64,000 bases of DNA from an uncultured Pelagibacteraceae bacterium (GTDB lineage: Bacteria; Pseudomonadota; Alphaproteobacteria; Pelagibacterales; Pelagibacteraceae), in contig CACJOY010000001.1 of assembly GCA_902595125.1 (NCBI GenBank), positions 1 to 64,000 on the forward strand, in the 5' to 3' direction. This document shows, in pieces, positions 1 to 64,000 of the stretch. The notes under the pieces are model-generated. The model did not search any database. It was not told the origin of the DNA and saw nothing but the letters and a program-made list of their open reading frames with translations. The first letter of the stretch is position 1. Every line of letters starts with the position of its first letter. The position numbers and the translations under genes are program-made.

Positions 1-1
1 T

Positions 2-418
2 TTTGCAAATACACCCACATATCAATTATCTGGTGGAATGCAGCAGAGAGTCGCGCTTGCAAGATGTCTAATAAATGATCCAGATTTAATTTTAATGGAC
101 GAGCCTTTAGGTGCTCTTGACGCATTAACTAGAGAAAAGATGCAATCTTTAGTATTAAAAATTTGGAAAGAAACAGGTAAAACAATTATCCTAATCACTC
201 ACTCTGTGGAAGAGGCTTTGTTACTTGGTGAAAGACTATATGTGATGGCTCCAAGACCTGGTCGAATACATAAAGAATACAATCTTCCATTTGCTTCGAT
301 GGGATTAAAAGAGGACCTAAGGGAAATTAAAAAAAATAATGAATTTTCTCAAAAACGAGAGGAAATTCTTGAAATGATTTGGAACATGGAAGAAGAAATT
401 ATGGGGAAAGAAAATTAA
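2..418 (+). CDS. ABC transporter ATP-binding protein, taurine/nitrate/sulfonate type (5' truncated by window edge)
   Basis: The reading frame is open from base 2, so the ORF-track start at 38 is internal: the codons before it encode the ABC signature LSGGMQQR. A Walker B (LILMDEPLGALD) and H-loop (ITHS) follow, so this is the C-terminal half of an ABC ATPase. The tail PRPGRI and the missing regulatory domain fit the TauB/SsuB/NrtD subfamily (family knowledge). It would power import of a small sulfonate or amine across the inner membrane. Its stop codon abuts the ATG of the next ORF, so the two are co-transcribed. Alanine dehydrogenase two genes downstream suggests taurine, because taurine:pyruvate aminotransferase makes alanine. 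That substrate is inferred. Walker A lies outside the window. Confidence 0.9.
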   Translation, partial: FANTPTYQLSGGMQQRVALARCLINDPDLILMDEPLGALDALTREKMQSLVLKIWKETGKTIILITHSVEEALLLGERLYVMAPRPGRIHKEYNLPFASMGLKEDLREIKKNNEFSQKREEILEMIWNMEEEIMGKEN

Positions 419-1828
419 ATGATAACTCAAATAGTAACTTTTTTAATCTTTTTTGCTGTAGTTGGCTGTATTCTTTATGGAAGGAGATTAATAAGGACTG
501 AAAAAGTTGATGCAGTATTTGGAAATCCTGAAAGAGCATTAGGTGGTACTCACTGGGTCATTGTTGGAAGTAGTTTTTTACTTTTAATTTGGCTTTATTA
601 TTCCTGGGATATTGCTAAAGGTTTTTATCCAAAATCTGCTAATGAGCTCTGTCAAGTTGCGAAAGTAAATGATTCTTTACTTGGATTAAAATATCAGTTT
701 CCAATAGAAGAAAGAGAGTTCAAAAGCACTTCACAAATAAAAAAAGAAAATAAAAACTTAAAGATAATCCAAAATGAAATTCAAAATTCTGAAGAATTAG
801 ATAAACTACAAAAAATAAAACTTATTAGTTTTATAAATAAAACTAACCAGCTTATCCCATTACTTACTAATGAAGATTTACTTGAGAGTGAGACTAAACA
901 AAAAATAATTGATATTACTGGAAAAATTAACCTTTTAACTGAAAATTTTCAAAGACCTGATTATCCATTTGAAACTGAGCAAGAACTTAATGATAGATTA
1001 AAAGCTGTAAATGAGGAAGGTGGTTGGGGTATTACTAAAGTAGATGCAGGTTCAGGATCTATTGAGAATACTTTAGAGGTACCTTTGGTACCAGCAACAG
1101 ATAGAGGTTTAAAATTTCATGCTGCAGCAAAAACACTTAATTTAATTAGTGACGAATTTTTTAAATTAAGAAACCATAACCCTCAATTTAAAAATAAGAT
1201 AAAAGAATTAAAAAATGAAATTAAGTCTTATAGAAAAGATCTAAATGATAATGAAGAAATAGCATCAACTTACGCAAAAAATATTGTTAAGATTGCAAGA
1301 AGAATTGAATTTGCAAGTATCTATCCTCCAAATGCATTAGATAAGATGCAAGCATCAATTGTTAAATTTGAGAATGTACAAAAAAGTGCACAGGGAGGAC
1401 TTAGATTTATAGATATATTCTTATTCCCTGCTGGAACAATAATTGCAAGTGGTCCAAGTTGTTCGGAACAAGGTTCAGGTAGATGGTTACCTAAGCCATC
1501 AGATACTTTGAATAAGTTCATATTAATGTCAAAACCTAGTGTTGGTTATAAAGATATTCCTCTTTTGTGGATACAAATGGTCGATATAAGTAAAATGATA
1601 GGCTTTATTTTACCAGATTGGATTGCAGATATTTTACCAGGTGAATATCCCGTTCACACTAAAGATGGAATAGTTAAACAAAACTTCAAAGGTGGTGTTC
1701 TTAAAATTGTAACAGGTGATTGTTTAATTATTGCTCCACAATTTATATGTGAAGAAAAACATATAGATGAAATTATTGATAAATTGAGAACAGGTATTAC
1801 TAATTATCAAAAAAATCAGAAGAATTAA
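419..1828 (+). CDS. Chimeric ORF: permease-like N-terminus with coiled coil, ending in a class III aminotransferase C-terminal tail
   Basis: Residues about 3-20 and 45-66 are hydrophobic helices, and residues about 95-310 are a charged, coiled-coil-prone region. The last 45 residues (from about 425) read like the end of a class III PLP aminotransferase: GDCLIIAPQFI followed by EEKHIDEIIDKL, matching the family pattern GD..I.APP.I....EIDE. Neither a permease EAA loop nor an aminotransferase PLP-lysine region is present. The position after an ABC ATPase and before alanine dehydrogenase is where a TauC-type permease and a taurine:pyruvate aminotransferase (tpa) would be expected. The simplest reading is an in-frame deletion joining the start of a permease gene to the end of tpa. 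It could be natural, or a misassembly. No frameshift is visible and the ORF is intact. Function as it stands is unknown. Confidence 0.6.
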   Translation: MITQIVTFLIFFAVVGCILYGRRLIRTEKVDAVFGNPERALGGTHWVIVGSSFLLLIWLYYSWDIAKGFYPKSANELCQVAKVNDSLLGLKYQFPIEEREFKSTSQIKKENKNLKIIQNEIQNSEELDKLQKIKLISFINKTNQLIPLLTNEDLLESETKQKIIDITGKINLLTENFQRPDYPFETEQELNDRLKAVNEEGGWGITKVDAGSGSIENTLEVPLVPATDRGLKFHAAAKTLNLISDEFFKLRNHNPQFKNKIKELKNEIKSYRKDLNDNEEIASTYAKNIVKIARRIEFASIYPPNALDKMQASIVKFENVQKSAQGGLRFIDIFLFPAGTIIASGPSCSEQGSGRWLPKPSDTLNKFILMSKPSVGYKDIPLLWIQMVDISKMIGFILPDWIADILPGEYPVHTKDGIVKQNFKGGVLKIVTGDCLIIAPQFICEEKHIDEIIDKLRTGITNYQKNQKN

Positions 1829-1869
1829 TTAGTTTTATTTTTTATCTAAAATTTAGACAAAGAGAGATA

Positions 1870-2982
1870 ATGAGAATAGGCGTACCTAAAGAAATCAAAC
1901 CCCAAGAAAATAGAATTGGTTTAACTCCAGAAAGTGTAAAAACTTTAGTATCAGAAGGTCATGAAGTTTTAGTTGAAAATAATGGAGGATTTGAAGCTGG
2001 TTTTGAAAATGATCAATACATTAAAGCTGGTGCTAAAATTATAGATAAAGCTGCTGATATTTTTAATGATGCTGAAATAATTGTCAAAGTAAAAGAACCC
2101 CAAAAAGTTGAAGTGGATATGATTAAAGAAAATCAAATTGTTTATACTTATCTTCATTTAGCAGCTGCAAAAGAACTTACTAAAGGATTAGTTAAATCTA
2201 AAAGTATTAATATTGCTTATGAAACTGTTACAGACGATAATGGCAGACTTCCTTTACTTGCACCAATGAGTGCGGTAGCTGGTCGGATGTCAGTTCAAGC
2301 TGGAGCGCATTGTTTAGAAAAAAATCAAAAAGGTAGAGGAATTTTATTAGGTGGGGCACCAGGGGGCGAGCCAGCAAATGTGTTGATACTTGGAGGTGGA
2401 GTGGTAGGAGAGAATGCAGCAATAATTGCCACTGGTATGAAGGCTAAAGTTCATATTGTTGATAAGTCTGAATTAAGATTAAAACAATTAGTTAAAATGT
2501 TCGGTGATAAAATTATCCCAGAACAAAGTGATAAAGTAGATTTAAATAAGTTAGTATCAGATGCGGATTTAATAGTAGGAGGTGTTTTAATTCCTGGAGC
2601 AGAGGCTCCTAAATTAGTTTCTAAAGATATGCTTAAATCGATGAAAAGAGGATCTGTAATAGTGGATGTTGCAATAGATCAAGGTGGATGTGTTGAAACA
2701 AGTAAACCAACAACACATGGGGATCCAACTTATATAGTAGATGATGTAGTTCATTATTGTGTAGCAAATATGCCTGGAGGTGTTCCTAGAACTTCAACTT
2801 TAGCTCTTAATAAAGCAACTCTTCCTTATTTAGTAAAATTGGCAAATAAAGGATATCAAAAAGCTTTAACTGAAGACAAAAATTTTCTTGCAGGTCTCAA
2901 TATTTTTAAAGGACAAGTAACATATAAAGCTGTTGCAGATGCTTTTAATTACGAATTTGCAAATCCAACTAAACTTTTATAG
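1870..2982 (+). CDS. ald: Alanine dehydrogenase
   Basis: This NAD-dependent enzyme interconverts L-alanine with pyruvate and ammonium in the cytoplasm. At 370 aa it has the normal family length. The N-terminus MRIGVPKEIKPQENR is the family start, the Rossmann loop is ILGGGVVGENAA (about residue 171), and the conserved C-terminal stretch NMPGGVPRTST is present. The start is an ATG just after AGAGAGAT. It lies 41 bases after the chimeric ORF and probably shares its transcript. In taurine catabolism Ald regenerates the pyruvate used as amino acceptor and releases ammonium. That linkage is established biochemistry, but its use here is inferred because tpa appears mostly deleted. Confidence 0.95.
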   Translation: MRIGVPKEIKPQENRIGLTPESVKTLVSEGHEVLVENNGGFEAGFENDQYIKAGAKIIDKAADIFNDAEIIVKVKEPQKVEVDMIKENQIVYTYLHLAAAKELTKGLVKSKSINIAYETVTDDNGRLPLLAPMSAVAGRMSVQAGAHCLEKNQKGRGILLGGAPGGEPANVLILGGGVVGENAAIIATGMKAKVHIVDKSELRLKQLVKMFGDKIIPEQSDKVDLNKLVSDADLIVGGVLIPGAEAPKLVSKDMLKSMKRGSVIVDVAIDQGGCVETSKPTTHGDPTYIVDDVVHYCVANMPGGVPRTSTLALNKATLPYLVKLANKGYQKALTEDKNFLAGLNIFKGQVTYKAVADAFNYEFANPTKLL

Positions 2983-3024
2983 AAATTTATAATCAACTTA
3001 TATAAAAATTTTATTGAGTTTTAA

Positions 3025-4089
3025 ATGTATATTGTAACAGGATCAACAGGTTTAATAGGTTTTTCTACTTCAGAATATTTTTTAAGAAAAGGTATTAAAG
3101 TAATAGGTATTGATAATGATATGAGGTCATACTTTTTTGGAAAAAAAAGTTCAAATAAATGGAAAGAAAAAGAATTAAAGAAAAATAAACTATACTCACA
3201 TTACACTACTGACATAAGAGATAGAACTAAGATTATAAATATTTTCAAAAGATATAAAAAAAAAATCAAGGCAATTATTCATACCGCTGCCCAACCATCA
3301 CATGATTGGGCTATAAAAGAACCAATGACTGATTTTGATATAAATGCAAAAGGGACAATTAACTTATTAGAGGCTTTTAGAAAATATTGTCCAGATGCTT
3401 CATTTATTTTCACATCAACTAATAAAGTTTATGGTGATGTACCAAACTCTCTACCATTAGAAAATAAAAAATTAAGATATGAAATAAAAAAAAAACATAA
3501 ATATTTTAAAAAAGGAATTGATGAAAATATGTCAATTGATCATAATACTCATTCTTTATTTGGAGCTTCAAAAACTTCTGCAGATTTATTTGTTCAAGAA
3601 TATGGAAGATACTTTAATTTAAAAACAGTATGTTTTAGGGGTGGATGTCTTACCGGAGAAAATCACACAGGAGCTCAACTTCACGGTTTTTTATCATTTT
3701 TGGTAAAATCAATTATTCAAGGAAAAAAGTATTACGTTTTTGGTTATAAAGGAAAACAAGTAAGAGATAATATTCATAGTTTAGATGTTGTTAGAGCATT
3801 TCATGAGTTTATTAAAAGACCAAAACTAGGAGGAAAAGTTTATAATTTGGGAGGTGGAAGAAATAATAGTTGTTCAATTCTTGAGGCAATCAGGATGATA
3901 GAGAAAATTAGCAATAAAAAAAGTAAATACACAATTCTAAAAAAAAATAGACTAGGTGATCATAAATGGTGGATATCTAATAATTCTAAGTTTATTAAAG
4001 ATTATCCAAATTGGAAAATAAAAATACCTTTAAAAAAATCACTTGAGCAAATGATTAAATTTGAATTAAAAAATAAAAAGAATGCATAA
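3025..4089 (+). CDS. NAD-dependent sugar epimerase, CDP-paratose/tyvelose 2-epimerase-like (extended SDR)
   Basis: This is an extended short-chain dehydrogenase of 354 aa. It has the NAD loop GSTGLIG (6-12), then AAQPSHDW, the FTSTNKVYGD block, and VFGYKGKQVRDNIHS followed by YNLGGGR near residues 235-285. These blocks are typical of the CDP-paratose 2-epimerase (RfbE/TyvA) group, so a nucleotide-sugar epimerase for surface polysaccharide is the best call. The usual catalytic YxxxK reads FGASK, with Phe in place of Tyr. Some relatives in this branch may do the same, but I cannot confirm that. The protein is rich in lysine runs, like other glycan genes in the window. Its last 8 bases overlap the next gene, whose function is unrelated. 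Confidence 0.75.
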   Translation: MYIVTGSTGLIGFSTSEYFLRKGIKVIGIDNDMRSYFFGKKSSNKWKEKELKKNKLYSHYTTDIRDRTKIINIFKRYKKKIKAIIHTAAQPSHDWAIKEPMTDFDINAKGTINLLEAFRKYCPDASFIFTSTNKVYGDVPNSLPLENKKLRYEIKKKHKYFKKGIDENMSIDHNTHSLFGASKTSADLFVQEYGRYFNLKTVCFRGGCLTGENHTGAQLHGFLSFLVKSIIQGKKYYVFGYKGKQVRDNIHSLDVVRAFHEFIKRPKLGGKVYNLGGGRNNSCSILEAIRMIEKISNKKSKYTILKKNRLGDHKWWISNNSKFIKDYPNWKIKIPLKKSLEQMIKFELKNKKNA

Positions 4090-6526
4090 AAAACTACCAT
4101 TAAGCACCAAAGTGATTGTAATTGGTGGAGGTGTGGTTGGTTGCTCTGTAGCTTATCACTTAGCTAAATTTGGTTGGAAAGATACAATTCTCTTAGAAAG
4201 AGATCAATTAACATCAGGAACAACATGGCATGCAGCAGGACTGGTTAGTCAATTAGGTCCAACAGCTGCAATAACCAAGATAAGAAAATATACACTAGAT
4301 TTATATAAAAAACTTGAAAAGGAAGTTGATCATTCTGCAGGTTTAAGATTAAACGGAGCACTTTCTATTGCCCAAAAAAAAGGAAGATGGCAAGAACTCC
4401 AAAGACAAGCAACTACTGCACAACTTTATGATGTTGATGTAAGAATTTTAGATAAAAATCAAATTAAAAAAGATTATCCAATTATTAATACTGATGAAGT
4501 CATTGGTGGAATTTTAATGCCTGGAGATGGTGCCGCTGATCCATCAGGTGTAACTCACATGTTAGCTAAAGCAGCAAGAAAAGAGGGAGCGCAAATTTTT
4601 GAAAAATCTCCTGTAGATGAAATTTTAGCTAAGAATGGGAAAATTTCAGGAGTAAAAGTTAATGGTCAAGAAATTGAATGTGAGTATATTGTTTTAGCAT
4701 CTGGAATGTGGTCAAGACAAATTGGAGAAAAAGCTGGAGTAAGTATCCCACTTTATCCAGCGGAACACTTTTATATTATTACTGAACCAATAGAAAATTT
4801 GTCTAAAACATTACCTGTAATTAGAGACTTTGATAATAGAACTTATATTAAAGAAGATGCAGGTAAAATATTAGTTGGTATTTTTGAGGGAAATTCAATC
4901 CCCGCTTGGGATAAGACAAACAAAGTACCAGAAGATTTTTCTTTTGGTGAATTTCAAGAGAATTTTGAACATTTTGAACCTTATTTAGCATCTGCTATTA
5001 AAAGATTTCCAGTTTTAGAGTCAGCTGGTATTAGAAAATTCTTTTCAGGACCAGAGTCTTTTACACCTGATACAAATACATTATTAGGAGAAGTGCCAGA
5101 AGTTAAAAATTTTTTTGTATGTTGTGGATTAAATAGTATTGGGATAGGAAGTGGAGGAGGAGTAGGTAAAGTTACAGCAGAATGGTTGATTAATGGCCAT
5201 GTTAACGAGGATATTTTTAGCTACGATATAAAAAGATTTCAAAAATTTCACTCAGAATTAGGTTTTATTAAAAAAAGAATTACTGAAACCTTAGGAGATT
5301 TATATGGCATGCATTGGCCATTCAAACAACACAAAACCTCTAGAAATATTAAAACTTTACCTCATCATGATAATTTAAAAAGTTTTGGTGCATGTTTTGG
5401 TGTTTCAGGTGGATATGAAAGACCTATGTGGTTTGCTCTAGATGGAGAAAAAGCTGAGTATGAATATAGTTATAATTATCAAAGCTGGTATCCATCTGCT
5501 GAATATGAAACAAATAATACAATTAAAAATGTTGGTTTGTTTGACTTAACTCCTTTTTCTAAGTTTGAAATAAAATCAGATAAAGCACATCAAGAACTGC
5601 AGAAAATTTGTACTGCAAATATCAAAAATGAGCCTGGTAAGTGTGTTTATACACATATGTTAAATTCTGATGGCGGAATAGAGACAGATTTAACAGTTGT
5701 ATGTGTTAATAAAAATCATTTTAGAATAATAAGTTCTGCAGCAACAAGAGAGAGAGATAAATTTCATATTAACAAACATCTTTCAAATAACGTTGAATTA
5801 AAAGATATTACAGATGATTTATGTGTATTTGGTTTGTTTGGTCCAAAAAGTAGAGATTTACTTAAAACATTAAGCGAAGATAATTTTGAAAATGATCAAT
5901 TTAGATTTGGATTTGCAAAGTTTATTACAATTGATGGAGTTAAAATCTGGACTCAAAGATTATCTTATGTAGGTGAATTAGGCTACGAGCTATATGTAGA
6001 TCTTAAAGATGCAAAAAAAATATACGAACTACTTATAGAAAAAGGTAAAGATTTTAATCTTTCTAATTGTGGAATGCATGCAATGGATATTATGCGAATG
6101 GAAAGTGGATTTTTACATTGGGGACATGATATTTCCCCTGAAGAAAACCAGTATCAAGCAGGTTTAGCTTTTACTATTAGCAATAAAAAAGATGTAGATT
6201 TTATAGGTAAACAAGCTCTTGAAAAAATTAAACAAAACAAAGTTAAAACTAGATTTTCAATGTTTATTTTAAAAGAAAGTGAACCAGGAAAACCATTATT
6301 ACTTCATGATGAACCAATTTACGATGGTGATAAAATTATAGGAAGATCAACATCTGGAAACTATTCATTCAATTTTAAAAAGAATTTAGTATTTGGATAT
6401 ATCAATAATGATTTTTCTAATGAAGAACTTCAAAATAAAAACTTATTTATTGAGGTAGAAAAAAAGAAATATCCAATTGAAATAATCAACAAACCTTTAA
6501 AACAAACAAATTTTAAAAATAATTAA
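4082..6526 (+). CDS. FAD-dependent dimethylglycine/sarcosine dehydrogenase with C-terminal aminomethyltransferase domain
   Basis: This 814-aa two-part enzyme oxidatively demethylates an N-methylated glycine and passes the one-carbon unit to tetrahydrofolate. The N-terminal DAO domain carries the FAD motif VIGGGVVG (13-20) and TTWHAAGL, where H50 sits at the covalent-FAD histidine position of DMGDH/SARDH. A middle FAO_M region follows, then a GCV_T-type folate domain (about 430-810) with LSYVGELGYELYV and a MRMESGFLHWGHD block. Length and domain order match DMGDH. SAR11 bacteria are known to demethylate glycine betaine stepwise, which fits. Dimethylglycine and sarcosine cannot be separated by reading alone. 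The ATG overlaps the upstream gene by 8 bases, and the stop interlocks with the convergent neighbour at TTAA. Confidence 0.88.
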   Translation: MHKKLPLSTKVIVIGGGVVGCSVAYHLAKFGWKDTILLERDQLTSGTTWHAAGLVSQLGPTAAITKIRKYTLDLYKKLEKEVDHSAGLRLNGALSIAQKKGRWQELQRQATTAQLYDVDVRILDKNQIKKDYPIINTDEVIGGILMPGDGAADPSGVTHMLAKAARKEGAQIFEKSPVDEILAKNGKISGVKVNGQEIECEYIVLASGMWSRQIGEKAGVSIPLYPAEHFYIITEPIENLSKTLPVIRDFDNRTYIKEDAGKILVGIFEGNSIPAWDKTNKVPEDFSFGEFQENFEHFEPYLASAIKRFPVLESAGIRKFFSGPESFTPDTNTLLGEVPEVKNFFVCCGLNSIGIGSGGGVGKVTAEWLINGHVNEDIFSYDIKRFQKFHSELGFIKKRITETLGDLYGMHWPFKQHKTSRNIKTLPHHDNLKSFGACFGVSGGYERPMWFALDGEKAEYEYSYNYQSWYPSAEYETNNTIKNVGLFDLTPFSKFEIKSDKAHQELQKICTANIKNEPGKCVYTHMLNSDGGIETDLTVVCVNKNHFRIISSAATRERDKFHINKHLSNNVELKDITDDLCVFGLFGPKSRDLLKTLSEDNFENDQFRFGFAKFITIDGVKIWTQRLSYVGELGYELYVDLKDAKKIYELLIEKGKDFNLSNCGMHAMDIMRMESGFLHWGHDISPEENQYQAGLAFTISNKKDVDFIGKQALEKIKQNKVKTRFSMFILKESEPGKPLLLHDEPIYDGDKIIGRSTSGNYSFNFKKNLVFGYINNDFSNEELQNKNLFIEVEKKKYPIEIINKPLKQTNFKNN

Positions 6527-7374
6527 TTTTTATTTTTAAGAAGAAAAACAAATATAAATCCAGTTAAATACATTGTTAATCCATAAGCGGCGGTTGGAGT
6601 TATATATAAAATATCAGCACCAAATATTTGAGTTGAAACAAATATTGCTAATGTACCATTTTGTAGACCACATTCTAAAGCAATACATTTCATTTGTTTA
6701 ATTCCTGAGGCAAAAGATTTTGCAAGATAATAAGCAATAATCATCATTGTTATATTAAGAACTAAAGCAATTAGACCAGCTTGTTTAAAGAAACTAATAA
6801 AGTTTTCTCTTTCTTCATAAAATGCTGCTATGAAAAAAATAATAAACAAAACGATATTAAGTTTGTTAAATATTTGAGTTTTTGAAGTCACAAAGTTTTC
6901 AGCAAATTTTCTTATAATCATTCCCAAGACAACTGGTACCGTGACAACTAAAAACATTTTTAGTGCTATACCAGTCATTGAAATATTTTGAGAAATATTA
7001 GTAATTCCAAATAAATCAGCAGATGTAAAAATTATAAGAGGAACTGTAATAATAGAAATTAAACTGATTATAGCTGTCAAAGTAATAGATAAAGCGACAT
7101 CTCCATAAGCAAATTTAGTTAATATATTTGATGTAACTCCACCCGGTGCAGCAGCAATAATCATAACTCCAATAGCAATTTCAGGTGGTGTTTTTAATAT
7201 AATTATTAATAAGTAAGCAACTAAAGGAAGAATTATTAATTGAGAAAAAAAACCTACAAAAAAATCTTTTGGAGTTTTTAATACTCTCGTAAAATCTTCA
7301 ATTTTTAAACCTAAACCCAAACCCAACATTATTAATGCGAGTATGATAGGTGCTATTTTTGTTACTACTTCCAT
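6523..7374 (-). CDS. Bile acid:sodium symporter (BASS/SBF) family transporter
   Basis: This 283-aa, almost entirely hydrophobic protein has about nine membrane helices. It has the family features LGLGLKIEDF near the N-terminus and AAAPGGVTSNILTKFAYGD near residue 75, which corresponds to the crossover and sodium-site region of SBF proteins. BASS carriers import organic anions, such as pyruvate, pantothenate and keto acids, with sodium. The substrate here cannot be read from sequence. It is convergent with the dimethylglycine dehydrogenase, sharing a 4-base stop overlap, and may not be functionally linked to it. Confidence 0.85.
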   Translation of the reverse strand: MEVVTKIAPIILALIMLGLGLGLKIEDFTRVLKTPKDFFVGFFSQLIILPLVAYLLIIILKTPPEIAIGVMIIAAAPGGVTSNILTKFAYGDVALSITLTAIISLISIITVPLIIFTSADLFGITNISQNISMTGIALKMFLVVTVPVVLGMIIRKFAENFVTSKTQIFNKLNIVLFIIFFIAAFYEERENFISFFKQAGLIALVLNITMMIIAYYLAKSFASGIKQMKCIALECGLQNGTLAIFVSTQIFGADILYITPTAAYGLTMYLTGFIFVFLLKNKN

Positions 7375-7440
7375 CTTCCCTCAAAATGAAATTAATGATT
7401 GTTAAACACTATATTAAAAAATTTTTTTAAAGAAAGGTTT

Positions 7441-8460
7441 TTATGAAATTGTCAATAGATTAAGAACTTTTCTAATGAATTTAGCTTTATTTTTGAAAAT
7501 TAATTTCTGATATGGAAGAACTCTTCGAACATTGAAACCTGTTAAAATATATTGTTTTTTTTCATTTAATCTTAAGAAATCATTTTGTATCAAGAACTTA
7601 CATTTTCTAATTACTGTTGCTCGAGGTATTCCAGTCATGTCAGAAACAGACATCGCACTAACGCCGTTACTTTTAGCTTTATCACCTCTTATCATCTCTT
7701 CGTTAAATGTATTATAATCACCCGTAAATAGTTCTTTCTGAAAATCCATATAGTTATGTGTTTGATTGGAGCCGTTCCTTTTATCTAAGGCTGTTTTATA
7801 ATTAAAAGCTTGGTTCATACAAACTGTTCCCCAAACATGAAATGTTGTTAGGTCCTCAAACATATCATGATATCCAATAATCATTGGAATTTGCATCCTA
7901 TAAAACCATCTCCAACAAATAGAGAAATTTTTCTTTAACACATTTTCAATCGTTTTTACTTCAAGTTTTTTGGAATAAAGTTTTTCTTTAGCAAGTATTT
8001 CTGAGATTTTCAAAATATAACCAGCTGTATATTTCATTTGGTTTTCAGGTTTGATAAAAGTAAATGACCTACGATCAATTATAATTTGTTTTTTCTGTCT
8101 TTTAAGAACTCCTAATTTTTCAAGTTCTAAAACTTTTCTTCTTACAGTTTCTTTTGGTAATTGAAGTTTTTCACATAACTCTGTGATACTAAATTTATCT
8201 ATTTGGAGAAAATTTTTTGAATAATATTGCTCATATGATAATTTGATATTCATCTGATCATAAAATTGTAAAGTTTTTTCAACCAGTGAAATGATAATCA
8301 TATATTTATAGTGATCCTTGAAAGCTTGATAAACTGCATTCATCCATCTCCACTGATGATTGATCCAATCTTTTCCTAATTGATCATAGTTGGCCATCAT
8401 ATGATCATAAACTTGCTCATCGTTTAGAACTTTTGAAAAATCTATTTGTTGTAAACTCAT
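7441..8460 (-). CDS. Putative transcriptional regulator with two HTH segments
   Basis: I do not recognise a named family for the whole 339-aa protein. Two winged-helix-like segments are visible. One at about 88-133 (ITELCEKLQLPKETVRRKVLELEKLGVL) has MarR/Crp-style spacing and is followed by a basic strand. A second at about 268-310 (SVSDMTGIPRATVIRKCKFL) has the same pattern. The stretch before each segment is aromatic-rich. This suggests an internally duplicated DNA-binding protein able to contact two half-sites. No ligand domain or receiver domain is obvious. It is transcribed away from two tiny membrane proteins across a 112-base gap, the classic layout for a regulator and its target, though that link is inferred. 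Confidence 0.6.
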   Translation of the reverse strand: MSLQQIDFSKVLNDEQVYDHMMANYDQLGKDWINHQWRWMNAVYQAFKDHYKYMIIISLVEKTLQFYDQMNIKLSYEQYYSKNFLQIDKFSITELCEKLQLPKETVRRKVLELEKLGVLKRQKKQIIIDRRSFTFIKPENQMKYTAGYILKISEILAKEKLYSKKLEVKTIENVLKKNFSICWRWFYRMQIPMIIGYHDMFEDLTTFHVWGTVCMNQAFNYKTALDKRNGSNQTHNYMDFQKELFTGDYNTFNEEMIRGDKAKSNGVSAMSVSDMTGIPRATVIRKCKFLIQNDFLRLNEKKQYILTGFNVRRVLPYQKLIFKNKAKFIRKVLNLLTIS

Positions 8461-8572
8461 AATTGTATAAATAGGATTTGAAACCCAAAATGAACATGTG
8501 TCAACAATATTATGACCCAGTATGAACTTTAAATGAATTGTCTATTATCAGTTTAGTTGGTTAAATGTAATT

Positions 8573-8800
8573 ATGAGTAATAAAGGCTTTGCAGATAATC
8601 AGACTAGTATCGAGACCCCAAATGATATTGGAGTTGCTGAAAAGCCTTTAACCAATAAAACTACATCTGGTAGAGTGGATATAAATGTTCTTAAATCAAA
8701 ACTTCAAGAAATAGAGGGTAAGGAGTTTAAAAAGAATGCAATTATTTTATCAATACTAATTTTAGCATTAGGAGCCCTTGGTATTTATCTATCTTTATAA
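8573..8800 (+). CDS. Small tail-anchored membrane protein (75 aa), unknown function
   Basis: The ORF has a polar N-terminal half rich in Thr, Asn and Asp, a short amphipathic stretch VDINVLKSKLQEIEGKEFKKN (about 35-55), and one hydrophobic helix at the extreme C-terminus (IILSILILALGALGIYL). This predicts a C-terminally anchored protein with its N-terminus in the cytoplasm. The codon use and clean start suggest it is real. It is followed 41 bases later by another small protein of the same architecture sharing the INVL...basic...helix layout. No function can be assigned. The divergent double-HTH gene is a possible regulator. Confidence 0.6.
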   Translation: MSNKGFADNQTSIETPNDIGVAEKPLTNKTTSGRVDINVLKSKLQEIEGKEFKKNAIILSILILALGALGIYLSL

Positions 8801-8841
8801 AGATAATTGCAAATAATCAATTTACATGATTTAATAAAATA

Positions 8842-9048
8842 ATGAAAAATATTAACTTAAGTGTAAAAGAAAAACTTATTGCAAAATATTTGGTAAAAGA
8901 TCAACCCGAATATAAAGCGAGAAGTACTAATATAAACGTTTTATTAAATAGAATTCAATTAAATAAAAAAAGTGAATCTCGAAAAAAAATCTTTTTTTCA
9001 GCATTAGCTTCTACAGGATTATTAATATTCGGCTTTATTATTTTTTAA
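8842..9048 (+). CDS. Small tail-anchored membrane protein (68 aa), unknown function
   Basis: This 68-aa ORF begins with a basic, helix-prone segment (LSVKEKLIAKYLVKDQPEYKARS), continues with INVLLNRIQLNKKSESRKK, and ends in a single C-terminal hydrophobic helix (FFSALASTGLLIFGFIIF). The layout and the INVL-plus-basic juxtamembrane segment resemble the preceding 75-aa protein, so the pair may be distant paralogues. The anchor and positive charges next to it predict a cytoplasm-facing N-terminus. No known domain is seen. It sits between that gene and tRNA-Met and is probably co-transcribed with the former. Confidence 0.55.
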   Translation: MKNINLSVKEKLIAKYLVKDQPEYKARSTNINVLLNRIQLNKKSESRKKIFFSALASTGLLIFGFIIF

Positions 9049-9098
9049 ATAAGTCATAAAATATTAAAAAAATTCAAATTTAGAGTATTTAATTCATA

Positions 9099-9126
9099 TT
9101 GAATCAAAAATTTAAACTATTATAAA
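9099..9126 (+). promoter_or_regulatory. Likely sigma-70 promoter of tRNA-Met
   Basis: TTGAAT (9099-9104) is separated by 16 bases from TATAAA (9121-9126). This places a start about 7 bases later, a few bases before the mature tRNA 5' end at 9141. The motif match is good but the region is very AT-rich. Confidence 0.45.
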
Positions 9127-9140
9127 TCAATTCAATAAAA

Positions 9141-9217
9141 GGCGGGGTAGCTCAGTTGGTTAGAGCGCGGGACTCATAAGCCCGAGGTCAGTGGTTCGAT
9201 CCCACTTCCCGCTACCA
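9141..9217 (+). tRNA. tRNA-Met (anticodon CAT), probably elongator
   Basis: This 77-base cloverleaf has an acceptor arm GGCGGGG pairing with TCCCGCT (G-U pairs at the first and last positions), D-arm GCTCAGTTGGTTAGAGC, anticodon loop CTCATAA, T-arm GTGGTTCGATCCCAC, and an encoded CCA end. The anticodon is CAT. The overall sequence resembles alphaproteobacterial elongator tRNA-Met rather than the initiator, because a G-U rather than an unpaired first position is present. A lysidine-type tRNA-Ile2 cannot be excluded by anticodon alone. The pair closing the anticodon loop (A31 with G39) is non-canonical. The gene ends one base before the stop codon of rfbC on the other strand. Confidence 0.92.
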
Positions 9218-9751
9218 TTATATATTTTTTAAAAATTTTTTTTCAAATTCTTTTAGACTAATCGCATGATTATCTTTTTTTGAAATAATTGGATTTTTAA
9301 TTGGCCACTTAATTTTAAGTTTGGGGTCGTTGTAAACTATAGCCACTTCACTTCTTGCATCCCTATAATTAGTACAACCATAGATAACATAATTTTCTTT
9401 AGCTAGAGAACAAAATCCATGAGCAAAACCTGGAGGTATAAAAATTGATTTTAAATTTTTTTCACTCAATATTATAGAAAAAACTTTACCATAAGTAATA
9501 GAATTTTTTCTTAAGTCTACTGCTACATCAAATATTTTTCCTTTTAATACAGATATATATTTACCCTGAGATTTTTTAGTTTGCAGATGCAACCCTCTTA
9601 AAACATTTTTTTTTGAGTAAGACATTACTAAGAATGGGAATTTTTCTTTAATATTTTTTTCTAATAAAATTTCTTTAAAATAACCTCTTTTATCCTTGTA
9701 AGATCGATTATGAACTATTATTAATTCTTTGTTTTTATTATTTTTTTTCAT
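9218..9751 (-). CDS. rfbC: dTDP-4-dehydrorhamnose 3,5-epimerase
   Basis: RmlC converts dTDP-4-keto-6-deoxyglucose to dTDP-4-keto-L-rhamnose for surface glycans. The 177-aa cupin shows DKRGYFKE near residue 20, LRGLHLQ (catalytic His), the GKIFDVAVDLRK strand with its Asp, and FIPPGFAHGF. This is a full-length set for the family. The start codon lies two bases from the oppositely oriented glycosyltransferase start. The stop abuts tRNA-Met. It is separated from rfbA and rfbB by two glycosyltransferase genes, so it is not in one operon with them. No rfbD is seen. Confidence 0.92.
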   Translation of the reverse strand: MKKNNKNKELIIVHNRSYKDKRGYFKEILLEKNIKEKFPFLVMSYSKKNVLRGLHLQTKKSQGKYISVLKGKIFDVAVDLRKNSITYGKVFSIILSEKNLKSIFIPPGFAHGFCSLAKENYVIYGCTNYRDARSEVAIVYNDPKLKIKWPIKNPIISKKDNHAISLKEFEKKFLKNI

Positions 9752-9753
9752 AT

Positions 9754-10455
9754 ATGAAAATTTTATTATTTATAGTTACATATAAAGCATCTTATAGAGT
9801 AAGAAAAGTTATTAATGAAATTCCTTTTAGTTATTTTAAAAAATTTAATTATAAAATTTTAATTAGTGATGATTCTTCTAATGATAATACAATTAAACAC
9901 ATGAATAACATCAAGAAAAAAAATAAAAGGGTTCAATTAAATTTTAATAAAAAAAATATTGGGTATGGTGCTAATATAAAAAAATGCCTCAATTATGCCT
10001 ATCAAAAAAAATATAATTATGCTGCTATGATACATGGAGATAATCAATATAGCTCAAAATATTTAAAACAAATGTTTAGAATTATTTTAAATTCAAACTG
10101 TGCAGCTATAACGGGTTCACGAATGAAAAAAAAAGATAACGCAATAAAAGGTGGCATGCCTATTTATAAGTTTATTGGAAATATTTTTTTAACTAAGGTT
10201 TTTAATTTTTTTAACAATTCAAATTTTACAGATTGTCATACTGGTTACTGGGTATACGATTTAAAGAAAATACAAAAAAAATGGTTAAAAAACTTCGACA
10301 ACGGTTTTTTATTTGATTTAGATATGAGAAAAAAAATCTTAAAAAACAATTATAAAATTAAAGAAATACCTATTGTAACACGTTATGGAAATGAAAGATC
10401 TTCAACCCATTTAAATTATGCAATCAGATTTTTTTTCAAATCTATATTTTCTTAA
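9754..10455 (+). CDS. Family 2 glycosyltransferase, polyprenyl-phosphate-sugar synthase-like
   Basis: This 233-aa GT-A fold enzyme opens with ILLFIVTYKAS, followed by the nucleotide-binding ILISDDSSNDNT (35-46). The acidic metal motif HGDNQYS sits at about 94-100, where DPM1/GtrB enzymes carry a DAD/GDxQ block. A conserved C-terminal NERSS follows. No C-terminal membrane helices are present, unlike many GtrB proteins. It likely transfers a sugar to a lipid carrier for surface glycan. Donor and acceptor are unknown. The start is the only ATG consistent with the fold, and it leaves just two bases to the divergent rfbC. Confidence 0.8.
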   Translation: MKILLFIVTYKASYRVRKVINEIPFSYFKKFNYKILISDDSSNDNTIKHMNNIKKKNKRVQLNFNKKNIGYGANIKKCLNYAYQKKYNYAAMIHGDNQYSSKYLKQMFRIILNSNCAAITGSRMKKKDNAIKGGMPIYKFIGNIFLTKVFNFFNNSNFTDCHTGYWVYDLKKIQKKWLKNFDNGFLFDLDMRKKILKNNYKIKEIPIVTRYGNERSSTHLNYAIRFFFKSIFS

Positions 10456-11593
10456 AATATTTTATTTTTTTACTATTTTTTACAAAAACTATATTTAAAA
10501 CAAAAATTAAAATAATGATAAAATTATTCATATAACCAAGGGAACCGTATGGAAATTCCCAAGGCTGATAATTAAAAATAAAAGATAAAAACCTTAAAAA
10601 ATAAAAAAAATAAAATATCAAGATTAGATTTATTAAGCTTATTAGGTATTGAAAATTCTTTAATGAATAAACTAACAATGGAATTAATAAAACATAATCA
10701 TGTAATTGATGTGGAGTAAAGCAAAGTATACTTAAACATAATAATGATAGTTTTTTTAAATCATCATCAATTTTCTTGATTTTAAAAATGAAATAAAAAT
10801 TTACCAATATAGGCAGAACCAAAGTTATAAACATATTCAATTTCAAATAATCTAATAGGTTAAATAAAGTTACAGGAAAGTGATTTTCTTCAGAATTCCA
10901 ATACAATATTACTCTTAGAGGCTCAAGTATATTGGTTATTAAGTTTGTATTTGTTATATAACAGTAAGAAAGCCAACCAAATATTAATGGCAAGAAACTC
11001 AATAAGATATATCTTAAATTCTTTAAAGACAGAAAATATAAAAATAAACCATAACCAATATTGTATTTAAAGTAAACTATTCCAGATAGAGCAATATTAG
11101 AAAAATTTTTTTTTAAAAAAGGTAATATTAAAAAAATTAATAAAATTAAAGTGTGCTGGCCATAACCAATATGAATTCTAAAAATGGTGCTGCTTAAAAA
11201 TATTGATAATATAAGAAATGTTTTAAAATTATCTAATTTAAATTTTTTACATAAAGCAAACGGAATAATAAACCCAAGGGCGATATTTATTATACTCCAA
11301 AAGAATTTTGCATTTTCCCAACCAAACCATGTAAAAGGAATTAAAGCAACAAATAATCCTTGAGCATAATTTCCATTTTGATCATACATCAGTTTATCGT
11401 CTGGACTATGATCGTGTTTTCCATCTAGAATATATTGATAATGATTTATTCCTTCAGCTACTAGTTTGGCAGGTGAAAAATGAAAATCGAAACTAAGATT
11501 TTGTGCATCTAAAAAAGATTTAGTTATAGAAATTAAAGAGATTAGTCCAAGAATTATAATGATAATTAATTTATATCTATAAATTAATTTCAT
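10442..11593 (-). CDS. Polytopic GT87-like (DUF2029) membrane glycosyltransferase
   Basis: This 383-aa protein has about nine to ten hydrophobic helices. The first extracytoplasmic loop contains FDFHFSPAKLVAEGINHY, with an acidic FDF motif of the type seen in GT-C enzymes, and later QNGNYAQGLFVALIPF, typical of DUF2029/GT87 arabinosyl/mannosyltransferase relatives. It would use a polyprenyl-phosphate sugar donor on the periplasmic side. The neighbouring GT2 could make such a donor, which is an attractive but inferred pairing. The start overlaps the rfbA stop by one base (TAATG), so it is the third gene of rfbB-rfbA-GT87. Its 3' end overlaps the convergent GT2 by 14 bases. Confidence 0.75.
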   Translation of the reverse strand: MKLIYRYKLIIIIILGLISLISITKSFLDAQNLSFDFHFSPAKLVAEGINHYQYILDGKHDHSPDDKLMYDQNGNYAQGLFVALIPFTWFGWENAKFFWSIINIALGFIIPFALCKKFKLDNFKTFLILSIFLSSTIFRIHIGYGQHTLILLIFLILPFLKKNFSNIALSGIVYFKYNIGYGLFLYFLSLKNLRYILLSFLPLIFGWLSYCYITNTNLITNILEPLRVILYWNSEENHFPVTLFNLLDYLKLNMFITLVLPILVNFYFIFKIKKIDDDLKKLSLLCLSILCFTPHQLHDYVLLIPLLVYSLKNFQYLISLINLILIFYFFYFLRFLSFIFNYQPWEFPYGSLGYMNNFIIILIFVLNIVFVKNSKKIKYFKKI

Positions 11594-12462
11594 TAATTGA
11601 TTAGTTTTTTTAAATAATTTGAATAATTACAATTTCCATAAAACTTTATTGATTTTTTAATTTCTTTTAACCCAATCCATTTATTTAAATATGCAATTTC
11701 CTCAATGCACGCGATCTTTAATCCTTGTCTATCTTCGATAGCTTGAACAAAAGCAGTAGTTTTATAAAAATCTTCTATTGATCCTGTATCAAGCCAAGCA
11801 CCTCCTCGTCCAATAAAATCAGCACTTAATCTATTACCTCTTTTATAATTATTTAAAAGATCAATGATTTCAACCTCGCCTCTTTTCGAAGGTTTTAGTT
11901 TTTTTGCATAGTCAATAACTTCATTATCAAAAAAATATAATCCAGTTACGGCATAATTGGATACAAACTTTTTAGGCTTTTCAACTATCTTTATAATTTT
12001 ATTTTTTTTATCAATTTTTGCTACACCATAAAGCTCAGGCCTTTGAACATTATGAAGAAGGACTTTAGCTCCAGAACTTAATTTTGCACATTTAAGAAGT
12101 TTCTGCGTAAAATTTTGACCATAAAAAAAATTATCACCTAAGATCATAGCTACATTGTCTTTGCCAATAAATTTTTTTCCTATAACAAATGCATCAGGCA
12201 AACCTCTTGGCTTATCTTGTTCTAAATAAGTGATTTTTAAACCAAGATTTTTACCATTAGGTAATAATTTTTTGTATTGTCCAAGCTGTCCTTTGTTAAC
12301 AATAATTAAAATATCTTTAATCTTAGCTAACATTAATATTGATAAAGGATAAAAGATTAACGGTTTATCATAAATAGGGAGAAGCTGTTTATTAACAGCT
12401 TTAGTTAAAGGACTCATTCTAGTTCCTATCCCACCTGCTAAGATAATTCCCTTTTTAATCAT
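11593..12462 (-). CDS. rfbA: Glucose-1-phosphate thymidylyltransferase
   Basis: RmlA makes dTDP-glucose from dTTP and glucose-1-phosphate. It is 289 aa, full length, with the pyrophosphorylase motif GGIGTRMSPLT (10-20), KQLLPIYDKPLI, ILGDNFFYG, VEKPK, and the C-terminal sequence GLKIACIEEIAYLNKWI. It overlaps rfbB by 4 bases (ATGA coupling) and is coupled to the GT87 gene downstream. It is cytoplasmic and supplies the dTDP-deoxysugar pathway with rfbB and rfbC. Confidence 0.96.
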   Translation of the reverse strand: MIKKGIILAGGIGTRMSPLTKAVNKQLLPIYDKPLIFYPLSILMLAKIKDILIIVNKGQLGQYKKLLPNGKNLGLKITYLEQDKPRGLPDAFVIGKKFIGKDNVAMILGDNFFYGQNFTQKLLKCAKLSSGAKVLLHNVQRPELYGVAKIDKKNKIIKIVEKPKKFVSNYAVTGLYFFDNEVIDYAKKLKPSKRGEVEIIDLLNNYKRGNRLSADFIGRGGAWLDTGSIEDFYKTTAFVQAIEDRQGLKIACIEEIAYLNKWIGLKEIKKSIKFYGNCNYSNYLKKLIN

Positions 12463-13472
12463 TTTTTGCCCAATCTTTTTATAATATCTTTTTTTGACAA
12501 TGATTTATAGTAACTTTTATTATTATTGTACCAATCAAAAGTTAGTTTTATACCTTTTTTAAAATTTGTTTTTGGATACCATCCTAAATTTTTTTTAATC
12601 TTATTACTGTTAAGAGCATATCTTACGTCATGACCTGGACGATCTTTTACAAAAGTAATTTTTACTTTTTTACCAATTTTAATAATTTGCTTGGACACTG
12701 CTATTAATTTTTTACAAACCTCAAGATTACTTAAATTTTTGTTTGAACCAATATTATAAAATTCGCCAACTTTTCCTTTTTGATAAACCTTAATTAACGC
12801 TTCACAATGATCTTTTACGTAAATCCATTCTCTAGAATTTTTTCCTTTTCCATAAATAGGTAAAGGTTTGTCATTAAGTAAATTATAAATAAGTTTTGGG
12901 ATTAGCTTTTCTGGATGTTGTTTTGGTCCGTAATTATTTGAGCAATTAGTCACAATCGCAGGAATCTTATAAGTTCTAACATATGAACTTACTAAATGAT
13001 CTGATGCAGCTTTACTAGCTGCATATGGTGAGCTTGGTTGATATGGATAACTTTCTGAGGATCGGCCAGTCAATATATCTCCGTACACTTCGTCTGTGGA
13101 AATATGAATAAATCGAGAATTATATTTTTTTGAGTAAATCTTAAAATTTTCTAGTAAATTGTATACACCAATAATGTTACTGTTAATAAAGTTCTCAGGA
13201 TTGTCTATAGATCTATCAACATGAGTCTCTGCAGCTAAATTAAATATACAATTAGGTCTATATTTAAATAAAATTTTTTTTATTTTCTTATCTTTAATAT
13301 CACATTTGATAAATCTATAATTCTTAGAGTTTTTAAATTCTTTAATATTATAGAAATTTGATGAATAAGTGACTTTATCAATATTTAATACTTTGTAATT
13401 TTTTTTTATTAAAAGTTCTATTAGATTACTACCTATAAAACCTAAACCACCCGTAACTATTATTTTTTTCAT
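12459..13472 (-). CDS. rfbB: dTDP-glucose 4,6-dehydratase
   Basis: RmlB converts dTDP-glucose to dTDP-4-keto-6-deoxyglucose using bound NAD. It is 337 aa, with NAD loop GGLGFIGSN (8-16), AAETHVDRSIDNP, STDEVYGD, active-site YAASKAASD (Tyr and Lys of YxxxK) and NCSNNYGP. It heads the minus-strand operon rfbB-rfbA-GT87. A divergent rhamnosyltransferase-like gene starts 59 bases away. Confidence 0.96.
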   Translation of the reverse strand: MKKIIVTGGLGFIGSNLIELLIKKNYKVLNIDKVTYSSNFYNIKEFKNSKNYRFIKCDIKDKKIKKILFKYRPNCIFNLAAETHVDRSIDNPENFINSNIIGVYNLLENFKIYSKKYNSRFIHISTDEVYGDILTGRSSESYPYQPSSPYAASKAASDHLVSSYVRTYKIPAIVTNCSNNYGPKQHPEKLIPKLIYNLLNDKPLPIYGKGKNSREWIYVKDHCEALIKVYQKGKVGEFYNIGSNKNLSNLEVCKKLIAVSKQIIKIGKKVKITFVKDRPGHDVRYALNSNKIKKNLGWYPKTNFKKGIKLTFDWYNNNKSYYKSLSKKDIIKRLGKK

Positions 13473-13531
13473 TGGTTAAATTATTTTTTACATTAGTAAA
13501 AAGTATTAGTATAGTTTAATACTCATATCAT

Positions 13532-14422
13532 ATGTCAATATCTAGGCAAAATTTATCAGTTGTTATAGTAACTTTTAAAAGTAACCAGGTTATACATGAC
13601 TGTATCCAATCGATCTCTGATCAAATTAAAATAATAGTTGTTGATAACTCTAATGATAAAGAATTTAAAGAAAATATAGAAAAAAGATATAAGAATGTAG
13701 AGTGTATTTTATCTCAAATTAATTTAGGGATGGGATCTGGAAATAATTTAGGCCTTAAGCGCGTAAAAACCGACTATGCAATTATCTTAAATCCAGATGT
13801 GATTTTAGAAAAAGACACTATCGAAGAAATTATAAATTGTTCTAACCAGATACAATCATTTGCCGTTTTAGCTCCACTATCGATTGATCCTAAATATCCT
13901 AATTATAAAATAACAAAAATGAAAAACGATAATGATTATAGTTTGCCTTTTAAAGTAGACAGTGTTGATGGTTTTGCAATGGTATTGAATTTAAAAAGAA
14001 TCAATAATATTGAGAATTTTAAAAATCATAATTATTTTGATGAAAATTTTTTTATGTATTTGGAAAACGATGATTTTTGCATGAGATTAATTGAAAAAAA
14101 AGAGAATATATTTATTGTGCCAAAAGCTAAGATAAAACATTTGGGGGCGAGGGCTGTAGATCAAAAATATTTTCATAAAATAGAACTTTCAAGAAACTGG
14201 CATTGGATGTGGTCAAAATTTTATTTTAATAAAAAACATAATGGATTTTTTGCTGCTTTAACTAGAACTTTACCAAATTTTTTTTCAGCAGTTCTTAAAT
14301 TTATATTTTACTTTCTTATAAATAAAAAAACTCAAAAAGAAATTTATTTACATAGAATTTTAGGCTTTAACAATGCATTATTAGGGAAGAAATCTTTTTA
14401 TAGAGCAAGAATAGATTTTTAA
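13532..14422 (+). CDS. Family 2 glycosyltransferase, rhamnosyltransferase-like
   Basis: This 296-aa GT-A enzyme has SVVIVTFKS at the start and IIVVDNSND as the nucleotide loop. It has NLGMGSGNNLGL, the acidic LNPDV motif (DxD equivalent), then VDGFAMVL and FDENFFMYLENDDFCMRL. These are the hallmark blocks of WbbL-type rhamnosyltransferases. Its position beside rfbB/rfbA/rfbC supports use of a dTDP-deoxysugar donor, but the exact sugar is inferred. A weakly hydrophobic region near the C-terminus (about 245-265) may associate with the membrane. Its stop interlocks with that of apt at TTAA. Confidence 0.8.
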   Translation: MSISRQNLSVVIVTFKSNQVIHDCIQSISDQIKIIVVDNSNDKEFKENIEKRYKNVECILSQINLGMGSGNNLGLKRVKTDYAIILNPDVILEKDTIEEIINCSNQIQSFAVLAPLSIDPKYPNYKITKMKNDNDYSLPFKVDSVDGFAMVLNLKRINNIENFKNHNYFDENFFMYLENDDFCMRLIEKKENIFIVPKAKIKHLGARAVDQKYFHKIELSRNWHWMWSKFYFNKKHNGFFAALTRTLPNFFSAVLKFIFYFLINKKTQKEIYLHRILGFNNALLGKKSFYRARIDF

Positions 14423-14946
14423 TGTCCTGGGAATTCAATTAAATTTTCAACAAGATAGTTTTTCTTTAAAAGGTTATCATATCCCCCTAAATCATATAGA
14501 TTAATTACAAAAATAAATGCTGCTACTTTACCTTTTGAAATTTTAATGAGTTTTGCTGCAGCCTCAGCTGTACCTCCTGTTGCAATTAAATCATCAATTA
14601 TTAAAACAGTATCATTTTCATTTACAGAATCTTTATGTATCTCAATTGTTGCAGTTCCATATTCAAGTTCAAAATCTATAGAATGAACTTCAGCAGGCAA
14701 CTTATTTTTTTTTCTAAGCATGATTAGAGGCTTTTTCAAAATATAAGAAACAGCTGAGGCAAATACAAATCCTCTAGATTCTATGGCTGCTATTTTGTTG
14801 AATTCAAATTTCTTTGATTTTTCTACAATTTGATTTATTGTTTCAGAAAATGCTTTTTCATCTTTAATAAGAGTTGTTATATCCCTAAATAGGATGCCTT
14901 CTTTTGGATAATTAGGAATAGACCTAATAAAATCTTTTAAATTCAT
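14419..14946 (-). CDS. apt: Adenine phosphoribosyltransferase
   Basis: This enzyme salvages adenine with PRPP to give AMP. It is 175 aa, full length. It has NYPKEGILFRDIT near the N-terminus, ESRGFVFA, and the PRPP loop LIIDDLIATGGTA near residue 120. It is divergent from mtnP (42-base gap), which releases adenine from methylthioadenosine, so the two genes form consecutive steps of one salvage route. A shared control region between 14947 and 14988 is likely, but no operator is obvious. Confidence 0.95.
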   Translation of the reverse strand: MNLKDFIRSIPNYPKEGILFRDITTLIKDEKAFSETINQIVEKSKKFEFNKIAAIESRGFVFASAVSYILKKPLIMLRKKNKLPAEVHSIDFELEYGTATIEIHKDSVNENDTVLIIDDLIATGGTAEAAAKLIKISKGKVAAFIFVINLYDLGGYDNLLKKNYLVENLIEFPGH

Positions 14947-14988
14947 AATAGTTATTTATAAAAGTATAATTAATTAAAATTTTAAAGC

Positions 14989-15861
14989 ATGACAATAAGT
15001 AAATTAGCTATAATTGGTGGGAGTGGCCTTTATGATGTTGAAGAATTTAAAAATAGAGAATTATTAGATTTAAAAACCCCCTGGGGAAAACCATCAGATC
15101 AAATTTTAAAAACAAACTATAATAACAAAGAGGTTTATTTTTTACCAAGGCATGGTAGAGGTCATATTATATCACCTTCTAAAATTAATTTTAGAGCCAA
15201 TATTGATGCATTAAAACAATTAGGTATTACAGACATAGTTTCAGTTTCTGCGGTTGGTTCCTTAAAAGAAGAATTAACACCAGGAAAGTTTGTAATTATA
15301 GATCAATTTATTGACAGAACATTTGCAAGAGAAAAAACATTTTTCGATGAGGAGATTGTCGCGCATGTTTCTATGGCACACCCAACTTCCAATGGTTTGA
15401 TGAATGCTTGTGAAGAGGCAATTAAAAAAGAAAAAATAGATTATCAAAGAAATGGTACATACGTTGTCATGGAAGGACCACAATTTTCAACTTTAGCAGA
15501 ATCGAATTTATATAGATCTTGGAAAGCAGATGTAATTGGCATGACTAATATGCCTGAGGCAAAATTAGCAAGAGAGGCGGAAATTCGATATGCATCTGTT
15601 TCGATGGTAACAGATTTTGATTGTTGGCATCCAGATCATGAAAATGTTGACGTACAACAAGTAATTAAAGTTTTATTGAGTAATGCAGCTAAAGCAAAAA
15701 GTATGATTAAAAATTTAATAGAAAATTTTGAAGATCATATTGATTTAAAAGATCCAACAAATAATTGTTTAGATGTAGCTATCATAACTGCTCCAGAAAA
15801 AAGAACAAAAAAAACTATTAATAAACTAAAAACTATCGCTGGAAGAGTTTTGAATAGATGA
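14989..15861 (+). CDS. mtnP: S-methyl-5'-thioadenosine phosphorylase
   Basis: MtnP phosphorolyses MTA to adenine and 5-methylthioribose-1-phosphate. At 290 aa it has family length. Visible blocks are IGGSGLYD (9-16), LPRHGRGH, VSAVGSL, MEGPQFST, and GMTNMPEAKLAREAEI followed by VTDFDCW, where the Asp pair reads a 6-aminopurine. It is the first gene of a tight plus-strand operon that runs through a glycosyltransferase, mtnA, a class II aldolase and the SpeD-SpeE fusion, the last of which makes the MTA substrate. The stop overlaps the next ATG as ATGA. Confidence 0.95.
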   Translation: MTISKLAIIGGSGLYDVEEFKNRELLDLKTPWGKPSDQILKTNYNNKEVYFLPRHGRGHIISPSKINFRANIDALKQLGITDIVSVSAVGSLKEELTPGKFVIIDQFIDRTFAREKTFFDEEIVAHVSMAHPTSNGLMNACEEAIKKEKIDYQRNGTYVVMEGPQFSTLAESNLYRSWKADVIGMTNMPEAKLAREAEIRYASVSMVTDFDCWHPDHENVDVQQVIKVLLSNAAKAKSMIKNLIENFEDHIDLKDPTNNCLDVAIITAPEKRTKKTINKLKTIAGRVLNR

Positions 15862-16913
15862 AAAAAATAAATATTATTTATTTATTACCTGAATTTAAGG
15901 GAGCTTCTGGTGGAGGGAAAGTTATTTATAAACATTCAATAATTTTGAATAATTTAAAAAAAAATATCTCATCAGAAGTATTACATTTAAAAAAAAAATT
16001 CTCATACAAATTCAAAACATCTCTATCAAAAAAATTTAAATTTCTAGATGATAAAAAAGCAGGATGGGATGGTACAAAAATGAGAGTTGGCAAAAACTTT
16101 GTTCCAGATAAAAAATGGTTTAAAGAAGAAATTTATAGAAAAACAAATTTTGATTTTGACAGTCAAAAAGACTTTGTAGTAATTCCAGAAATTTGGGCTC
16201 ACTTTGCAGAAGATTTAAAATTTTATAAAAAAAAGATTAATTATGGAATATTTGTTCAAGGTTTTTATCACATGAATTCTAGTAATGAATTTTCAAAGTT
16301 AAAAAAATCTTATGAAAATGCTAGCCTTATTCTTACCGACTCTGTTTATAGTATTAAATATTTAAAGGAAATGTTTCCGCAACAAAAAAACAAAATTATT
16401 AGAGTAAATTTTTCGATTAATATTAAAAATATTAAAATAAAAAAAAAATCAAATATCATTACCTATATGCCAAGAAAATTACCAGCTCATTCAAATTTAC
16501 TAAATTTTTATTTAAAAGATTTACTTCCTAAAAGTTGGAAATTAGTACCTTTAAAAAACATTTCACAAAAAAAATTAATTGACACTCTTGCAAAATCAAA
16601 AATATTTCTCTCTTTTTCAAATTTTGAGGGAATAGGAATACCTCCAATAGAAGCTGCTCTAAGTGGGAATAAAGTTATTGGATATATTGGTGGTGGGGGC
16701 ATGGAGTACTGGAAAAAACCAATATTTACAAAAATTGAAAATGGTGAAATTAGAGATTTCGGTCAAAAAATACTTTTAAATTTATATAAAGATGAGAAAA
16801 TTTGGTTAAAAAAAACTTCCTCTCAAAGACTTAGGCTTGCCTCACAATATTCAAAAAAAAATGAAGTTTTATCTCTAATTAAACTTACTAATAGAATCTC
16901 TAAATTGTTTTAA
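15858..16913 (+). CDS. Glycosyltransferase-like protein (GT-B fold, family 4-like) inside the methylthioadenosine operon
   Basis: This 351-aa lysine-rich protein has a glycine-rich start, YLLPEFKGASGGGKVIYKH, as in GT4 enzymes. Its C-terminal half contains SFSNFEGIGIPPIEAALSGNKVIGY, which matches the nucleotide-sugar EX7E region of GT-B transferases. No membrane helices are present. A surface-glycan role fits the fold and the neighbourhood but not the operon: it sits between mtnP (4-base ATGA overlap) and mtnA (4-base gap). Either it was inserted and kept, or it is expressed with the operon by convenience. The sugar and acceptor are unknown. Confidence 0.65.
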   Translation: MKKINIIYLLPEFKGASGGGKVIYKHSIILNNLKKNISSEVLHLKKKFSYKFKTSLSKKFKFLDDKKAGWDGTKMRVGKNFVPDKKWFKEEIYRKTNFDFDSQKDFVVIPEIWAHFAEDLKFYKKKINYGIFVQGFYHMNSSNEFSKLKKSYENASLILTDSVYSIKYLKEMFPQQKNKIIRVNFSINIKNIKIKKKSNIITYMPRKLPAHSNLLNFYLKDLLPKSWKLVPLKNISQKKLIDTLAKSKIFLSFSNFEGIGIPPIEAALSGNKVIGYIGGGGMEYWKKPIFTKIENGEIRDFGQKILLNLYKDEKIWLKKTSSQRLRLASQYSKKNEVLSLIKLTNRISKLF

Positions 16914-16917
16914 ATAG

Positions 16918-17988
16918 ATGAAAATAGAAGGAAAAGAATATCGTACAATTTGGTCTGAAAATAACATCGTAAAAATTATTGATCAAACAAAACTTCCACA
17001 TCAATTCATTATTAAAGATTTACAAACAGTAAATGATGCAATGAATGCAATTAAAGTTATGGAAGTTAGGGGTGCCCCTTTAATAGGAGCTACAGCAGCT
17101 TATGGAATTGTTTTAGCTATAATTGAAAATAATGACCAAACATTTTTAAAGAAATCTGCAGAAAATTTAATTAGTTCAAGACCAACAGCAATTAATTTAA
17201 AGTGGGCTGTTGATAGAATGATGAATAGATTATCAGGCGTTAATAGCGATAAAATCTTAGAAATAGCTTTTAATGAAGCAAAAGATATATGTGAAGAAGA
17301 TATAAAATTTTGTGAAAATATAGGATTAAATGGACTAAAAATTATTGAAGAAATCTATAATAAAAAAAAAGATACAGTTAATATTCTTACTCATTGTAAT
17401 GCAGGTTGGCTTGCAACAATAAATTGGGGGACTGCAACTTCCCCAATCTATCATGCACACAAAAAAGGAATTCCCGTTCATGTGTGGGCAGATGAAACTA
17501 GACCAAGAAATCAAGGTGCAAATCTTACCTCTTATGAATTAACTGAAGAGGGAATTAAAAACACAATTATTGCAGATAATACAGGTGGCATATTAATGCA
17601 AAGAGGAGAGGTTGATATGTGTATTGTTGGAACAGATAGAACTCTAGCTAATGGAGATGTTTGTAATAAAGTTGGTACTTATCTTAAAGCATTGGCTGCT
17701 CATGATAATAATATTCCTTTTTATGTTGCACTACCAAGTTCAACAATTGATTGGAATATAAAAGATCATAAAGATATTCCAATTGAAGAGAGAAATTCAG
17801 AGGAATTATCTCATGTGGAAGGTTTAGATGAAAAAGGAGATATAAAGAAAATACAAATTTATCCAAAAAAAAGTAAAGCTATGAATTTAGCTTTTGATGT
17901 AACCCCAGCAAAATATGTTACAGGATTAATTACCGAAAAAGGTATATGTGAAGCATCAGAAAAAGGACTTAAAGGATTATTTAAATGA
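16918..17988 (+). CDS. mtnA: S-methyl-5-thioribose-1-phosphate isomerase
   Basis: MtnA isomerises methylthioribose-1-phosphate to methylthioribulose-1-phosphate. It is 356 aa, with EVRGAPLIGATAAYG near residue 50, LTHCNAGWLAT (catalytic Cys, about 160), DNTGGILMQRGEVD and VGTDRTLANGDVCNKVGT (catalytic Asp, about 240). It overlaps the downstream aldolase by 4 bases. Neither MtnK nor the later Mtn enzymes (MtnC, MtnD, MtnW) are nearby, so the product most likely goes to the adjacent aldolase. Confidence 0.95.
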   Translation: MKIEGKEYRTIWSENNIVKIIDQTKLPHQFIIKDLQTVNDAMNAIKVMEVRGAPLIGATAAYGIVLAIIENNDQTFLKKSAENLISSRPTAINLKWAVDRMMNRLSGVNSDKILEIAFNEAKDICEEDIKFCENIGLNGLKIIEEIYNKKKDTVNILTHCNAGWLATINWGTATSPIYHAHKKGIPVHVWADETRPRNQGANLTSYELTEEGIKNTIIADNTGGILMQRGEVDMCIVGTDRTLANGDVCNKVGTYLKALAAHDNNIPFYVALPSSTIDWNIKDHKDIPIEERNSEELSHVEGLDEKGDIKKIQIYPKKSKAMNLAFDVTPAKYVTGLITEKGICEASEKGLKGLFK

Positions 17989-18641
17989 AGAATTTAGATC
18001 AAAGAGATCAAATTATTGAATATTCGTTAAAATTAAATTCTACAAATCTTTCACCTCTTAGATCAGGCAATATATCATTGAGGGGTGTAGAAGATGATAA
18101 AGAGGGATATTTGATTACTCCATCAGGAAAAAAATATGAAACATTAAAACCTGAAGATATTGTTTTTATGGGTTTAAATGAAGAAGAAGAAAAAAAAGAT
18201 TCAACCAACAAACCATCATCTGAATGGAGATTTCATCGAGATATTTACGTAAATAAAAAAGAGGCACATGCCATTGTTCATGCTCATTCTCTACACGCAA
18301 CAGCTGTATCTTCACATGGAAAATCTATTCCACCATTTCATTATATGATTGCTCTTGCAGGAGGAGATGACATTAAATGTGCTGAATATGCTACTTTTGG
18401 AACAGAGGAATTATCTAGAAATGTTATCAAAGCTTTAGAAAATAGATCTGCTTGTTTAATGTCTAATCACGGGCAGGTTGCTTTTGGAAAAAATCTTGAT
18501 GATGCATTTGAACTGGCACAAGAGATAGAAAATATTTGTCATCAATACACTATTGCTTTAAAATTAGGACAACCTAAGATTCTTTCATTTAAAGAAATGA
18601 AAAAAGTTTTAGATAAGGCTAAAAATTATAAAAAAGGGTAA
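17985..18641 (+). CDS. Class II aldolase, L-fuculose-phosphate-aldolase type; probable methylthioribulose-1-phosphate aldolase of the DHAP shunt
   Basis: This 218-aa protein follows E. coli FucA closely. It has SGNISLR, LITPSGKKYETL, PSSEWRFH, IVHAHSLHATAVS, PPFHYMIALAGG, CAEYATFGTEELS and SNHG. E80, H99, H101 and H162 fall at the places of FucA E73, H92, H94 and H155, that is, the zinc ligands and catalytic Glu. Together with mtnP and mtnA directly upstream, this fits the described DHAP shunt, in which a FucA-like aldolase (Ald2) cleaves methylthioribulose-1-phosphate to DHAP and 2-(methylthio)acetaldehyde. The alternative is MtnB dehydratase, but the residues are more FucA-like and no MtnC/MtnD is near. 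The substrate is inferred. Confidence 0.8.
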   Translation: MKNLDQRDQIIEYSLKLNSTNLSPLRSGNISLRGVEDDKEGYLITPSGKKYETLKPEDIVFMGLNEEEEKKDSTNKPSSEWRFHRDIYVNKKEAHAIVHAHSLHATAVSSHGKSIPPFHYMIALAGGDDIKCAEYATFGTEELSRNVIKALENRSACLMSNHGQVAFGKNLDDAFELAQEIENICHQYTIALKLGQPKILSFKEMKKVLDKAKNYKKG

Positions 18642-18642
18642 G

Positions 18643-19683
18643 ATGATTAAAGTTGGGGAGCATATTACTTTAGATATTATCGGTACTACAAAAGAGTACG
18701 ATCCTTCGGTTTTTGAAAAAGTCATAAATAAAATCGCTAAAGCAGCTGATGTAACTATTTTAAATGTCTCAAAATATAAATTTGAGCCACAGGGATTTAC
18801 CATTTTAGCTTTGTTAGCTGAAAGCCATATCAGCTTTCATACATTTCCAGAAAAAGGAATAATTAGTTTTGATTTTTTTACCTGTGGGAAAATAAGCCCA
18901 TCAGTAGCAATCGATATTATTAAGAAAGAGTTTGAACATAAGCGTATAGTTAAAAAAGAATTTAATAGAGATACCAGATCTCTTTACCACGACATTTATA
19001 GTTCATCTGGTCTACAAAAATCTTACGTTGTAAATGAAGTTTTAGAGGACTTTAAATCAAAAGTTGGTCAACATATTGAAATTTTAGAATTAGAGCAATT
19101 TGGAAAGTCTTTATTTATTGATGGTGAAATACAAGTCGCAGCTTCAGATGAACATTTATACAGCTCAACTTTTGTAGGGGCTGGTTTAAAATTAAATAAA
19201 AAAAATGAAAGAGCAGCAATAATCGGTGGCGGTGATGGTGGTGTTGCAAGAGAATGTATTTCAAAAAATTTTAATTTTATAGATTGGTATGAATTAGATC
19301 CAGAAGTTGTAGAAGTTTGCAACAAACATCTTGGTGATATTGGAAAAAAATCTACAGAGAAAAATTCTGTAAAATGTGTTTGGGGTGATGCGTTCAAAAG
19401 TATAAAGACGGTAGGTGAAGATACATATGACCATATTTTTGTTGATTTAAATGATGACCAGTTTTGCATAGACCTTGCTGCTAAAAATATGGACTCTTTA
19501 GTAAGAATACTCAAACCTAAAGGCGTTATTACTGCACAAGTTGGAAGTCAGGATAAAAAACCTCTTCAAGTTGAAAATTGGTTAAATGTATTTAATCATT
19601 ATTTTGGAAACACTAATTTATCAAGAGTTTACGTACCCAGTTTTGACTGTTCCTGGAATTTTTCCTCATCAATAAATCACTGA
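18643..19683 (+). CDS. Fused S-adenosylmethionine decarboxylase-spermidine synthase
   Basis: Residues 1 to about 110 are a prokaryotic AdoMet decarboxylase: AESHISFHTFPE, with Glu60-Ser61 as the self-cleavage site that makes the pyruvoyl group, and H66 and C81 in the expected places. Residues about 125-346 are a spermidine/aminopropyl synthase: IIGGGDGGVARE (193-204), DWYELDPEVV, and a catalytic VDLNDD where most family members read DSTDP. The fusion therefore makes decarboxylated AdoMet and transfers its aminopropyl group to putrescine, releasing MTA. Such fusions exist in some bacteria. Placing it last in the mtnP-mtnA-aldolase operon puts MTA production and removal on one transcript. The start is an ATG 2 bases after the aldolase stop. 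Confidence 0.88.
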   Translation: MIKVGEHITLDIIGTTKEYDPSVFEKVINKIAKAADVTILNVSKYKFEPQGFTILALLAESHISFHTFPEKGIISFDFFTCGKISPSVAIDIIKKEFEHKRIVKKEFNRDTRSLYHDIYSSSGLQKSYVVNEVLEDFKSKVGQHIEILELEQFGKSLFIDGEIQVAASDEHLYSSTFVGAGLKLNKKNERAAIIGGGDGGVARECISKNFNFIDWYELDPEVVEVCNKHLGDIGKKSTEKNSVKCVWGDAFKSIKTVGEDTYDHIFVDLNDDQFCIDLAAKNMDSLVRILKPKGVITAQVGSQDKKPLQVENWLNVFNHYFGNTNLSRVYVPSFDCSWNFSSSINH

Positions 19684-19743
19684 TTTTTCTTTTTAATATC
19701 CTGAAATTGTGAAATACTATTTTTTTTATTAAAGGAGATAACA

Positions 19744-20571
19744 ATGAATATATTCAAAAAAACTATTTTTTCAGTTTTATTTTCTCTATTTATAATAGGA
19801 AATGTAAGTGCTGATAAAATAAAAATTGGAACAGAGGGTGCTTATCCTCCATGGAACTCAAAAAATGAGGCAGGTAAGTTAATAGGATTCGAAGTTGAAT
19901 TAGCTTACACACTTTGTAGATACATTGGACAACAATGTGTAATAGTTGAGCAAGATTGGGACGGAATGATACCAGCTTTAATCATGAGAAAGTTTGATGC
20001 AATAATGGCAGGTATGTCAATTACAGCAGAAAGACAAAAAGCTATTAGCTTTTCTCAAGGATATGCAGATGAAGTTGCATCTTTAGCAGTCATGAAAGGA
20101 TCTAGTCTGGAAGGTTTAGATACATCTGCTGGGATAAATCTTACAAAACCAAACGCTGCAGCTAAAAAAGATCTTAAAACACTTACTGCTGCATTAGCAG
20201 GTAAAACTGTTTGTGTACAAACTGCTACAATTCACCAAAACTTTTTAGACTCTGGTGATGTAGGAAAAGTAAATGTAAGAACTTATAAAACACAAGATGA
20301 AGTTAACTTAGATTTAGCATCAGGAAGATGTGATGCTGCATTAGCTGCTGCCGTTGCATTCAGTGATTATGCAGAAAAATCTGGTAAGCCAGTTGTGTTA
20401 ACTGGGCCAACTTTCTCAGGTGGTGCATTTGGAAACGGTGTTGGAGTAGGTATTAGAAAAGATGATACTGAACTTTTGAAAAAGTTTAACGCCGCTATAA
20501 ATAAAGCGAGAAAAAACGGAGATATTAGTAGAATTGCTACTAAGTGGTTCGGTTTCGACGCTTCTATGTAA
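19744..20571 (+). CDS. Amino acid ABC transporter periplasmic substrate-binding protein (SBP_bac_3)
   Basis: This 275-aa exported protein has a strong Shine-Dalgarno AAAGGAGATAA before the ATG. A signal peptide of about 23 residues (KKTIFSVLFSLFIIG...VSA) is followed by the SBP_bac_3 fold: GTEGAYPPWN, IGFEVELAYTLCRYIG, EQDWDGMIPAL, FDAIMAGMSITAERQK. Sequence style resembles the lysine/arginine/ornithine or octopine-type binding proteins (HisJ/OccT). Cationic amino acid binding is inferred. Two permeases follow, after a strong hairpin. It is not obviously linked to spermidine synthase upstream, although ornithine/arginine are polyamine precursors. Confidence 0.9.
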   Translation: MNIFKKTIFSVLFSLFIIGNVSADKIKIGTEGAYPPWNSKNEAGKLIGFEVELAYTLCRYIGQQCVIVEQDWDGMIPALIMRKFDAIMAGMSITAERQKAISFSQGYADEVASLAVMKGSSLEGLDTSAGINLTKPNAAAKKDLKTLTAALAGKTVCVQTATIHQNFLDSGDVGKVNVRTYKTQDEVNLDLASGRCDAALAAAVAFSDYAEKSGKPVVLTGPTFSGGAFGNGVGVGIRKDDTELLKKFNAAINKARKNGDISRIATKWFGFDASM

Positions 20572-20580
20572 TTAAATTTT

Positions 20581-20614
20581 AGATTTGGCGACTATAATGT
20601 ATAGTCGCCAATCT
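20581..20614 (+). terminator. Perfect 12-bp hairpin between binding-protein and permease genes
   Basis: TTGGCGACTATA (20585-20596), a three-base loop ATG, then TATAGTCGCCAA (20600-20611). Three more pairs continue outward if one T is bulged. There is no U-tract, and the permease ATG is at 20617, so this looks less like a full terminator and more like a processing or 3'-stabilising stem that keeps binding-protein mRNA more abundant than permease mRNA. Confidence 0.7.
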
Positions 20615-20616
20615 GT

Positions 20617-21309
20617 ATGGAACTTCTAGCATTTGGAGATACTGGTTGGGGTGATGAATTATTTTATGCAACTCTGATGACCATAGCTGTTTCAATAACA
20701 GCAATGTTTATAGGTTTTATTTTTGCATTAATTTTTACTCCACTAAAATTATCTAAAAATAAGTTTTTAAATTTTATAGCTAATTCTTACACAACTATAA
20801 TAAGAGGTGTCCCAGAGTTATTGGTAATTTATCTTTTCTTTTTTGGTGGAACTGGTGCTGTTATGTTCGTTGCATCAATATTTGGTTATAACGAATATAT
20901 TGAAATAAATGCATTTATCACAGGTGCTTTTGCGATTGGGATAATCTCTGGTGCTTATTCAACGGAGGTTTTTAGAGGAGCTATTCAATCAATCGATAAA
21001 GGCCAGTTTGAAGCTGCAAATGTATTAGGACTTAGTAAGTTTGGAAAATTTTTTAAAATAATTTTACCTCAAACATTAAGACTAGCTATTCCAAATTTAA
21101 GTAACGTTTGGCAAATAACTCTCAAAGATACTTCCTTAATCTCAGTTACAGGTTTAGTTGAAATCATGAGACAATCATACATTGCTGCTGGTTCAACAAG
21201 GGATCCATTATTCTTTTATTCATTTGCTGCAGTTTTGTATTTATTACTTACTTTTGTGAGTATGAAATTAATAAATAGATTAGAAGTTAAATATAGTAGG
21301 GGGTACTAA
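20617..21309 (+). CDS. Amino acid ABC transporter permease (HisQ/OccQ type)
   Basis: This 230-aa inner-membrane protein has about five helices. It carries the polar amino acid permease signature: TIIRGVPELLVIYLFFF, SGAYSTEVFRGAIQSIDKGQFEAANVLGLSKF and the EAA loop ending in ILPQTLRLAIPNL. It pairs with the permease that follows, with overlapping TAATG stop and start. The ATG lies 3 bases after the hairpin, leaving no room for a free ribosome-binding site outside the stem, so translation may need the stem to open or be cleaved. Confidence 0.92.
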   Translation: MELLAFGDTGWGDELFYATLMTIAVSITAMFIGFIFALIFTPLKLSKNKFLNFIANSYTTIIRGVPELLVIYLFFFGGTGAVMFVASIFGYNEYIEINAFITGAFAIGIISGAYSTEVFRGAIQSIDKGQFEAANVLGLSKFGKFFKIILPQTLRLAIPNLSNVWQITLKDTSLISVTGLVEIMRQSYIAAGSTRDPLFFYSFAAVLYLLLTFVSMKLINRLEVKYSRGY

Positions 21310-21980
21310 TGGATCTTGAGTTGATGATTAATAGTTTTCCTAAATTATTAAGTGCAGCATTGATAACTTTAAAACTTCTCTCAGTTTCTTTAATAATAGG
21401 ATTATTTATTGGATTGTTTTTTGCAATTTTAAGGTTACAAAAAAATATACTAATAAACAAGTTCGCGTACGGATATTCATATGTATTTAGAGGAACACCT
21501 TTATTAGTTCAAATATTTATTATCTATTTTGGATTAGGTCAGATTGAATATTTGAGATCTACAATTTTATGGACAATTTTGAAAGAACCATATTGGTGTG
21601 CAATTATTGCTTTTGCTTTAAATACAGGTGCTTACACTTCAGAAATATTAAGATCAGCATTTCAAACAATTAAACCTGGAATAGTAGAGGCAGGTAAAAG
21701 TTTAGGTATTTCAAATAAAGTAATCTTTTATAAAATTCAAATACCTATCGCTATTAGACAATCTTTACCGGCCTACGGAAACGAAATTATCTTAATGATG
21801 AAAGGAACTTCTTTAGCTAGTACAGTTACACTTATGGATTTAACAGGAGTTGCGAAGTATATAATTTCAACAACTTTTAAGCCTATTGAGGTCTTTATTG
21901 TAGCTGGTGGAATATATCTGTTTATGACGTTTATTATTCATAATTTAATAAAATTTTTAGAAAAAAAATATTCTTATTGA
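21309..21980 (+). CDS. Amino acid ABC transporter permease (HisM/OccM type)
   Basis: The second permease is 223 aa with about five helices, SYVFRGTPLLVQIFIIYFG, NTGAYTSEILRSAFQTIKPGIVEAGKSLG, and the EAA loop IQIPIAIRQSLPAYGNE. It forms the heterodimeric channel with the preceding gene. No ATP-binding subunit follows. The next gene is an unrelated membrane glycosyltransferase on the other strand, so the ATPase must be encoded elsewhere or shared. Confidence 0.92.
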   Translation: MDLELMINSFPKLLSAALITLKLLSVSLIIGLFIGLFFAILRLQKNILINKFAYGYSYVFRGTPLLVQIFIIYFGLGQIEYLRSTILWTILKEPYWCAIIAFALNTGAYTSEILRSAFQTIKPGIVEAGKSLGISNKVIFYKIQIPIAIRQSLPAYGNEIILMMKGTSLASTVTLMDLTGVAKYIISTTFKPIEVFIVAGGIYLFMTFIIHNLIKFLEKKYSY

Positions 21981-23189
21981 TTATTTTGTATTTTTAAAAA
22001 AAAAGGAATTTTTTACATTCTTGAAGAAAATATTAAACAAATTAAAAAAAGTTGAATTAATTTTTCTTAAATTTGTTGCTTTTTCAAAAAATTCAATAAG
22101 CAAAATAAGAGTAAGAGGATAAAAAACAATTCTTGTATATCTAAGATTCCAATCAAAAATTTCACGTAAATATTGAATACTTAATTGATCACCATCAACT
22201 AAAAATAATAACGACGTTATTATAGTAAAGATTGCAGTTTTTAAATTACAATAAATCACCATCGCAATTAAAGGAATAAACAAGTATTGTGTGTACATCG
22301 CAGGTGCAAAGGCAATAACAGCAATCAAATATAAATAAAAACTTTTTTTTAGATCTTTATTTACAAAACAAAAACCTAAAATAATCATTAGAAAAGAAAA
22401 AAGTGTATGAAAACTTAAATATCTATCAAAAATTTCAGGTAAAATGATTTTCCAAAAAGGTCCTGTCTCGCTTTTACCAAAATAAAATATCTTATAAATT
22501 ATATTTTGAAAATCTTCTGGTAAAAAAGGAGTAAAGGTTATTAAAAAAATAAAGTAAGGAATTATCAAAAGTAACAATTTATTAACTAGCTTTTTCTCTT
22601 TAAAAGCCCACCACAAAGGAAAAAAGAATAAAATATGTTTAATAGATAAAGATAATCCAAATAAAAAAATTGAAATTAATTTTTTTAAAGTAATTTTTTC
22701 ATTTAGCTCCCCATACATGAGGACACCTAATAAACCGAATAAAATAGCATAATTATCAAAAGCATTATGATGACCAGTAAGAATTATACTAATTGGATTT
22801 AAAATAAATAATAAACCAATTTTTAATGAATAATTTTTATATAAAAGATAAAAAATATAGATATCAATTAAACTTAAAAAAACAATTATTTTAAATCTAT
22901 AAGAAGTCCCAGGAATATTTTTTATAAAAGAAATGTTATCAAAATTAAATAAGGAAATTGTATCTAAAAAATATAATGTATAAATCCATGGAGTTGAATA
23001 AGTATAGTTACCAAATTCGTAAATACTTTTTCCTTCTTTAAATAAATCTAAATTTATTTGCCACATTGTAAAATCAAAATTTGATCCGAATTGGCTAATC
23101 CAAACTCTTATTGAAATTCCTATTAAAGAAAATAATAAAAATAAATTAAGTTTATAGTTTTTCTGATTGAGAAATTTTGTAACCATCAT
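21981..23189 (-). CDS. Polytopic GT-C type membrane glycosyltransferase, unassigned family
   Basis: This 402-aa protein has about ten hydrophobic helices. The first loop contains FGSNFDFTMWQINLDLF, an acidic motif after helix 1 as in polyprenyl-phosphate-dependent GT-C mannosyl/arabinosyltransferases, and KHILFFFPLWWAF lies mid-protein. It would add a sugar on the periplasmic face. It is coupled (TAATG) behind the DUF6165 gene. The exact family and sugar cannot be given. Confidence 0.6.
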   Translation of the reverse strand: MMVTKFLNQKNYKLNLFLLFSLIGISIRVWISQFGSNFDFTMWQINLDLFKEGKSIYEFGNYTYSTPWIYTLYFLDTISLFNFDNISFIKNIPGTSYRFKIIVFLSLIDIYIFYLLYKNYSLKIGLLFILNPISIILTGHHNAFDNYAILFGLLGVLMYGELNEKITLKKLISIFLFGLSLSIKHILFFFPLWWAFKEKKLVNKLLLLIIPYFIFLITFTPFLPEDFQNIIYKIFYFGKSETGPFWKIILPEIFDRYLSFHTLFSFLMIILGFCFVNKDLKKSFYLYLIAVIAFAPAMYTQYLFIPLIAMVIYCNLKTAIFTIITSLLFLVDGDQLSIQYLREIFDWNLRYTRIVFYPLTLILLIEFFEKATNLRKINSTFFNLFNIFFKNVKNSFFFKNTK

Positions 23190-23578
23190 TAATAACTTGT
23201 GTATTCTTTAATCTCTTTGATTTTAGATCCAGAAATATTATTAATCTCTAATTTAATTTTTGCTCTATCATCATTTAAAAAATGAACATCTCTTGAAAGT
23301 TTAATAAATTTTTCACCAAAATCTTTATTTTTTTCACATTCTCTTTTATCATCTTCTATAACCCACAACTTCTCATTGATTTTCTTTAAAGATTGAAACA
23401 ATTCATTCAACTTATCTGAGGTTTTTACATTTTTATCTAACTGACTTTTAAGAGCAGAATATTCCTTGTTGATAAATTTTTTTTTATCAGGATTCTTTAT
23501 TTTCTCTTTTTTTATTTCTAAAATTGAAATTTTATCAAAAAGCTCGCCAATAGAAACTTCAACTATAATTTTATTCAT
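23189..23578 (-). CDS. DUF6165 family protein
   Basis: This 129-aa soluble, charged, helix-rich protein starts IVEVSIGELFDKISILEIKKEKI, which is the conserved opening of DUF6165. The rest is predicted two-helix coiled coil. Members of this family often lie near glycosyltransferases and LPS genes, as here between a GT-C gene (coupled downstream) and a divergent heptosyltransferase-like gene. No activity is known to me. Confidence 0.75.
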   Translation of the reverse strand: MNKIIVEVSIGELFDKISILEIKKEKIKNPDKKKFINKEYSALKSQLDKNVKTSDKLNELFQSLKKINEKLWVIEDDKRECEKNKDFGEKFIKLSRDVHFLNDDRAKIKLEINNISGSKIKEIKEYTSY

Positions 23579-23610
23579 AAAATTAAATACTGTGTTATCT
23601 TGTTATAATT

Positions 23611-24552
23611 ATGTCTAATATTTTAATTATCAAACATGGTTCATTAGGAGATATAGCTCAAGCAAGTGGTGCAATTCAAGATATATTTGAAAATCATAAA
23701 AATGATAGAATTTATTTATTAACTACAAAAGCTTATTTGGAATTATTTAAAAAGAATCCTTTTATTCATGAAGTAATTTTAGACAAAAGATTACCAAGGT
23801 ATAATTTGATTTATTTGTATATTTTAATGAGAAAACTTAAAAAATACAAATTTTCAAAAGTCTTTGATTTACAAAATTCCTCAAGAACAAATTTTTATAA
23901 AAATATTATATTTCCTAAAGCAAAAAAAGAAATATGGTCTAGCTCTACAACAACTTTACCTGAAGTGCTAAATAAAAAAGAATTTGATAAACTTTCTGTT
24001 CTAGATAGATTTAATTATCAATTACAAACCTCAGGATTAACAACATCCTTTACTTTAAATCCAGATTTTAGTTGGGCGTGTTCTGAAATTAGTAAAATTA
24101 AGAATAACTTTGAATTGGATAAATTTATTTTGTTATTTCCTTTTTGTTCACCTCATCTAAGAATAAAGAAATGGCCTTATTATAATGATCTCATAAAACT
24201 TATTTCAGATAAACTTGGAAACGAGTATAAAATAGTTACAGCTCCTGGTCCTACAGAAATTAATGATGCTAAGGAAATTAATGCTCAAACTTTATTAGAT
24301 AACGGAAAAGCACTAGATATTTCTCAATTAACTTCTTTAATTAAAGAAAGTTCTTTTGTTATTTCAAATGATACAGGACCAGCCCATATAGCAGCACATG
24401 TAGGAGCTAAGGGCTTAACTTTATTTGGAAAACATACAACTGCTTACAAAGTCAGCATTGAAAGAGATAATTTTAAAGCAATCGAAGTAAAAGACCTGAA
24501 TAATTTAAGTGCAGAAAAAGTTTTTGAAAGACTACTTAATTCTTTAAATTAA
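23611..24552 (+). CDS. Family 9 glycosyltransferase (heptosyltransferase-like)
   Basis: This 313-aa GT-B enzyme has ILIIKHGSLGDIAQASGAI at the N-terminus (LPS heptosyltransferase GDI motif with Asp). The C-terminal half has FPFCSPHLRIKKWP, ISNDTGPAHIAAHVGAKGLTLFG and the adjacent threonines, which bind the ADP-heptose in the family. It probably builds inner-core lipopolysaccharide. The exact sugar is unknown. The stop interlocks with the convergent GT4 gene at TTAA. Confidence 0.85.
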   Translation: MSNILIIKHGSLGDIAQASGAIQDIFENHKNDRIYLLTTKAYLELFKKNPFIHEVILDKRLPRYNLIYLYILMRKLKKYKFSKVFDLQNSSRTNFYKNIIFPKAKKEIWSSSTTTLPEVLNKKEFDKLSVLDRFNYQLQTSGLTTSFTLNPDFSWACSEISKIKNNFELDKFILLFPFCSPHLRIKKWPYYNDLIKLISDKLGNEYKIVTAPGPTEINDAKEINAQTLLDNGKALDISQLTSLIKESSFVISNDTGPAHIAAHVGAKGLTLFGKHTTAYKVSIERDNFKAIEVKDLNNLSAEKVFERLLNSLN

Positions 24553-25631
24553 TTAAAAATTTTTTTGTATTCTTCAAAAGTTTTATCCCATTGAAATTTT
24601 GAAACATATTCTTTGGCATTTTTTCCAAGTTCAATATATTTTTTATTTTCAATCATTGAATTTAATGATGAATAAATCTCATCTAGATTGTTCCCATCAC
24701 AAATTAATCCAGTTTTATCGTGGTCAATAGCATCTGATGCACCACCATCTTTTCCTCCTAGTGAAGGAATTCCATATTGTGCAGCTTCTACATAAGCTAT
24801 CCCAAAACCTTCTACGGAAGTTTTATGAATTATAGATGGCATGACAAAGATATTCGATTTAGCCATTAAGGCATTTTTTAAATCATTACTTATGTCTTTA
24901 AAGAACATTACTTGTGAAGTTAGATCTAATTCTTCAACTAATTTTTTTATATGCTCCTCCTCATCACCATAACCAATACAAATATAAACAATATCAGGGT
25001 ACAATTGTTTTAAATTTCTTAGTGCCATAATTATTTTTTCATGATTTTTTCTTTTATCAAATCTAGAAACAGTAATTAGTCTTGGTGTTTTTATTTTTAA
25101 TAAACTTTCAACTTTCTCCAGAGATTTTTTATTTAATTCTTGAACTGGGTCAGCTCCAGGATTTATGACTATAACTTTATTTTGTTCTACACCATTATTT
25201 ATTGCTAAATTCTTTGTATATTCAGAATTCGCAATTACTTTCTCTACATTATTAAGAACTTTTACAACTCTTTTATTCAATGAACTTCCTACAGGATGGT
25301 TGATTTCCTTACCATGAATTAAACAATACTTTTTTTTATCAGTTTTAATTAGTTCTAAACTTTTCCAGTGATCAGCTATAATACCTTCAATTTTATTTTC
25401 TTTTAAAAACTCATTAATCAATTGAGCTTTTCTAATTTTTCTTAGAAATTTTATCCCACCAACTCTTTCAATTGAAAAACTTGTTTGTTCATCAAAATTC
25501 TTATGGTTTTTATGATAATCTGCAAAAACTTTAATCATAAAATTTTTTGACATTTCCCTAGATAAACCCCACATCAAACTTTGCATGCCACCTAATTCTG
25601 GTGGATAAGTTCTAGTTACAATAATATACAT
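24549..25631 (-). CDS. Family 4 glycosyltransferase
   Basis: This 360-aa GT-B enzyme has TRTYPPELGGMQSLMWGLSREM at the N-terminus, VINPGADP, VSRFDKRKNHEKII mid-protein, and the EX7E region VEGFGIAYVEAAQYGIPSLGG near residue 280. It is cytoplasmic and uses a nucleotide-sugar donor. The LPS or capsule role is inferred from the neighbouring heptosyltransferase-like and GT-C genes. Its start overlaps the stop of the upstream redoxin gene, so the two share a transcript although unrelated in function. Confidence 0.85.
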   Translation of the reverse strand: MYIIVTRTYPPELGGMQSLMWGLSREMSKNFMIKVFADYHKNHKNFDEQTSFSIERVGGIKFLRKIRKAQLINEFLKENKIEGIIADHWKSLELIKTDKKKYCLIHGKEINHPVGSSLNKRVVKVLNNVEKVIANSEYTKNLAINNGVEQNKVIVINPGADPVQELNKKSLEKVESLLKIKTPRLITVSRFDKRKNHEKIIMALRNLKQLYPDIVYICIGYGDEEEHIKKLVEELDLTSQVMFFKDISNDLKNALMAKSNIFVMPSIIHKTSVEGFGIAYVEAAQYGIPSLGGKDGGASDAIDHDKTGLICDGNNLDEIYSSLNSMIENKKYIELGKNAKEYVSKFQWDKTFEEYKKIFN

Positions 25632-26185
25632 TAATTAGTTTTCCACTTAATACTACATCCAGCACTAGGAATTTGACTCTTAGGTCCTTTATTAGTTTCA
25701 GCAATTTGTTTCATAGCTTTTAAAAGATCACTATCTCCTTCTCTAACAGGAATTAATTTTTTAAGTTCTCGTACTCTTCCTCTATATTGAAGTTCCAAAT
25801 CTTTGTTATATCCAAAGAAATCTGGAGTACATACTGCATCGTAAGTTTTTGCAATCTCTTGAGTCTCATCAACTAAATATGGGAAGCTAAATTGATTTTT
25901 TTTTGAAAACTCAATCATTTTTTCAAATGAGTCTTCAGGATAATTTTCAGCATCATTAGCGCAAATAGCTACTGAATTGACACCAATGTCTTTTAATTTA
26001 TTACAATCTTCAACAATGTCTTTTGTTACTGCTTTGACATATGGACAGTGATTACAGATAAACATAATTAATGTTCCCTCTTCACCTCTCACATCTGCTA
26101 ACGAAAGAATCTTCCCTTCTGTTGATTTCAGTTTAAAGTCATGAGCTTTTTGACCAAAATCACATATTGGAGTTTGTATTGGCAT
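25631..26185 (-). CDS. Thioredoxin-like redoxin (AhpC/TSA-type fold)
   Basis: This 184-aa protein has FGQKAHDFKLKSTEGKILSLADV at the N-terminus, the CxxC-type motif CNHCPYVKAV near residue 45, and the later VDETQEIAKTYDAVCTPDFFGYNKD with a cis-Pro region. This is the redoxin/AhpC-TSA family with two active Cys. No signal peptide is present, so it is cytoplasmic. It probably reduces a thiol or peroxide, but the partner is unknown. Confidence 0.8.
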   Translation of the reverse strand: MPIQTPICDFGQKAHDFKLKSTEGKILSLADVRGEEGTLIMFICNHCPYVKAVTKDIVEDCNKLKDIGVNSVAICANDAENYPEDSFEKMIEFSKKNQFSFPYLVDETQEIAKTYDAVCTPDFFGYNKDLELQYRGRVRELKKLIPVREGDSDLLKAMKQIAETNKGPKSQIPSAGCSIKWKTN

Positions 26186-26205
26186 AATGTAATAATATAT
26201 AAATT

Positions 26206-26718
26206 ATGTTTTACGATTTAAAAGATAAAAAACCAAAAAACTCTGGCGAAAATTGGGTAGCGCCTAATGCAACTATAATAGGTGATGTTACTTTAGAAAA
26301 AAATTCTAGTATCTGGTTTAATGCGACTCTAAGAGGAGATATTGAAAACATTCACATTGGTGAGGGGTCAAATGTTCAAGATGGTAGTGTTTTACATACT
26401 GATCCAGGCTATCCATTAAAAGTTGGAAAAAATGTTACTGTCGGACATATGGTTATGCTTCATGGATGCACGATAGGGGACAATAGTTTAATTGGTATTG
26501 GAGCTGTAATTTTAAATAATGCTAAGATAGGAAAAAACTGTCTTATCGGAGCAAAAGCATTAATTACAGAAAATAAGGAAATTCCAGATAACACTTTAGT
26601 AATAGGCTCACCTGGTAAAGTTGTAAGAGAAATTACTGAAGACGAAAAAAAAGCTATTATTGAAAATACAAAACACTATCAAGATAATTGGAAAAGATAT
26701 TCTAAGTCTGTCTTTTAA
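26206..26718 (+). CDS. Gamma-carbonic-anhydrase-like hexapeptide-repeat protein
   Basis: This 170-aa left-handed beta-helix protein has repeats such as [62 protein letters not shown]. The His residues in VLHTD, VGHMV and MLHGC match the three zinc-binding His of gamma-carbonic anhydrases. The usual catalytic Glu is not certain. YrdA/PaaY-type proteins of this size are common. The cellular role is not clear from context. Confidence 0.85.
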
Positions 26719-27314
26719 GGAACCAACCAAACATTCTTATTTGTTTCCAAATCAAACTTTGCTCTTCGATGTCCTTTTGCTGCAAGATAAAGCCATTCAA
26801 TTGATTTAATTTTACATTTAATAACAGTAAAGTTTTTAAAACCTTCTTCACTTTGCTCCGTTGTATAATCAAAATTTTCTAATTTAGATATCATACCAGA
26901 GGTTGGATTTTCTGATGCAGTCCCTGGAGGACTATCTGTTAAATAACAACGTCTGCTTATATGTTGAGTTTTTTTCCAAGACTCTTCTGTTATAGAATTT
27001 TGATTATTCACTTCACATTCTACTTTTACTCTTAATTGGATCTTTTCTTCTTTGTCGTAAAAAACTAGAGAGGCATTCTTATTATTTCTAAGAATCTCTA
27101 CCTTAGGAGATCTTAAATCAGTGTGAAATTGTAATAGATTATTTTCTCTATCAGATTTACGTAAAACAACAATCCTACCATCAACTTCATCTTGATGAGC
27201 ACAAATGAAAACAGGAATTCTAAACTGCGAACCTCTATTAGTTACTGCATCATCTAGCATAGACCAATACTTGTTCTGAATTTCTTCAAAATTATCATAG
27301 TATGCTGGCTGCAT
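26715..27314 (-). CDS. Pyridoxamine 5'-phosphate oxidase-family FMN-binding protein
   Basis: This 199-aa split-barrel protein has [46 protein letters not shown] (FMN phosphate region), and a C-terminal [16 protein letters not shown], which is the PNPOx C-terminal signature. It may bind FMN and act on a heme, coenzyme or vitamin, but true PdxH activity is not assured, since this group is diverse. It lies 6 bases downstream of the dehydrogenase gene on the same strand. Confidence 0.7.
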
Positions 27315-27320
27315 ACGAGT

Positions 27321-28190
27321 CTATTTTCTAAATCTTTTGATTAAGCTAGATGTATCCCAACGATTTCCACCCATACCCTGAACTTCACCATAATACTTAT
27401 CGACTAATTCAGTTACAGGTAATAGTGAACCATTATTTTTAGCTTCTTCCATTGCAATCTTAAGATCTTTTCTCATCCAATCTACAGCAAAACCAAAATC
27501 AAACTTATCATCAATCATTGTTTTATATCTATTTTCCATTTGCCATGATTGAGCTGCACCTTTTGAAATTACTTCAATAACATCTTCCATGTTTAATCCA
27601 GCTTTCATTCCAAAATTAATAGCTTCAGATAAACCCTGGACTAATCCAGCAATACAAATTTGGTTTACCATTTTGGCTAGCTGTCCATTACCTGCACCAC
27701 CAAGTAATTTCATTTTTTTACTGTAACAATCTATTTTATCTTTTGCTTTGTCAAAGTCAGCTTGATCTCCACCAATCATAACAGTAAGAGCACCATTTTC
27801 TGCACCAGCTTGTCCGCCAGAAACTGGAGCATCTAATGCACCAAATCTATTTTTCTTTGCATGTTCGTAAATTTCTTTAGCAATTGTTGCTGATGCTGTA
27901 GTGTTATCAATATAGATTGCGCCTTTTTTAATAGTTTTAAATGCACCATTGTCACCAAAAGTAACTTCTCTTAAATCATCATCATTTCCAACACAGGTAA
28001 AAATATATTCCGCACCTTTTGCAGCTTCTGCTGGAGTTTCTGCCATTTTACCTTTGTGTTCTTTAGTCCATTTTTCTGCTTTAGATTTAGTCCTGTTAAA
28101 AACAGTTACATTGTGCCCACCTTTTGATATATAACCAGCCATTGGATAACCCATGACACCAAGACCTATGAAAGCAACATTACAACTCAT
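27321..28190 (-). CDS. 3-hydroxyisobutyrate/tartronate-semialdehyde-type dehydrogenase (beta-hydroxyacid dehydrogenase)
   Basis: This 289-aa member of the 3-HIBADH family has NAD(P) loop FIGLGVMGYPMA (8-19), the substrate motif DAPVSGGQAGAENG (about 120), catalytic Lys in GNGQLAKMVNQ (about 170), and the C-terminal DWMRKDLKIAMEEA. It could reduce tartronate semialdehyde (GlxR), succinic semialdehyde, or act on 3-hydroxyisobutyrate. These are not separable by eye. It is co-oriented with the PNPOx-like gene. Confidence 0.85.
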   Translation of the reverse strand: MSCNVAFIGLGVMGYPMAGYISKGGHNVTVFNRTKSKAEKWTKEHKGKMAETPAEAAKGAEYIFTCVGNDDDLREVTFGDNGAFKTIKKGAIYIDNTTASATIAKEIYEHAKKNRFGALDAPVSGGQAGAENGALTVMIGGDQADFDKAKDKIDCYSKKMKLLGGAGNGQLAKMVNQICIAGLVQGLSEAINFGMKAGLNMEDVIEVISKGAAQSWQMENRYKTMIDDKFDFGFAVDWMRKDLKIAMEEAKNNGSLLPVTELVDKYYGEVQGMGGNRWDTSSLIKRFRK

Positions 28191-28201
28191 AATTTTTTTA
28201 T

Positions 28202-29407
28202 ATGTTTAAAAGTTTAAGTTTAAAAGTAATTATATTTGGTTTTATTTTTACATTTTTTTCTAGCTTTGGACAGAGTTTTTTTTTAGGTTTGTTTAATTCA
28301 AGCATAAGAGAAACACTTTCTATCACTCATGGACAATTTGGCTCAATCTATGCCACAGCAACCTTACTAAGTAGTTTTCTTTTAATTTGGGTTGGAAAAA
28401 AAATTGATGATATCAATATTTTTAAATTTGCTTTTTACGTAACTATACTTCTGTCTTTTTCTTGTTTTTTCTTTTCTAAAATTTCATCAATAGCCTTTTT
28501 GTTCATTGCTGTTTTTTTAATGAGGTTTTCTGGTCAAGGATTGATGTCTCATACTGCAACCACAACTATTACAAGATATTTTACCAAATCCAGGGGGAAA
28601 GCTCTTAGTGTTGGATGGTTTGGTCTTTCAACAGCAGAATTTATTTTACCTGTGTTGGTCGTTTATTTACTTACAATTACCACTTGGCAAAATATTTGGA
28701 TATCAATATCTATTTTAATTTTAATCTTTTTACCCTTAGCATCATTTTTTTTAATTAAAAAATTAGATTTTGATACAAGAGAACAAATAAATAAAGATTT
28801 TGAAAAAAGAGAAATAAAACAATGGAAAAGAATAGAGATTTTAAAAGATTATAGATTTTATGTAATATGTCTAAATATGTTAGCAATGCCATGGATAGCG
28901 ACAGGGGTTTTTGTTTTTCAATCTTTTATAACCGAGTCAAAAGGATGGGGTTCTTTTACGATTGCCCAATCTTTCATGATTTATTCAGTATTATCAGTAT
29001 TGACACTGACTATTTCAGGTTTTTTAATTGATAAGTTTACGAGTAGAAAACTACTAATTTTTATGAATTTACCTTTATTGCTCTCATCTCTAGTCTTAAT
29101 TTTTCTTGAGTCATTCTATTCAGCATATCTTTTTTTAGGTTTGATCGGAATTTCAAATGGTCTTGCAAATGTTTTAGGTTCATCTACATGGGCTGAAATA
29201 TATGGAGTGAGATATATAGGATCTATTAAAGCACTTACTACGGCATTGATGGTTTTTTCTACCGCATTCGGAACAGCTTTATTTGGTTTTTTGATTGATC
29301 GAGGGCTACATATTGAACAAATTGCAATGGTATCTTTGATTTATATTTCTTTATCTATAATTTTACTATTTCTTATTAGATATAGACTAAATCCAAAATA
29401 TATCTGA
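28202..29407 (+). CDS. Major facilitator superfamily transporter
   Basis: This 401-aa protein has twelve predicted helices and the MFS loop WVGKKIDDINIF (motif A variant after helix 2) repeated as SGFLIDKFTSRKL after helix 8. FSGQGLMSHTATTTITRYF is a nitrate/oxalate-like middle segment often seen in monocarboxylate MFS carriers. The substrate is unknown. The gene starts 11 bases from the divergent dehydrogenase gene. Confidence 0.85.
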   Translation: MFKSLSLKVIIFGFIFTFFSSFGQSFFLGLFNSSIRETLSITHGQFGSIYATATLLSSFLLIWVGKKIDDINIFKFAFYVTILLSFSCFFFSKISSIAFLFIAVFLMRFSGQGLMSHTATTTITRYFTKSRGKALSVGWFGLSTAEFILPVLVVYLLTITTWQNIWISISILILIFLPLASFFLIKKLDFDTREQINKDFEKREIKQWKRIEILKDYRFYVICLNMLAMPWIATGVFVFQSFITESKGWGSFTIAQSFMIYSVLSVLTLTISGFLIDKFTSRKLLIFMNLPLLLSSLVLIFLESFYSAYLFLGLIGISNGLANVLGSSTWAEIYGVRYIGSIKALTTALMVFSTAFGTALFGFLIDRGLHIEQIAMVSLIYISLSIILLFLIRYRLNPKYI

Positions 29408-29416
29408 AAAATCTGC

Positions 29417-29443
29417 TTGATTTTTTAAATCACACTGTATAGA
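29417..29443 (+). promoter_or_regulatory. Probable promoter of the omega subunit gene
   Basis: TTGATT (29417-29422) and TGTATAGAT (29436-29444) form a plausible -35/extended -10 pair 8 to 9 bases before the ATG at 29452. This would give a very short leader. Confidence 0.35.
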
Positions 29444-29451
29444 TACATCGC

Positions 29452-29982
29452 ATGGCAAGAGTAACTGTAGAAGATTGTGTTGATAAAGTTGATAGTCCTT
29501 ACGAGCTTGTTTTAGTGGCCAAAGAAAGAGCAACACAATTAAATTCTGGTATAGAACCCACTTTAGAAAAAGATAATGATAAAAATACTGTTATTGCTTT
29601 AAGAGAGATAGCTGATGAAAATATAAAAGTTCCAGATTTAACTGAAAGTGCTATCTATAAATTGAGAAAACATGTTGAGCAGGTTGATGATGGTGCAGAA
29701 ACAGATGATGAAGTAGGTGACGATTTCGAAAGTTTATATAAGGGAGAGATATCAAAAAGTGGTACACCAATTTTACCATCTAAAAGAGCCAGAAAATCAC
29801 CAGAAAAAATTCAAGTATCTAAAGAAGATATAGAAGAGCTAACTGAAACAAAAGATTTAAGTGCCCAATCAGATAATGAAGAGCAAACAGAGGGTTCGGA
29901 AGTTTCACTTGACGAGCTTTCAGATAATGAGAGCCAAGATACAGATAACTCAATAGACGATCCTAACGCATCGAATTCTTAA
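29452..29982 (+). CDS. rpoZ: DNA-directed RNA polymerase omega subunit with long acidic C-terminal extension
   Basis: The N-terminal 60 residues match omega: [27 protein letters not shown] and [14 protein letters not shown] (conserved helix 1 to 4 region). It promotes assembly of the polymerase beta' subunit. From about 70 onward the protein is a low-complexity, very acidic tail with many Asp, Glu and Ser (for example [16 protein letters not shown]). Total length is 176 aa, while omega is usually 90-135. The tail could be an acidic disordered arm. No frameshift is seen, and it is followed by a strong terminator. Confidence 0.9.
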
Positions 29983-30005
29983 AAAATTTTTTTATCGAAT
30001 AAAAA

Positions 30006-30036
30006 AAAGGCCCTTAAAAAAGGGCCTTTAATTTTT
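30006..30036. terminator. Bidirectional intrinsic terminator between rpoZ and proX-like gene
   Basis: AAAGGCCCT ... AGGGCCTTT (30006-30014 with 30021-30029) encloses a short A-rich loop. T-runs flank both sides (AAAAAAAA upstream, ATTTTTTG downstream), so it ends both the plus-strand rpoZ and the minus-strand proX operon. Confidence 0.85.
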
Positions 30037-30052
30037 TGTATTTAAAAAAGTA

Positions 30053-31063
30053 TTATTTTAGCCAAGGCTTCCATTTGTCTGGATTATTGTCTAACCATTC
30101 TGCAACAACTTCTTTAACATCTCTTTTCTTAATATCTACTTCTACTAACATTTTAGCTTGATCGATATTTTGTAAAGACATGTTTTCAAAGAACTTTTTA
30201 GCGTCAGAGTGTTCAGCCTTTGCAAACACAGCAGGGTTACCATAATTCATTGTGTAATCCTTCGCCCAACCAGTTGCCGGCCATCCTTTTGTTCCACAGT
30301 CTTTCCAGTTACCCGCCTCTGTGAAAGTATCAGGATCACAAACTGCGTGCTCTGGAAGTTGAACTCCTACCATGTCAAACTCACCAAAGAACCAATGAGG
30401 TGACCATAAGTATAACATAAATGGTTCTTTTCTCATGTAAGCTGCCTTTGCTTCAGCAATTGCTGCAGCTTCAGTTCCAAGTTCATCTGCTTGGAAATCA
30501 ATTCCTAAAAGATCAAGTCTTTTTTGGTCATGACAGTTCCAACCTGCAACTGGACATCCAATGAGTCTACCTCTATTTCCTGTTTCAATAGTAGCAAATT
30601 CTTTTTTATGTTTGTTTAAATCTTTCCAAGTTTTGATGCCAAACTTTTCAGCAGCATATCTTGGTATCCAATAATCAGATAATCCAATAATTCCAGATGT
30701 ACCTAAAAGATCAACACTTCCATCTCCACTGTAAGATCCAACTACTTTACCTTCATAAATAAGATCTTCGTTTAACATTACTGAGTCAGCTTCAGCATAA
30801 CTTGGCCAGCTCTCACAAGCGAAATCAAGCTCTCCTGCTGCGATTGCTTCCCACAAACCTGTTCCTGATGGAAATACTGTTTGTTTTACTTTGTATCCAT
30901 ATTCTCTTTCAAGAATTGCTACAGCAACTTCACAAGTGATAATACCACCTGTCCAGTCAGCGATAGCCGCGTGTAGTCTTTTAGCAGCATTTGCTTGCCC
31001 CAAACTACCAATAAGTAGCACTAAAGATAAAAATAGTGCTGATATTGTTTTTGTTAGCTTCAT
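30053..31063 (-). CDS. Glycine betaine/proline-type ABC substrate-binding protein (ProX/OpuAC family)
   Basis: The track start at 31105 is too early. The second ATG at 31063 has AGGAGA eight bases ahead and begins a good signal peptide (MKLTKTISALFLSLVLLIGSLGQANA). The mature protein (about 310 aa) has HAAIADWTGGIITCEVAVAIL, SGTGLWEAIAAGELDFACESWPSY, several tryptophans, and GWATDWTM-like segments of the OpuAC fold, where aromatic residues form a cation box for quaternary amines. It binds glycine betaine, choline or a related methylated osmolyte; which is inferred. It lies downstream of the permease on the same strand, 56 bases away after its stop. Confidence 0.88.
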   Translation of the reverse strand: MKLTKTISALFLSLVLLIGSLGQANAAKRLHAAIADWTGGIITCEVAVAILEREYGYKVKQTVFPSGTGLWEAIAAGELDFACESWPSYAEADSVMLNEDLIYEGKVVGSYSGDGSVDLLGTSGIIGLSDYWIPRYAAEKFGIKTWKDLNKHKKEFATIETGNRGRLIGCPVAGWNCHDQKRLDLLGIDFQADELGTEAAAIAEAKAAYMRKEPFMLYLWSPHWFFGEFDMVGVQLPEHAVCDPDTFTEAGNWKDCGTKGWPATGWAKDYTMNYGNPAVFAKAEHSDAKKFFENMSLQNIDQAKMLVEVDIKKRDVKEVVAEWLDNNPDKWKPWLK

Positions 31064-31161
31064 TATTTCTCCTATCTTAAAATTTAAAAACCTATTGTAG
31101 ATCAAAAGATATACAAATGTAAACCTGACAAAAAATGGCTAAATTTCTTAATTAATGGCTG

Positions 31162-33276
31162 TTACAAACCTAAAGCCTGCCTTTGTTTTTTTGTATATGC
31201 AAGAGTAATCCTATCTATAATTATTGCCAGAAGCACAATACCAATACCAGCAGCTAGACCTCTTCCAGTATCGGATCGAGCAAGGCCATTAAATACTTCT
31301 AACCCTAAACCTTTACCTCCAATTAGAGGTGTTACAATTTGCATTGCAAAAGCCATAATAACTGTCTGATTAAATCCAATCACTAAACTTGGAACTGCTA
31401 ACGGAAATTTAACTTTATTTAAAGTCTGGATTAGAGTTCCTCCAAATGATCTCGAAACTTCAGAATAAGTACCTGATACTTGCGTTAAACCTAAAGATGT
31501 GAGTCTAATTATAGGTGGAATAGAGTAAATAACTGTTGCTAAAACTGCAGAGACAATTCCACCTCCAAAAAACATTAGAACAGGTATTAAATAACAAAAG
31601 TAAGGAAGCGTTTGCATTGCATCTAGGATAACATTTTGAATATTTCTAAACCTTTCATTATAGGATGCTATAATTCCAAGAGGAACACCTATTGCAAAAC
31701 ATATTGCTACAGAAACCAAAACTGAAGATAGAGTTATCATTGAATGAGACCAAATTCCACAAGCTCCTATAAAAGATAATAGTAAAGCTGTTATAATCGC
31801 AAATCTAATTCCAACTGTTATGTAACCCAATGCAACAAACACAGCCATAGTGTACCACCATGGTATGTGAGTTAGGAAAGTATCTAGTGGACGAAGTAAA
31901 TTTAGGTAAACAAATGCTCTCAAACTTTTCGTAAAAGCAATAAATCCTGGATTAACAGTTAAACTTTCAACTGCATTTGTGATTGGTTGTCTAATAGATA
32001 ATCTCCATTCTTCAGGAAATGAGCCAATCTTAATAAAATATGTATCAACAGCTACAATTATTAAACAAACTATAAAAGATGGAATTATATAATATCTTTT
32101 ATTTATGAATTCTCCAATATCTTCTGCAAATATTTTATTGAATAAGGAGATTAATAATTTGATAAAGTAAGCGATCAAGTTTGTAGTAAATACACAAATA
32201 TACTTTATTATGTTGTGAGCAGTCATTAAGGGTTTTTCTAAGATCCGTGCTAATTGATACTTAGACCATTCTTGAGGAAGTAAATAAAATTTTTGAACAT
32301 CTGATGGTAGTCTTTCCTCTTTTTTACTAAAAGCGGAACTAAATCTATCAAACATAATCGCCATAAATAAAATACACAACCCTCCTTCCATAGCCCAACC
32401 CACATCTAATCTTCTGATCGCTTGCCAAACTTGTCCACCAATTCCTTCAGCACCTATAAAACAAGCTAAAACAACAAGGGCAAGAGCCATCATTATGACT
32501 TGATTGACACCCATCATGATACTAGGCAGAGAAAGTGGAATTTTTATTTTAAACAAAAGTTGTAATTTATTTGAACCAAAAGAAGTTGCACTTTCTATAG
32601 TTTGTGCTGGTACTTGCCTTATACCGGTGTTTGTTAATCTTATTATTGGGGGCATTGCATAGATCATAGTTGCAAGGATTGCTGGCGCTCCTCCAATACC
32701 AAAAAAAAATAATGCTGGGAATAGATAAACAAATGCTGGCATTACTTGCATTGTATCCAAAACTGGTTTCATAAAGTTTTCAAACCGATCACTTTGGGAA
32801 CAAAGAACTCCTAATATGAAGCCAAAAAAAACACAAAGTAAAACTGACAAGCCCATCAAGGCAACTGTTTGGAGCGATGGCTCCCACATACCTGTTGCTC
32901 CCCAAAAATAAACAACAAATAATGAATAGAGCCCTAATTTTAAACCTCCTGCAATGATACATGGAAAGAAAAAAATTGCTGCTATCAAAAGCCAAGGTGA
33001 TTCCAGTAAAAAATCTTCCACAAAATAATAACAAGCCTTGATATAGCTAGCTATAATTTTAGTTATCCACCTGTAGTTTTTTTTTAAAAAATCCTCTCCT
33101 TCATTTACCCATGCAGTGAATGTAAATTCATCTGTAACAACTTTTGGAAATTTGGAAGGACCATCACTTTGAGATGATAGCCATAAGGCTATTAAAAAAA
33201 CTACACCAATAATTGAGTAAATTATTATATTCTTTGATTGATTGGACTTTCCTATAATTTCACTACGGTTGGACAT
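31162..33276 (-). CDS. Fused double-domain ProW-type ABC permease
   Basis: This 704-aa membrane protein contains two complete permease units. The first has QVMPAFVYLFPALFFFGIGG, then AMPPIIRLTNTGIRQVPAQTIESATSFG. The second has QTLPYFCYLIPVLMFFGGG, then SIPPIIRLTSLGLTQVSGTYSEVSRSFGG. Each carries its EAA loop. Canonical ProW is a single domain of about 350 aa, so this looks like a tandem fusion forming the whole channel in one chain. It is the permease for the proX-like protein and the divergent proV-like ATPase. Confidence 0.9.
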   Translation of the reverse strand: MSNRSEIIGKSNQSKNIIIYSIIGVVFLIALWLSSQSDGPSKFPKVVTDEFTFTAWVNEGEDFLKKNYRWITKIIASYIKACYYFVEDFLLESPWLLIAAIFFFPCIIAGGLKLGLYSLFVVYFWGATGMWEPSLQTVALMGLSVLLCVFFGFILGVLCSQSDRFENFMKPVLDTMQVMPAFVYLFPALFFFGIGGAPAILATMIYAMPPIIRLTNTGIRQVPAQTIESATSFGSNKLQLLFKIKIPLSLPSIMMGVNQVIMMALALVVLACFIGAEGIGGQVWQAIRRLDVGWAMEGGLCILFMAIMFDRFSSAFSKKEERLPSDVQKFYLLPQEWSKYQLARILEKPLMTAHNIIKYICVFTTNLIAYFIKLLISLFNKIFAEDIGEFINKRYYIIPSFIVCLIIVAVDTYFIKIGSFPEEWRLSIRQPITNAVESLTVNPGFIAFTKSLRAFVYLNLLRPLDTFLTHIPWWYTMAVFVALGYITVGIRFAIITALLLSFIGACGIWSHSMITLSSVLVSVAICFAIGVPLGIIASYNERFRNIQNVILDAMQTLPYFCYLIPVLMFFGGGIVSAVLATVIYSIPPIIRLTSLGLTQVSGTYSEVSRSFGGTLIQTLNKVKFPLAVPSLVIGFNQTVIMAFAMQIVTPLIGGKGLGLEVFNGLARSDTGRGLAAGIGIVLLAIIIDRITLAYTKKQRQALGL

Positions 33277-33298
33277 ATTGAAGAAATTAGAATAATTA

Positions 33299-33319
33299 AT
33301 TTTACTTTTAAAGTAAAAT
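33299..33319. promoter_or_regulatory. 21-bp perfect palindrome in the divergent proWX / proV control region
   Basis: ATTTTACTTT-T-AAAGTAAAAT is a perfect 10-bp inverted repeat about the central T. It lies between two divergent starts (33276 minus and 33355 plus) and just upstream of a plus-strand TTGTCT (33321-33326) that could be a -35. It is a candidate operator for osmotic or betaine control. The region is AT-rich, which tempers this. Confidence 0.45.
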
Positions 33320-33354
33320 ATTGTCTATTTTAAAAATAAACTTTAAATTTATTA

Positions 33355-34401
33355 ATGAATAAAGAGCAAAAAATAACTTGCACGAACATATGGAAGCTAT
33401 TTGGTCCAGACGAAAAAAGAATAATTAAAGGCCTGGATAAAAATCTATCTATTAAGGAAGTACAAGAAAAGACTGGTCATGTGGTTGCCGTTAAAAATGT
33501 TAGTTTTTCAATACAAAAAGGTGAGACCTTTGTTGTAATGGGATTATCTGGTAGTGGAAAGTCTACTTTAGTTAGATGTATTTCAAGATTAATAGAACCA
33601 ACAACAGGTACAGTCAAAATGGACGATGTTGATGTTACCAAAATGAATGGCAGGGATCTATTAGAGTTAAGAAGAAATAAGATGAGTATGGTATTTCAAC
33701 ATTTTGGACTCTTTCCACACAGAACTGTTATTGAAAATATCGGGTACGGTTTAGAAGTTAGAGGTACAAAAAAAGATTTAAGATTAGAAAAATCTATGGA
33801 AGTTTTAAAAATGGTTGGCTTAGATGGATGGCAAAATAATTATCCGAGAGAACTCTCAGGTGGTATGCAACAAAGAGTTGGATTAGCACGAGCACTTGCA
33901 GTAGATCCAGAAATTTTAATTTTTGATGAACCATTTTCTGCATTAGACCCACTTATAAGAAGAGAAATGCAAGATGAACTTTTAAAAATTCAAGAAAAGC
34001 TTCAAAGAACAATGGTGTTTATTACTCATGATTTTTTAGAAGCTATAAAAATGGGTGACCATATAGCAATAATGAAAGATGGTGAGATCTCGCAAATAGG
34101 CACTCCTGAAGAAATAGTTTCTAATCCTAAAGATCAATATGTTAAAGATTTCTGTGAAGATGTACCAAAATATAAAGTTCTAAGTGCTGGAAAAGTGATG
34201 AGAAAAGAATGTTGTGCTGAAACAAAGAAACAATTTGAAAAAAAGGAAAACTGTATAGAGGATAATTCAAAGATTGAAACTTTAATTGATCAACTAAGTG
34301 ATCGTGATCAAGCATACCCAGTAATTTGCTCTAAATCAGGAAAATTACTTGGTGAAATTGATAGATCGATTGTTATGCAATCAATGAAGTCTAAAGTCTA
34401 G
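33355..34401 (+). CDS. Glycine betaine/proline-type ABC ATP-binding protein (ProV family)
   Basis: This 348-aa ATPase has Walker A GLSGSGKST (63-71), the Q-loop FQHFGLFPHRTV, signature LSGGMQQR, Walker B ILIFDEPFSALD and H-loop ITHD. The N-terminal extension before the domain and the C-terminal PVICSKSGKLLGEI look like the ProV pattern, where a CBS-type module senses ionic strength. The CBS part here is short. It is divergent from the permease and binding protein rather than part of one proVWX operon. It overlaps the convergent EamA gene by CTAG. Confidence 0.9.
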   Translation: MNKEQKITCTNIWKLFGPDEKRIIKGLDKNLSIKEVQEKTGHVVAVKNVSFSIQKGETFVVMGLSGSGKSTLVRCISRLIEPTTGTVKMDDVDVTKMNGRDLLELRRNKMSMVFQHFGLFPHRTVIENIGYGLEVRGTKKDLRLEKSMEVLKMVGLDGWQNNYPRELSGGMQQRVGLARALAVDPEILIFDEPFSALDPLIRREMQDELLKIQEKLQRTMVFITHDFLEAIKMGDHIAIMKDGEISQIGTPEEIVSNPKDQYVKDFCEDVPKYKVLSAGKVMRKECCAETKKQFEKKENCIEDNSKIETLIDQLSDRDQAYPVICSKSGKLLGEIDRSIVMQSMKSKV

Positions 34402-35330
34402 TAAACTTTTTTGCTTATTTTAAAAGTTTTTTTCTTTTTTTTGTCTCTCCATATAATTATCATTCCTGCTAAAATAATCCCAAACACTCCTGGAAAAAGC
34501 TGATCAATAGGAGCCTCATCGAAGAAAAACCAACCAAGAAAGAAAGATGAAGGTATTGCCAAATATTCAAACACCGCAAGTTTGCTAGCTTCAATTAATC
34601 TATAAGCATAAATAAATAGAATTCCTGCTGACCCACCTAAAATTCCAATTGATACTAACATTAACAAATCATTATAACTTTTAATAACTATATTATCTAA
34701 AGTCATAACTAAAAGTATTATCGCACCAATAATAGAAGCTATCAAAGAATAAAATTGTATTTTAGCAGTTGAATTACTTTTTGGAATAAACTTAAGAATA
34801 ATAATAGCAATTGCATATAAAAAACCGACCATTAAAGGATAGGCAGAGTAGTAAGAAAAAACGTCACTGGTTGGTTTTAATATCATTGCAACCCCGATAA
34901 AACCTATTAGAACAGCAGACCACCTGTAAATACCTACTTTATCATTCAAAAAAAATATAGATAAAATTACTATAAAAAAAGTTGCTGAAAAAGTTAAGGT
35001 AGATGCAGTTGCAAAATCCATATTATTTATTGCAATAAAGTAGAAAACATTCATAAATAAAAAACATAGGCCTCTAATAGAGCATAAAATTATAAATTTT
35101 TTTGTAATTTTTTTAAATATATTTAGATTTTCATTTGTATAAAAAATTAATGTCAATAAAGGTATGATTGCGAACAAATTTCTAAATAAAACAACTTGAT
35201 TTGTAGAATATGAGTCACCTAAAAATTTGATTATAATTCCGTAAATATCAATAAAAAGAACTCCAAGAAGCATTGAGCCTATGGAGAGATAAATTATTCT
35301 TGAATTTGATCTTGTTGATAAATTCTTCAT
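34398..35330 (-). CDS. EamA/DMT-family transporter
   Basis: This 310-aa protein has ten predicted helices in two EamA repeats. ATASTLTFSATFFIVILSIFFLNDKVG in repeat 1 and LAVFEYLAIPSSFFLGWFFFDEAP in repeat 2 are typical. DMT carriers move small metabolites; direction and substrate are unknown. The start is 49 bases from the divergent iron alcohol dehydrogenase. Confidence 0.85.
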   Translation of the reverse strand: MKNLSTRSNSRIIYLSIGSMLLGVLFIDIYGIIIKFLGDSYSTNQVVLFRNLFAIIPLLTLIFYTNENLNIFKKITKKFIILCSIRGLCFLFMNVFYFIAINNMDFATASTLTFSATFFIVILSIFFLNDKVGIYRWSAVLIGFIGVAMILKPTSDVFSYYSAYPLMVGFLYAIAIIILKFIPKSNSTAKIQFYSLIASIIGAIILLVMTLDNIVIKSYNDLLMLVSIGILGGSAGILFIYAYRLIEASKLAVFEYLAIPSSFFLGWFFFDEAPIDQLFPGVFGIILAGMIIIWRDKKKKKTFKISKKVY

Positions 35331-35379
35331 TTACTTTGTGATATAATTGATAGTATATAAATAAATTATTTAAATAAAA

Positions 35380-36570
35380 ATGCAAAATTTTAAGCTTAAT
35401 GAAATAGATATCTTGTCTAATCAAGATTGGACTTTTCCAACTAACACTGCTTATGGGCCGGGTAGATTTAAAGAAATCGGTGATCACTGTGCTAAATTTG
35501 GAATGAAAAATCCTTTAATAGTTACTGATAGTGGAAGTACTAAATTACCTTTTATTAAAGAATTAAAAGAACTTTTACAAAAAGCGAATATAAAGTCAGA
35601 TCTTTTTTCTGATATATCCCCTAATCCGAGAGAAGATGAAGTATTTGTTGGCCGCAAAAAATTTAAAGATGGAAATCATGACTCAATCATTGCTATTGGT
35701 GGTGGCAGTGCAATGGATGGTGGTAAATTAATATGTCTAACGGCAAATAACAATGTACCACTTAGAGATTTTGAATTTGAACTTACTCCTCCTAAAATTA
35801 GTAAAGATAATCCATTTCCAAAGATAATAACTGTACCTACAACAGCAGGTACTGGAGCGGAAACTGAAATTACAGCAATGGTTACGTATCTTAAGGAGGA
35901 AATGAAATTTTGTATGTGGCATCCAGATGCAAGACCAGTTTTAGCCTTAGTAGATCCTGAATTAACTTTAGGATTACCACCTTCTTTAACTGCTTGGACA
36001 GGTGTAGATGCAATGGTTCACGCAATAGAAGGTTATTGTGTTCCTGGATTTCACCCTTTGTGTGATGGATCAGCTCTAGAAAGCTTATCTTTGATCTCAA
36101 AATCTCTTTATTTAGCTGTCGAAGAACCAAATAATTTAGTAGCAAGAGGTGGAATGCATATTGGTTCTTATCTAGGAGGAATAGCTTTCTTAAAAGGACT
36201 CGGCAACGTTCATGCTATATCACATATGGTTGGTGCAGAATTTAATACACAACACGGTTTGACAAACGCAATTATTTTACCAGTTGTGCTTAAATATAAT
36301 TTATTAGACATGAACGAAAAAGTTAAACGTATGTCAGAAGCTATGCAATTCGAAGAGCATTCAGTTGACTCTTTTATAGATAATATTGAAAAAATTTTAG
36401 ATAGACTTCAAATACCAAAAAGTTTAAGTGAAATAGGAGTAACTGAAGATTGTGTAGATCGAATTGCAGAAAAAGCAATGAAAGATCAAGCTTATGCAAC
36501 TAATCCAAAAAAAGCTCCTTATGAAGATATGAAAAAAATGGTTTTGCAAAGCATCAAAAAAGCTAGATAA
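35380..36570 (+). CDS. Iron-containing alcohol dehydrogenase
   Basis: This 396-aa group III dehydrogenase has PTNTAYGPGRFKEIGD, NAD loop IAIGGGSAMDGGKLI, PTTAGTGAETEITA, and metal-site residues in GVDAMVHAIEGY and GNVHAISHMVGAEFNTQHG, giving the Asp and His ligands. It reduces or oxidises a small alcohol or aldehyde with NAD. The partner genes (amidase 6 bases downstream, EamA carrier, CitE-like lyase) suggest a catabolic operon, but the substrate cannot be read. Confidence 0.9.
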   Translation: MQNFKLNEIDILSNQDWTFPTNTAYGPGRFKEIGDHCAKFGMKNPLIVTDSGSTKLPFIKELKELLQKANIKSDLFSDISPNPREDEVFVGRKKFKDGNHDSIIAIGGGSAMDGGKLICLTANNNVPLRDFEFELTPPKISKDNPFPKIITVPTTAGTGAETEITAMVTYLKEEMKFCMWHPDARPVLALVDPELTLGLPPSLTAWTGVDAMVHAIEGYCVPGFHPLCDGSALESLSLISKSLYLAVEEPNNLVARGGMHIGSYLGGIAFLKGLGNVHAISHMVGAEFNTQHGLTNAIILPVVLKYNLLDMNEKVKRMSEAMQFEEHSVDSFIDNIEKILDRLQIPKSLSEIGVTEDCVDRIAEKAMKDQAYATNPKKAPYEDMKKMVLQSIKKAR

Positions 36571-36576
36571 GCTTTT

Positions 36577-37992
36577 ATGATAGAAAATCAATCAGTTAAA
36601 GAAATTCAAAAAGGTATAAATAGTCGTGAGATTTCAATTAAAGAGGTTGTTGAATATTATTTGGATAAAATTGAAAAATTTAATCCCGATTTAAATGCCA
36701 TTGTTCTTCAAAAAGACCGTGAATTAATTATAAAAGAAGCAATCCAAAAGGATAATGCCAATGAAATCAATAAACCTTTAAATGGATTACCTATTGCTAT
36801 TAAAGATTTGTCAGATGTTGTTGGACTCAAAACAACATATGGTTTTCCTGGATCAAAAAATAACCAACCAAAAAAAAATTCTTTATTTGTAAATCGATTA
36901 ATTGATAAAGGTGCGATTATTATTGGGAAAACAAATACTGCAGAACTCGGTGTCGGTGGACATACAATCAATAGACTTTTTGGACCAACCTCAAATGTTT
37001 ATGATCTATCAAAATCTGCAGGTGGATCGAGTGGTGGTGCAAGCTCTGCTGTTGCAGCTGGATTATTACCGTTTGCTGATGGTACAGATCAAATGGGTTC
37101 ATGTCGAGGACCAGCAGCATACACAAATACTTACGGTTTTAGACCCTCTCCAGGTTTAATTGCCCTAGATCGTACAGGTCAAAATTTAGATATTCCAATA
37201 CTTACAACACCAGGATGCTTTGCAAAAAATCCAAATGATATGTCGATTTTATTAGATGAAATTGTTGGAAGTGATCCATTAGATAGATTTTCATTTGACT
37301 TAGATGGGCTATTTAAAAATCAAAATATAAGTGATAAAGAATTTTCTGCATTCAGAATTGGATGGTTATCAAATATGAATGGAGAGTACAATATAGAAAA
37401 AGAAATACTGGAAATTTGTGAAAACAAATTGAGGGAATTAGAAAAAATAAACATTAGAGTAGAAGACATTAAGCCTAAAATAAATAATGATTTTTTGTGG
37501 AGAAGCTGGACAACATTAAGAGCAAAAAGTATTTATGAAGATACGTTAGCTATGAATATTCCAGACATTGACTCTATGACGTATCAAGCGATATGGGAAT
37601 ATAAAAAAGGTCAGGAAATAAATTCAGAAGATTTACAATTAGCTATTGATCAAAAACAAAAATGTTTGAATCAAATAGACTCAATATTCGGAAATTTTGA
37701 TTTCTTAGCGTTACCATCAGCTCAAATTTTTCCTTTCGATAAAAATTTACAATTTCCAACAAGTATTAATAATATTGAATTAGATACATATCATCGATGG
37801 TTAGAAGTTTTCATTCTATCTAGTCTCTTAGATCTTCCTACTTTTACAATTCCAGTAGGTTTTAATAGAAACGGTTTGCCAATGGGGATGCAAATCATTG
37901 CAAGAAACAAGGATGATATGAAGTTATTTTCTTTTGTAAGTAAATATGAAAAAGTTTTTAATTATAGTAAGATTAAACCTAAATTAAGTTAA
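36577..37992 (+). CDS. Amidase (amidase signature family)
   Basis: This 471-aa enzyme shows the Ser-cisSer-Lys triad. K76 is in LPIAIKDLSD, the cis-Ser S151 in SAGGSSGGASSA, and the nucleophile S175 in DQMGSCRGPA, exactly 24 residues apart as in known members. It hydrolyses a carboxamide. It is not GatA by context, since gatB and gatC are absent. It lies 6 bases after the iron dehydrogenase and 4 bases before an EamA carrier, suggesting one transcript for uptake and use of an amide-bearing compound. The compound is unknown. Confidence 0.88.
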   Translation: MIENQSVKEIQKGINSREISIKEVVEYYLDKIEKFNPDLNAIVLQKDRELIIKEAIQKDNANEINKPLNGLPIAIKDLSDVVGLKTTYGFPGSKNNQPKKNSLFVNRLIDKGAIIIGKTNTAELGVGGHTINRLFGPTSNVYDLSKSAGGSSGGASSAVAAGLLPFADGTDQMGSCRGPAAYTNTYGFRPSPGLIALDRTGQNLDIPILTTPGCFAKNPNDMSILLDEIVGSDPLDRFSFDLDGLFKNQNISDKEFSAFRIGWLSNMNGEYNIEKEILEICENKLRELEKINIRVEDIKPKINNDFLWRSWTTLRAKSIYEDTLAMNIPDIDSMTYQAIWEYKKGQEINSEDLQLAIDQKQKCLNQIDSIFGNFDFLALPSAQIFPFDKNLQFPTSINNIELDTYHRWLEVFILSSLLDLPTFTIPVGFNRNGLPMGMQIIARNKDDMKLFSFVSKYEKVFNYSKIKPKLS

Positions 37993-37996
37993 TAAT

Positions 37997-38893
37997 ATGA
38001 GACACCCTCACCATTATAAGATTTCAATTGCTCTAGCTATATCAGCTGGAGCTTGGGGAATATATTGGTTACCCCAAAGGATACTTGAAGATGGTGGTCT
38101 GACTGGAGGTTGGGGCACAATTTCTCAAATGATAATAGGTACATTGATACTATTACCTATTGCTATTTGGAGATTAAGCAAAAGAAAAGGCACTGGATTA
38201 GAGCTTCCAGCTATGGGAATTTTAATTGGAGGTGGTTTTATATTATATGCATTAAGTTTTTTATTAACGGATGTAGTAAGAGCTTTGATAATGTTTTATA
38301 TGACGCCCGTTTGGACAACTATTTTTGAAATTATTTTTTTAAAAAAAAAACATGGTTGGCAAAGAATTTTAAGCTTAAGTTTAGCACTAGGAGGATTATG
38401 GGTAGTATTTGGACAAGGTGGTAAAATTCCTTTGCCAGTAAATGCAGGCGATTGGATAGCTCTTTTAGGTGGGGTTATGTTTGCTGGAGGAATGATCAGG
38501 CTAGAAGTTATTAAAACTGATGGTGTATTTCCAATAATTTTTGGATTTTTCTTTTATGGCACACTGTTTAATATAGTGGCTGGTTTTCTACTCGTAGACT
38601 ATCTTGGTCCTGTACCCACCCGTGATGCATTTGTTGGAATGACTACTTTCTTAATTCTTCTATCAATTTTTTATTTTATTCCTACTGGTATTGTAATCCT
38701 TTGGGCTCCAACCCAAATAGGAGCGGGAATATGTTCAATTTTATTTTTATCAGAGATTATAGTTGGAGCTGTGAGTTCTAGTATTCTTACTGATGAACCA
38801 TTTGGTTGGCGTCAAGTCACTGGTTGTTCTTTGATAGTTATTGGAGGAATAGTGGCTGTAGTTCTGTCTCCAAAAGAAGATGTAAGCAAATAA
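37997..38893 (+). CDS. EamA/DMT-family transporter
   Basis: This 298-aa, ten-helix carrier has AISAGAWGIYWLPQRIL in helix 1 and ALIMFYMTPVWTTIFEIIFLKKK closing repeat 1. Repeat 2 ends in DEPFGWRQVTGCSLIVIGGI. It begins 4 bases after the amidase stop. Together with the amidase and dehydrogenase it may import or export their substrate or product, which is inferred. Confidence 0.85.
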   Translation: MRHPHHYKISIALAISAGAWGIYWLPQRILEDGGLTGGWGTISQMIIGTLILLPIAIWRLSKRKGTGLELPAMGILIGGGFILYALSFLLTDVVRALIMFYMTPVWTTIFEIIFLKKKHGWQRILSLSLALGGLWVVFGQGGKIPLPVNAGDWIALLGGVMFAGGMIRLEVIKTDGVFPIIFGFFFYGTLFNIVAGFLLVDYLGPVPTRDAFVGMTTFLILLSIFYFIPTGIVILWAPTQIGAGICSILFLSEIIVGAVSSSILTDEPFGWRQVTGCSLIVIGGIVAVVLSPKEDVSK

Positions 38894-38929
38894 TGACGAG
38901 TTTAAAAAAAATTAATAACATTTTAAATT

Positions 38930-39808
38930 ATGAGATATAGTAATTCAATGAATTCAAATAAAATAAATGTAAGACGTAGTTTTATTTTTACACCAGGTCT
39001 TAAACCTGAAATGTTTCCAAAAGCTATCGCATCAGGCGCAGATATGGTTTGTATTGAATTAGAAGATGGAATAGCAATCAAAGATAAAAACGAAGCAAGA
39101 AAAAATACTATCGAGTCTCTTAAAAATCTTGAGGTTAAAAGTGGGGTGGAGTTAGTTATTAGAGTAAATTGTCAAAGAACTAAGTTTGGTCTCTTGGATC
39201 TAGAGGCTTTTATTTCTAGTAAATTACCAGTTAAAGCATTAATGCTGCCTAAAGTTAAAACACCAGATGAGATAACTTTTATAGATGATTTACTTACAGA
39301 TAGTGGATTAGATACAGATCTCCATGTGATAATGGAGACCAACGAAGCACTTGAAAGTATTTATGAAATTGCTCATGCCAGTAAAAGAATAGTTGCATTA
39401 TACTTTGGAGGAGTTGATATGGCAGCTGAACTTAGAGTTCCAAATGAGTATAAGAATTTGATATACGCAAGATCTAAATTAGTACATGCAGGAGCTAGTG
39501 TTGGAGTCGATGTAATAGATGTACCTTATTTAGATTTAGATGATATGGATGGGATGAAAAAAGAATCAGAGTTAGTGAGAGATTTGGGATTTACAGGAAA
39601 GGGTTCTATTCATCCGAAACAAATAAACATTTTAAATGAAATTTTTACACCTTCTAAAGATGAAATTATGAAAGCTAAAAAAATTGTAGATCAATTCAAT
39701 GAGTCTAACACAGGCTTAGTAGTTATTGATGGTAAGCTTATTGAAAAACCTGTTCTTAGAGAAATGCAAAGAAAAATATTAATAGCAGAAAAAATAAATA
39801 AAATTTAG
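38930..39808 (+). CDS. CitE-like HpcH/HpaI aldolase/lyase
   Basis: This 292-aa TIM-barrel lyase begins RRSFIFTPGLKPEMFPKAIASGADMVCIELEDGIA, the CitE/malyl-CoA lyase start with the metal-binding Glu-Asp pair. RVNCQRTKFGLLDLEAF and LPKVKTPDEI give the Arg and Lys region, METNEALESIYEI the second metal Glu, and GKGSIHPKQINILN the conserved C-terminal motif. It could cleave malyl-CoA, citramalyl-CoA or hydrolyse a malyl-CoA-type thioester. An alternative start at codon 7 (38948) is possible. It follows the EamA gene by 36 bases. Confidence 0.82.
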   Translation: MRYSNSMNSNKINVRRSFIFTPGLKPEMFPKAIASGADMVCIELEDGIAIKDKNEARKNTIESLKNLEVKSGVELVIRVNCQRTKFGLLDLEAFISSKLPVKALMLPKVKTPDEITFIDDLLTDSGLDTDLHVIMETNEALESIYEIAHASKRIVALYFGGVDMAAELRVPNEYKNLIYARSKLVHAGASVGVDVIDVPYLDLDDMDGMKKESELVRDLGFTGKGSIHPKQINILNEIFTPSKDEIMKAKKIVDQFNESNTGLVVIDGKLIEKPVLREMQRKILIAEKINKI

Positions 39809-39819
39809 AAAAATTAGTT

Positions 39820-40983
39820 TTAAAAATCTTTGTTAATTATTTCATCCAGCATATTTATCATATTTTTTTTGTATTCATCATCTGTGCCTGATTTTGTGTC
39901 TATCACTGAAAAATATGAGGCAACTACACCAGTTTTTAAATTTATTGCTAAGAATTGACCACCTAAACCAGAGTGACCTATCCAGTCACCTGTCTTCATT
40001 GTAGAATTTGAATAATATAAAGATTTATTATCTGATAACTTCATATAAATTGTTCCTTTATTTTTTAATGTTTGATCAAAAAATGTTGGTGATCCAATTT
40101 GCCTATTTCCTACTCCTTTACCTTTCCTAGCGAATAAAAGACCGTATCTTAAAAAATCTCTTGAAATTAAGCATCCACCACCTGAAATCCAAGGCATTCC
40201 GTATCTATCAGTTCCCATGTATAAAGCATCTTCAAATCCAGCAGCTTCAACCGCATCTAACAACCATTCTTTTAATGGTTTTCCACTAACTTTTTCTATC
40301 AAAATCCCTATTACATCTGTATTTGCTGATTTGTAGTGAGAAAATTCAGAGCTATTTGATAAATCATTATCTCTATTTGATTTAATAGTATTTAAATATT
40401 CCTCCTGTCCCATTTTCTGATCTAAATTTTCTGGAAGTCGCCATCCACAAATTGGCTCATGTAAAAAAGAAGAGGTGAAAGGATCTGTATAATCTTCACT
40501 GTACGAATTTTGAATATTCATATCCAAAACGTTTTGAATAGTTGCTGAGGCATAACCACTGCCAATATTAGGGAGATAATCAGAAATTTTATTGTTAAGA
40601 TCAATTATTTTTTGGTCTACTAGTTCTCCTATAAACAAATTAACAAACATTTTAGTAATAGACATTATTGTTTGAGGTTGTGTTTCTGAAAAATCTTCAG
40701 CATATTTTTCAAATAATATATTTTGACCTTTCCCCACAAGTAAAGAGCAAAAATATTTATTACTGATCATATTTTTTACAGATGGTATTTTTTCTATTTT
40801 ATTATTATAATTTTTTGATAATTTTAAAACTAAATCTGATCGAAATAATAAACCAAATCTATTTATCTTATGAAGATTTCGATAACCCTCTCTTCTTGTT
40901 TTAGGTAAATACCATTTTGGTTTATTATCCTCTAATACAACCAGATCTGGATTAAGATCTGCTTCTAATTTTTTATCAGTCAT
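39820..40983 (-). CDS. Serine hydrolase, class C beta-lactamase/6-aminohexanoate-dimer-hydrolase family
   Basis: This 387-aa protein has SITK (S108, K111) as the SxxK nucleophile motif, YKSANTDVIGI supplying YxN, and HSGLGGQF near the C-terminus as the HxG-like third motif. No signal peptide is seen, so it is probably cytoplasmic and acts on an ester or amide rather than on peptidoglycan. It is the last gene of a minus-strand operon with a cupin, homocysteine methyltransferase, VOC, aldehyde dehydrogenase and CoA-transferase. The substrate is unknown. Confidence 0.82.
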   Translation of the reverse strand: MTDKKLEADLNPDLVVLEDNKPKWYLPKTRREGYRNLHKINRFGLLFRSDLVLKLSKNYNNKIEKIPSVKNMISNKYFCSLLVGKGQNILFEKYAEDFSETQPQTIMSITKMFVNLFIGELVDQKIIDLNNKISDYLPNIGSGYASATIQNVLDMNIQNSYSEDYTDPFTSSFLHEPICGWRLPENLDQKMGQEEYLNTIKSNRDNDLSNSSEFSHYKSANTDVIGILIEKVSGKPLKEWLLDAVEAAGFEDALYMGTDRYGMPWISGGGCLISRDFLRYGLLFARKGKGVGNRQIGSPTFFDQTLKNKGTIYMKLSDNKSLYYSNSTMKTGDWIGHSGLGGQFLAINLKTGVVASYFSVIDTKSGTDDEYKKNMINMLDEIINKDF

Positions 40984-40993
40984 ATTGTATAAT

Positions 40994-41587
40994 CTATTGA
41001 TTGATCATTTTTGAAACATTTTCAAATTTATTTTTCCAAATTACAAAACTTAAGATTTGTTGATTTGAGGTTGTAATAGCGTGAGGTTGATAACTTTTAT
41101 GAAGTCTAGTTTTTGTAGAAGACAATATTTCTGCATCTTGATCTTTACTTTCGAATTTAGCTTCGCCAGATACAATAAAGTATAATTCTTCAGCTTCGTG
41201 ATTATGCCATGGATAATAAGTATTTTTATCTAAAAAATTCACATAAAGTGCCATCTCTTTTGTTTTAAAATGTCCAGATGGTCCTATTAATTCAAAAAAA
41301 CCGTATTTATTTAAAAAATCTTTACCAACCTCTTTTTCATTATATCCATGTTCCCAATTAACGTGAGGTGATAAATTACTTATTGTTGAATGTAATTCTT
41401 CAAGATTTGTGTTTAAATTTTGACTCCAATTATAAAGTTTATCGGTAACAGGAGCCTTTTGAGATTTTAGACTATTTAAAATTAAATTATTTGGAAAATT
41501 TACAAAATTTGACAACTCTTTATTATCAGCCCATAACTTTTGAATTTCAACTATAGCTTTATTAAAAATATTTTTTGTATTGTTCAT
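40994..41587 (-). CDS. Cupin, DMSP-lyase-like (DddQ/DMSP_lyase family)
   Basis: The track start at 41671 is too early. The ATG at 41587 overlaps the stop of the upstream gene (TAATG), giving 197 aa, the length expected of DddQ (about 200). The C-terminal cupin contains YYPWHNHEAEELYFIVSGEAKF, giving HxH...E metal ligands, and PHAI with the last His. The N-terminal helical part and a GPSGHFKTKEM segment fit the DMSP lyase cupin family, which cleaves DMSP to DMS and acrylate. Some family members have other activities, so the substrate is inferred. Confidence 0.72.
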   Translation of the reverse strand: MNNTKNIFNKAIVEIQKLWADNKELSNFVNFPNNLILNSLKSQKAPVTDKLYNWSQNLNTNLEELHSTISNLSPHVNWEHGYNEKEVGKDFLNKYGFFELIGPSGHFKTKEMALYVNFLDKNTYYPWHNHEAEELYFIVSGEAKFESKDQDAEILSSTKTRLHKSYQPHAITTSNQQILSFVIWKNKFENVSKMINQ

Positions 41588-42501
41588 TATTTTAGTATCG
41601 ATAATGGCTTTATAAGATTTACTCCCACACCGCAACATCCTCCAACTATTTGTGATCCATTTTGCACCCATGATTTCACCTCATTTAAATAATCCTTGGG
41701 ACTTAAATTATCATCAGATTTCCAATGAGGTTTTTCATAAAAGCCTATATTTGGATAAGCACCAATTGTTCCGTTATAATTGTTCTTTGCAACATTTATA
41801 GCTTTACCAGTGACATCAATATCAGAATGAGCAATCAAAATTGGACCTTTGTGTATTGTGCTAAATCTTTTTATAGATTTTTCTAAATCTTCATAAACTT
41901 CTGGGGGTTCGTCAACAGTATCATTATATCCAAGCATTAAATTATTAGTCTTTTTGTCTATTACGCAAGAAATTGAAAGCCACACAGGTATATTAACTTT
42001 TGCTGAACATTCTATCATTGTTTGAACAATATCTGCTTGTGAAGACATTGCTTCTAAAATAATTAAATCCACACCTTCTTCAGTTAAAATTTTTATTTGT
42101 TCATTAAATCCAGGTATCATTGCTTTAAGACCAAGTTTATAAAAACTACCTGATGCCGATACACTTCCTGCTAAAGCTACTTTTTTTTTTGAATCTTCAA
42201 TTGCTTTCTTTCCCAATTGAACACTTTTTTTATTGAATTCTTTAATAGAGCTTTCCATCCCATAATTTTTCATTGAAATAGGTGTGCAAGCATATGTATT
42301 AGTGGTTATCACGTCTGAGCCAGCTTCAATATAATCTTGATGAACTTCTTTAACTAGTTCTGGAAATTCAACTGAACATGTACCGCACCAAAGATTTTTG
42401 TCCATTTGAGCTCCTTTTTTTTCAAGTTCAGAACCCATTGCTCCGTCTAAAATTACTAATTTATTATTATCTAATTTATCTTTGATAAATTTATACGACA
42501 T
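41587..42501 (-). CDS. Homocysteine S-methyltransferase (BHMT/MmuM-like)
   Basis: This 304-aa zinc methyltransferase has LVILDGAMGSELEKKG, TNTYACTP, the zinc Cys in WLSISC, and the GGCCGVG pair near the C-terminus. It transfers a methyl group to homocysteine to form methionine. Donor candidates are glycine betaine, S-methylmethionine or DMSP. SAR11 is reported to have a betaine-homocysteine methyltransferase, but the short BHMT-specific motifs cannot be checked here. Coupled (TAATG) to the VOC gene upstream and the DMSP-lyase-like cupin downstream, it may act on a methylsulfonium or betaine from the same cluster. Confidence 0.82.
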   Translation of the reverse strand: MSYKFIKDKLDNNKLVILDGAMGSELEKKGAQMDKNLWCGTCSVEFPELVKEVHQDYIEAGSDVITTNTYACTPISMKNYGMESSIKEFNKKSVQLGKKAIEDSKKKVALAGSVSASGSFYKLGLKAMIPGFNEQIKILTEEGVDLIILEAMSSQADIVQTMIECSAKVNIPVWLSISCVIDKKTNNLMLGYNDTVDEPPEVYEDLEKSIKRFSTIHKGPILIAHSDIDVTGKAINVAKNNYNGTIGAYPNIGFYEKPHWKSDDNLSPKDYLNEVKSWVQNGSQIVGGCCGVGVNLIKPLSILK

Positions 42502-42887
42502 TAAATCTTACTGTTTGTAAAAGCACAGATTTTATTTCCGTCTAAATCACGAAGATAAGAGTAATAAACCCCGGATCCTTCTGGTCTTTCACCACCCGAT
42601 CCTTCACTTTGTGCTCCTAATTTTAAGCCTAGCTCATGAAATTTATCAACTATATTTCTGTTGTTTACTATAAAAGATACTTGAGCTCCGTTCCCAAAGG
42701 TAGCTATTTCTTTATTAAATGGTTTAGTAATATAAAATTCTATTGACCCAGATCCACCTACGGATATATATCCAGCACATACATCGTCTGTATCAGTTCT
42801 CTTTAAGCCAATTACTTTAAAGAGTTCATCATAAAATTTAATTGATCTATCTAGATCATTAGTTCCAACCATTACATATCCGATCAT
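42501..42887 (-). CDS. Glyoxalase/VOC superfamily protein
   Basis: This 128-aa protein with two beta-alpha-beta-beta-beta units starts MIGYVMVGTNDLDRSIKFYDELF, the usual VOC opening, and ends with YSYLRDLDGNKICAF, the typical DPDGN-like C-terminal motif. Metal ligands are only partly visible, so either an enzyme or a binding protein is possible. It overlaps the homocysteine methyltransferase start and is 19 bases from the aldehyde dehydrogenase stop. Confidence 0.8.
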   Translation of the reverse strand: MIGYVMVGTNDLDRSIKFYDELFKVIGLKRTDTDDVCAGYISVGGSGSIEFYITKPFNKEIATFGNGAQVSFIVNNRNIVDKFHELGLKLGAQSEGSGGERPEGSGVYYSYLRDLDGNKICAFTNSKI

Positions 42888-42906
42888 AATTTTTTTTTAA
42901 ATAAAA

Positions 42907-44340
42907 TTATTTATTCCATTCAGTAATCGTTTTAACTTCAAGGTATTCATGTAAACCCCAAGTACCTCCCTCACGACCATTTCCTGATTGTCTGTATCCA
43001 CCAAAAGGAGTTCCAGAGTCTGCTGGTTTATTGTTTACATAAATTATTCCAGCTCTTAATTTCTTTGAAACTCTTTTTGCTTTTTCTTTATCTTCAGTTT
43101 GTAAATAATTTCCTAAACCATATTCTGTATCGTTAGTTATTTTGATTGCTTCCTCTTCATTCTCAAATGGAATAATTGATAAAACAGGGCCAAAAATCTC
43201 TTCTTTAGCAACTCTCATAGAATTTTTAACATCTGTGAATACTGTTGGTTTAATAAAGTATCCCTTTTTAAAATCTTCTGGTTTATCAGGACCACCCGCA
43301 ACTAATGTTGCCCCTTCTTGTATTCCACTTCTTATTAAACTTTGAATTTTATCGAATTGGACTTTTGAAATGACTGGACCTATGTGTTCGCCTGATTTAC
43401 TCGCTAAATCAACTTTAATTTTATTTGCTTCATCTGCGGCCTCTTTTATTGCTCTATTATAAATAGATTTTTCAACTAACATTCTTGTAGGAGCGTCACA
43501 TGATTGACCAGAATTACTCATAACGTTTCTTATACCATCTCTAACAGCATCAGGATAAGAGTCTGCAAAAACAATATTTCCGCCTTTACCACCAAGTTCT
43601 AGACACACTCTTTTGATTGATTCTGCTGCATTTTTGGTAATCAATTTACCTGCTCTTGTAGAACCTGTAAAAGAAACCATATCAACATCTGGATGTTTTG
43701 ATAAATCTGTACCTACACCCAAACCATCTCCGTTTACTAAATTGAAAACTCCAGCGGGAAAACCAGCTTCATGTATCATCTCAGCAAATAACATTCCAGA
43801 AAGAGGTGCAATTTCAGATGGTTTTAAGACCATTGTACAACCTGTTGCAAGTGCAGGTATAACTTTTAAGGCAATTTGATTTATTGGCCAATTCCAAGGT
43901 GTTATTAAACCACAAACGCCAATAGGTTCATAAATAATATGATTTACAGAATCTTTTCCAAACCCAGGTTCAAAATTAAATTCTTTTAATCTTTTTATAA
44001 AATCTTCTATGTGAGATGCACCAGATGAAGTTTGGTTTGCTGAACACCAGTCCTTAGGACAACCTAATTCTGTTGAAATAGCATTTGTCATTTCATCCCA
44101 TCTAGAATTATAAATTTCTAGTAATTTTTCTAACAATTGTATTCTTTGATCTTTAGCAGTATCCTTCCAAGTCTCAAAAGATTGTTTTGCGGATTTTACA
44201 GCTAGATTAGTATCAGCTGAACTACCAAGTGAAATTACAGCACAAATTTCCTCTGTAGATGGGTTTATAACATCAAAGCTATTTTGATTGATAGGGTTTA
44301 CCCATTTTCCATTGATATAAAATTTTTTTTTATCTAACAT
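42907..44340 (-). CDS. NAD(P)-dependent aldehyde dehydrogenase
   Basis: This 477-aa full-length ALDH has PWNWPINQIALKVIPALATGCTMVLKPSE (cofactor pocket), FTGSTRAGK, catalytic Glu in LELGGKGGNIVFAD, catalytic Cys in SGQSCDAPTRM, and the C-terminal PFGGYRQSGNGREGG. It resembles betaine-aldehyde and related ALDHs, but the aldehyde is not readable. Downstream of the CoA-transferase in the operon, it may oxidise an aldehyde from the same pathway. Confidence 0.9.
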   Translation of the reverse strand: MLDKKKFYINGKWVNPINQNSFDVINPSTEEICAVISLGSSADTNLAVKSAKQSFETWKDTAKDQRIQLLEKLLEIYNSRWDEMTNAISTELGCPKDWCSANQTSSGASHIEDFIKRLKEFNFEPGFGKDSVNHIIYEPIGVCGLITPWNWPINQIALKVIPALATGCTMVLKPSEIAPLSGMLFAEMIHEAGFPAGVFNLVNGDGLGVGTDLSKHPDVDMVSFTGSTRAGKLITKNAAESIKRVCLELGGKGGNIVFADSYPDAVRDGIRNVMSNSGQSCDAPTRMLVEKSIYNRAIKEAADEANKIKVDLASKSGEHIGPVISKVQFDKIQSLIRSGIQEGATLVAGGPDKPEDFKKGYFIKPTVFTDVKNSMRVAKEEIFGPVLSIIPFENEEEAIKITNDTEYGLGNYLQTEDKEKAKRVSKKLRAGIIYVNNKPADSGTPFGGYRQSGNGREGGTWGLHEYLEVKTITEWNK

Positions 44341-44365
44341 AATTTTCTAATACTATAAATTATTT

Positions 44366-45508
44366 TTAACCAAATTCTTTTAATATTTTTTCTCGATGTT
44401 CGTCAAGATCTGGAATATCTCCCCTTGTTTTCTCATCTTTATAAGACGACATTTTTATTGGATTTCCAGCTAATTTAAAATCACCAATTACTTTGTGATA
44501 AGCTTTGACAATCATATTTCTAGATTCTATCTGAGGATTTTCGACTGCCTCTTTAATATTAAATATTGGACCACAAGGAATTTTTTCTTTTTCCATTGTC
44601 TTTACCCATTCATTTGTTTCTTTAATCTTTAATTTATCTTCAAGAATTTTTTTCAAATCATCCATATGCTTAGCTCTAGATGAATTATCGGAAAATTTTG
44701 GATCATTATTTAACTCTGGCATATCTAGAATATTGCAAAGTTTTTCAAATAATTTATCGTTACCTGCAGCAATTATAATATGACTATCTTTAGTTTTAAA
44801 AGCTTCGAAAGGGGCAATAGATGGATGACGTGATCCCATAGGCTTAGGAATTTCATTTTTGGACAAATATCTTGCTATTGCATTTTCTAAAATTGCTATT
44901 TGACAATCAAGCATTGAAACATCGATATACATTCCTCTTCCAGTTTTTTTTCTATCATAAAGTGCAGCATTGATTCCAATTGCTGTAAATAATCCTGCTG
45001 TAATATCCCCTATAGAAGTTCCAACACGTGTAGGTTCTGAGTTGGGTTGACCAGTTACACTCATTAAGCCCCCCATACCTTGTACCACCATATCGTATGC
45101 TGGTAACTCTTTCAGAGGACCAGTTTGACCAAATCCAGAAGCGGAGGCATAAATTAGTTTAGGATATTTTTTATTTATTTCTTTCCATCCATACCCCCAT
45201 TTCTCTAAGGTACCTGGTTTAAAGTTTTCTACTAAAACATCTGCTTTAGATAAAATTTTATCAAAAATTTTTTTGTCATCGGCATTTTTTAAATTGAGAG
45301 CAATACTTTCCTTGCCCCTATTTAATGACATGAAATAAGCTGAATAACTTTCTATAAATGGTCCAAACTTTCGAGAATCATCACCTATCTTAGGTGCTTC
45401 TATTTTGATCACTCTTGCACCAAGATCTGAGAGTATCATAGTGCAATAAGGACCAACTAATACTCTAGTTAAATCAACAACTAATAAATTTTTTAAAGGT
45501 CCATCCAT
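44366..45508 (-). CDS. Class III CoA-transferase (CaiB/BaiF family)
   Basis: This 380-aa enzyme begins LLVVDLTRVLVGPYCTMILSDLGARVIKIEAP, the hallmark start, and has SLNRGKESIALNLK, the catalytic Asp in YDMVVQGMGGLM, and the C-terminal PCGPIFNIKEAVENPQIESRNM. It moves CoA between small carboxylates. It is the first gene of the minus-strand cluster. A single domain distinguishes it from the fused DddD DMSP CoA-transferase/lyase. The acceptor might be acrylate or a methylated acid from this cluster, but that is inferred. Confidence 0.9.
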   Translation of the reverse strand: MDGPLKNLLVVDLTRVLVGPYCTMILSDLGARVIKIEAPKIGDDSRKFGPFIESYSAYFMSLNRGKESIALNLKNADDKKIFDKILSKADVLVENFKPGTLEKWGYGWKEINKKYPKLIYASASGFGQTGPLKELPAYDMVVQGMGGLMSVTGQPNSEPTRVGTSIGDITAGLFTAIGINAALYDRKKTGRGMYIDVSMLDCQIAILENAIARYLSKNEIPKPMGSRHPSIAPFEAFKTKDSHIIIAAGNDKLFEKLCNILDMPELNNDPKFSDNSSRAKHMDDLKKILEDKLKIKETNEWVKTMEKEKIPCGPIFNIKEAVENPQIESRNMIVKAYHKVIGDFKLAGNPIKMSSYKDEKTRGDIPDLDEHREKILKEFG

Positions 45509-45539
45509 ATTTTAACAAATAATTTGAGTTTTTGACGAC

Positions 45540-45568
45540 TTGACTCTTATTAATAAGTTCACTTTAAT
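45540..45568 (+). promoter_or_regulatory. Strong sigma-70-like promoter with central palindrome, upstream of TRAP binding protein
   Basis: TTGACT (45540-45545), 17 bases, TTTAAT (45563-45568). The first 12 bases of the spacer are the perfect palindrome CTTATTAATAAG (45546-45557), well placed for a repressor. It lies between the CoA-transferase cluster and the TRAP genes. Confidence 0.55.
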
Positions 45569-45604
45569 TGAATTATTAAAAATTAACAATAGAGGGAAAT
45601 AATA

Positions 45605-46615
45605 ATGTTAAAAAAAATATCTTTATATTTAACTTCATTAGTTTTTGTTTTTACTACTATTGGTTCTGCTTATGCAGTTACGCTAAAAGCAAGTCACCAA
45701 TGGCCAGGCACTCAAAGAGCTGATGGATCATATGACCCACGTCACGAAATGGTTCAAATCATTGCTGACGAGGTAAAAAAAGCAAATGTTGGAATAGATA
45801 TCAGAATCTATCCAGCTAAATCTTTGTACAAACCTAAAGAACAGTGGAAACCAATGACAACAGGTCAATTGGATATTTCTGCTTTTCCATTAGCTTATGC
45901 TTCAAAATTTCATCCAGAATTTGATGCAACTTTAATGCCTGGAACAGTTAAAAATCATGATCATGCATTAAGATTTAATAAAGGTCCAATGATGACTGAA
46001 ATTAAAAAGATAATTAATGATGCAGGTGTAGTAGTTTTATCTGATGCTTGGTTAGGTGGTGGTTTTGCTTCCAAAACAAAATGTATCAAAAATCCTAGCG
46101 ACGCTAAAGGTCAGGTTATGAGAGCTGCAGGAAAAGCATTCAATCAAATGTTAGAAGCAGCAGGAGCGGGTATACAGAGTATGCCATCATCTGAAATTTA
46201 CACAGGTTTACAAACAGGTGTATTAACAGGTGCTAACACAAGTTCAGGAAGTTTTGTAAGTTACAAAATTTATGAACAAGTTTCATGTGCGACTCCTCCA
46301 GGAAAATTTGGCTTATGGTTCATGTATGAACCGATCCTAATGTCAAAAAAGTCTTTTGATGCTTTAAATTCTAAGCAACAAAAAGCTTTAATGAAAGCTG
46401 GAAAAGTAGCAGAGAAATACATGACAGCTCAAGTTGAAAACTTAGATAAAAAGTTTGAAGATGCTTATAAAGCTGCAGGTGTGAAACTAGTATACATGAA
46501 TGAAAAAGACCATGCTGCATGGGTGGAGATTGCTAAAAAATCTTCTCATAAAGCATTTGCTGACAAAGTTCCAGGTGGCGATAAGCTGATGGAAATGGCT
46601 TTAGCAGTTAAATAA
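45605..46615 (+). CDS. TRAP transporter substrate-binding protein (DctP family)
   Basis: This 336-aa exported protein has a signal peptide of about 24 residues (KKISLYLTSLVFVFTTIGSAYA). The mature fold has IRIYPAKSLYKPKEQW, GQLDISAFPLAYASKFHPEF, and the Arg-containing VMRAAGKAFNQMLEAAGAG that salt-bridges a carboxylate in DctP proteins. MPSSEIYTGLQTGVLTG is the next conserved block. It captures an organic acid or related anion for the TRAP channel that follows. The substrate is unknown. SD AGAGGGAAATA precedes the ATG. Confidence 0.92.
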   Translation: MLKKISLYLTSLVFVFTTIGSAYAVTLKASHQWPGTQRADGSYDPRHEMVQIIADEVKKANVGIDIRIYPAKSLYKPKEQWKPMTTGQLDISAFPLAYASKFHPEFDATLMPGTVKNHDHALRFNKGPMMTEIKKIINDAGVVVLSDAWLGGGFASKTKCIKNPSDAKGQVMRAAGKAFNQMLEAAGAGIQSMPSSEIYTGLQTGVLTGANTSSGSFVSYKIYEQVSCATPPGKFGLWFMYEPILMSKKSFDALNSKQQKALMKAGKVAEKYMTAQVENLDKKFEDAYKAAGVKLVYMNEKDHAAWVEIAKKSSHKAFADKVPGGDKLMEMALAVK

Positions 46616-46629
46616 AATAATATATAAAG

Positions 46630-46665
46630 AACCCCTATTTATTCTTATTAAATAGGGGTTTTTTT
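46630..46665 (+). terminator. Terminator-like hairpin directly before the TRAP small permease start
   Basis: AACCCCTATTTA (46630-46641), 7-base loop, TAAATAGGGGTT (46649-46660), then TTTTT and the dctQ ATG at 46666. A 12-bp perfect stem plus U-tract is a canonical intrinsic terminator, but it sits within the operon, so it likely attenuates read-through and keeps the binding protein in excess. Confidence 0.85.
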
Positions 46666-47160
46666 ATGAAAAAAAAATATCTACAATTTTGTGATCTAAT
46701 AGCTAAAGCTTGCGGTGCTTTTGCTGTATTAGCATTACTCTTGTCAATTTTGGTAATCGTAGAGTTGGTTTTTGAAAGATATTTTTTTCAAAGAGCAATC
46801 ACATGGCAAACAGAACTTGTTACTATGTTGTTAGTTGCTTCAACTTTCATAGGAAGTGTGTACGTGTTAAGTGAAAAAGCCCATGTAAGCATGGAATGGA
46901 TTTATGATTTTTTATCAAAAAAAAATATAATTAGATTAAAAATTTTTACATCTTCATTAAGTTTATTATTTTTCCTAATTTTATTTTATTTTGGATTTCT
47001 AATGGTAGAGGAAGCGTTTATAAAAAATTATTCAACAGGTACTGTATGGGACCCGCCCTTATGGATACCATATTCATCAATGATGTTAGGAGCTTTATTA
47101 ATGATATTACAGTATATAGCAGAAATTATAAAATTAATTGATGATGAGGATTATAATTAA
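46666..47160 (+). CDS. TRAP transporter small permease (DctQ family)
   Basis: This 164-aa protein has four helices. It has the DctQ signature around ITWQTELVTMLLVASTFIGSVYVLSEKAHVSMEWI and the C-terminal WDPPLWIPYSSMMLGALLMIL. It bridges binding protein and large permease. The ATG follows directly after the hairpin U-tract, so no classical Shine-Dalgarno is free. Its stop is immediately followed by the DctM ATG. Confidence 0.9.
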   Translation: MKKKYLQFCDLIAKACGAFAVLALLLSILVIVELVFERYFFQRAITWQTELVTMLLVASTFIGSVYVLSEKAHVSMEWIYDFLSKKNIIRLKIFTSSLSLLFFLILFYFGFLMVEEAFIKNYSTGTVWDPPLWIPYSSMMLGALLMILQYIAEIIKLIDDEDYN

Positions 47161-48492
47161 ATGGATCCATTGATTATAGCTATAATAGTTGCAGTTTTTA
47201 CTTTATTGGTACTTTTTTCTGGAATTCCAATTGCTTTTGGTTTGAGTTTTGTTTCGATAGCTCTCTTAGTTTCATTTGAGGGTTTCCAAATGCTTGATGT
47301 TTTTGCTGAAACGTTTTTTGCAGGATTAAACTCTTTTGTTTTACTTTCCATACCGATGTTTATTTTGATGGGAATGGCAGTTGCTAATTCACCAGCAGGA
47401 AAAGATCTATATACAGGATTAGATAGATGGCTTTGGAGAGTACCAGGAGGACTAGTAATTTCTAATATTGGAGCTTGCTCAATTTTTGCAGCCTTGAGTG
47501 GATCTAGTCCAGCAACGTGTGCAGCAATTGGAACAATGGGAATTCCAGAGATGAGGAAAAGAGGATATTCTGATCAAATTGCAACTGGCACTATTGCAGC
47601 TGGTGGAACTTTAGGAGTTTTAATTCCTCCAAGTATTGTTTTAATTGTTTATGGAATCGCAACGGGCACTTCAATCGGAAGATTATTTCTATGTGGTCTT
47701 ATACCAGGTTTCATGTTAGCAGGAATGTTTGCGATTTGGGCTTTAATACACAGTTATTTTATAGATAAAGATGCAGCAAAAGCTTTGAGGAACAGGGTCA
47801 GACCTACTTTGAAAGAAAAACTTGAAGTATTACCAAGAATTCTTCCTTTCTTAGCAATTATCGCTGGAGTTTTGTATGTACTTTATGGAGGAGTTGCAAC
47901 ACCTTCAGAGGCATCTGGTGTGGGAGCATTCCTAGTTTTTGTATTAATTGCAGTTGTATATAAAATTTACCAGCCTAGTAAAATATGGAACATTGTTAAG
48001 GTTTCAATGAAAGAAAGTGTGATGATAATGTTTATTATTGCTGCTTCTTATTTATTTGCTTTTACTTTATCACAGCTATATGTAACCCAGTCTCTTGCCC
48101 AGAGTATGGTAGAATTGAGTTCAAATAAATGGGTAGTATTTATTTTAATAAATATATTTCTTTTAATAGCTGGATTCTTTTTACCTCCAGTTGCTGTCAT
48201 TGTGATGACTTCGGCAATATTACTCCCGGTTATAACAACTTTAGGGTTTGATCCTTATTGGTTTGCAATTGTATTTACTATTAACATGGAGATTGGATTA
48301 ATAACACCGCCTGTTGGATTAAATCTTTATATAATAAAAGGAATTACACCAGATGTTAGCTTGTCTGAAATATTAAAAGGCTCTATACCATTCATGATTA
48401 TAATGGCCTTAGCAATATTAATCTTATGTATTTTTCCTGAGATCGTTACATGGTTACCTGATAAAATAATGGGTAAAGACCTTGGGTTTTAA
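47161..48492 (+). CDS. TRAP transporter large permease (DctM family)
   Basis: This 443-aa protein has about twelve helices with ALSGSSPATCAAIGTMGIPEM (family motif), GTLGVLIPPSIVLIVYG, and the second-half FLPPVAVIVMTSAILLPV followed by NMEIGLITPPVGLNLYI. It is the sodium-coupled channel for the DctP-bound substrate. Its last 11 bases overlap the TTG start of dusA. Confidence 0.93.
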   Translation: MDPLIIAIIVAVFTLLVLFSGIPIAFGLSFVSIALLVSFEGFQMLDVFAETFFAGLNSFVLLSIPMFILMGMAVANSPAGKDLYTGLDRWLWRVPGGLVISNIGACSIFAALSGSSPATCAAIGTMGIPEMRKRGYSDQIATGTIAAGGTLGVLIPPSIVLIVYGIATGTSIGRLFLCGLIPGFMLAGMFAIWALIHSYFIDKDAAKALRNRVRPTLKEKLEVLPRILPFLAIIAGVLYVLYGGVATPSEASGVGAFLVFVLIAVVYKIYQPSKIWNIVKVSMKESVMIMFIIAASYLFAFTLSQLYVTQSLAQSMVELSSNKWVVFILINIFLLIAGFFLPPVAVIVMTSAILLPVITTLGFDPYWFAIVFTINMEIGLITPPVGLNLYIIKGITPDVSLSEILKGSIPFMIIMALAILILCIFPEIVTWLPDKIMGKDLGF

Positions 48493-49486
48493 AAAAAAAA
48501 TCAATAGAAGAATCTCTGTTGCACCTATGATGGATTGCACTGATAGGCATGATCGATTTTTTTTAAGATTGATGAGCAAAAATGTCATGCTTTATACTGA
48601 GATGGTTGCTACAAAATCAGCAATACATGGAGATAGAAAAAAAATTTTATCTTATAGTCCAGAGGAAAAACCATTAGCTTTACAAGTTGGTGGGTCGAAT
48701 AAAGAAGAATTAGCAGAAGTAGCTAAAATTGCTGAAGACATGGGTTATGATGAAATTAATATAAACTTAGGTTGCCCTAGTAAGAAAGTTCAAAAGAATA
48801 TGTTCGGAGCATGTTTAATGAAAGATCCAGACCTAGTGGCTGAATGTATCAATTCGATGGTAAAATCATGTAAAATTCCCGTAACAGCAAAAACTAGAAT
48901 TGGTTTCGATGATACAGAAGATTTCGATTATTTAAATAATTTCATTCATAAAATGAAAGGTGCCGGATCAAAGACATTCATTTTACATGCAAGAAAAGCT
49001 ATGCTTTCAGGCCTATCTCCAAAACAAAATTTAAATATACCTAAATTAAATTATAAAATGGTTTATGACATTAAAAAAAGAAACGCTGACCTAGAGATAA
49101 TAATTAACGGAGGTATTACAAAAATTGAGGAAATAAATCATCATTTAAACTTTTGTGATGGAGTGATGATTGGAAGATCAATTTATCAAAATCCTTATTT
49201 CTTAACTGAAATTGAAAAAGAAATATTTAAAACGTCATTTAATCCCACCCGCGAACAAGTAGTAGAAAAACTTTTAGAATATTTAAACAAAGAAGTGAAG
49301 TTGGGAACTAAGGTAAATCATATAATGAGACATGCTGTCGGACTATATCATGGTCAGGTGGGATCAAAAGAATGGAAAAGATATTTGAGCGATAATATGA
49401 TGGCAAGAGACTCAGACTTTCAAAAAGCAAAACATATTATGACAATTGTTCAAAATAATGAAAAAGCTAATCAAATTAACTCTTAA
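48482..49486 (+). CDS. dusA: tRNA-dihydrouridine synthase A
   Basis: DusA reduces U20/U20a in tRNA using FMN and NADPH. It is 334 aa, with ISVAPMMDCTDRHDRFFLRLM at the N-terminus, NLGCPSKKVQKNMFGACLM (active Cys), KTRIGFDD, LHARKAMLSGLSPKQN, NGGI and GVMIGRSIYQNP. The start is TTG at 48482, inside the end of dctM. The next ATG lies within the conserved first strand (PMMD) and is too late. The stop overlaps the ATG of the next gene (TAATG). Confidence 0.93.
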   Translation: MGFKKKINRRISVAPMMDCTDRHDRFFLRLMSKNVMLYTEMVATKSAIHGDRKKILSYSPEEKPLALQVGGSNKEELAEVAKIAEDMGYDEININLGCPSKKVQKNMFGACLMKDPDLVAECINSMVKSCKIPVTAKTRIGFDDTEDFDYLNNFIHKMKGAGSKTFILHARKAMLSGLSPKQNLNIPKLNYKMVYDIKKRNADLEIIINGGITKIEEINHHLNFCDGVMIGRSIYQNPYFLTEIEKEIFKTSFNPTREQVVEKLLEYLNKEVKLGTKVNHIMRHAVGLYHGQVGSKEWKRYLSDNMMARDSDFQKAKHIMTIVQNNEKANQINS

Positions 49487-50322
49487 TGGAAACATTAAAC
49501 TTATCTGAATTAATTAATCTCTTAATAGTATTGGCATCAGCAGCGGCCGTTGCTGGTTTTATGGCAGGTTTATTAGGAGTAGGAGGGGGAATTATAATGG
49601 TACCAGCACTATACTATGCATTTACAGTTCTAGATTTTGATATCATTACGAGAATGCACTTGTCTGTTGGGACATCTTTAGCCATTATTATTCCAACATC
49701 TATCATCTCAACCAAAACACACATGGAATATGATGCAGTTGATTTCAAAATGGTAAAATCATTTGGTATTTTCATTCTTATAGGAGTAATTGCTGGAACA
49801 TTTTTAGCTGTAAATTTAAAAACACCAGCTTTAATTTTATTTTTTTCAATCTTTTCGTTTATTGTGGGCCTTTTTTTTATTTTTGTCAGGGAGAAACTTA
49901 TGGAAAATCCAAAAAAGATTTCAGATTTAATTAAAAATATTTCAGGAATAATAATCGGTTTCATTTCAGTACCACTTGGAATTGGAGGCGGTTCTTTAAT
50001 GGTTCCTTTCATGAGAACATTCGGTTATGACATAAGAAAATCTATAGGCACCGCAGCTGCCATTGGTTTTTTAATCGCGTTCAGTGGCACCATTACAATG
50101 ATTACTGGAGGAAAATTAATAAACAATGTTAATACTCCGTTTAGTTTAGGATATATAAATCTACTTGGGTTCATTGTATTTGTGCCCGTAACAATGATAA
50201 TGGCAAGAATAGGTGCAAAAGCCGTTTATAAAATTGATAAAAAAATGTTAAGCAAAATATTTGGAACTTTTTTAATTATCGTATCCATAAGATCATTTTT
50301 TGAATATTTATCAATAACTTAA
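49486..50322 (+). CDS. TauE/SafE-family anion exporter
   Basis: This 278-aa protein has about eight helices in two repeats. The TauE/SafE glycine motif appears as FMAGLLGVGGGIIMVPAL in repeat 1 and ISVPLGIGGGSLMVPFM in repeat 2. Such carriers export sulfite, sulfoacetate or related anions. Substrate here is unknown, although sulfonate/DMSP chemistry elsewhere in the window gives a possible reason. It is co-transcribed with dusA. Confidence 0.85.
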   Translation: METLNLSELINLLIVLASAAAVAGFMAGLLGVGGGIIMVPALYYAFTVLDFDIITRMHLSVGTSLAIIIPTSIISTKTHMEYDAVDFKMVKSFGIFILIGVIAGTFLAVNLKTPALILFFSIFSFIVGLFFIFVREKLMENPKKISDLIKNISGIIIGFISVPLGIGGGSLMVPFMRTFGYDIRKSIGTAAAIGFLIAFSGTITMITGGKLINNVNTPFSLGYINLLGFIVFVPVTMIMARIGAKAVYKIDKKMLSKIFGTFLIIVSIRSFFEYLSIT

Positions 50323-50325
50323 GAT

Positions 50326-50526
50326 TTAATCAGTCCCCCATTTAATTTTGCTCCAAATTCTTTCATGAAAATAGTAAAAAAAGAGTGGAACTATTGATCC
50401 TACACCTAGTATTCCTGCACCCGTAAATGTTCCAGTGTAGATGTAGCCAAAAATTACCCAATAAACAAAAATGATAAATCTCCAAGAAAAAGTTTTAGCT
50501 ACTGATCTTATCTTTTTATCCGCCAT
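50326..50526 (-). CDS. DUF2061 small membrane protein
   Basis: This 66-aa protein has two hydrophobic helices and the DUF2061 opening KIRSVAKTFSWRFI, plus FYYFHERIWSKIKWG at the end. Its function is unknown. The start codon follows directly on a hairpin and an eight-plus-base U-tract, an arrangement described in the leader entry. It is convergent with the TauE/SafE gene, 3 bases apart. Confidence 0.8.
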   Translation of the reverse strand: MADKKIRSVAKTFSWRFIIFVYWVIFGYIYTGTFTGAGILGVGSIVPLFFYYFHERIWSKIKWGTD

Positions 50527-50565
50527 AAAAAAAAAGAGGTGATTTCAGTCTCCCTCCATCACCTC
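50527..50565 (-). promoter_or_regulatory. Structured leader: 8-bp hairpin plus T-tract immediately before the DUF2061 start codon
   Basis: Reading on the minus strand: GAGGTGAT, a 14-base loop GGAGGGAGACTGAA, ATCACCTC, then nine T and ATGGCG. The stem (50536-50543 with 50558-50565) plus T-run is terminator-like. The loop holds the purine-rich GGAGGGAG, the only good Shine-Dalgarno, which suggests an RNA switch that decides between termination/occlusion and translation. No known riboswitch class is recognised. Confidence 0.6.
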
Positions 50566-50736
50566 ACAGATTAAGATTAATTGATTCTTTACAATTTTAT
50601 GAACACTTAATAGTTGAATTTTTGGAGTTAATGGTTTGAATTTATATAATTTATCAAAGTTTTCACTTAAAGATTGTACTCAATTTAACCACAACATATG
50701 TATGCAACAAACACAAAAAATTGGTATTTTATAATT

Positions 50737-51819
50737 ATGAGTAAAAAAAAGATTAAAAAAAAAATTCAAAACAATTTCAAAATTTTTAAATCATTCCCAG
50801 AGAGTATTATTAATGAAACAAAAGATAAAATAGGAAATTTTTATCAAAATTTAAAAAAAGATCGAGAAAAAAGAAAATTAAGAACAGAAAAAGAAAAAAA
50901 AATTCAAGAAAAAAAGGAAATTCAACAACAAAAGAAGCAAGCCCAAAAAGATAGAATAAACAGAGCCAAAGAGGAGAAACTTCAAATATTAGCTCAAAAA
51001 AAATTAATTACAGAAAATGAGAAACAAATTCAAAAAAATGAGGAAAAAAGAAAAAAAATTGAGGCCAAAAGTTTAAAAATAGAACAACAAAAAATTAAGG
51101 ATGAGGAAGCTAAAAAATTAAGAGAAGATGCCAGAAGATTAAAGGAAGAAGAATTAAGAATAAAAATTTTAGAGAGACAAAAAATTAGAGAAGAAAAAAA
51201 TAGAGTTAAATTAGAGGAAATAAAATCTAAAGAGTTAGAGGCTCAGAAACGAAGAGAAGACAAAGAAAAGGAGAGACAAGAAAGAAATAGATTAAGAGAT
51301 TTAGAACGACAAAAAAAATTAGATGAGGAGCAAAAACTAAGAGAAGCCGCTAGAAAATTAAAATATGAAGAGGAAAAATTAAGAGAAACTGAAAATAGAT
51401 TAAGACAACTTGAAATAAATAGACAGCAAGAGATAGAAAGACAAATCTTAAAAGAACAAGCTGAGCAGAGAGCTAAAGAGGAAGAGCTTAGAGAAAAAGA
51501 ACAGCAAATTAAGGCTGCTGAAGCTGAAAAATTATTAAAAGAAAAAGAGGAGAGAGAAAGGATTGAAGAATTAAGAAAAGAACAAGAAAAACAAAGGCTT
51601 ATTGAAGAGGAGAGAGCTAAGTTATTAAAAGAGAGAGATGAAGAGGAAGAAAGAATTAAAGAGGAAAATCGAAGAATAAAAGAATGGGAGGATAAATTTG
51701 ATCAAGAACAGAGAACAAGAGAGGAAGAATTAATAAAAAAATTTTACAGCGATAATTCAGAAACACCTAAGATGGAAAATGAGATTAATGATAATCAGGA
51801 TAAAGAGGAGAAAAATTAA
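50737..51819 (+). CDS. Long charged coiled-coil / single-alpha-helix protein, unknown function
   Basis: The preferred start is the ATG at 50737 (MSKKKIKKKIQN); the track start at 50698 adds a weak AT-rich extension. The product is about 360 aa with almost no hydrophobic core. It starts basic (KKKIKKKIQNNFKIF) and continues as a 300-residue run of R/K/E/Q/L such as EEKLREKEQQIKAAEAEKLL and KRREDKEKERQERNRL, then an acidic tail. This predicts one continuous helix or coiled coil. No membrane helix or known domain is visible, so homology to TolA, myosin-like or other named families should not be assumed from composition alone. Its stop abuts that of phosphomannomutase. Confidence 0.65.
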   Translation: MSKKKIKKKIQNNFKIFKSFPESIINETKDKIGNFYQNLKKDREKRKLRTEKEKKIQEKKEIQQQKKQAQKDRINRAKEEKLQILAQKKLITENEKQIQKNEEKRKKIEAKSLKIEQQKIKDEEAKKLREDARRLKEEELRIKILERQKIREEKNRVKLEEIKSKELEAQKRREDKEKERQERNRLRDLERQKKLDEEQKLREAARKLKYEEEKLRETENRLRQLEINRQQEIERQILKEQAEQRAKEEELREKEQQIKAAEAEKLLKEKEERERIEELRKEQEKQRLIEEERAKLLKERDEEEERIKEENRRIKEWEDKFDQEQRTREEELIKKFYSDNSETPKMENEINDNQDKEEKN

Positions 51820-53274
51820 TTAAATTTTTTGATCATATTCTCCAATCTTGCCTGTTTTTATTAATTTTTCATCTATAAATTTAAAAATATTTAATTTTCT
51901 TTCATCTGACGTTGGGCTTTCAGTCACTACAACTAGTGAGGGTTTGTTAGAGGATGCTCTAATTAAACCCCATGAGCCATCTTCAAATGAAAATCTAACT
52001 CCATTTACAGTAATAATTTCTTTTATTTCTTGATTATCGATTTTTATTTTCTGGTCTTTAATTTTTTTAAACTCCTTTACCATCTCATCAACTACATTAT
52101 ATTTTTCTTCGTCCTTACAGAATGGAGCCATTGTTGGTGATTGATAGGTTATAGGAAGTTCTTTAATAATTTCACTTATTTTTTTACTTTGATTATTTAG
52201 TAGGTGACAAACCTGAATCGCTGAATTGATACCATCATCATAACCATAACCTAATGGTCGGTTGAAAAAAAAATGTCCACTTTTTTCAAATCCAGCTAGT
52301 GCTTTTTCATTATTAACTTTTCTTTTAATGTGGGAATGGCCTGTTTTCCAATATAGAGTTTCACATTCATTTTTATTTAAAACCTCATCAGTTGAGTAAA
52401 GACCTGTTGACTTTACATCTACAATAAACTTTGATTTTTTATGAGTATTTGAAAGGTTTCTTGCAATTAATAAACCTATTTTATCAGAAAAAATTTCTTT
52501 TCCTTCATCATCAATTACCCCCACACGATCACCATCTCCGTCAAAACCAAAACCTATATCTGCATTATTTTCTTTTACTGATTTTGCTATTGCATGAAGC
52601 ATTTCAAGATCTTCAGGATTGGGATTATATTTTGGAAAATTCCAATCTAAATTACAGTCTAATTCAATTACTTCACATCCTATTCCTCTTAGTATATCTG
52701 GAGCAAAAATCCCAGCTGTGCCGTTACCACATGCAACTACAGCTTTAATTTTTTTATTAATTGTATTTTTATTAATCAAGTCTTTTTCATATATCCGCTT
52801 GAAATTTTCAATACTAGTCTCCTTACCATCACCTAATATAAATTTTTCATTAAGAGTTATTTCTTTAAGTTCTTTCATTTCTTCAGGTGCATGTGTTAAA
52901 CCTTTCTTGATACCCATTTTTACTCCGGTCCAACCATTTTCGTTATGACTAGCAGTTACCATTGCTATTGCATCTGCATTAAAATGAAATTGAGCAAAAT
53001 AAACCATTGGTGATAAAGACAACCCTATGTCTTCAACATAACACCCAGTAGAGATTAGACCTTTTTTGAGAGCACTTTTAATTTCTTCACTATAAGACCT
53101 ATAATCATGACCTACTATTACCCTTGGATTATTTTTTTTTGTATGATTGATTATTTGAGATCCTAATCCTTTACCAAGATTCGAAATTCCGAGGAGATTA
53201 ATGTCCTTTTTATACAACCATCTGGCGTCATATTCTCTGAAGCCAAATTGATCAATTTTTAGTTTTTCTGACAT
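51820..53274 (-). CDS. Phosphomannomutase/phosphoglucomutase
   Basis: This 484-aa alpha-D-phosphohexomutase has the phosphoserine loop MVTASHNENG (S109), the metal loop FGFDGDGDRVGVIDD, a sugar-binding FEKSGHFFF (GEMSGH-like) region near residue 330, and the C-terminal phosphate-binding RASSNKPSLVVVTESP. It makes mannose-1-P or glucose-1-P for nucleotide-sugars and feeds the glycan genes in this window. It faces nrdA across a 158-base control region. Confidence 0.9.
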   Translation of the reverse strand: MSEKLKIDQFGFREYDARWLYKKDINLLGISNLGKGLGSQIINHTKKNNPRVIVGHDYRSYSEEIKSALKKGLISTGCYVEDIGLSLSPMVYFAQFHFNADAIAMVTASHNENGWTGVKMGIKKGLTHAPEEMKELKEITLNEKFILGDGKETSIENFKRIYEKDLINKNTINKKIKAVVACGNGTAGIFAPDILRGIGCEVIELDCNLDWNFPKYNPNPEDLEMLHAIAKSVKENNADIGFGFDGDGDRVGVIDDEGKEIFSDKIGLLIARNLSNTHKKSKFIVDVKSTGLYSTDEVLNKNECETLYWKTGHSHIKRKVNNEKALAGFEKSGHFFFNRPLGYGYDDGINSAIQVCHLLNNQSKKISEIIKELPITYQSPTMAPFCKDEEKYNVVDEMVKEFKKIKDQKIKIDNQEIKEIITVNGVRFSFEDGSWGLIRASSNKPSLVVVTESPTSDERKLNIFKFIDEKLIKTGKIGEYDQKI

Positions 53275-53328
53275 TATTGTTAATTACTTAACCTTTTTTT
53301 GATTTTTTTATTGATATTTTTTTTTTAT

Positions 53329-53343
53329 GTTCTATAAATGTTC
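53329..53343 (+). promoter_or_regulatory. Direct repeat GTTC-N7-GTTC, matching the alphaproteobacterial LexA box
   Basis: GTTC (53329-53332), 7 bases TATAAAT, GTTC (53340-53343). The spacing is exactly that of the alphaproteobacterial SOS box. It lies in the pgm/nrdA gap, about 90 bases upstream of nrdA. Chance occurrence is possible, and whether this genome encodes LexA is unknown. Confidence 0.45.
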
Positions 53344-53352
53344 TATTGATTT

Positions 53353-53400
53353 ACTGTTTATATAGTATATTAAAATAATACGCATACAACATATAGTTGT
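53353..53400 (+). promoter_or_regulatory. Paired NrdR-like boxes upstream of nrdA
   Basis: Box 1 at about 53353-53368 (ACTGTTTATATAGTAT) matches 12 of 16 positions of the NrdR consensus ACACwATATATwGTGT. Box 2 at 53386-53400 (ACAACATATAGTTGT) is a perfect palindrome of one base less. Centres are about 32 bp apart, near three helical turns, as for known NrdR pairs. TATAAT (53406-53411) follows as a -10, so bound repressor would overlap the promoter. Confidence 0.5.
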
Positions 53401-53432
53401 TTTCGTATAATAACAGAATATAATAATAAAAT

Positions 53433-55373
53433 ATGAATAAAATACTGTCTCAAGCATTAAAGAAAGCTGTCTCTGAATATAGCCCAAAGGTTAAAGATGT
53501 AGAAAAAAACAATAAACCTGACCTTTTTTCTCTAAATAGTGAAACTGAACTTTTTCAAAATGAAAAAGGAATTATTATAAAAATTGATCGATCAAGAGAT
53601 TCAAATTTAACTGATTTTGGTAAAGCAACCTTAAAAGACAGATATCTTGGTCAGAATGAATCTTTCCAAGATCTATTTGCACGTGTGGCTAGCTCCTATG
53701 CTGATGATAATTTACACGCTCAAAGAATTTATAATTACATAAGCAACCTATGGTTTATGCCAGCTACTCCAGTTTTGTCTAATGGTGGAACTAAAAGAGG
53801 ACTACCAATTTCTTGTTTTTTAAATGAAGCATCAGATAGTCTAGGTGGTATCTTAGATCTTTGGAGTGAGAATGTTTGGTTAGCTGCAAAAGGTGGTGGT
53901 ATTGGAAGTTATTGGGGCAACCTAAGATCAATTGGTGAAAAAATTGGCAAAGTCGGAAAAACCTCAGGCATAATTCCTTTTATAAAAGTTATGGACTCTT
54001 TGACAATGGCAATTAGCCAAGGATCTTTAAGAAGAGGTTCTGCAGCGTGTTACCTCCCCGTTGATCACCCAGAAATAGAGGAATTTATTGAAATGAGGAG
54101 ACCAACAGGGGGAGATCCAAATAGAAAAGCATTAAATTTACATCATGGTGTTTTAGTTTCAGATTCATTTATGCGAGCTGTTGAAAATGATGAACAGTGG
54201 GCATTAAAAAGCCCTGCAGATGGTACAGTTCAACAAACTATTTCAGCAAGAAATTTATGGATAAGATTATTAACTGCAAGAATTGAAACTGGAGAACCTT
54301 ATATTATTTACATTGATACTGTTAATAGATTAATTCCTCAACATCATAAACTTGCAAATTTAACAGTTAAGACTTCAAATTTATGTAGTGAAATAACTTT
54401 ACCAACAGGAATTGATAAAGATGGAAGAGATAGAACAGCAGTTTGTTGTTTGTCCTCATTAAATTTAGAAAAGTATGATGAATGGAAAGATGATCCTAAC
54501 ATGATTAGTGATGTTATGAGATTTTTGGATAATGTTTTGTCTGATTTCATTTATAAAGCACCTGATCAATTTAAAGACGCAAAATACTCAGCCGAAAGAG
54601 AGAGAAGTGTTGGTTTAGGAGTAATGGGCTTCCATTCCTTTTTACAAAAAAATAAAATTCCCCTTGAATCAGTAATGGCAAAATCATGGAATAAAAAGAT
54701 ATTTAAACAAATTGATGAACAAGTAAATAAAGCATCTAAAGATTTGGCTGAAGAAAGAGGAGCCTGTCCAGATGCAGCGGAGTATGGTTACAAAGAAAGA
54801 TTTTCTAACAAAACTGCAATTGCCCCAACTGCTTCTATTTCAATTATTTGTGGTGGAGCTTCACCTGGGGTCGAACCTATAGCCGCTAACAGTTACACAC
54901 ACAAAACCTTATCTGGATCTTTTAATGTTAGAAATAGATATTTAGAAGAAATCTTAGATAGTTATGGTAAAAATGATGACGAGACTTGGTCTTCAATAAC
55001 CACTAATCAAGGATCTATTTCACACCTTGATTTTTTATCAGATCTAGAAAAAGATGTTTTTAAAACTGCCTTTGAGTTAAATCAAAAATGGATTATTGAA
55101 TTAAGTGGAGACAGAACCCCATTTATTTCACAAGCTCAATCAGTTAACTTGTTTTTGCCAGCAGATGTTCACAAAAAAGAATTACATAGAATTCATTTTG
55201 ATGCCTGGAAGAAAGGTTTAAAAAGCCTTTACTATTGTAGATCAAAATCAATTCAAAGAGCTGAAAATATCAATGATGCTAAATCAACCGATGTCACAGC
55301 TAATGTATATAAATCTAAAAACAAACAATCAACTGAAGAACAAGAATACGAGGAGTGTCTATCATGTCAGTAA
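53433..55373 (+). CDS. nrdA: Ribonucleoside-diphosphate reductase, alpha subunit (class I)
   Basis: The 646-aa catalytic subunit reduces ribonucleoside diphosphates. C128 (LPISCFLN), N316/C318/E320 (SNLCSE), C338 (AVCCL), the YYCRS radical-transfer tyrosines near the C-terminus and the C-terminal EECLSCQ dithiol are all present. The N-terminus goes almost directly into the catalytic fold, without the roughly 90-residue ATP-cone, so the allosteric on/off site is absent or elsewhere. It is coupled to nrdB, and the control region shows NrdR-like and LexA-like sites. Confidence 0.95.
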   Translation: MNKILSQALKKAVSEYSPKVKDVEKNNKPDLFSLNSETELFQNEKGIIIKIDRSRDSNLTDFGKATLKDRYLGQNESFQDLFARVASSYADDNLHAQRIYNYISNLWFMPATPVLSNGGTKRGLPISCFLNEASDSLGGILDLWSENVWLAAKGGGIGSYWGNLRSIGEKIGKVGKTSGIIPFIKVMDSLTMAISQGSLRRGSAACYLPVDHPEIEEFIEMRRPTGGDPNRKALNLHHGVLVSDSFMRAVENDEQWALKSPADGTVQQTISARNLWIRLLTARIETGEPYIIYIDTVNRLIPQHHKLANLTVKTSNLCSEITLPTGIDKDGRDRTAVCCLSSLNLEKYDEWKDDPNMISDVMRFLDNVLSDFIYKAPDQFKDAKYSAERERSVGLGVMGFHSFLQKNKIPLESVMAKSWNKKIFKQIDEQVNKASKDLAEERGACPDAAEYGYKERFSNKTAIAPTASISIICGGASPGVEPIAANSYTHKTLSGSFNVRNRYLEEILDSYGKNDDETWSSITTNQGSISHLDFLSDLEKDVFKTAFELNQKWIIELSGDRTPFISQAQSVNLFLPADVHKKELHRIHFDAWKKGLKSLYYCRSKSIQRAENINDAKSTDVTANVYKSKNKQSTEEQEYEECLSCQ

Positions 55374-56380
55374 CAGAAAAAGTTAAAACAACAAATAAGG
55401 AAATAATTCAACCAAAAAAAATGGGTTTGTTAGTAGAAAATCCAGTCTATAAACCTTTTAGATATCCATGGTGTTATGATGCATGGTTAACACAACAAAG
55501 AATTCACTGGTTACCAGAAGAGGTACCATTAGGCGATGATGTTAAAGATTGGCAAAAGAATTTAACTCAATCAGAAAAAAATTTGTTAACTCAAATTTTC
55601 AGATTTTTTACTCAAGCGGATGTTGAGGTCAGTAACTGTTACTTAAGACATTATACGACTGTCTTTAAACCAACGGAAGTTTTAATGATGATGACAGCCT
55701 TTGCCTCAATGGAAACTGTTCACATTGCAGCCTACTCTCATTTACTTGATACAATTGGAATGCCAGAATCTGAATATTCTGCTTTCATGAAATATAAAGA
55801 AATGAAAGATAAATATGATTATATGCAAAACTTTGACATGAGTTCTAAAGAAGATATTGCTAAAACAGTTGCTGTTTTCAGTGCGTTCACTGAAGGTCTC
55901 CAACTTTTTGCAAGTTTCGCAATTTTGCTAAACTTCCCTAGACATAATAAAATGAAAGGTATGGGCCAAATAGTCACTTGGTCGGTTAGGGATGAAACAC
56001 TTCACTGTAATTCAATGATAAGAATTTTTAAAGAATTCATAAAAGAAAATCCAGAAATTTGGAATGCAAAACTAAAAAAAGAACTTTATGAAGCTTGCAG
56101 AACTATCATTGAACATGAAGACGCTTTCATTGATCTTGCTTTTGAGATGGGCCCAATGGAAGGTTTAACTGCACAAGAAGTTAAAGATTACATTAGATTT
56201 ATTGGAAATAGAAGATTAGTTCAATTAGGTCTTGAGCCAATTTATGATGTCGAGAAAAATCCTCTAGGATGGCTTGATACTATGTTAAATGCGGTTGAAC
56301 ATATGAACTTCTTTGAAGGTCGAGCAACAGAATATTCTAAAGCATCGACACAAGGAACTTGGGTAGAGGCTTTCAGTTAA
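55364..56380 (+). CDS. nrdB: Ribonucleoside-diphosphate reductase, beta subunit (class I)
   Basis: The start chosen is the ATG at 55364, because AGGAG ends 8 bases before it. The track start at 55355 is a GTG overlapping that site. The 338-aa ferritin-like subunit has D86, E117, H120, E177, E211 and H214 as metal ligands (by alignment of QADVEV, SMETVHIAAY, FTEGLQLF, RDETLHC) and Tyr124, four residues after the first His, at the tyrosyl-radical position. It is therefore a radical-tyrosine class I enzyme by residue pattern. It overlaps the end of nrdA by 10 bases and forms the active complex with it. Confidence 0.95.
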   Translation: MSVTEKVKTTNKEIIQPKKMGLLVENPVYKPFRYPWCYDAWLTQQRIHWLPEEVPLGDDVKDWQKNLTQSEKNLLTQIFRFFTQADVEVSNCYLRHYTTVFKPTEVLMMMTAFASMETVHIAAYSHLLDTIGMPESEYSAFMKYKEMKDKYDYMQNFDMSSKEDIAKTVAVFSAFTEGLQLFASFAILLNFPRHNKMKGMGQIVTWSVRDETLHCNSMIRIFKEFIKENPEIWNAKLKKELYEACRTIIEHEDAFIDLAFEMGPMEGLTAQEVKDYIRFIGNRRLVQLGLEPIYDVEKNPLGWLDTMLNAVEHMNFFEGRATEYSKASTQGTWVEAFS

Positions 56381-56389
56381 TACTGATAA

Positions 56390-57094
56390 GTGAATAGTTT
56401 TATATTACCAAAAAAAGCAGCAAGATTGGTTGTTTTACAAAGAATAGAGCTTGTTGGAATAGTTTTAAAAAAAATTAGGAAACTTTTTGGAAGATATTTT
56501 TTTTCAAACTTTATAACAAAATATTTTTTAAATTCAGCAAAAATTAGTGATGAATATTATAAAATCATGCATGATGAATTTTTAACAATTAAAAAATTCA
56601 TTAATAATGACGATAATTTGTTTTTAAGCATTGGAGCAGGTGTCGGCGGTCTTGAAGCAATAATTAATCAAAATTTACCCAGCAAAAATTATTACTTTAT
56701 TGAAAAGAATTACATATCAAAAAAAGTTAAATATGGATGGACTGGGAAATTAATTAGTGAAGCATACAATAATTTAGATATCCAAAAGGAATTTTTGATA
56801 TTAAATCATATGAATGACAAACAAATAAATATAATTGATTTTGATAAAGATAATTTACCTATAATTAAATTTGATATAGTAACTTCGCTTTTTTCTTTAG
56901 ATTACCATTATGATTTCGAATTATATAGCGATTACTTGAGGAAAGTTTCAAAAAAAAATACAAAAATAATTTTTGACACCATAAGAGCAGAATTTTTTAA
57001 AAAGATCTTTAAAAATGTTGAAATTATAAAATCAAGATCAAATACTGTACATAGATCAAAAAGAATAATGTGCAACGAATTCATTGAACATTAA
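56390..57094 (+). CDS. Putative SAM-dependent methyltransferase-like protein
   Basis: This 234-aa protein starts with GTG at 56390. No ATG precedes the conserved part. LFLSIGAGVGGLEAII (around residue 80) has the G-x-G pattern of SAM-binding motif I, and FDIVTSLFSLDYHYDFELY could be the post-motif region. Beyond this no family is recognised, and substrate is unknown. It follows nrdB by 9 bases and precedes a second methyltransferase by 2 bases, but is very AT-rich and lysine-rich like the glycan genes, suggesting a separate origin from nrdAB. Confidence 0.5.
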   Translation: MNSFILPKKAARLVVLQRIELVGIVLKKIRKLFGRYFFSNFITKYFLNSAKISDEYYKIMHDEFLTIKKFINNDDNLFLSIGAGVGGLEAIINQNLPSKNYYFIEKNYISKKVKYGWTGKLISEAYNNLDIQKEFLILNHMNDKQINIIDFDKDNLPIIKFDIVTSLFSLDYHYDFELYSDYLRKVSKKNTKIIFDTIRAEFFKKIFKNVEIIKSRSNTVHRSKRIMCNEFIEH

Positions 57095-57096
57095 TA

Positions 57097-57726
57097 ATGA
57101 AATACAGAAGGTATTTTAGAAAAACAAGTTTAAAACAAAAAGGAGTGGGTGATTTCTTTTTAAATGAAATTTTAACTAAAAAACCTAAATTTTTTTTAGA
57201 AGTTGGTGTTTTTCATGGAGTAACTGCAAGAAATGTTTGTGAACTTTTATATCAAATTCATGGAAATGATTTTCAATATATAGGTTTAGATTTATTTGAA
57301 ATGACAAGTGAAAATACCTCAGAAGTAATACCGAATACAGAATTTTCAAATCCTTTAAAAAAATTTTATTTTAAATTTATAAAAAGGCAAGACCCATATA
57401 GTATCTCAGCTGTTCAAGATCTCCTTAAAAAATTTCAAAATAATGTAAATCTTATTAAAGGTAATTCAAATATCATTTTAAAGAAAATTGATATGTCAAA
57501 AATAGATTTTGTATTTTTAGATGGGGGTCATGCTTACGAAACTGTTTTAAATGATCTAAATTGCTGTAATGATGTTGTAAAAAATGATGGAGTTATCTTA
57601 TGTGATGATTATGATTTAACTTATGCTCCTGGTGTTAAAAAAGCAATTGATAGATTTGTGATAGAAAATAATTTTTGTTGTGAAATAATTTGCAATAATA
57701 GATTTGCAAAAATTGAAAAAAAATAA
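57097..57726 (+). CDS. Class I SAM-dependent methyltransferase (Methyltransf_24-like)
   Basis: This 209-aa protein has FFLEVGVFHGVTARNVCELL (motif I), IGLDLFE (motif II acidic), VNLIKGNSNIIL and FVFLDGGHAYETVLNDLNCC, the DGxHxYExVxxD block of Methyltransf_24. VKNDGVILCDDY is motif post III. It likely methylates a sugar or small molecule. Related proteins often sit in polysaccharide loci. The partner 2 bases upstream is also methyltransferase-like. Confidence 0.75.
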   Translation: MKYRRYFRKTSLKQKGVGDFFLNEILTKKPKFFLEVGVFHGVTARNVCELLYQIHGNDFQYIGLDLFEMTSENTSEVIPNTEFSNPLKKFYFKFIKRQDPYSISAVQDLLKKFQNNVNLIKGNSNIILKKIDMSKIDFVFLDGGHAYETVLNDLNCCNDVVKNDGVILCDDYDLTYAPGVKKAIDRFVIENNFCCEIICNNRFAKIEKK

Positions 57727-57731
57727 ATTAA

Positions 57732-58856
57732 TTACCTTTGATTTATTTTATTAACTTGTCTGTATTTATTTCCCTTATAGCTTGCCAAAGGTCTAATTAA
57801 TTTATTTGCTGCATGTTGTTCAATAATATGTGCAGACCAACCAGTTATTCTGGAAATTACAAAGATAGGAGTAAAAAAATCAGTATCGAAACCCATCAAA
57901 TGATAAGTAGGTCCGGTAGGGTAATCTACGTTAGGATGAATATTTTTTTTTTCAATCATTACCTTTTCAACAATGTCATAAATTTTTTCAAACTTTTTAT
58001 CTTTCTTAATCTTAGCAACTTTACTAAAATATTCTCTCATCGTTGGAACTCTAGAATCTCCACTTTTATAAACTCTATGACCAAAACCCATTACAACATC
58101 TTTATTATCTAATGCTTTATTAATCCATTTATATGCATTTTCTGGCTTCTTAATTTTTTTCATCATATGCATCACTTCTTCATTTGCACCGCCATGTAAT
58201 GGTCCTTTTAAACTAGCAATGGCTCCAGTAATAGCTCCATGAATGTCAGACAAGCTGCTAGTAATTGTTCTTGCCGTGAAAGTTGAAACATTAAAACTGT
58301 GTTCAGCATATAAAATTAAAGAAACATCAAATGCTTTTACTATTTCTTTATTTGGCACTTTTCCAAAACACATATAAAAAAAGTTTTCTGAGAATGAAAG
58401 TTTTGTCTTTGGTGGTATAATCTTTTTTCCTTTCCTAGCTCTATAAAAAGCTGCAAGAGCTACTGGCGTTTTTGCAAATATTCTCATTATTTTTCTCATA
58501 TTAGCCAGTGGTGAATTGTCTTTGGTCTCTTTATCTTCAAGACCCATAATACTCACTACCGTTCTCGTTACATCCATTGGATGAGCTTTTTTTGGAAATT
58601 TTTTAATATCATCTAGTAAAGTTTTAGATAGTTTTCTCTCTTTTCTTTCTTCTTTTTCGAATTTTTTTAATTGTTTTTTATTTGGCAGTTCACCATTCAA
58701 AATTAGATAAGCTACTTCTTCAAATTTACATTTTGCACATAGATCTTGAGCAGCATAACCTCTGTAAGTTAATGAGTTGATTTCAGGCATAACCTTAGAA
58801 ACCTCTGTTTCATCAACAACTATTCCTAGTAACCCTTTTTTTATATCTTCGCTCAC
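57732..58856 (-). CDS. prpC: 2-methylcitrate synthase / citrate synthase family
   Basis: This 374-aa enzyme condenses propionyl-CoA with oxaloacetate. Short citrate-synthase length and motifs: AEHSFNVSTFTAR (catalytic His), HGAITGAIASLKGPLHGGANEEVM, and GFGHRVYKSGDSRVP (second His and Arg). It is third in the minus-strand operon prpD-prpB-prpC with TAATG coupling, which together with the neighbours makes the methylcitrate cycle role clear. Some PrpC also make citrate. Confidence 0.92.
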   Translation of the reverse strand: MSEDIKKGLLGIVVDETEVSKVMPEINSLTYRGYAAQDLCAKCKFEEVAYLILNGELPNKKQLKKFEKEERKERKLSKTLLDDIKKFPKKAHPMDVTRTVVSIMGLEDKETKDNSPLANMRKIMRIFAKTPVALAAFYRARKGKKIIPPKTKLSFSENFFYMCFGKVPNKEIVKAFDVSLILYAEHSFNVSTFTARTITSSLSDIHGAITGAIASLKGPLHGGANEEVMHMMKKIKKPENAYKWINKALDNKDVVMGFGHRVYKSGDSRVPTMREYFSKVAKIKKDKKFEKIYDIVEKVMIEKKNIHPNVDYPTGPTYHLMGFDTDFFTPIFVISRITGWSAHIIEQHAANKLIRPLASYKGNKYRQVNKINQR

Positions 58857-59752
58857 TATTCGTGTCCTTCAGTGCTAAAATTATAAATTTTCTCGTCTAA
58901 ATTATTATATTTCTCATAATCAACAAGCTCATATAATCGCTTTCTAGTTTGCATTTTATCTATAATATTGCCCTGATGTCCATTTGCATAAATGTCTCTT
59001 AAACCGTCTTCAACATTTTTCATCGCTAACCTTTGAGTGGTAACGGGATAAATTACTATGTTATATCCAAAATTTTCCAAATCCTTATAACTAAATAACT
59101 TCGATTTACCAAATTCAGTCATGTTTGCTAGCAAATAGCCTGAAAGTCCTTTTCTTACTTTTTCAAAATCTTTCTCATCTTGAAGAGCTTCTGGAAAAAT
59201 TATTTCAGCTCCAGCATCTATATAAGCTTTACATCTTTCTATCATCTTATCAATTCCTTCAACGCTTCTAGCATCTGATCTAGCAATAATCTTAAAATTT
59301 TTATCTTTTCTAGATGACACACACTCTTTAATTTTCTTTACCATTGCATCAGTTGTAATCAATTCTTTATTATCTAAATGTCCACATCTTTTTCTTTCAA
59401 TTTGGTCCTCAAGATGTACAGCTGAAATTCCAAAATCTTCAAAAGTTTCTATTGTTTCTTTGCAAGATTTAAAACCAGTATCAATATCTACTATGGTTGG
59501 AAGGTTAGTTACTCTGGAGATTAAATAAGATCTAGTGCTTACATCCTGTAGAGTTGTTAAACCTATATCAGGAAAACCAAGATCGTTAGCCATTACACCG
59601 CCCGAAACATAAACAGCATCATAGCCAATTTCTTCAATTAGTTTCGCTGTTAAAGGATTATAAGCACCTGGAACTCGTAGAATTTTATTTGATTTTAATT
59701 TATTTGTTAAATCAACTCTTTTCTGAATAGGCTCTTTCTCAACAAAATGCAT
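58856..59752 (-). CDS. prpB: 2-methylisocitrate lyase
   Basis: This 298-aa lyase splits methylisocitrate to pyruvate and succinate. It has RVPGAYNPLTAKLIEEIGYDAVYVSGG at the N-terminus, IVDIDTGFK (metal), the signature IERKRCGH (active Cys) near residue 122, and ARSDARSVEGIDKMIERCKAYIDAGAE. It is coupled by one-base overlaps to prpD and prpC. Confidence 0.94.
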   Translation of the reverse strand: MHFVEKEPIQKRVDLTNKLKSNKILRVPGAYNPLTAKLIEEIGYDAVYVSGGVMANDLGFPDIGLTTLQDVSTRSYLISRVTNLPTIVDIDTGFKSCKETIETFEDFGISAVHLEDQIERKRCGHLDNKELITTDAMVKKIKECVSSRKDKNFKIIARSDARSVEGIDKMIERCKAYIDAGAEIIFPEALQDEKDFEKVRKGLSGYLLANMTEFGKSKLFSYKDLENFGYNIVIYPVTTQRLAMKNVEDGLRDIYANGHQGNIIDKMQTRKRLYELVDYEKYNNLDEKIYNFSTEGHE

Positions 59753-61254
59753 TAAAAAATACCTTTCCTTAAGTTTCTCTTAAGTTTATTTTTTTTTACC
59801 TCAATATTCAATTGATCTAATTGTCCAGGTTTTAATTTTTTTAAATTTTGTACTGTTTTTAAAAATCTATCACTTTCTTTTTTATCTAAAATATCTTCAG
59901 TTAAAGTTAAAAATTTATTTATATAATTTTGCCTTTTAAAAGGTCTTGAACCATAAGGATGAGCGTCAGCTCTATCTTGTTCTTCGATTATTTTTTTTCC
60001 ATTTTTAAGCGTTATAACAACTTTAGCACCAAATGATTTTTTTTTAGGATTAGGATCATGGTATTTTTTTGTCCATTTTTTATCTTCATGAGTTTTGATT
60101 GATTTCCAAATTTTGATTGTGCTTTTCCTTCTAGCTCTAGTTTTTGTATATGATTTAACGTGATGCCAATTGCCGTCTTCTAAAGCTACAGCAAAAATAT
60201 ACATAATAGAATGATCTAAAGTTTCTCTACTAGCATTAGGGTCCATTTTTTGAGGGTCATTTGCACCTGTGCCAATTACATAATGCGTATGATGACTAGT
60301 ATAAATATCAATTTTTTTTATTTGATTTAAATTTTGTATTTTTTTTTTGAGTTTTTTTGCTAAATCGATTAAAGCTTGAGACTGATATTCAGCTGAATAT
60401 TCCTTAGTGTAAGTTTCAAGAATTGCTTTCTTAGTTTGACCTTTTTTTGGCAAAGGAACTTTATATAAAGCTTTTTTTCCATCTAAAATTCTAGCAATTA
60501 CACTATCCTCACCTTCGTATATTGGGCTTGGTGCTCCTTCACCCCTCATTACTCTATCAACGGCCTCGATCGCAAGTTTTCCTGCATGAGCTGGGGCATA
60601 TGCTTTCCAACTTGAGATTTCACCTTTTCTTGATTGTCTAGTAGAAATTGTCGTATGTAACGCTTGTTGAACTGCTTGATAAATTATTTTAGTTTTTAAT
60701 TTTAACATTGTACCAAGACCAGCAGCAACACTCGGTCCTAAATGTGCTATATGATCAACTTTATGTTTATGTAGACAAATACCTTTAACTAAATTTACTT
60801 GAACTTCATAAGCAGTTATAATTCCTCTAAGGAGATCTAAACCACTTCTTTTATTTTGTTGAGCAACACTTAACAATGGAGGAATATTGTCTCCAGGGTG
60901 ACTGTAATCAGCCGCTAAAAAGGTATCGTGAAAATCTAGTTCTCTTACCGCAGTCCCGTTCGACCAAGCTACCCATTCACAATCAAATTTTAATTTATTA
61001 CTAACACCAAATAATAAAGCACCATTTTTTCTTGAATGTTTTAAAGCCATTTCCCTTGATGAAATAACAGGTCTTCTGTTTAAAGATGCAATAGCAACCG
61101 AAGCGTTATCAATAATTCTATTAATTGCCATTTCAATCGCATTTTTATCTAATTTAGCATTATCACTTGAAATTTCTGCAATTTTCCAAGCGAGTTGTTT
61201 TTTTTTGTGTAGATGAATTTTAGATGGATAAACTTTTACTTTATGTAATAACAA
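59752..61254 (-). CDS. prpD: 2-methylcitrate dehydratase
   Basis: This 500-aa MmgE/PrpD-family enzyme dehydrates 2-methylcitrate. It has [29 protein letters not shown], where the Asp/His residues line the active site, then [11 protein letters not shown] and [19 protein letters not shown]. The C-terminal half has [16 protein letters not shown]. It is first in prpDBC. No PrpR or GntR regulator gene is adjacent. The phosphoglycolate phosphatase gene begins upstream on the same strand. Confidence 0.9.
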
Positions 61255-61308
61255 AATAACTCCTAATTTACGAAACTGGTTGTAATAGTTAAAAAAAAAT
61301 AATCAATC

Positions 61309-61998
61309 CTAAATATATTTTAATACGATTTTTTCAATACCCACAAAGTCTCTTATCAGGTGATTATGATATATTTCGTTAGTATTTTTTTCAGTATAAC
61401 CATCTTCTAATAAAATTACTGGTATGCTAGCTTCTTTCGCGGCATTTGCATCAGTCTCACTATCACCTATCATTAACGATTTTTTTATATCTCCATGTAA
61501 AATTTCTACTACCGATGTTAAATGTCTTGGATCTGGTTTGCAGTAGTTGAAAGTATCGTGTCCAGCTACATATTCAAAAAAATCGTAGATACCGATTTTT
61601 TTTAATAGATCGATTGCAAGATGCTCTTGTTTATTTGTGCATACACCCATTGCAATATTTCTCTCTTTAGCCCATACAAGGAAATTTTTGACACCATTTA
61701 TAAGAGTGCTTTCATTAACAATATTTTTTCCATAAAAATCTACGAAATCTTTGACCATTTCTTTCTTAACTTTTTCATCCTGTACTTTTCCAAATTCTTT
61801 TTTAGCTTGTCCCCAAATTGATCTCCCAAGCATAGCTCCTGCACCCTGACCAACCAAATTTCTAATTTCCGCAGTTGACTTCGTTGGATAACCAAACTTT
61901 TTCATTACATAATTATGAGCTCGCATCAAATCAGGAGCTGTATCGACCAAAGTACCGTCTAAATCAAATAGAATTGTAAATTTTGGTTTCATAATCAA
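61309..61998 (-). CDS. gph: Phosphoglycolate phosphatase-like HAD hydrolase
   Basis: This 229-aa HAD phosphatase has FDLDGTLVDTAPDL (nucleophile Asp), GVCTNKQEHL (motif II Thr), and MIGDSETDANAAKEASIPVILLEDGY (motif III/IV). The family split between phosphoglycolate and other 2-phosphoacid substrates is not resolved, but the pattern is close to Gph. It lies 54 bases upstream of prpD, so may be co-transcribed with the methylcitrate operon. Confidence 0.85.
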   Translation of the reverse strand: MIMKPKFTILFDLDGTLVDTAPDLMRAHNYVMKKFGYPTKSTAEIRNLVGQGAGAMLGRSIWGQAKKEFGKVQDEKVKKEMVKDFVDFYGKNIVNESTLINGVKNFLVWAKERNIAMGVCTNKQEHLAIDLLKKIGIYDFFEYVAGHDTFNYCKPDPRHLTSVVEILHGDIKKSLMIGDSETDANAAKEASIPVILLEDGYTEKNTNEIYHNHLIRDFVGIEKIVLKYI

Positions 61999-62063
61999 AA
62001 GTATTTTTAAGAAATATTTTGTGAATTAAGAAAAATATATACTTAATATAAAGAATTTCATAG

Positions 62064-62681
62064 ATGAAACAATTAAATATACAAAACCTTCAAAATAAAC
62101 TTAGAAATAAATTTTTAAAGTCTGGAGTAAAAATGATTGGACCAGATACAATTTATTTTTCTAATGATACAAAAATTGGTAAAAATGTAACTATTGAGCC
62201 CTATGTTGTGTTTGGATCAAAGGTTAAAATTGGAAATAATGTAATTATAAAATCTTTTTCTCATCTTGAAAATTGCAAAATTGAAAATAAAGTCAATATC
62301 GGACCCTACGCTAGAATAAGACCTGGAGTAGTTTTAAAAGAGGGATCGAAGGTTGGAAATTTTGTAGAAATCAAAAAAAGTATAATTGGTAAAAATTCTA
62401 AAGTGAATCACTTAACTTATATAGGAGACAGTTATATAGGAAAATCAGTTAATGTTGGAGCTGGTACAATTACTTGTAATTACGATGGAGTTAAAAAAAG
62501 TAAAACAATTATTAAAGATAGTGTCTTTATTGGATCTAATTCATCATTAATAGCTCCATTAAAAATAGAACAAGGCAGTATAGTTGGCGCAGGTTCTGTC
62601 ATTACCAAAAATGTTAAAAAAAAATCTCTTGCATTAACAAGAGTTGAGCAAAAAGAAATTAAAAATTACAAAAGAAAATAG
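62064..62681 (+). CDS. Stand-alone GlmU C-terminal acyltransferase domain (hexapeptide repeat)
   Basis: This 205-aa left-handed beta helix corresponds to the C-terminal half of GlmU. LRNKFLKSGVKMIGPDTIYFSNDTKIG, GPYARIRPGVVLKEGSKVGNFVEIKKS, HLTYIGDSYIG (His for acetyl transfer), NVGAGTITCNYDG and SNSSLIAPL match GlmU in order. It would acetylate glucosamine-1-phosphate. The uridylyltransferase half, including GGxGTRM, is missing and the region upstream holds gph on the other strand, so it must be encoded elsewhere. It is followed 2 bases later by glmS. Confidence 0.85.
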   Translation: MKQLNIQNLQNKLRNKFLKSGVKMIGPDTIYFSNDTKIGKNVTIEPYVVFGSKVKIGNNVIIKSFSHLENCKIENKVNIGPYARIRPGVVLKEGSKVGNFVEIKKSIIGKNSKVNHLTYIGDSYIGKSVNVGAGTITCNYDGVKKSKTIIKDSVFIGSNSSLIAPLKIEQGSIVGAGSVITKNVKKKSLALTRVEQKEIKNYKRK

Positions 62682-62683
62682 CT

Positions 62684-64000
62684 ATGTGTGGTATTATTGG
62701 AATAAATAGTAACAAACCTGTCTCATCAACTATAATTAATTCTCTTAAGAAGTTAGAGTATAGAGGATATGACTCTGCGGGTATTGCAACCCTTTATGAT
62801 GGCTTAATTGATGAGGTAAAATCTGAAGGAAGAGTGAACAATCTTGAAAAAAATTCATTAGTTCAAAGTATGAAAGGAACTATTGGAATTGGACATGTAA
62901 GATGGGCAACCCATGGGCTTCCAAATAGTATAAATGCTCACCCTCATTCTTCTCAATATGTGTCTGTTGTACATAATGGTATTATAGAAAATTCAACACT
63001 ATTGAAAAAATTTTTAATTAGCAAAGGTCATAATTTTAAATCTCAAACAGACACAGAAGTAATAGTCCATTTGATTACTGAAAATCTTAAAACAGAAAAT
63101 ATTGTTAACTCGATTAAGAAAACCTTAAAATCATTACAAGGAAGCTTTGCTCTAGGAATTGTATTTAAAGACCAACCAGATTTGATTGTTGGTGCTAGAA
63201 GAGGTTCACCCTTGGCTGTTGGATATGGTCCAAATGAAAACTATTTAGGCTCAGATTCTTATGCACTCAAATCAATGACAAATAAAATTACTTATTTAAA
63301 TGATGGTGAGTTTTGTATAATTAAAAAAGACCATGTTGAATTTTTTGATGAAGATGGAGTAAAAGTAAATAAAAAAGTTTTAGAATTATCCTCTGAAGAA
63401 AAAAGTTATGATAAAGGTGATTACAAACATTTCATGGCAAAAGAAATAGAGGAACAACCAACTACTCTAAAAAATGGAATAAAAGAATATATAGATAATT
63501 CTAATAATGATATTAATATCTACAATTTTCCGTGGAAAACCAACGAGATTAACGCAATAACTTTAATCGGTTGTGGAACAGCTTATCATTCATGCTTAAT
63601 GGCAAAATATTGGTTTGAAGAATTAACCTCTTTGGATGTAAGTATAGATATAGCCTCAGAATTTAGGTACAGAAAGAATAGATTTAAAAAAAATTCATTG
63701 TATGTTTTTGTTTCTCAATCTGGTGAAACAGCAGATACTTATGCTGCATTAGATCTATGCAATCAAAACAATATGAAAACATGTTCAATTGTAAATGTTA
63801 TTGAAAGCTCAATAGCTAGAGATTCTAAATTTGTTTTACCAATTCATTGTGGAACTGAGATAGGTGTTGCTTCTACAAAGGCTTTTTTAGGTCAAATGCT
63901 TATACTTTATATTTTTGCCCTAAAAATTGGATTACTAAGAAAAGATATAATTAAAGAGAAATTTACAGAAAAAATTAAAGATCTTAAAACACTACCAAAG
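62684..64000 (+). CDS. glmS: Glutamine-fructose-6-phosphate aminotransferase (3' truncated by window edge)
   Basis: This ORF is not in the track because it runs off the end; 439 codons are visible. It opens MCGIIGINS, with C2 the N-terminal glutaminase nucleophile, then LEYRGYDSAGIA, HVRWATHG and HNGIIEN. The sugar-isomerase half includes TLIGCGTAYHS and FVSQSGETADTYAAL, matching SIS domains. It makes glucosamine-6-phosphate for peptidoglycan and LPS. The ATG is 2 bases after the GlmU-like stop, so glmU-C and glmS form one operon for the same pathway. Confidence 0.95.
   Translation, partial: MCGIIGINSNKPVSSTIINSLKKLEYRGYDSAGIATLYDGLIDEVKSEGRVNNLEKNSLVQSMKGTIGIGHVRWATHGLPNSINAHPHSSQYVSVVHNGIIENSTLLKKFLISKGHNFKSQTDTEVIVHLITENLKTENIVNSIKKTLKSLQGSFALGIVFKDQPDLIVGARRGSPLAVGYGPNENYLGSDSYALKSMTNKITYLNDGEFCIIKKDHVEFFDEDGVKVNKKVLELSSEEKSYDKGDYKHFMAKEIEEQPTTLKNGIKEYIDNSNNDINIYNFPWKTNEINAITLIGCGTAYHSCLMAKYWFEELTSLDVSIDIASEFRYRKNRFKKNSLYVFVSQSGETADTYAALDLCNQNNMKTCSIVNVIESSIARDSKFVLPIHCGTEIGVASTKAFLGQMLILYIFALKIGLLRKDIIKEKFTEKIKDLKTLPK

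Follow-up and report, generated by a model that had tools for sequence, protein, structure and literature searches.

A conserved RNA hairpin shared by a predicted small RNA gene of Pelagibacteraceae and by pelagiphages

A short hairpin in the genome of an uncultured Pelagibacteraceae bacterium is a genuine conserved RNA structure, and the same structure is carried by cultured phages of the SAR11 group. The hairpin lies on the minus strand at 50527-50567 of the stretch of DNA that was analysed (GCA_902595125.1, contig CACJOY010000001.1, positions 1 to 64,000; this whole stretch of 64,000 nucleotides is called the window). The explanation that we favour, and hold to be reasonably probable, is a conserved hairpin module that occurs as a stand-alone RNA in the host and as copies within phage mRNAs, with a single SAR11 factor recognising its invariant top. 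Few cells and viruses in the ocean are as abundant as SAR11 bacteria and their phages, whose regulation at the RNA level is poorly known.

The hairpin and its conservation in Pelagibacteraceae

The hairpin in the window is built of a covarying stem, with its 5' arm (GAGGTGAT) at 50565-50558 and its 3' arm (ATCACCTC) at 50543-50536, and of an apical loop of 14 nt (GGAGGGAGACTGAA, 50557-50544) that is near-invariant in host loci and the same in phages. Within these 14 nt, a GAGA tetraloop (50549-50552) is predicted to sit above the pairs GG/CU and a 3x3 internal loop GGA/GAA. Nine T (50535-50527) follow directly 3' of the stem and resemble the U-tract of an intrinsic terminator. The ATG of a 66-aa DUF2061 gene (50326..50526, minus strand; PF09834, E=1.9e-9) comes straight after them at 50526, so that hairpin, T run and start codon (50565-50526) are arranged as the initial annotation had described. 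This gene adjoins the hairpin here and lies outside the conserved unit. The 41-nt RNA folds with a free energy of -14.4 kcal/mol (z -2.69; 5 of 200 shuffles were equally good), and with its flanks the z-score reaches -3.28, with 0 of 200 shuffles as good. The plus-strand fold at the same site is unremarkable (z -1.64). A search of the whole window against Rfam 15 returned one tRNA only; at the hairpin region no family reached its threshold, the best being AniS with 19.7 bits against 50 required, in agreement with the annotation's remark that the structure belongs to no recognised class.

Conservation and covariation of the hairpin are far above the level of chance. Among 195 host loci, 24 distinct arm pairs were found, and the interior pairs are complementary in all of them. 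The host alignment (A2) holds 63 both-side changes, compared with 23 for shuffled and 2-7 for slid alignments. The interior pairs include 21 G.U and 0 A.C, which identifies the minus-strand RNA as the working strand. The apical 14 nt are identical in 139 of the 195 distinct host loci, and a further 44 differ by an A at the first base. Nearly all loci fit the consensus RGAGGGAGACUGAA; divergent lineages have RGCGGGAGACUNAA, and two loci have GGAGACCGAGAGGCGAA. Every one of these variants can be fitted to a 3x3 internal loop of tandem G.A type, a short helix and the GAGA tetraloop. A failure of stem or loop to be conserved would have spoken against the initial annotation; both are conserved, and the covariation search that it had proposed found strong covariation of the stem in SAR11 genomes and in viral contigs alike. 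A short open reading frame across the loop (ATG GAG GGA GAC TGA) was considered and rejected, as it is lost in variants with the stem-loop junction GTAGAG.

Two functions had been ascribed to the hairpin. The loop purines, taken at first for a ribosome-binding site, stand ~20-30 nt from the DUF2061 ATG, and the predicted fold engages them in non-canonical pairs and the GAGA tetraloop; this is a poor position for a Shine-Dalgarno role. As to termination, a GC-rich stem followed by a U-tract is present in the window and in 119 of 192 host loci (at least six T), and 50 of the 192 have fewer than four T. Thus, termination does not appear to be the conserved function or the reason for the conservation of the loop, and the 3' end of the RNA is uncertain in the lineages without the tract. 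At several U-less loci (L074, L151, L128, L134), a tail rich in pyrimidines that could pair with the purine loop (GTCTCC/GGAGAC) is often seen. This hints at an alternative pseudoknot between loop and tail in some of these lineages; as a general feature the pseudoknot was rejected, being inconsistent across them.

The RNA is widespread within the family. A covariance model built from 50 diverse sequences matches 189 of 297 Pelagibacteraceae genomes at E<=1, most of the strong matches being at 1e-9 or better. At this loose limit 11 of 14 genera are represented, and strong matches occur in five genera besides that of the window; weak matches (E ~0.1-1) in genomes without the RNA (L266-L273) were judged to be due to chance. 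When 201 genomes of the genus were searched at the DNA level, many contained strong matches, among them genomes that have no DUF2061 gene, and the loci read in the genus number one per genome, each with an extended conserved block. Outside the family the searches were negative: an exact-pattern search of 385 alphaproteobacterial genomes found matches in the window's genus only, and the covariance model, run on 117 genomes of the order, found them only in two genera of Pelagibacteraceae. Two matches in Firmicute contigs (L098, L106) were rejected, their stems not being complementary. Some near-complete Pelagibacter genomes lack the RNA, which is thus dispensable there. In one genome of a sister genus (G058, contig 4), two matches to the RNA model are found 3.3 kb apart, at 104353-104446 and 107623-107717.

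Promoter block and genomic setting of the host copy

A second conserved block lies upstream of the hairpin and has the order of a promoter. With near-fixed spacing it comprises a box of consensus CAAYTAWTAMGWGTT, a TTnATA-like -35 element, a GANTC site, three bases and a TAnnnT element. In the window, on the minus strand, the box reads CAACTATTAAGTGTT (50602..50616) and is ~70-98% conserved at most positions, with fixed spacing, across 199 sequences; it is probably an activator or UP-type promoter element. The -35-like element TTCATA (50598..50603) matches TTGACA at 4 of 6 positions, its second-position T being 98% conserved. The GAATC in the spacer between -35 and -10 (50583..50587) is a site for CcrM methylation whose G, A, T and C are 99-100% conserved in the 199 sequences, one distant genus (L263) having GACTC. 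The -10 element TAATCT (50574..50579) is conserved at its T (99%), A (99%) and last T (84%) in the same set, and it becomes an exact TATAAT in divergent genera. A generic consensus promoter scan of the window called no promoter at this block. In 191 of the 199 loci, 5-9 nt separate the end of TAnnnT from the first paired base, which would place the start of transcription at the foot of the hairpin. With the -10 box taken to set the start and the U9 tract the end, the predicted product is an RNA of ~40 nt (50527..50567, minus strand) consisting of the hairpin and its U-tract. From this arrangement we infer a sigma-70 promoter that belongs to the hairpin RNA itself.

The combination of box, GANTC and TAnnnT at the given spacing was found a single time in each of the genomes searched. 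A regulon of the upstream box was also sought, and none was found; the other exact matches to the box look like chance, most of them falling in apparent coding sequence. A stem between TTAAGTG and CAYTTAA in the upstream block was rejected on inspection of alignment A1 by eye: its pairs are broken in many sequences, and the block was therefore read as promoter DNA.

The GANTC site raises the question of cell-cycle control. A protein of the GcrA family is present, and a GANTC site near the -10 and -35 elements in a genome with GcrA is, at the level of sequence, the layout of a GcrA/CcrM promoter. GANTC has been shown to be methylated in Pelagibacter (PMC9516812), and the binding of GcrA in Caulobacter depends on GANTC methylation (PMC3667746). 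Together these points make cell-cycle control of the hairpin RNA plausible, by analogy with Caulobacter. In the window's own assembly, the GcrA gene (contig 3, 19889-20367) is represented by two partial matches that overlap, one of them with stops, perhaps through a frameshift or an assembly error.

The neighbours of the RNA are not constant. In the window's genus, it sits between a phosphoglucomutase/phosphomannomutase (PGM) gene and a convergent TauE gene, and in many genomes it is found beside TauE with no DUF2061; other genera have different neighbours. PGM abuts TauE in several of the near-complete genomes that lack the RNA. Of 192 distinct loci, 60 have a DUF2061 gene no more than 120 nt downstream and 125 have none downstream; in one genome (G043) DUF2061 and the RNA are ~10 kb apart. 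The constant position upstream of one gene that marks a riboswitch or leader is thus lacking for DUF2061, and its control is not the general role. Of the compact RNA switch proposed at the outset, the conserved structured RNA stands; the control of DUF2061 is not supported, given the other neighbours, the phage copies and G043. What is found instead is the profile of an independent small RNA gene: a promoter of its own as judged from sequence, a covarying structure and changing neighbours. The hairpin is accordingly predicted to be the conserved core of a small Pelagibacteraceae RNA gene of ~40 nt.

In 33 loci the ATG follows the T run directly or almost directly. Unless DUF2061 has another promoter, it would there be read from the promoter of the hairpin and through the hairpin itself, and a local attenuation of DUF2061, which looks derived, is possible in these loci. 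On the other side of the RNA gene, a lysine- and glutamate-rich, coiled-coil-like gene without a Pfam match (50698-51819, plus strand) separates it from the phosphomutase gene. Many relatives, not all, have this insertion, and the PGM/RNA junction gives the impression of a small variable site.

Copies of the hairpin in phages

The same hairpin was found in viruses. In scans of IMG/VR, it occurs in the GAGGGAGACUGAA form in more than 120 viral contigs and in the GCGGGAGACUNAA form in more than 120, in each case among the matches listed; these contigs are marine, and most are without host assignment. The inner three pairs are complementary in 181 of the 183 distinct viral contexts among the matches listed. 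Of the first six viral matches, five were rejected as chance, the stem being present in L206 only. In an alignment of 22 phage and 15 host hairpins (A4), 98.6% of pair cells are paired and 82 both-side changes are seen, with 7 of the 8 outer pairs varying on both sides; the covariation score is 0.69, compared with 0.19 for shuffled and at most 0.16 for slid alignments.

The hairpin is present in at least 10 cultured pelagiphages. It stands at the junction of capsid and tail tubular A genes in HTVC031P, HTVC142P and HTVC168P and on the lysozyme/primase side in HTVC019P, HTVC131P, HTVC304P and Jormungand; HTVC022P, HTVC201P and Ran also match. When the window's own 44 nt were compared with 50,697 phage records, four pelagiphages and one uncultured Mediterranean fosmid phage were recovered and nothing else, in a short-query BLAST that could overlook diverged copies carried by phages of other hosts.

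The setting of the phage copies differs from that of the host gene. The bacterial promoter block is absent from the viral copies, as checked for the GAGGGAGACUGAA form. Among the matches listed, 131 of 166 distinct phage copies lie between co-directional ORFs, as intercistronic hairpins do, with median distances of 24 nt from the preceding stop and 15 nt to the following start. A U-tract is present in 17 of the 166. The junctions include those of capsid and tail tubular A, of lysozyme or amidase and primase, of phrog_2402 and primase (phrog_21866), and of Hsp20 and the next gene; a further site is the leader of a terminase operon. Ten viral contigs (L407, L409, L410, L434, L439-L441, L464, L470, L474) carry the hairpin with a T run, for the most part hundreds of bases away from any co-directional gene. 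These copies look like a phage-encoded, stand-alone tiny RNA.

Proposed role and comparison with known systems

How could one hairpin serve both as a bacterial RNA and as a part of phage mRNAs? The hairpin is a module in which a GC-rich, covarying stem of 7-11 bp presents a near-invariant top made of the purine-rich 3x3 internal loop, two pairs and the GAGA tetraloop. In Pelagibacteraceae, this module would form the entire body of a ~40-nt RNA. Transcription of the RNA would begin at a sigma-70 promoter of its own, which holds a CcrM site in the -35/-10 spacer, and would stop in most lineages at the RNA's own hairpin and U-tract. In SAR11 phages, the module is embedded in mRNAs, mostly ~24 nt past one stop codon and ~15 nt short of the following start. 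The same near-invariant top is displayed on varying stems in a host gene and at unrelated phage junctions, and one cellular partner, an RNA-binding protein or an RNase, is its best explanation; the sharing suggests a partner common to bacterium and virus. At phage gene junctions the most likely action of the module is in cis, with recruitment of the factor to process, protect or tune the mRNA. The host RNA most likely acts in trans on the availability of the partner, binding it and so setting its free amount. Host and phage copies could also serve unrelated ends. A tentative extension, which we regard as possible rather than probable, is a host-phage recognition system in which the ~40-nt RNA, tied to the cell cycle through GANTC, is a decoy that competes with the phage mRNA hairpins for the GAGA-top factor, and so tunes phage expression or defends against it.

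Could simpler functions account for the hairpin? It might be a plain mRNA-end or processing element, a site of RNase cleavage or protection in cis only, with the host copy a very short transcript that ends in this way. The tight distances of the phage copies between capsid, lysozyme, Hsp20 or phrog_2402 and the next gene fit such a role, and there is a parallel in T7, which has a terminator at the junction of capsid and gene 11 with RNase III sites nearby. A barrier or cut site should not, however, require a near-invariant 14-nt top across the host and several phage groups, and the host copy has a conserved promoter of its own and no downstream message in most genomes; this explanation is considered unlikely. 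A mere intrinsic terminator between convergent genes would explain the stem and U-tract of most loci and their frequent position between PGM and convergent TauE, but would leave the invariant loop and the conserved promoter block without a reason, and the tract is lost from the same 50 host loci and scarce in the phage copies. This makes a mere terminator highly improbable. The same holds for a cis-acting switch that governs DUF2061 by read-through of the hairpin: the contact of T9 and ATG in the window, the near-contact in the 33 loci and the lack of any other apparent DUF2061 leader there speak for it, and the many loci without DUF2061 downstream, the separation in G043 and the unrelated genes beside the phage copies speak against it.

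The host RNA might alternatively be a domesticated phage element, or an anti-phage decoy that titrates a factor needed by phages. Its usual single copy, its clean presence or absence among hosts and the occurrence of the module in the host's own phages are in line with this origin, yet the conservation of the RNA in several genera, together with a promoter of its own, suggests that its role in the cell is an old one, and we think such an origin or decoy role distinctly improbable. The favoured reading remains a module with a shared cellular partner. A near-invariant module in a bacterial gene and in phage mRNAs points to a specific RNA-binding partner that could be fished for directly, and the module offers a convenient way into the study of how phage genes are expressed in the ocean.

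Several known systems resemble this RNA in part. The SAR11 RNAs of Meyer 2009 (PMC2704228) and Stav 2019 (PMC6429828) are likewise conserved, intergenic and found by comparison. The table and motif sections of Meyer 2009 do not describe the hairpin locus. Stav 2019 analysed the SAR11 genome HIMB5 and mentions one unnamed sRNA and two structured candidates (HRC-1, HRC-2); the host RNA locus may already be among them, and priority for it is not certain. The sharing of the hairpin by host and phage was not mentioned in the literature searched. The cell-cycle-linked alphaproteobacterial sRNA CcnA of Caulobacter (PMC8959179) is similar in having its own promoter, a short non-coding RNA and a terminator-like 3' end, and the GANTC/GcrA setting of the SAR11 RNA resembles alphaproteobacterial cell-cycle control. 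Compared with sRNAs that end in intrinsic terminators, the SAR11 RNA has little beyond its hairpin and no free seed region; in place of an antisense seed it has a near-invariant structured loop that is common to phages.

The GGA motifs in the hairpin loop recall the sponges of CsrA/RsmA (CsrB, RsmY/Z), from which the SAR11 RNA differs in being a single hairpin. A CsrA sponge was the obvious candidate on account of these motifs, and it was rejected because CsrA was found in 0 of 13 SAR11 genomes by a search that was positive in three known carriers. The RNase III sites and T-phi of T7 are alike in their position between phage genes, including capsid and tail tubular A. The SAR11 module is set apart from them by an apical 14 nt that stays near-invariant across unrelated junctions and phage groups, and by its copy in the bacterium.
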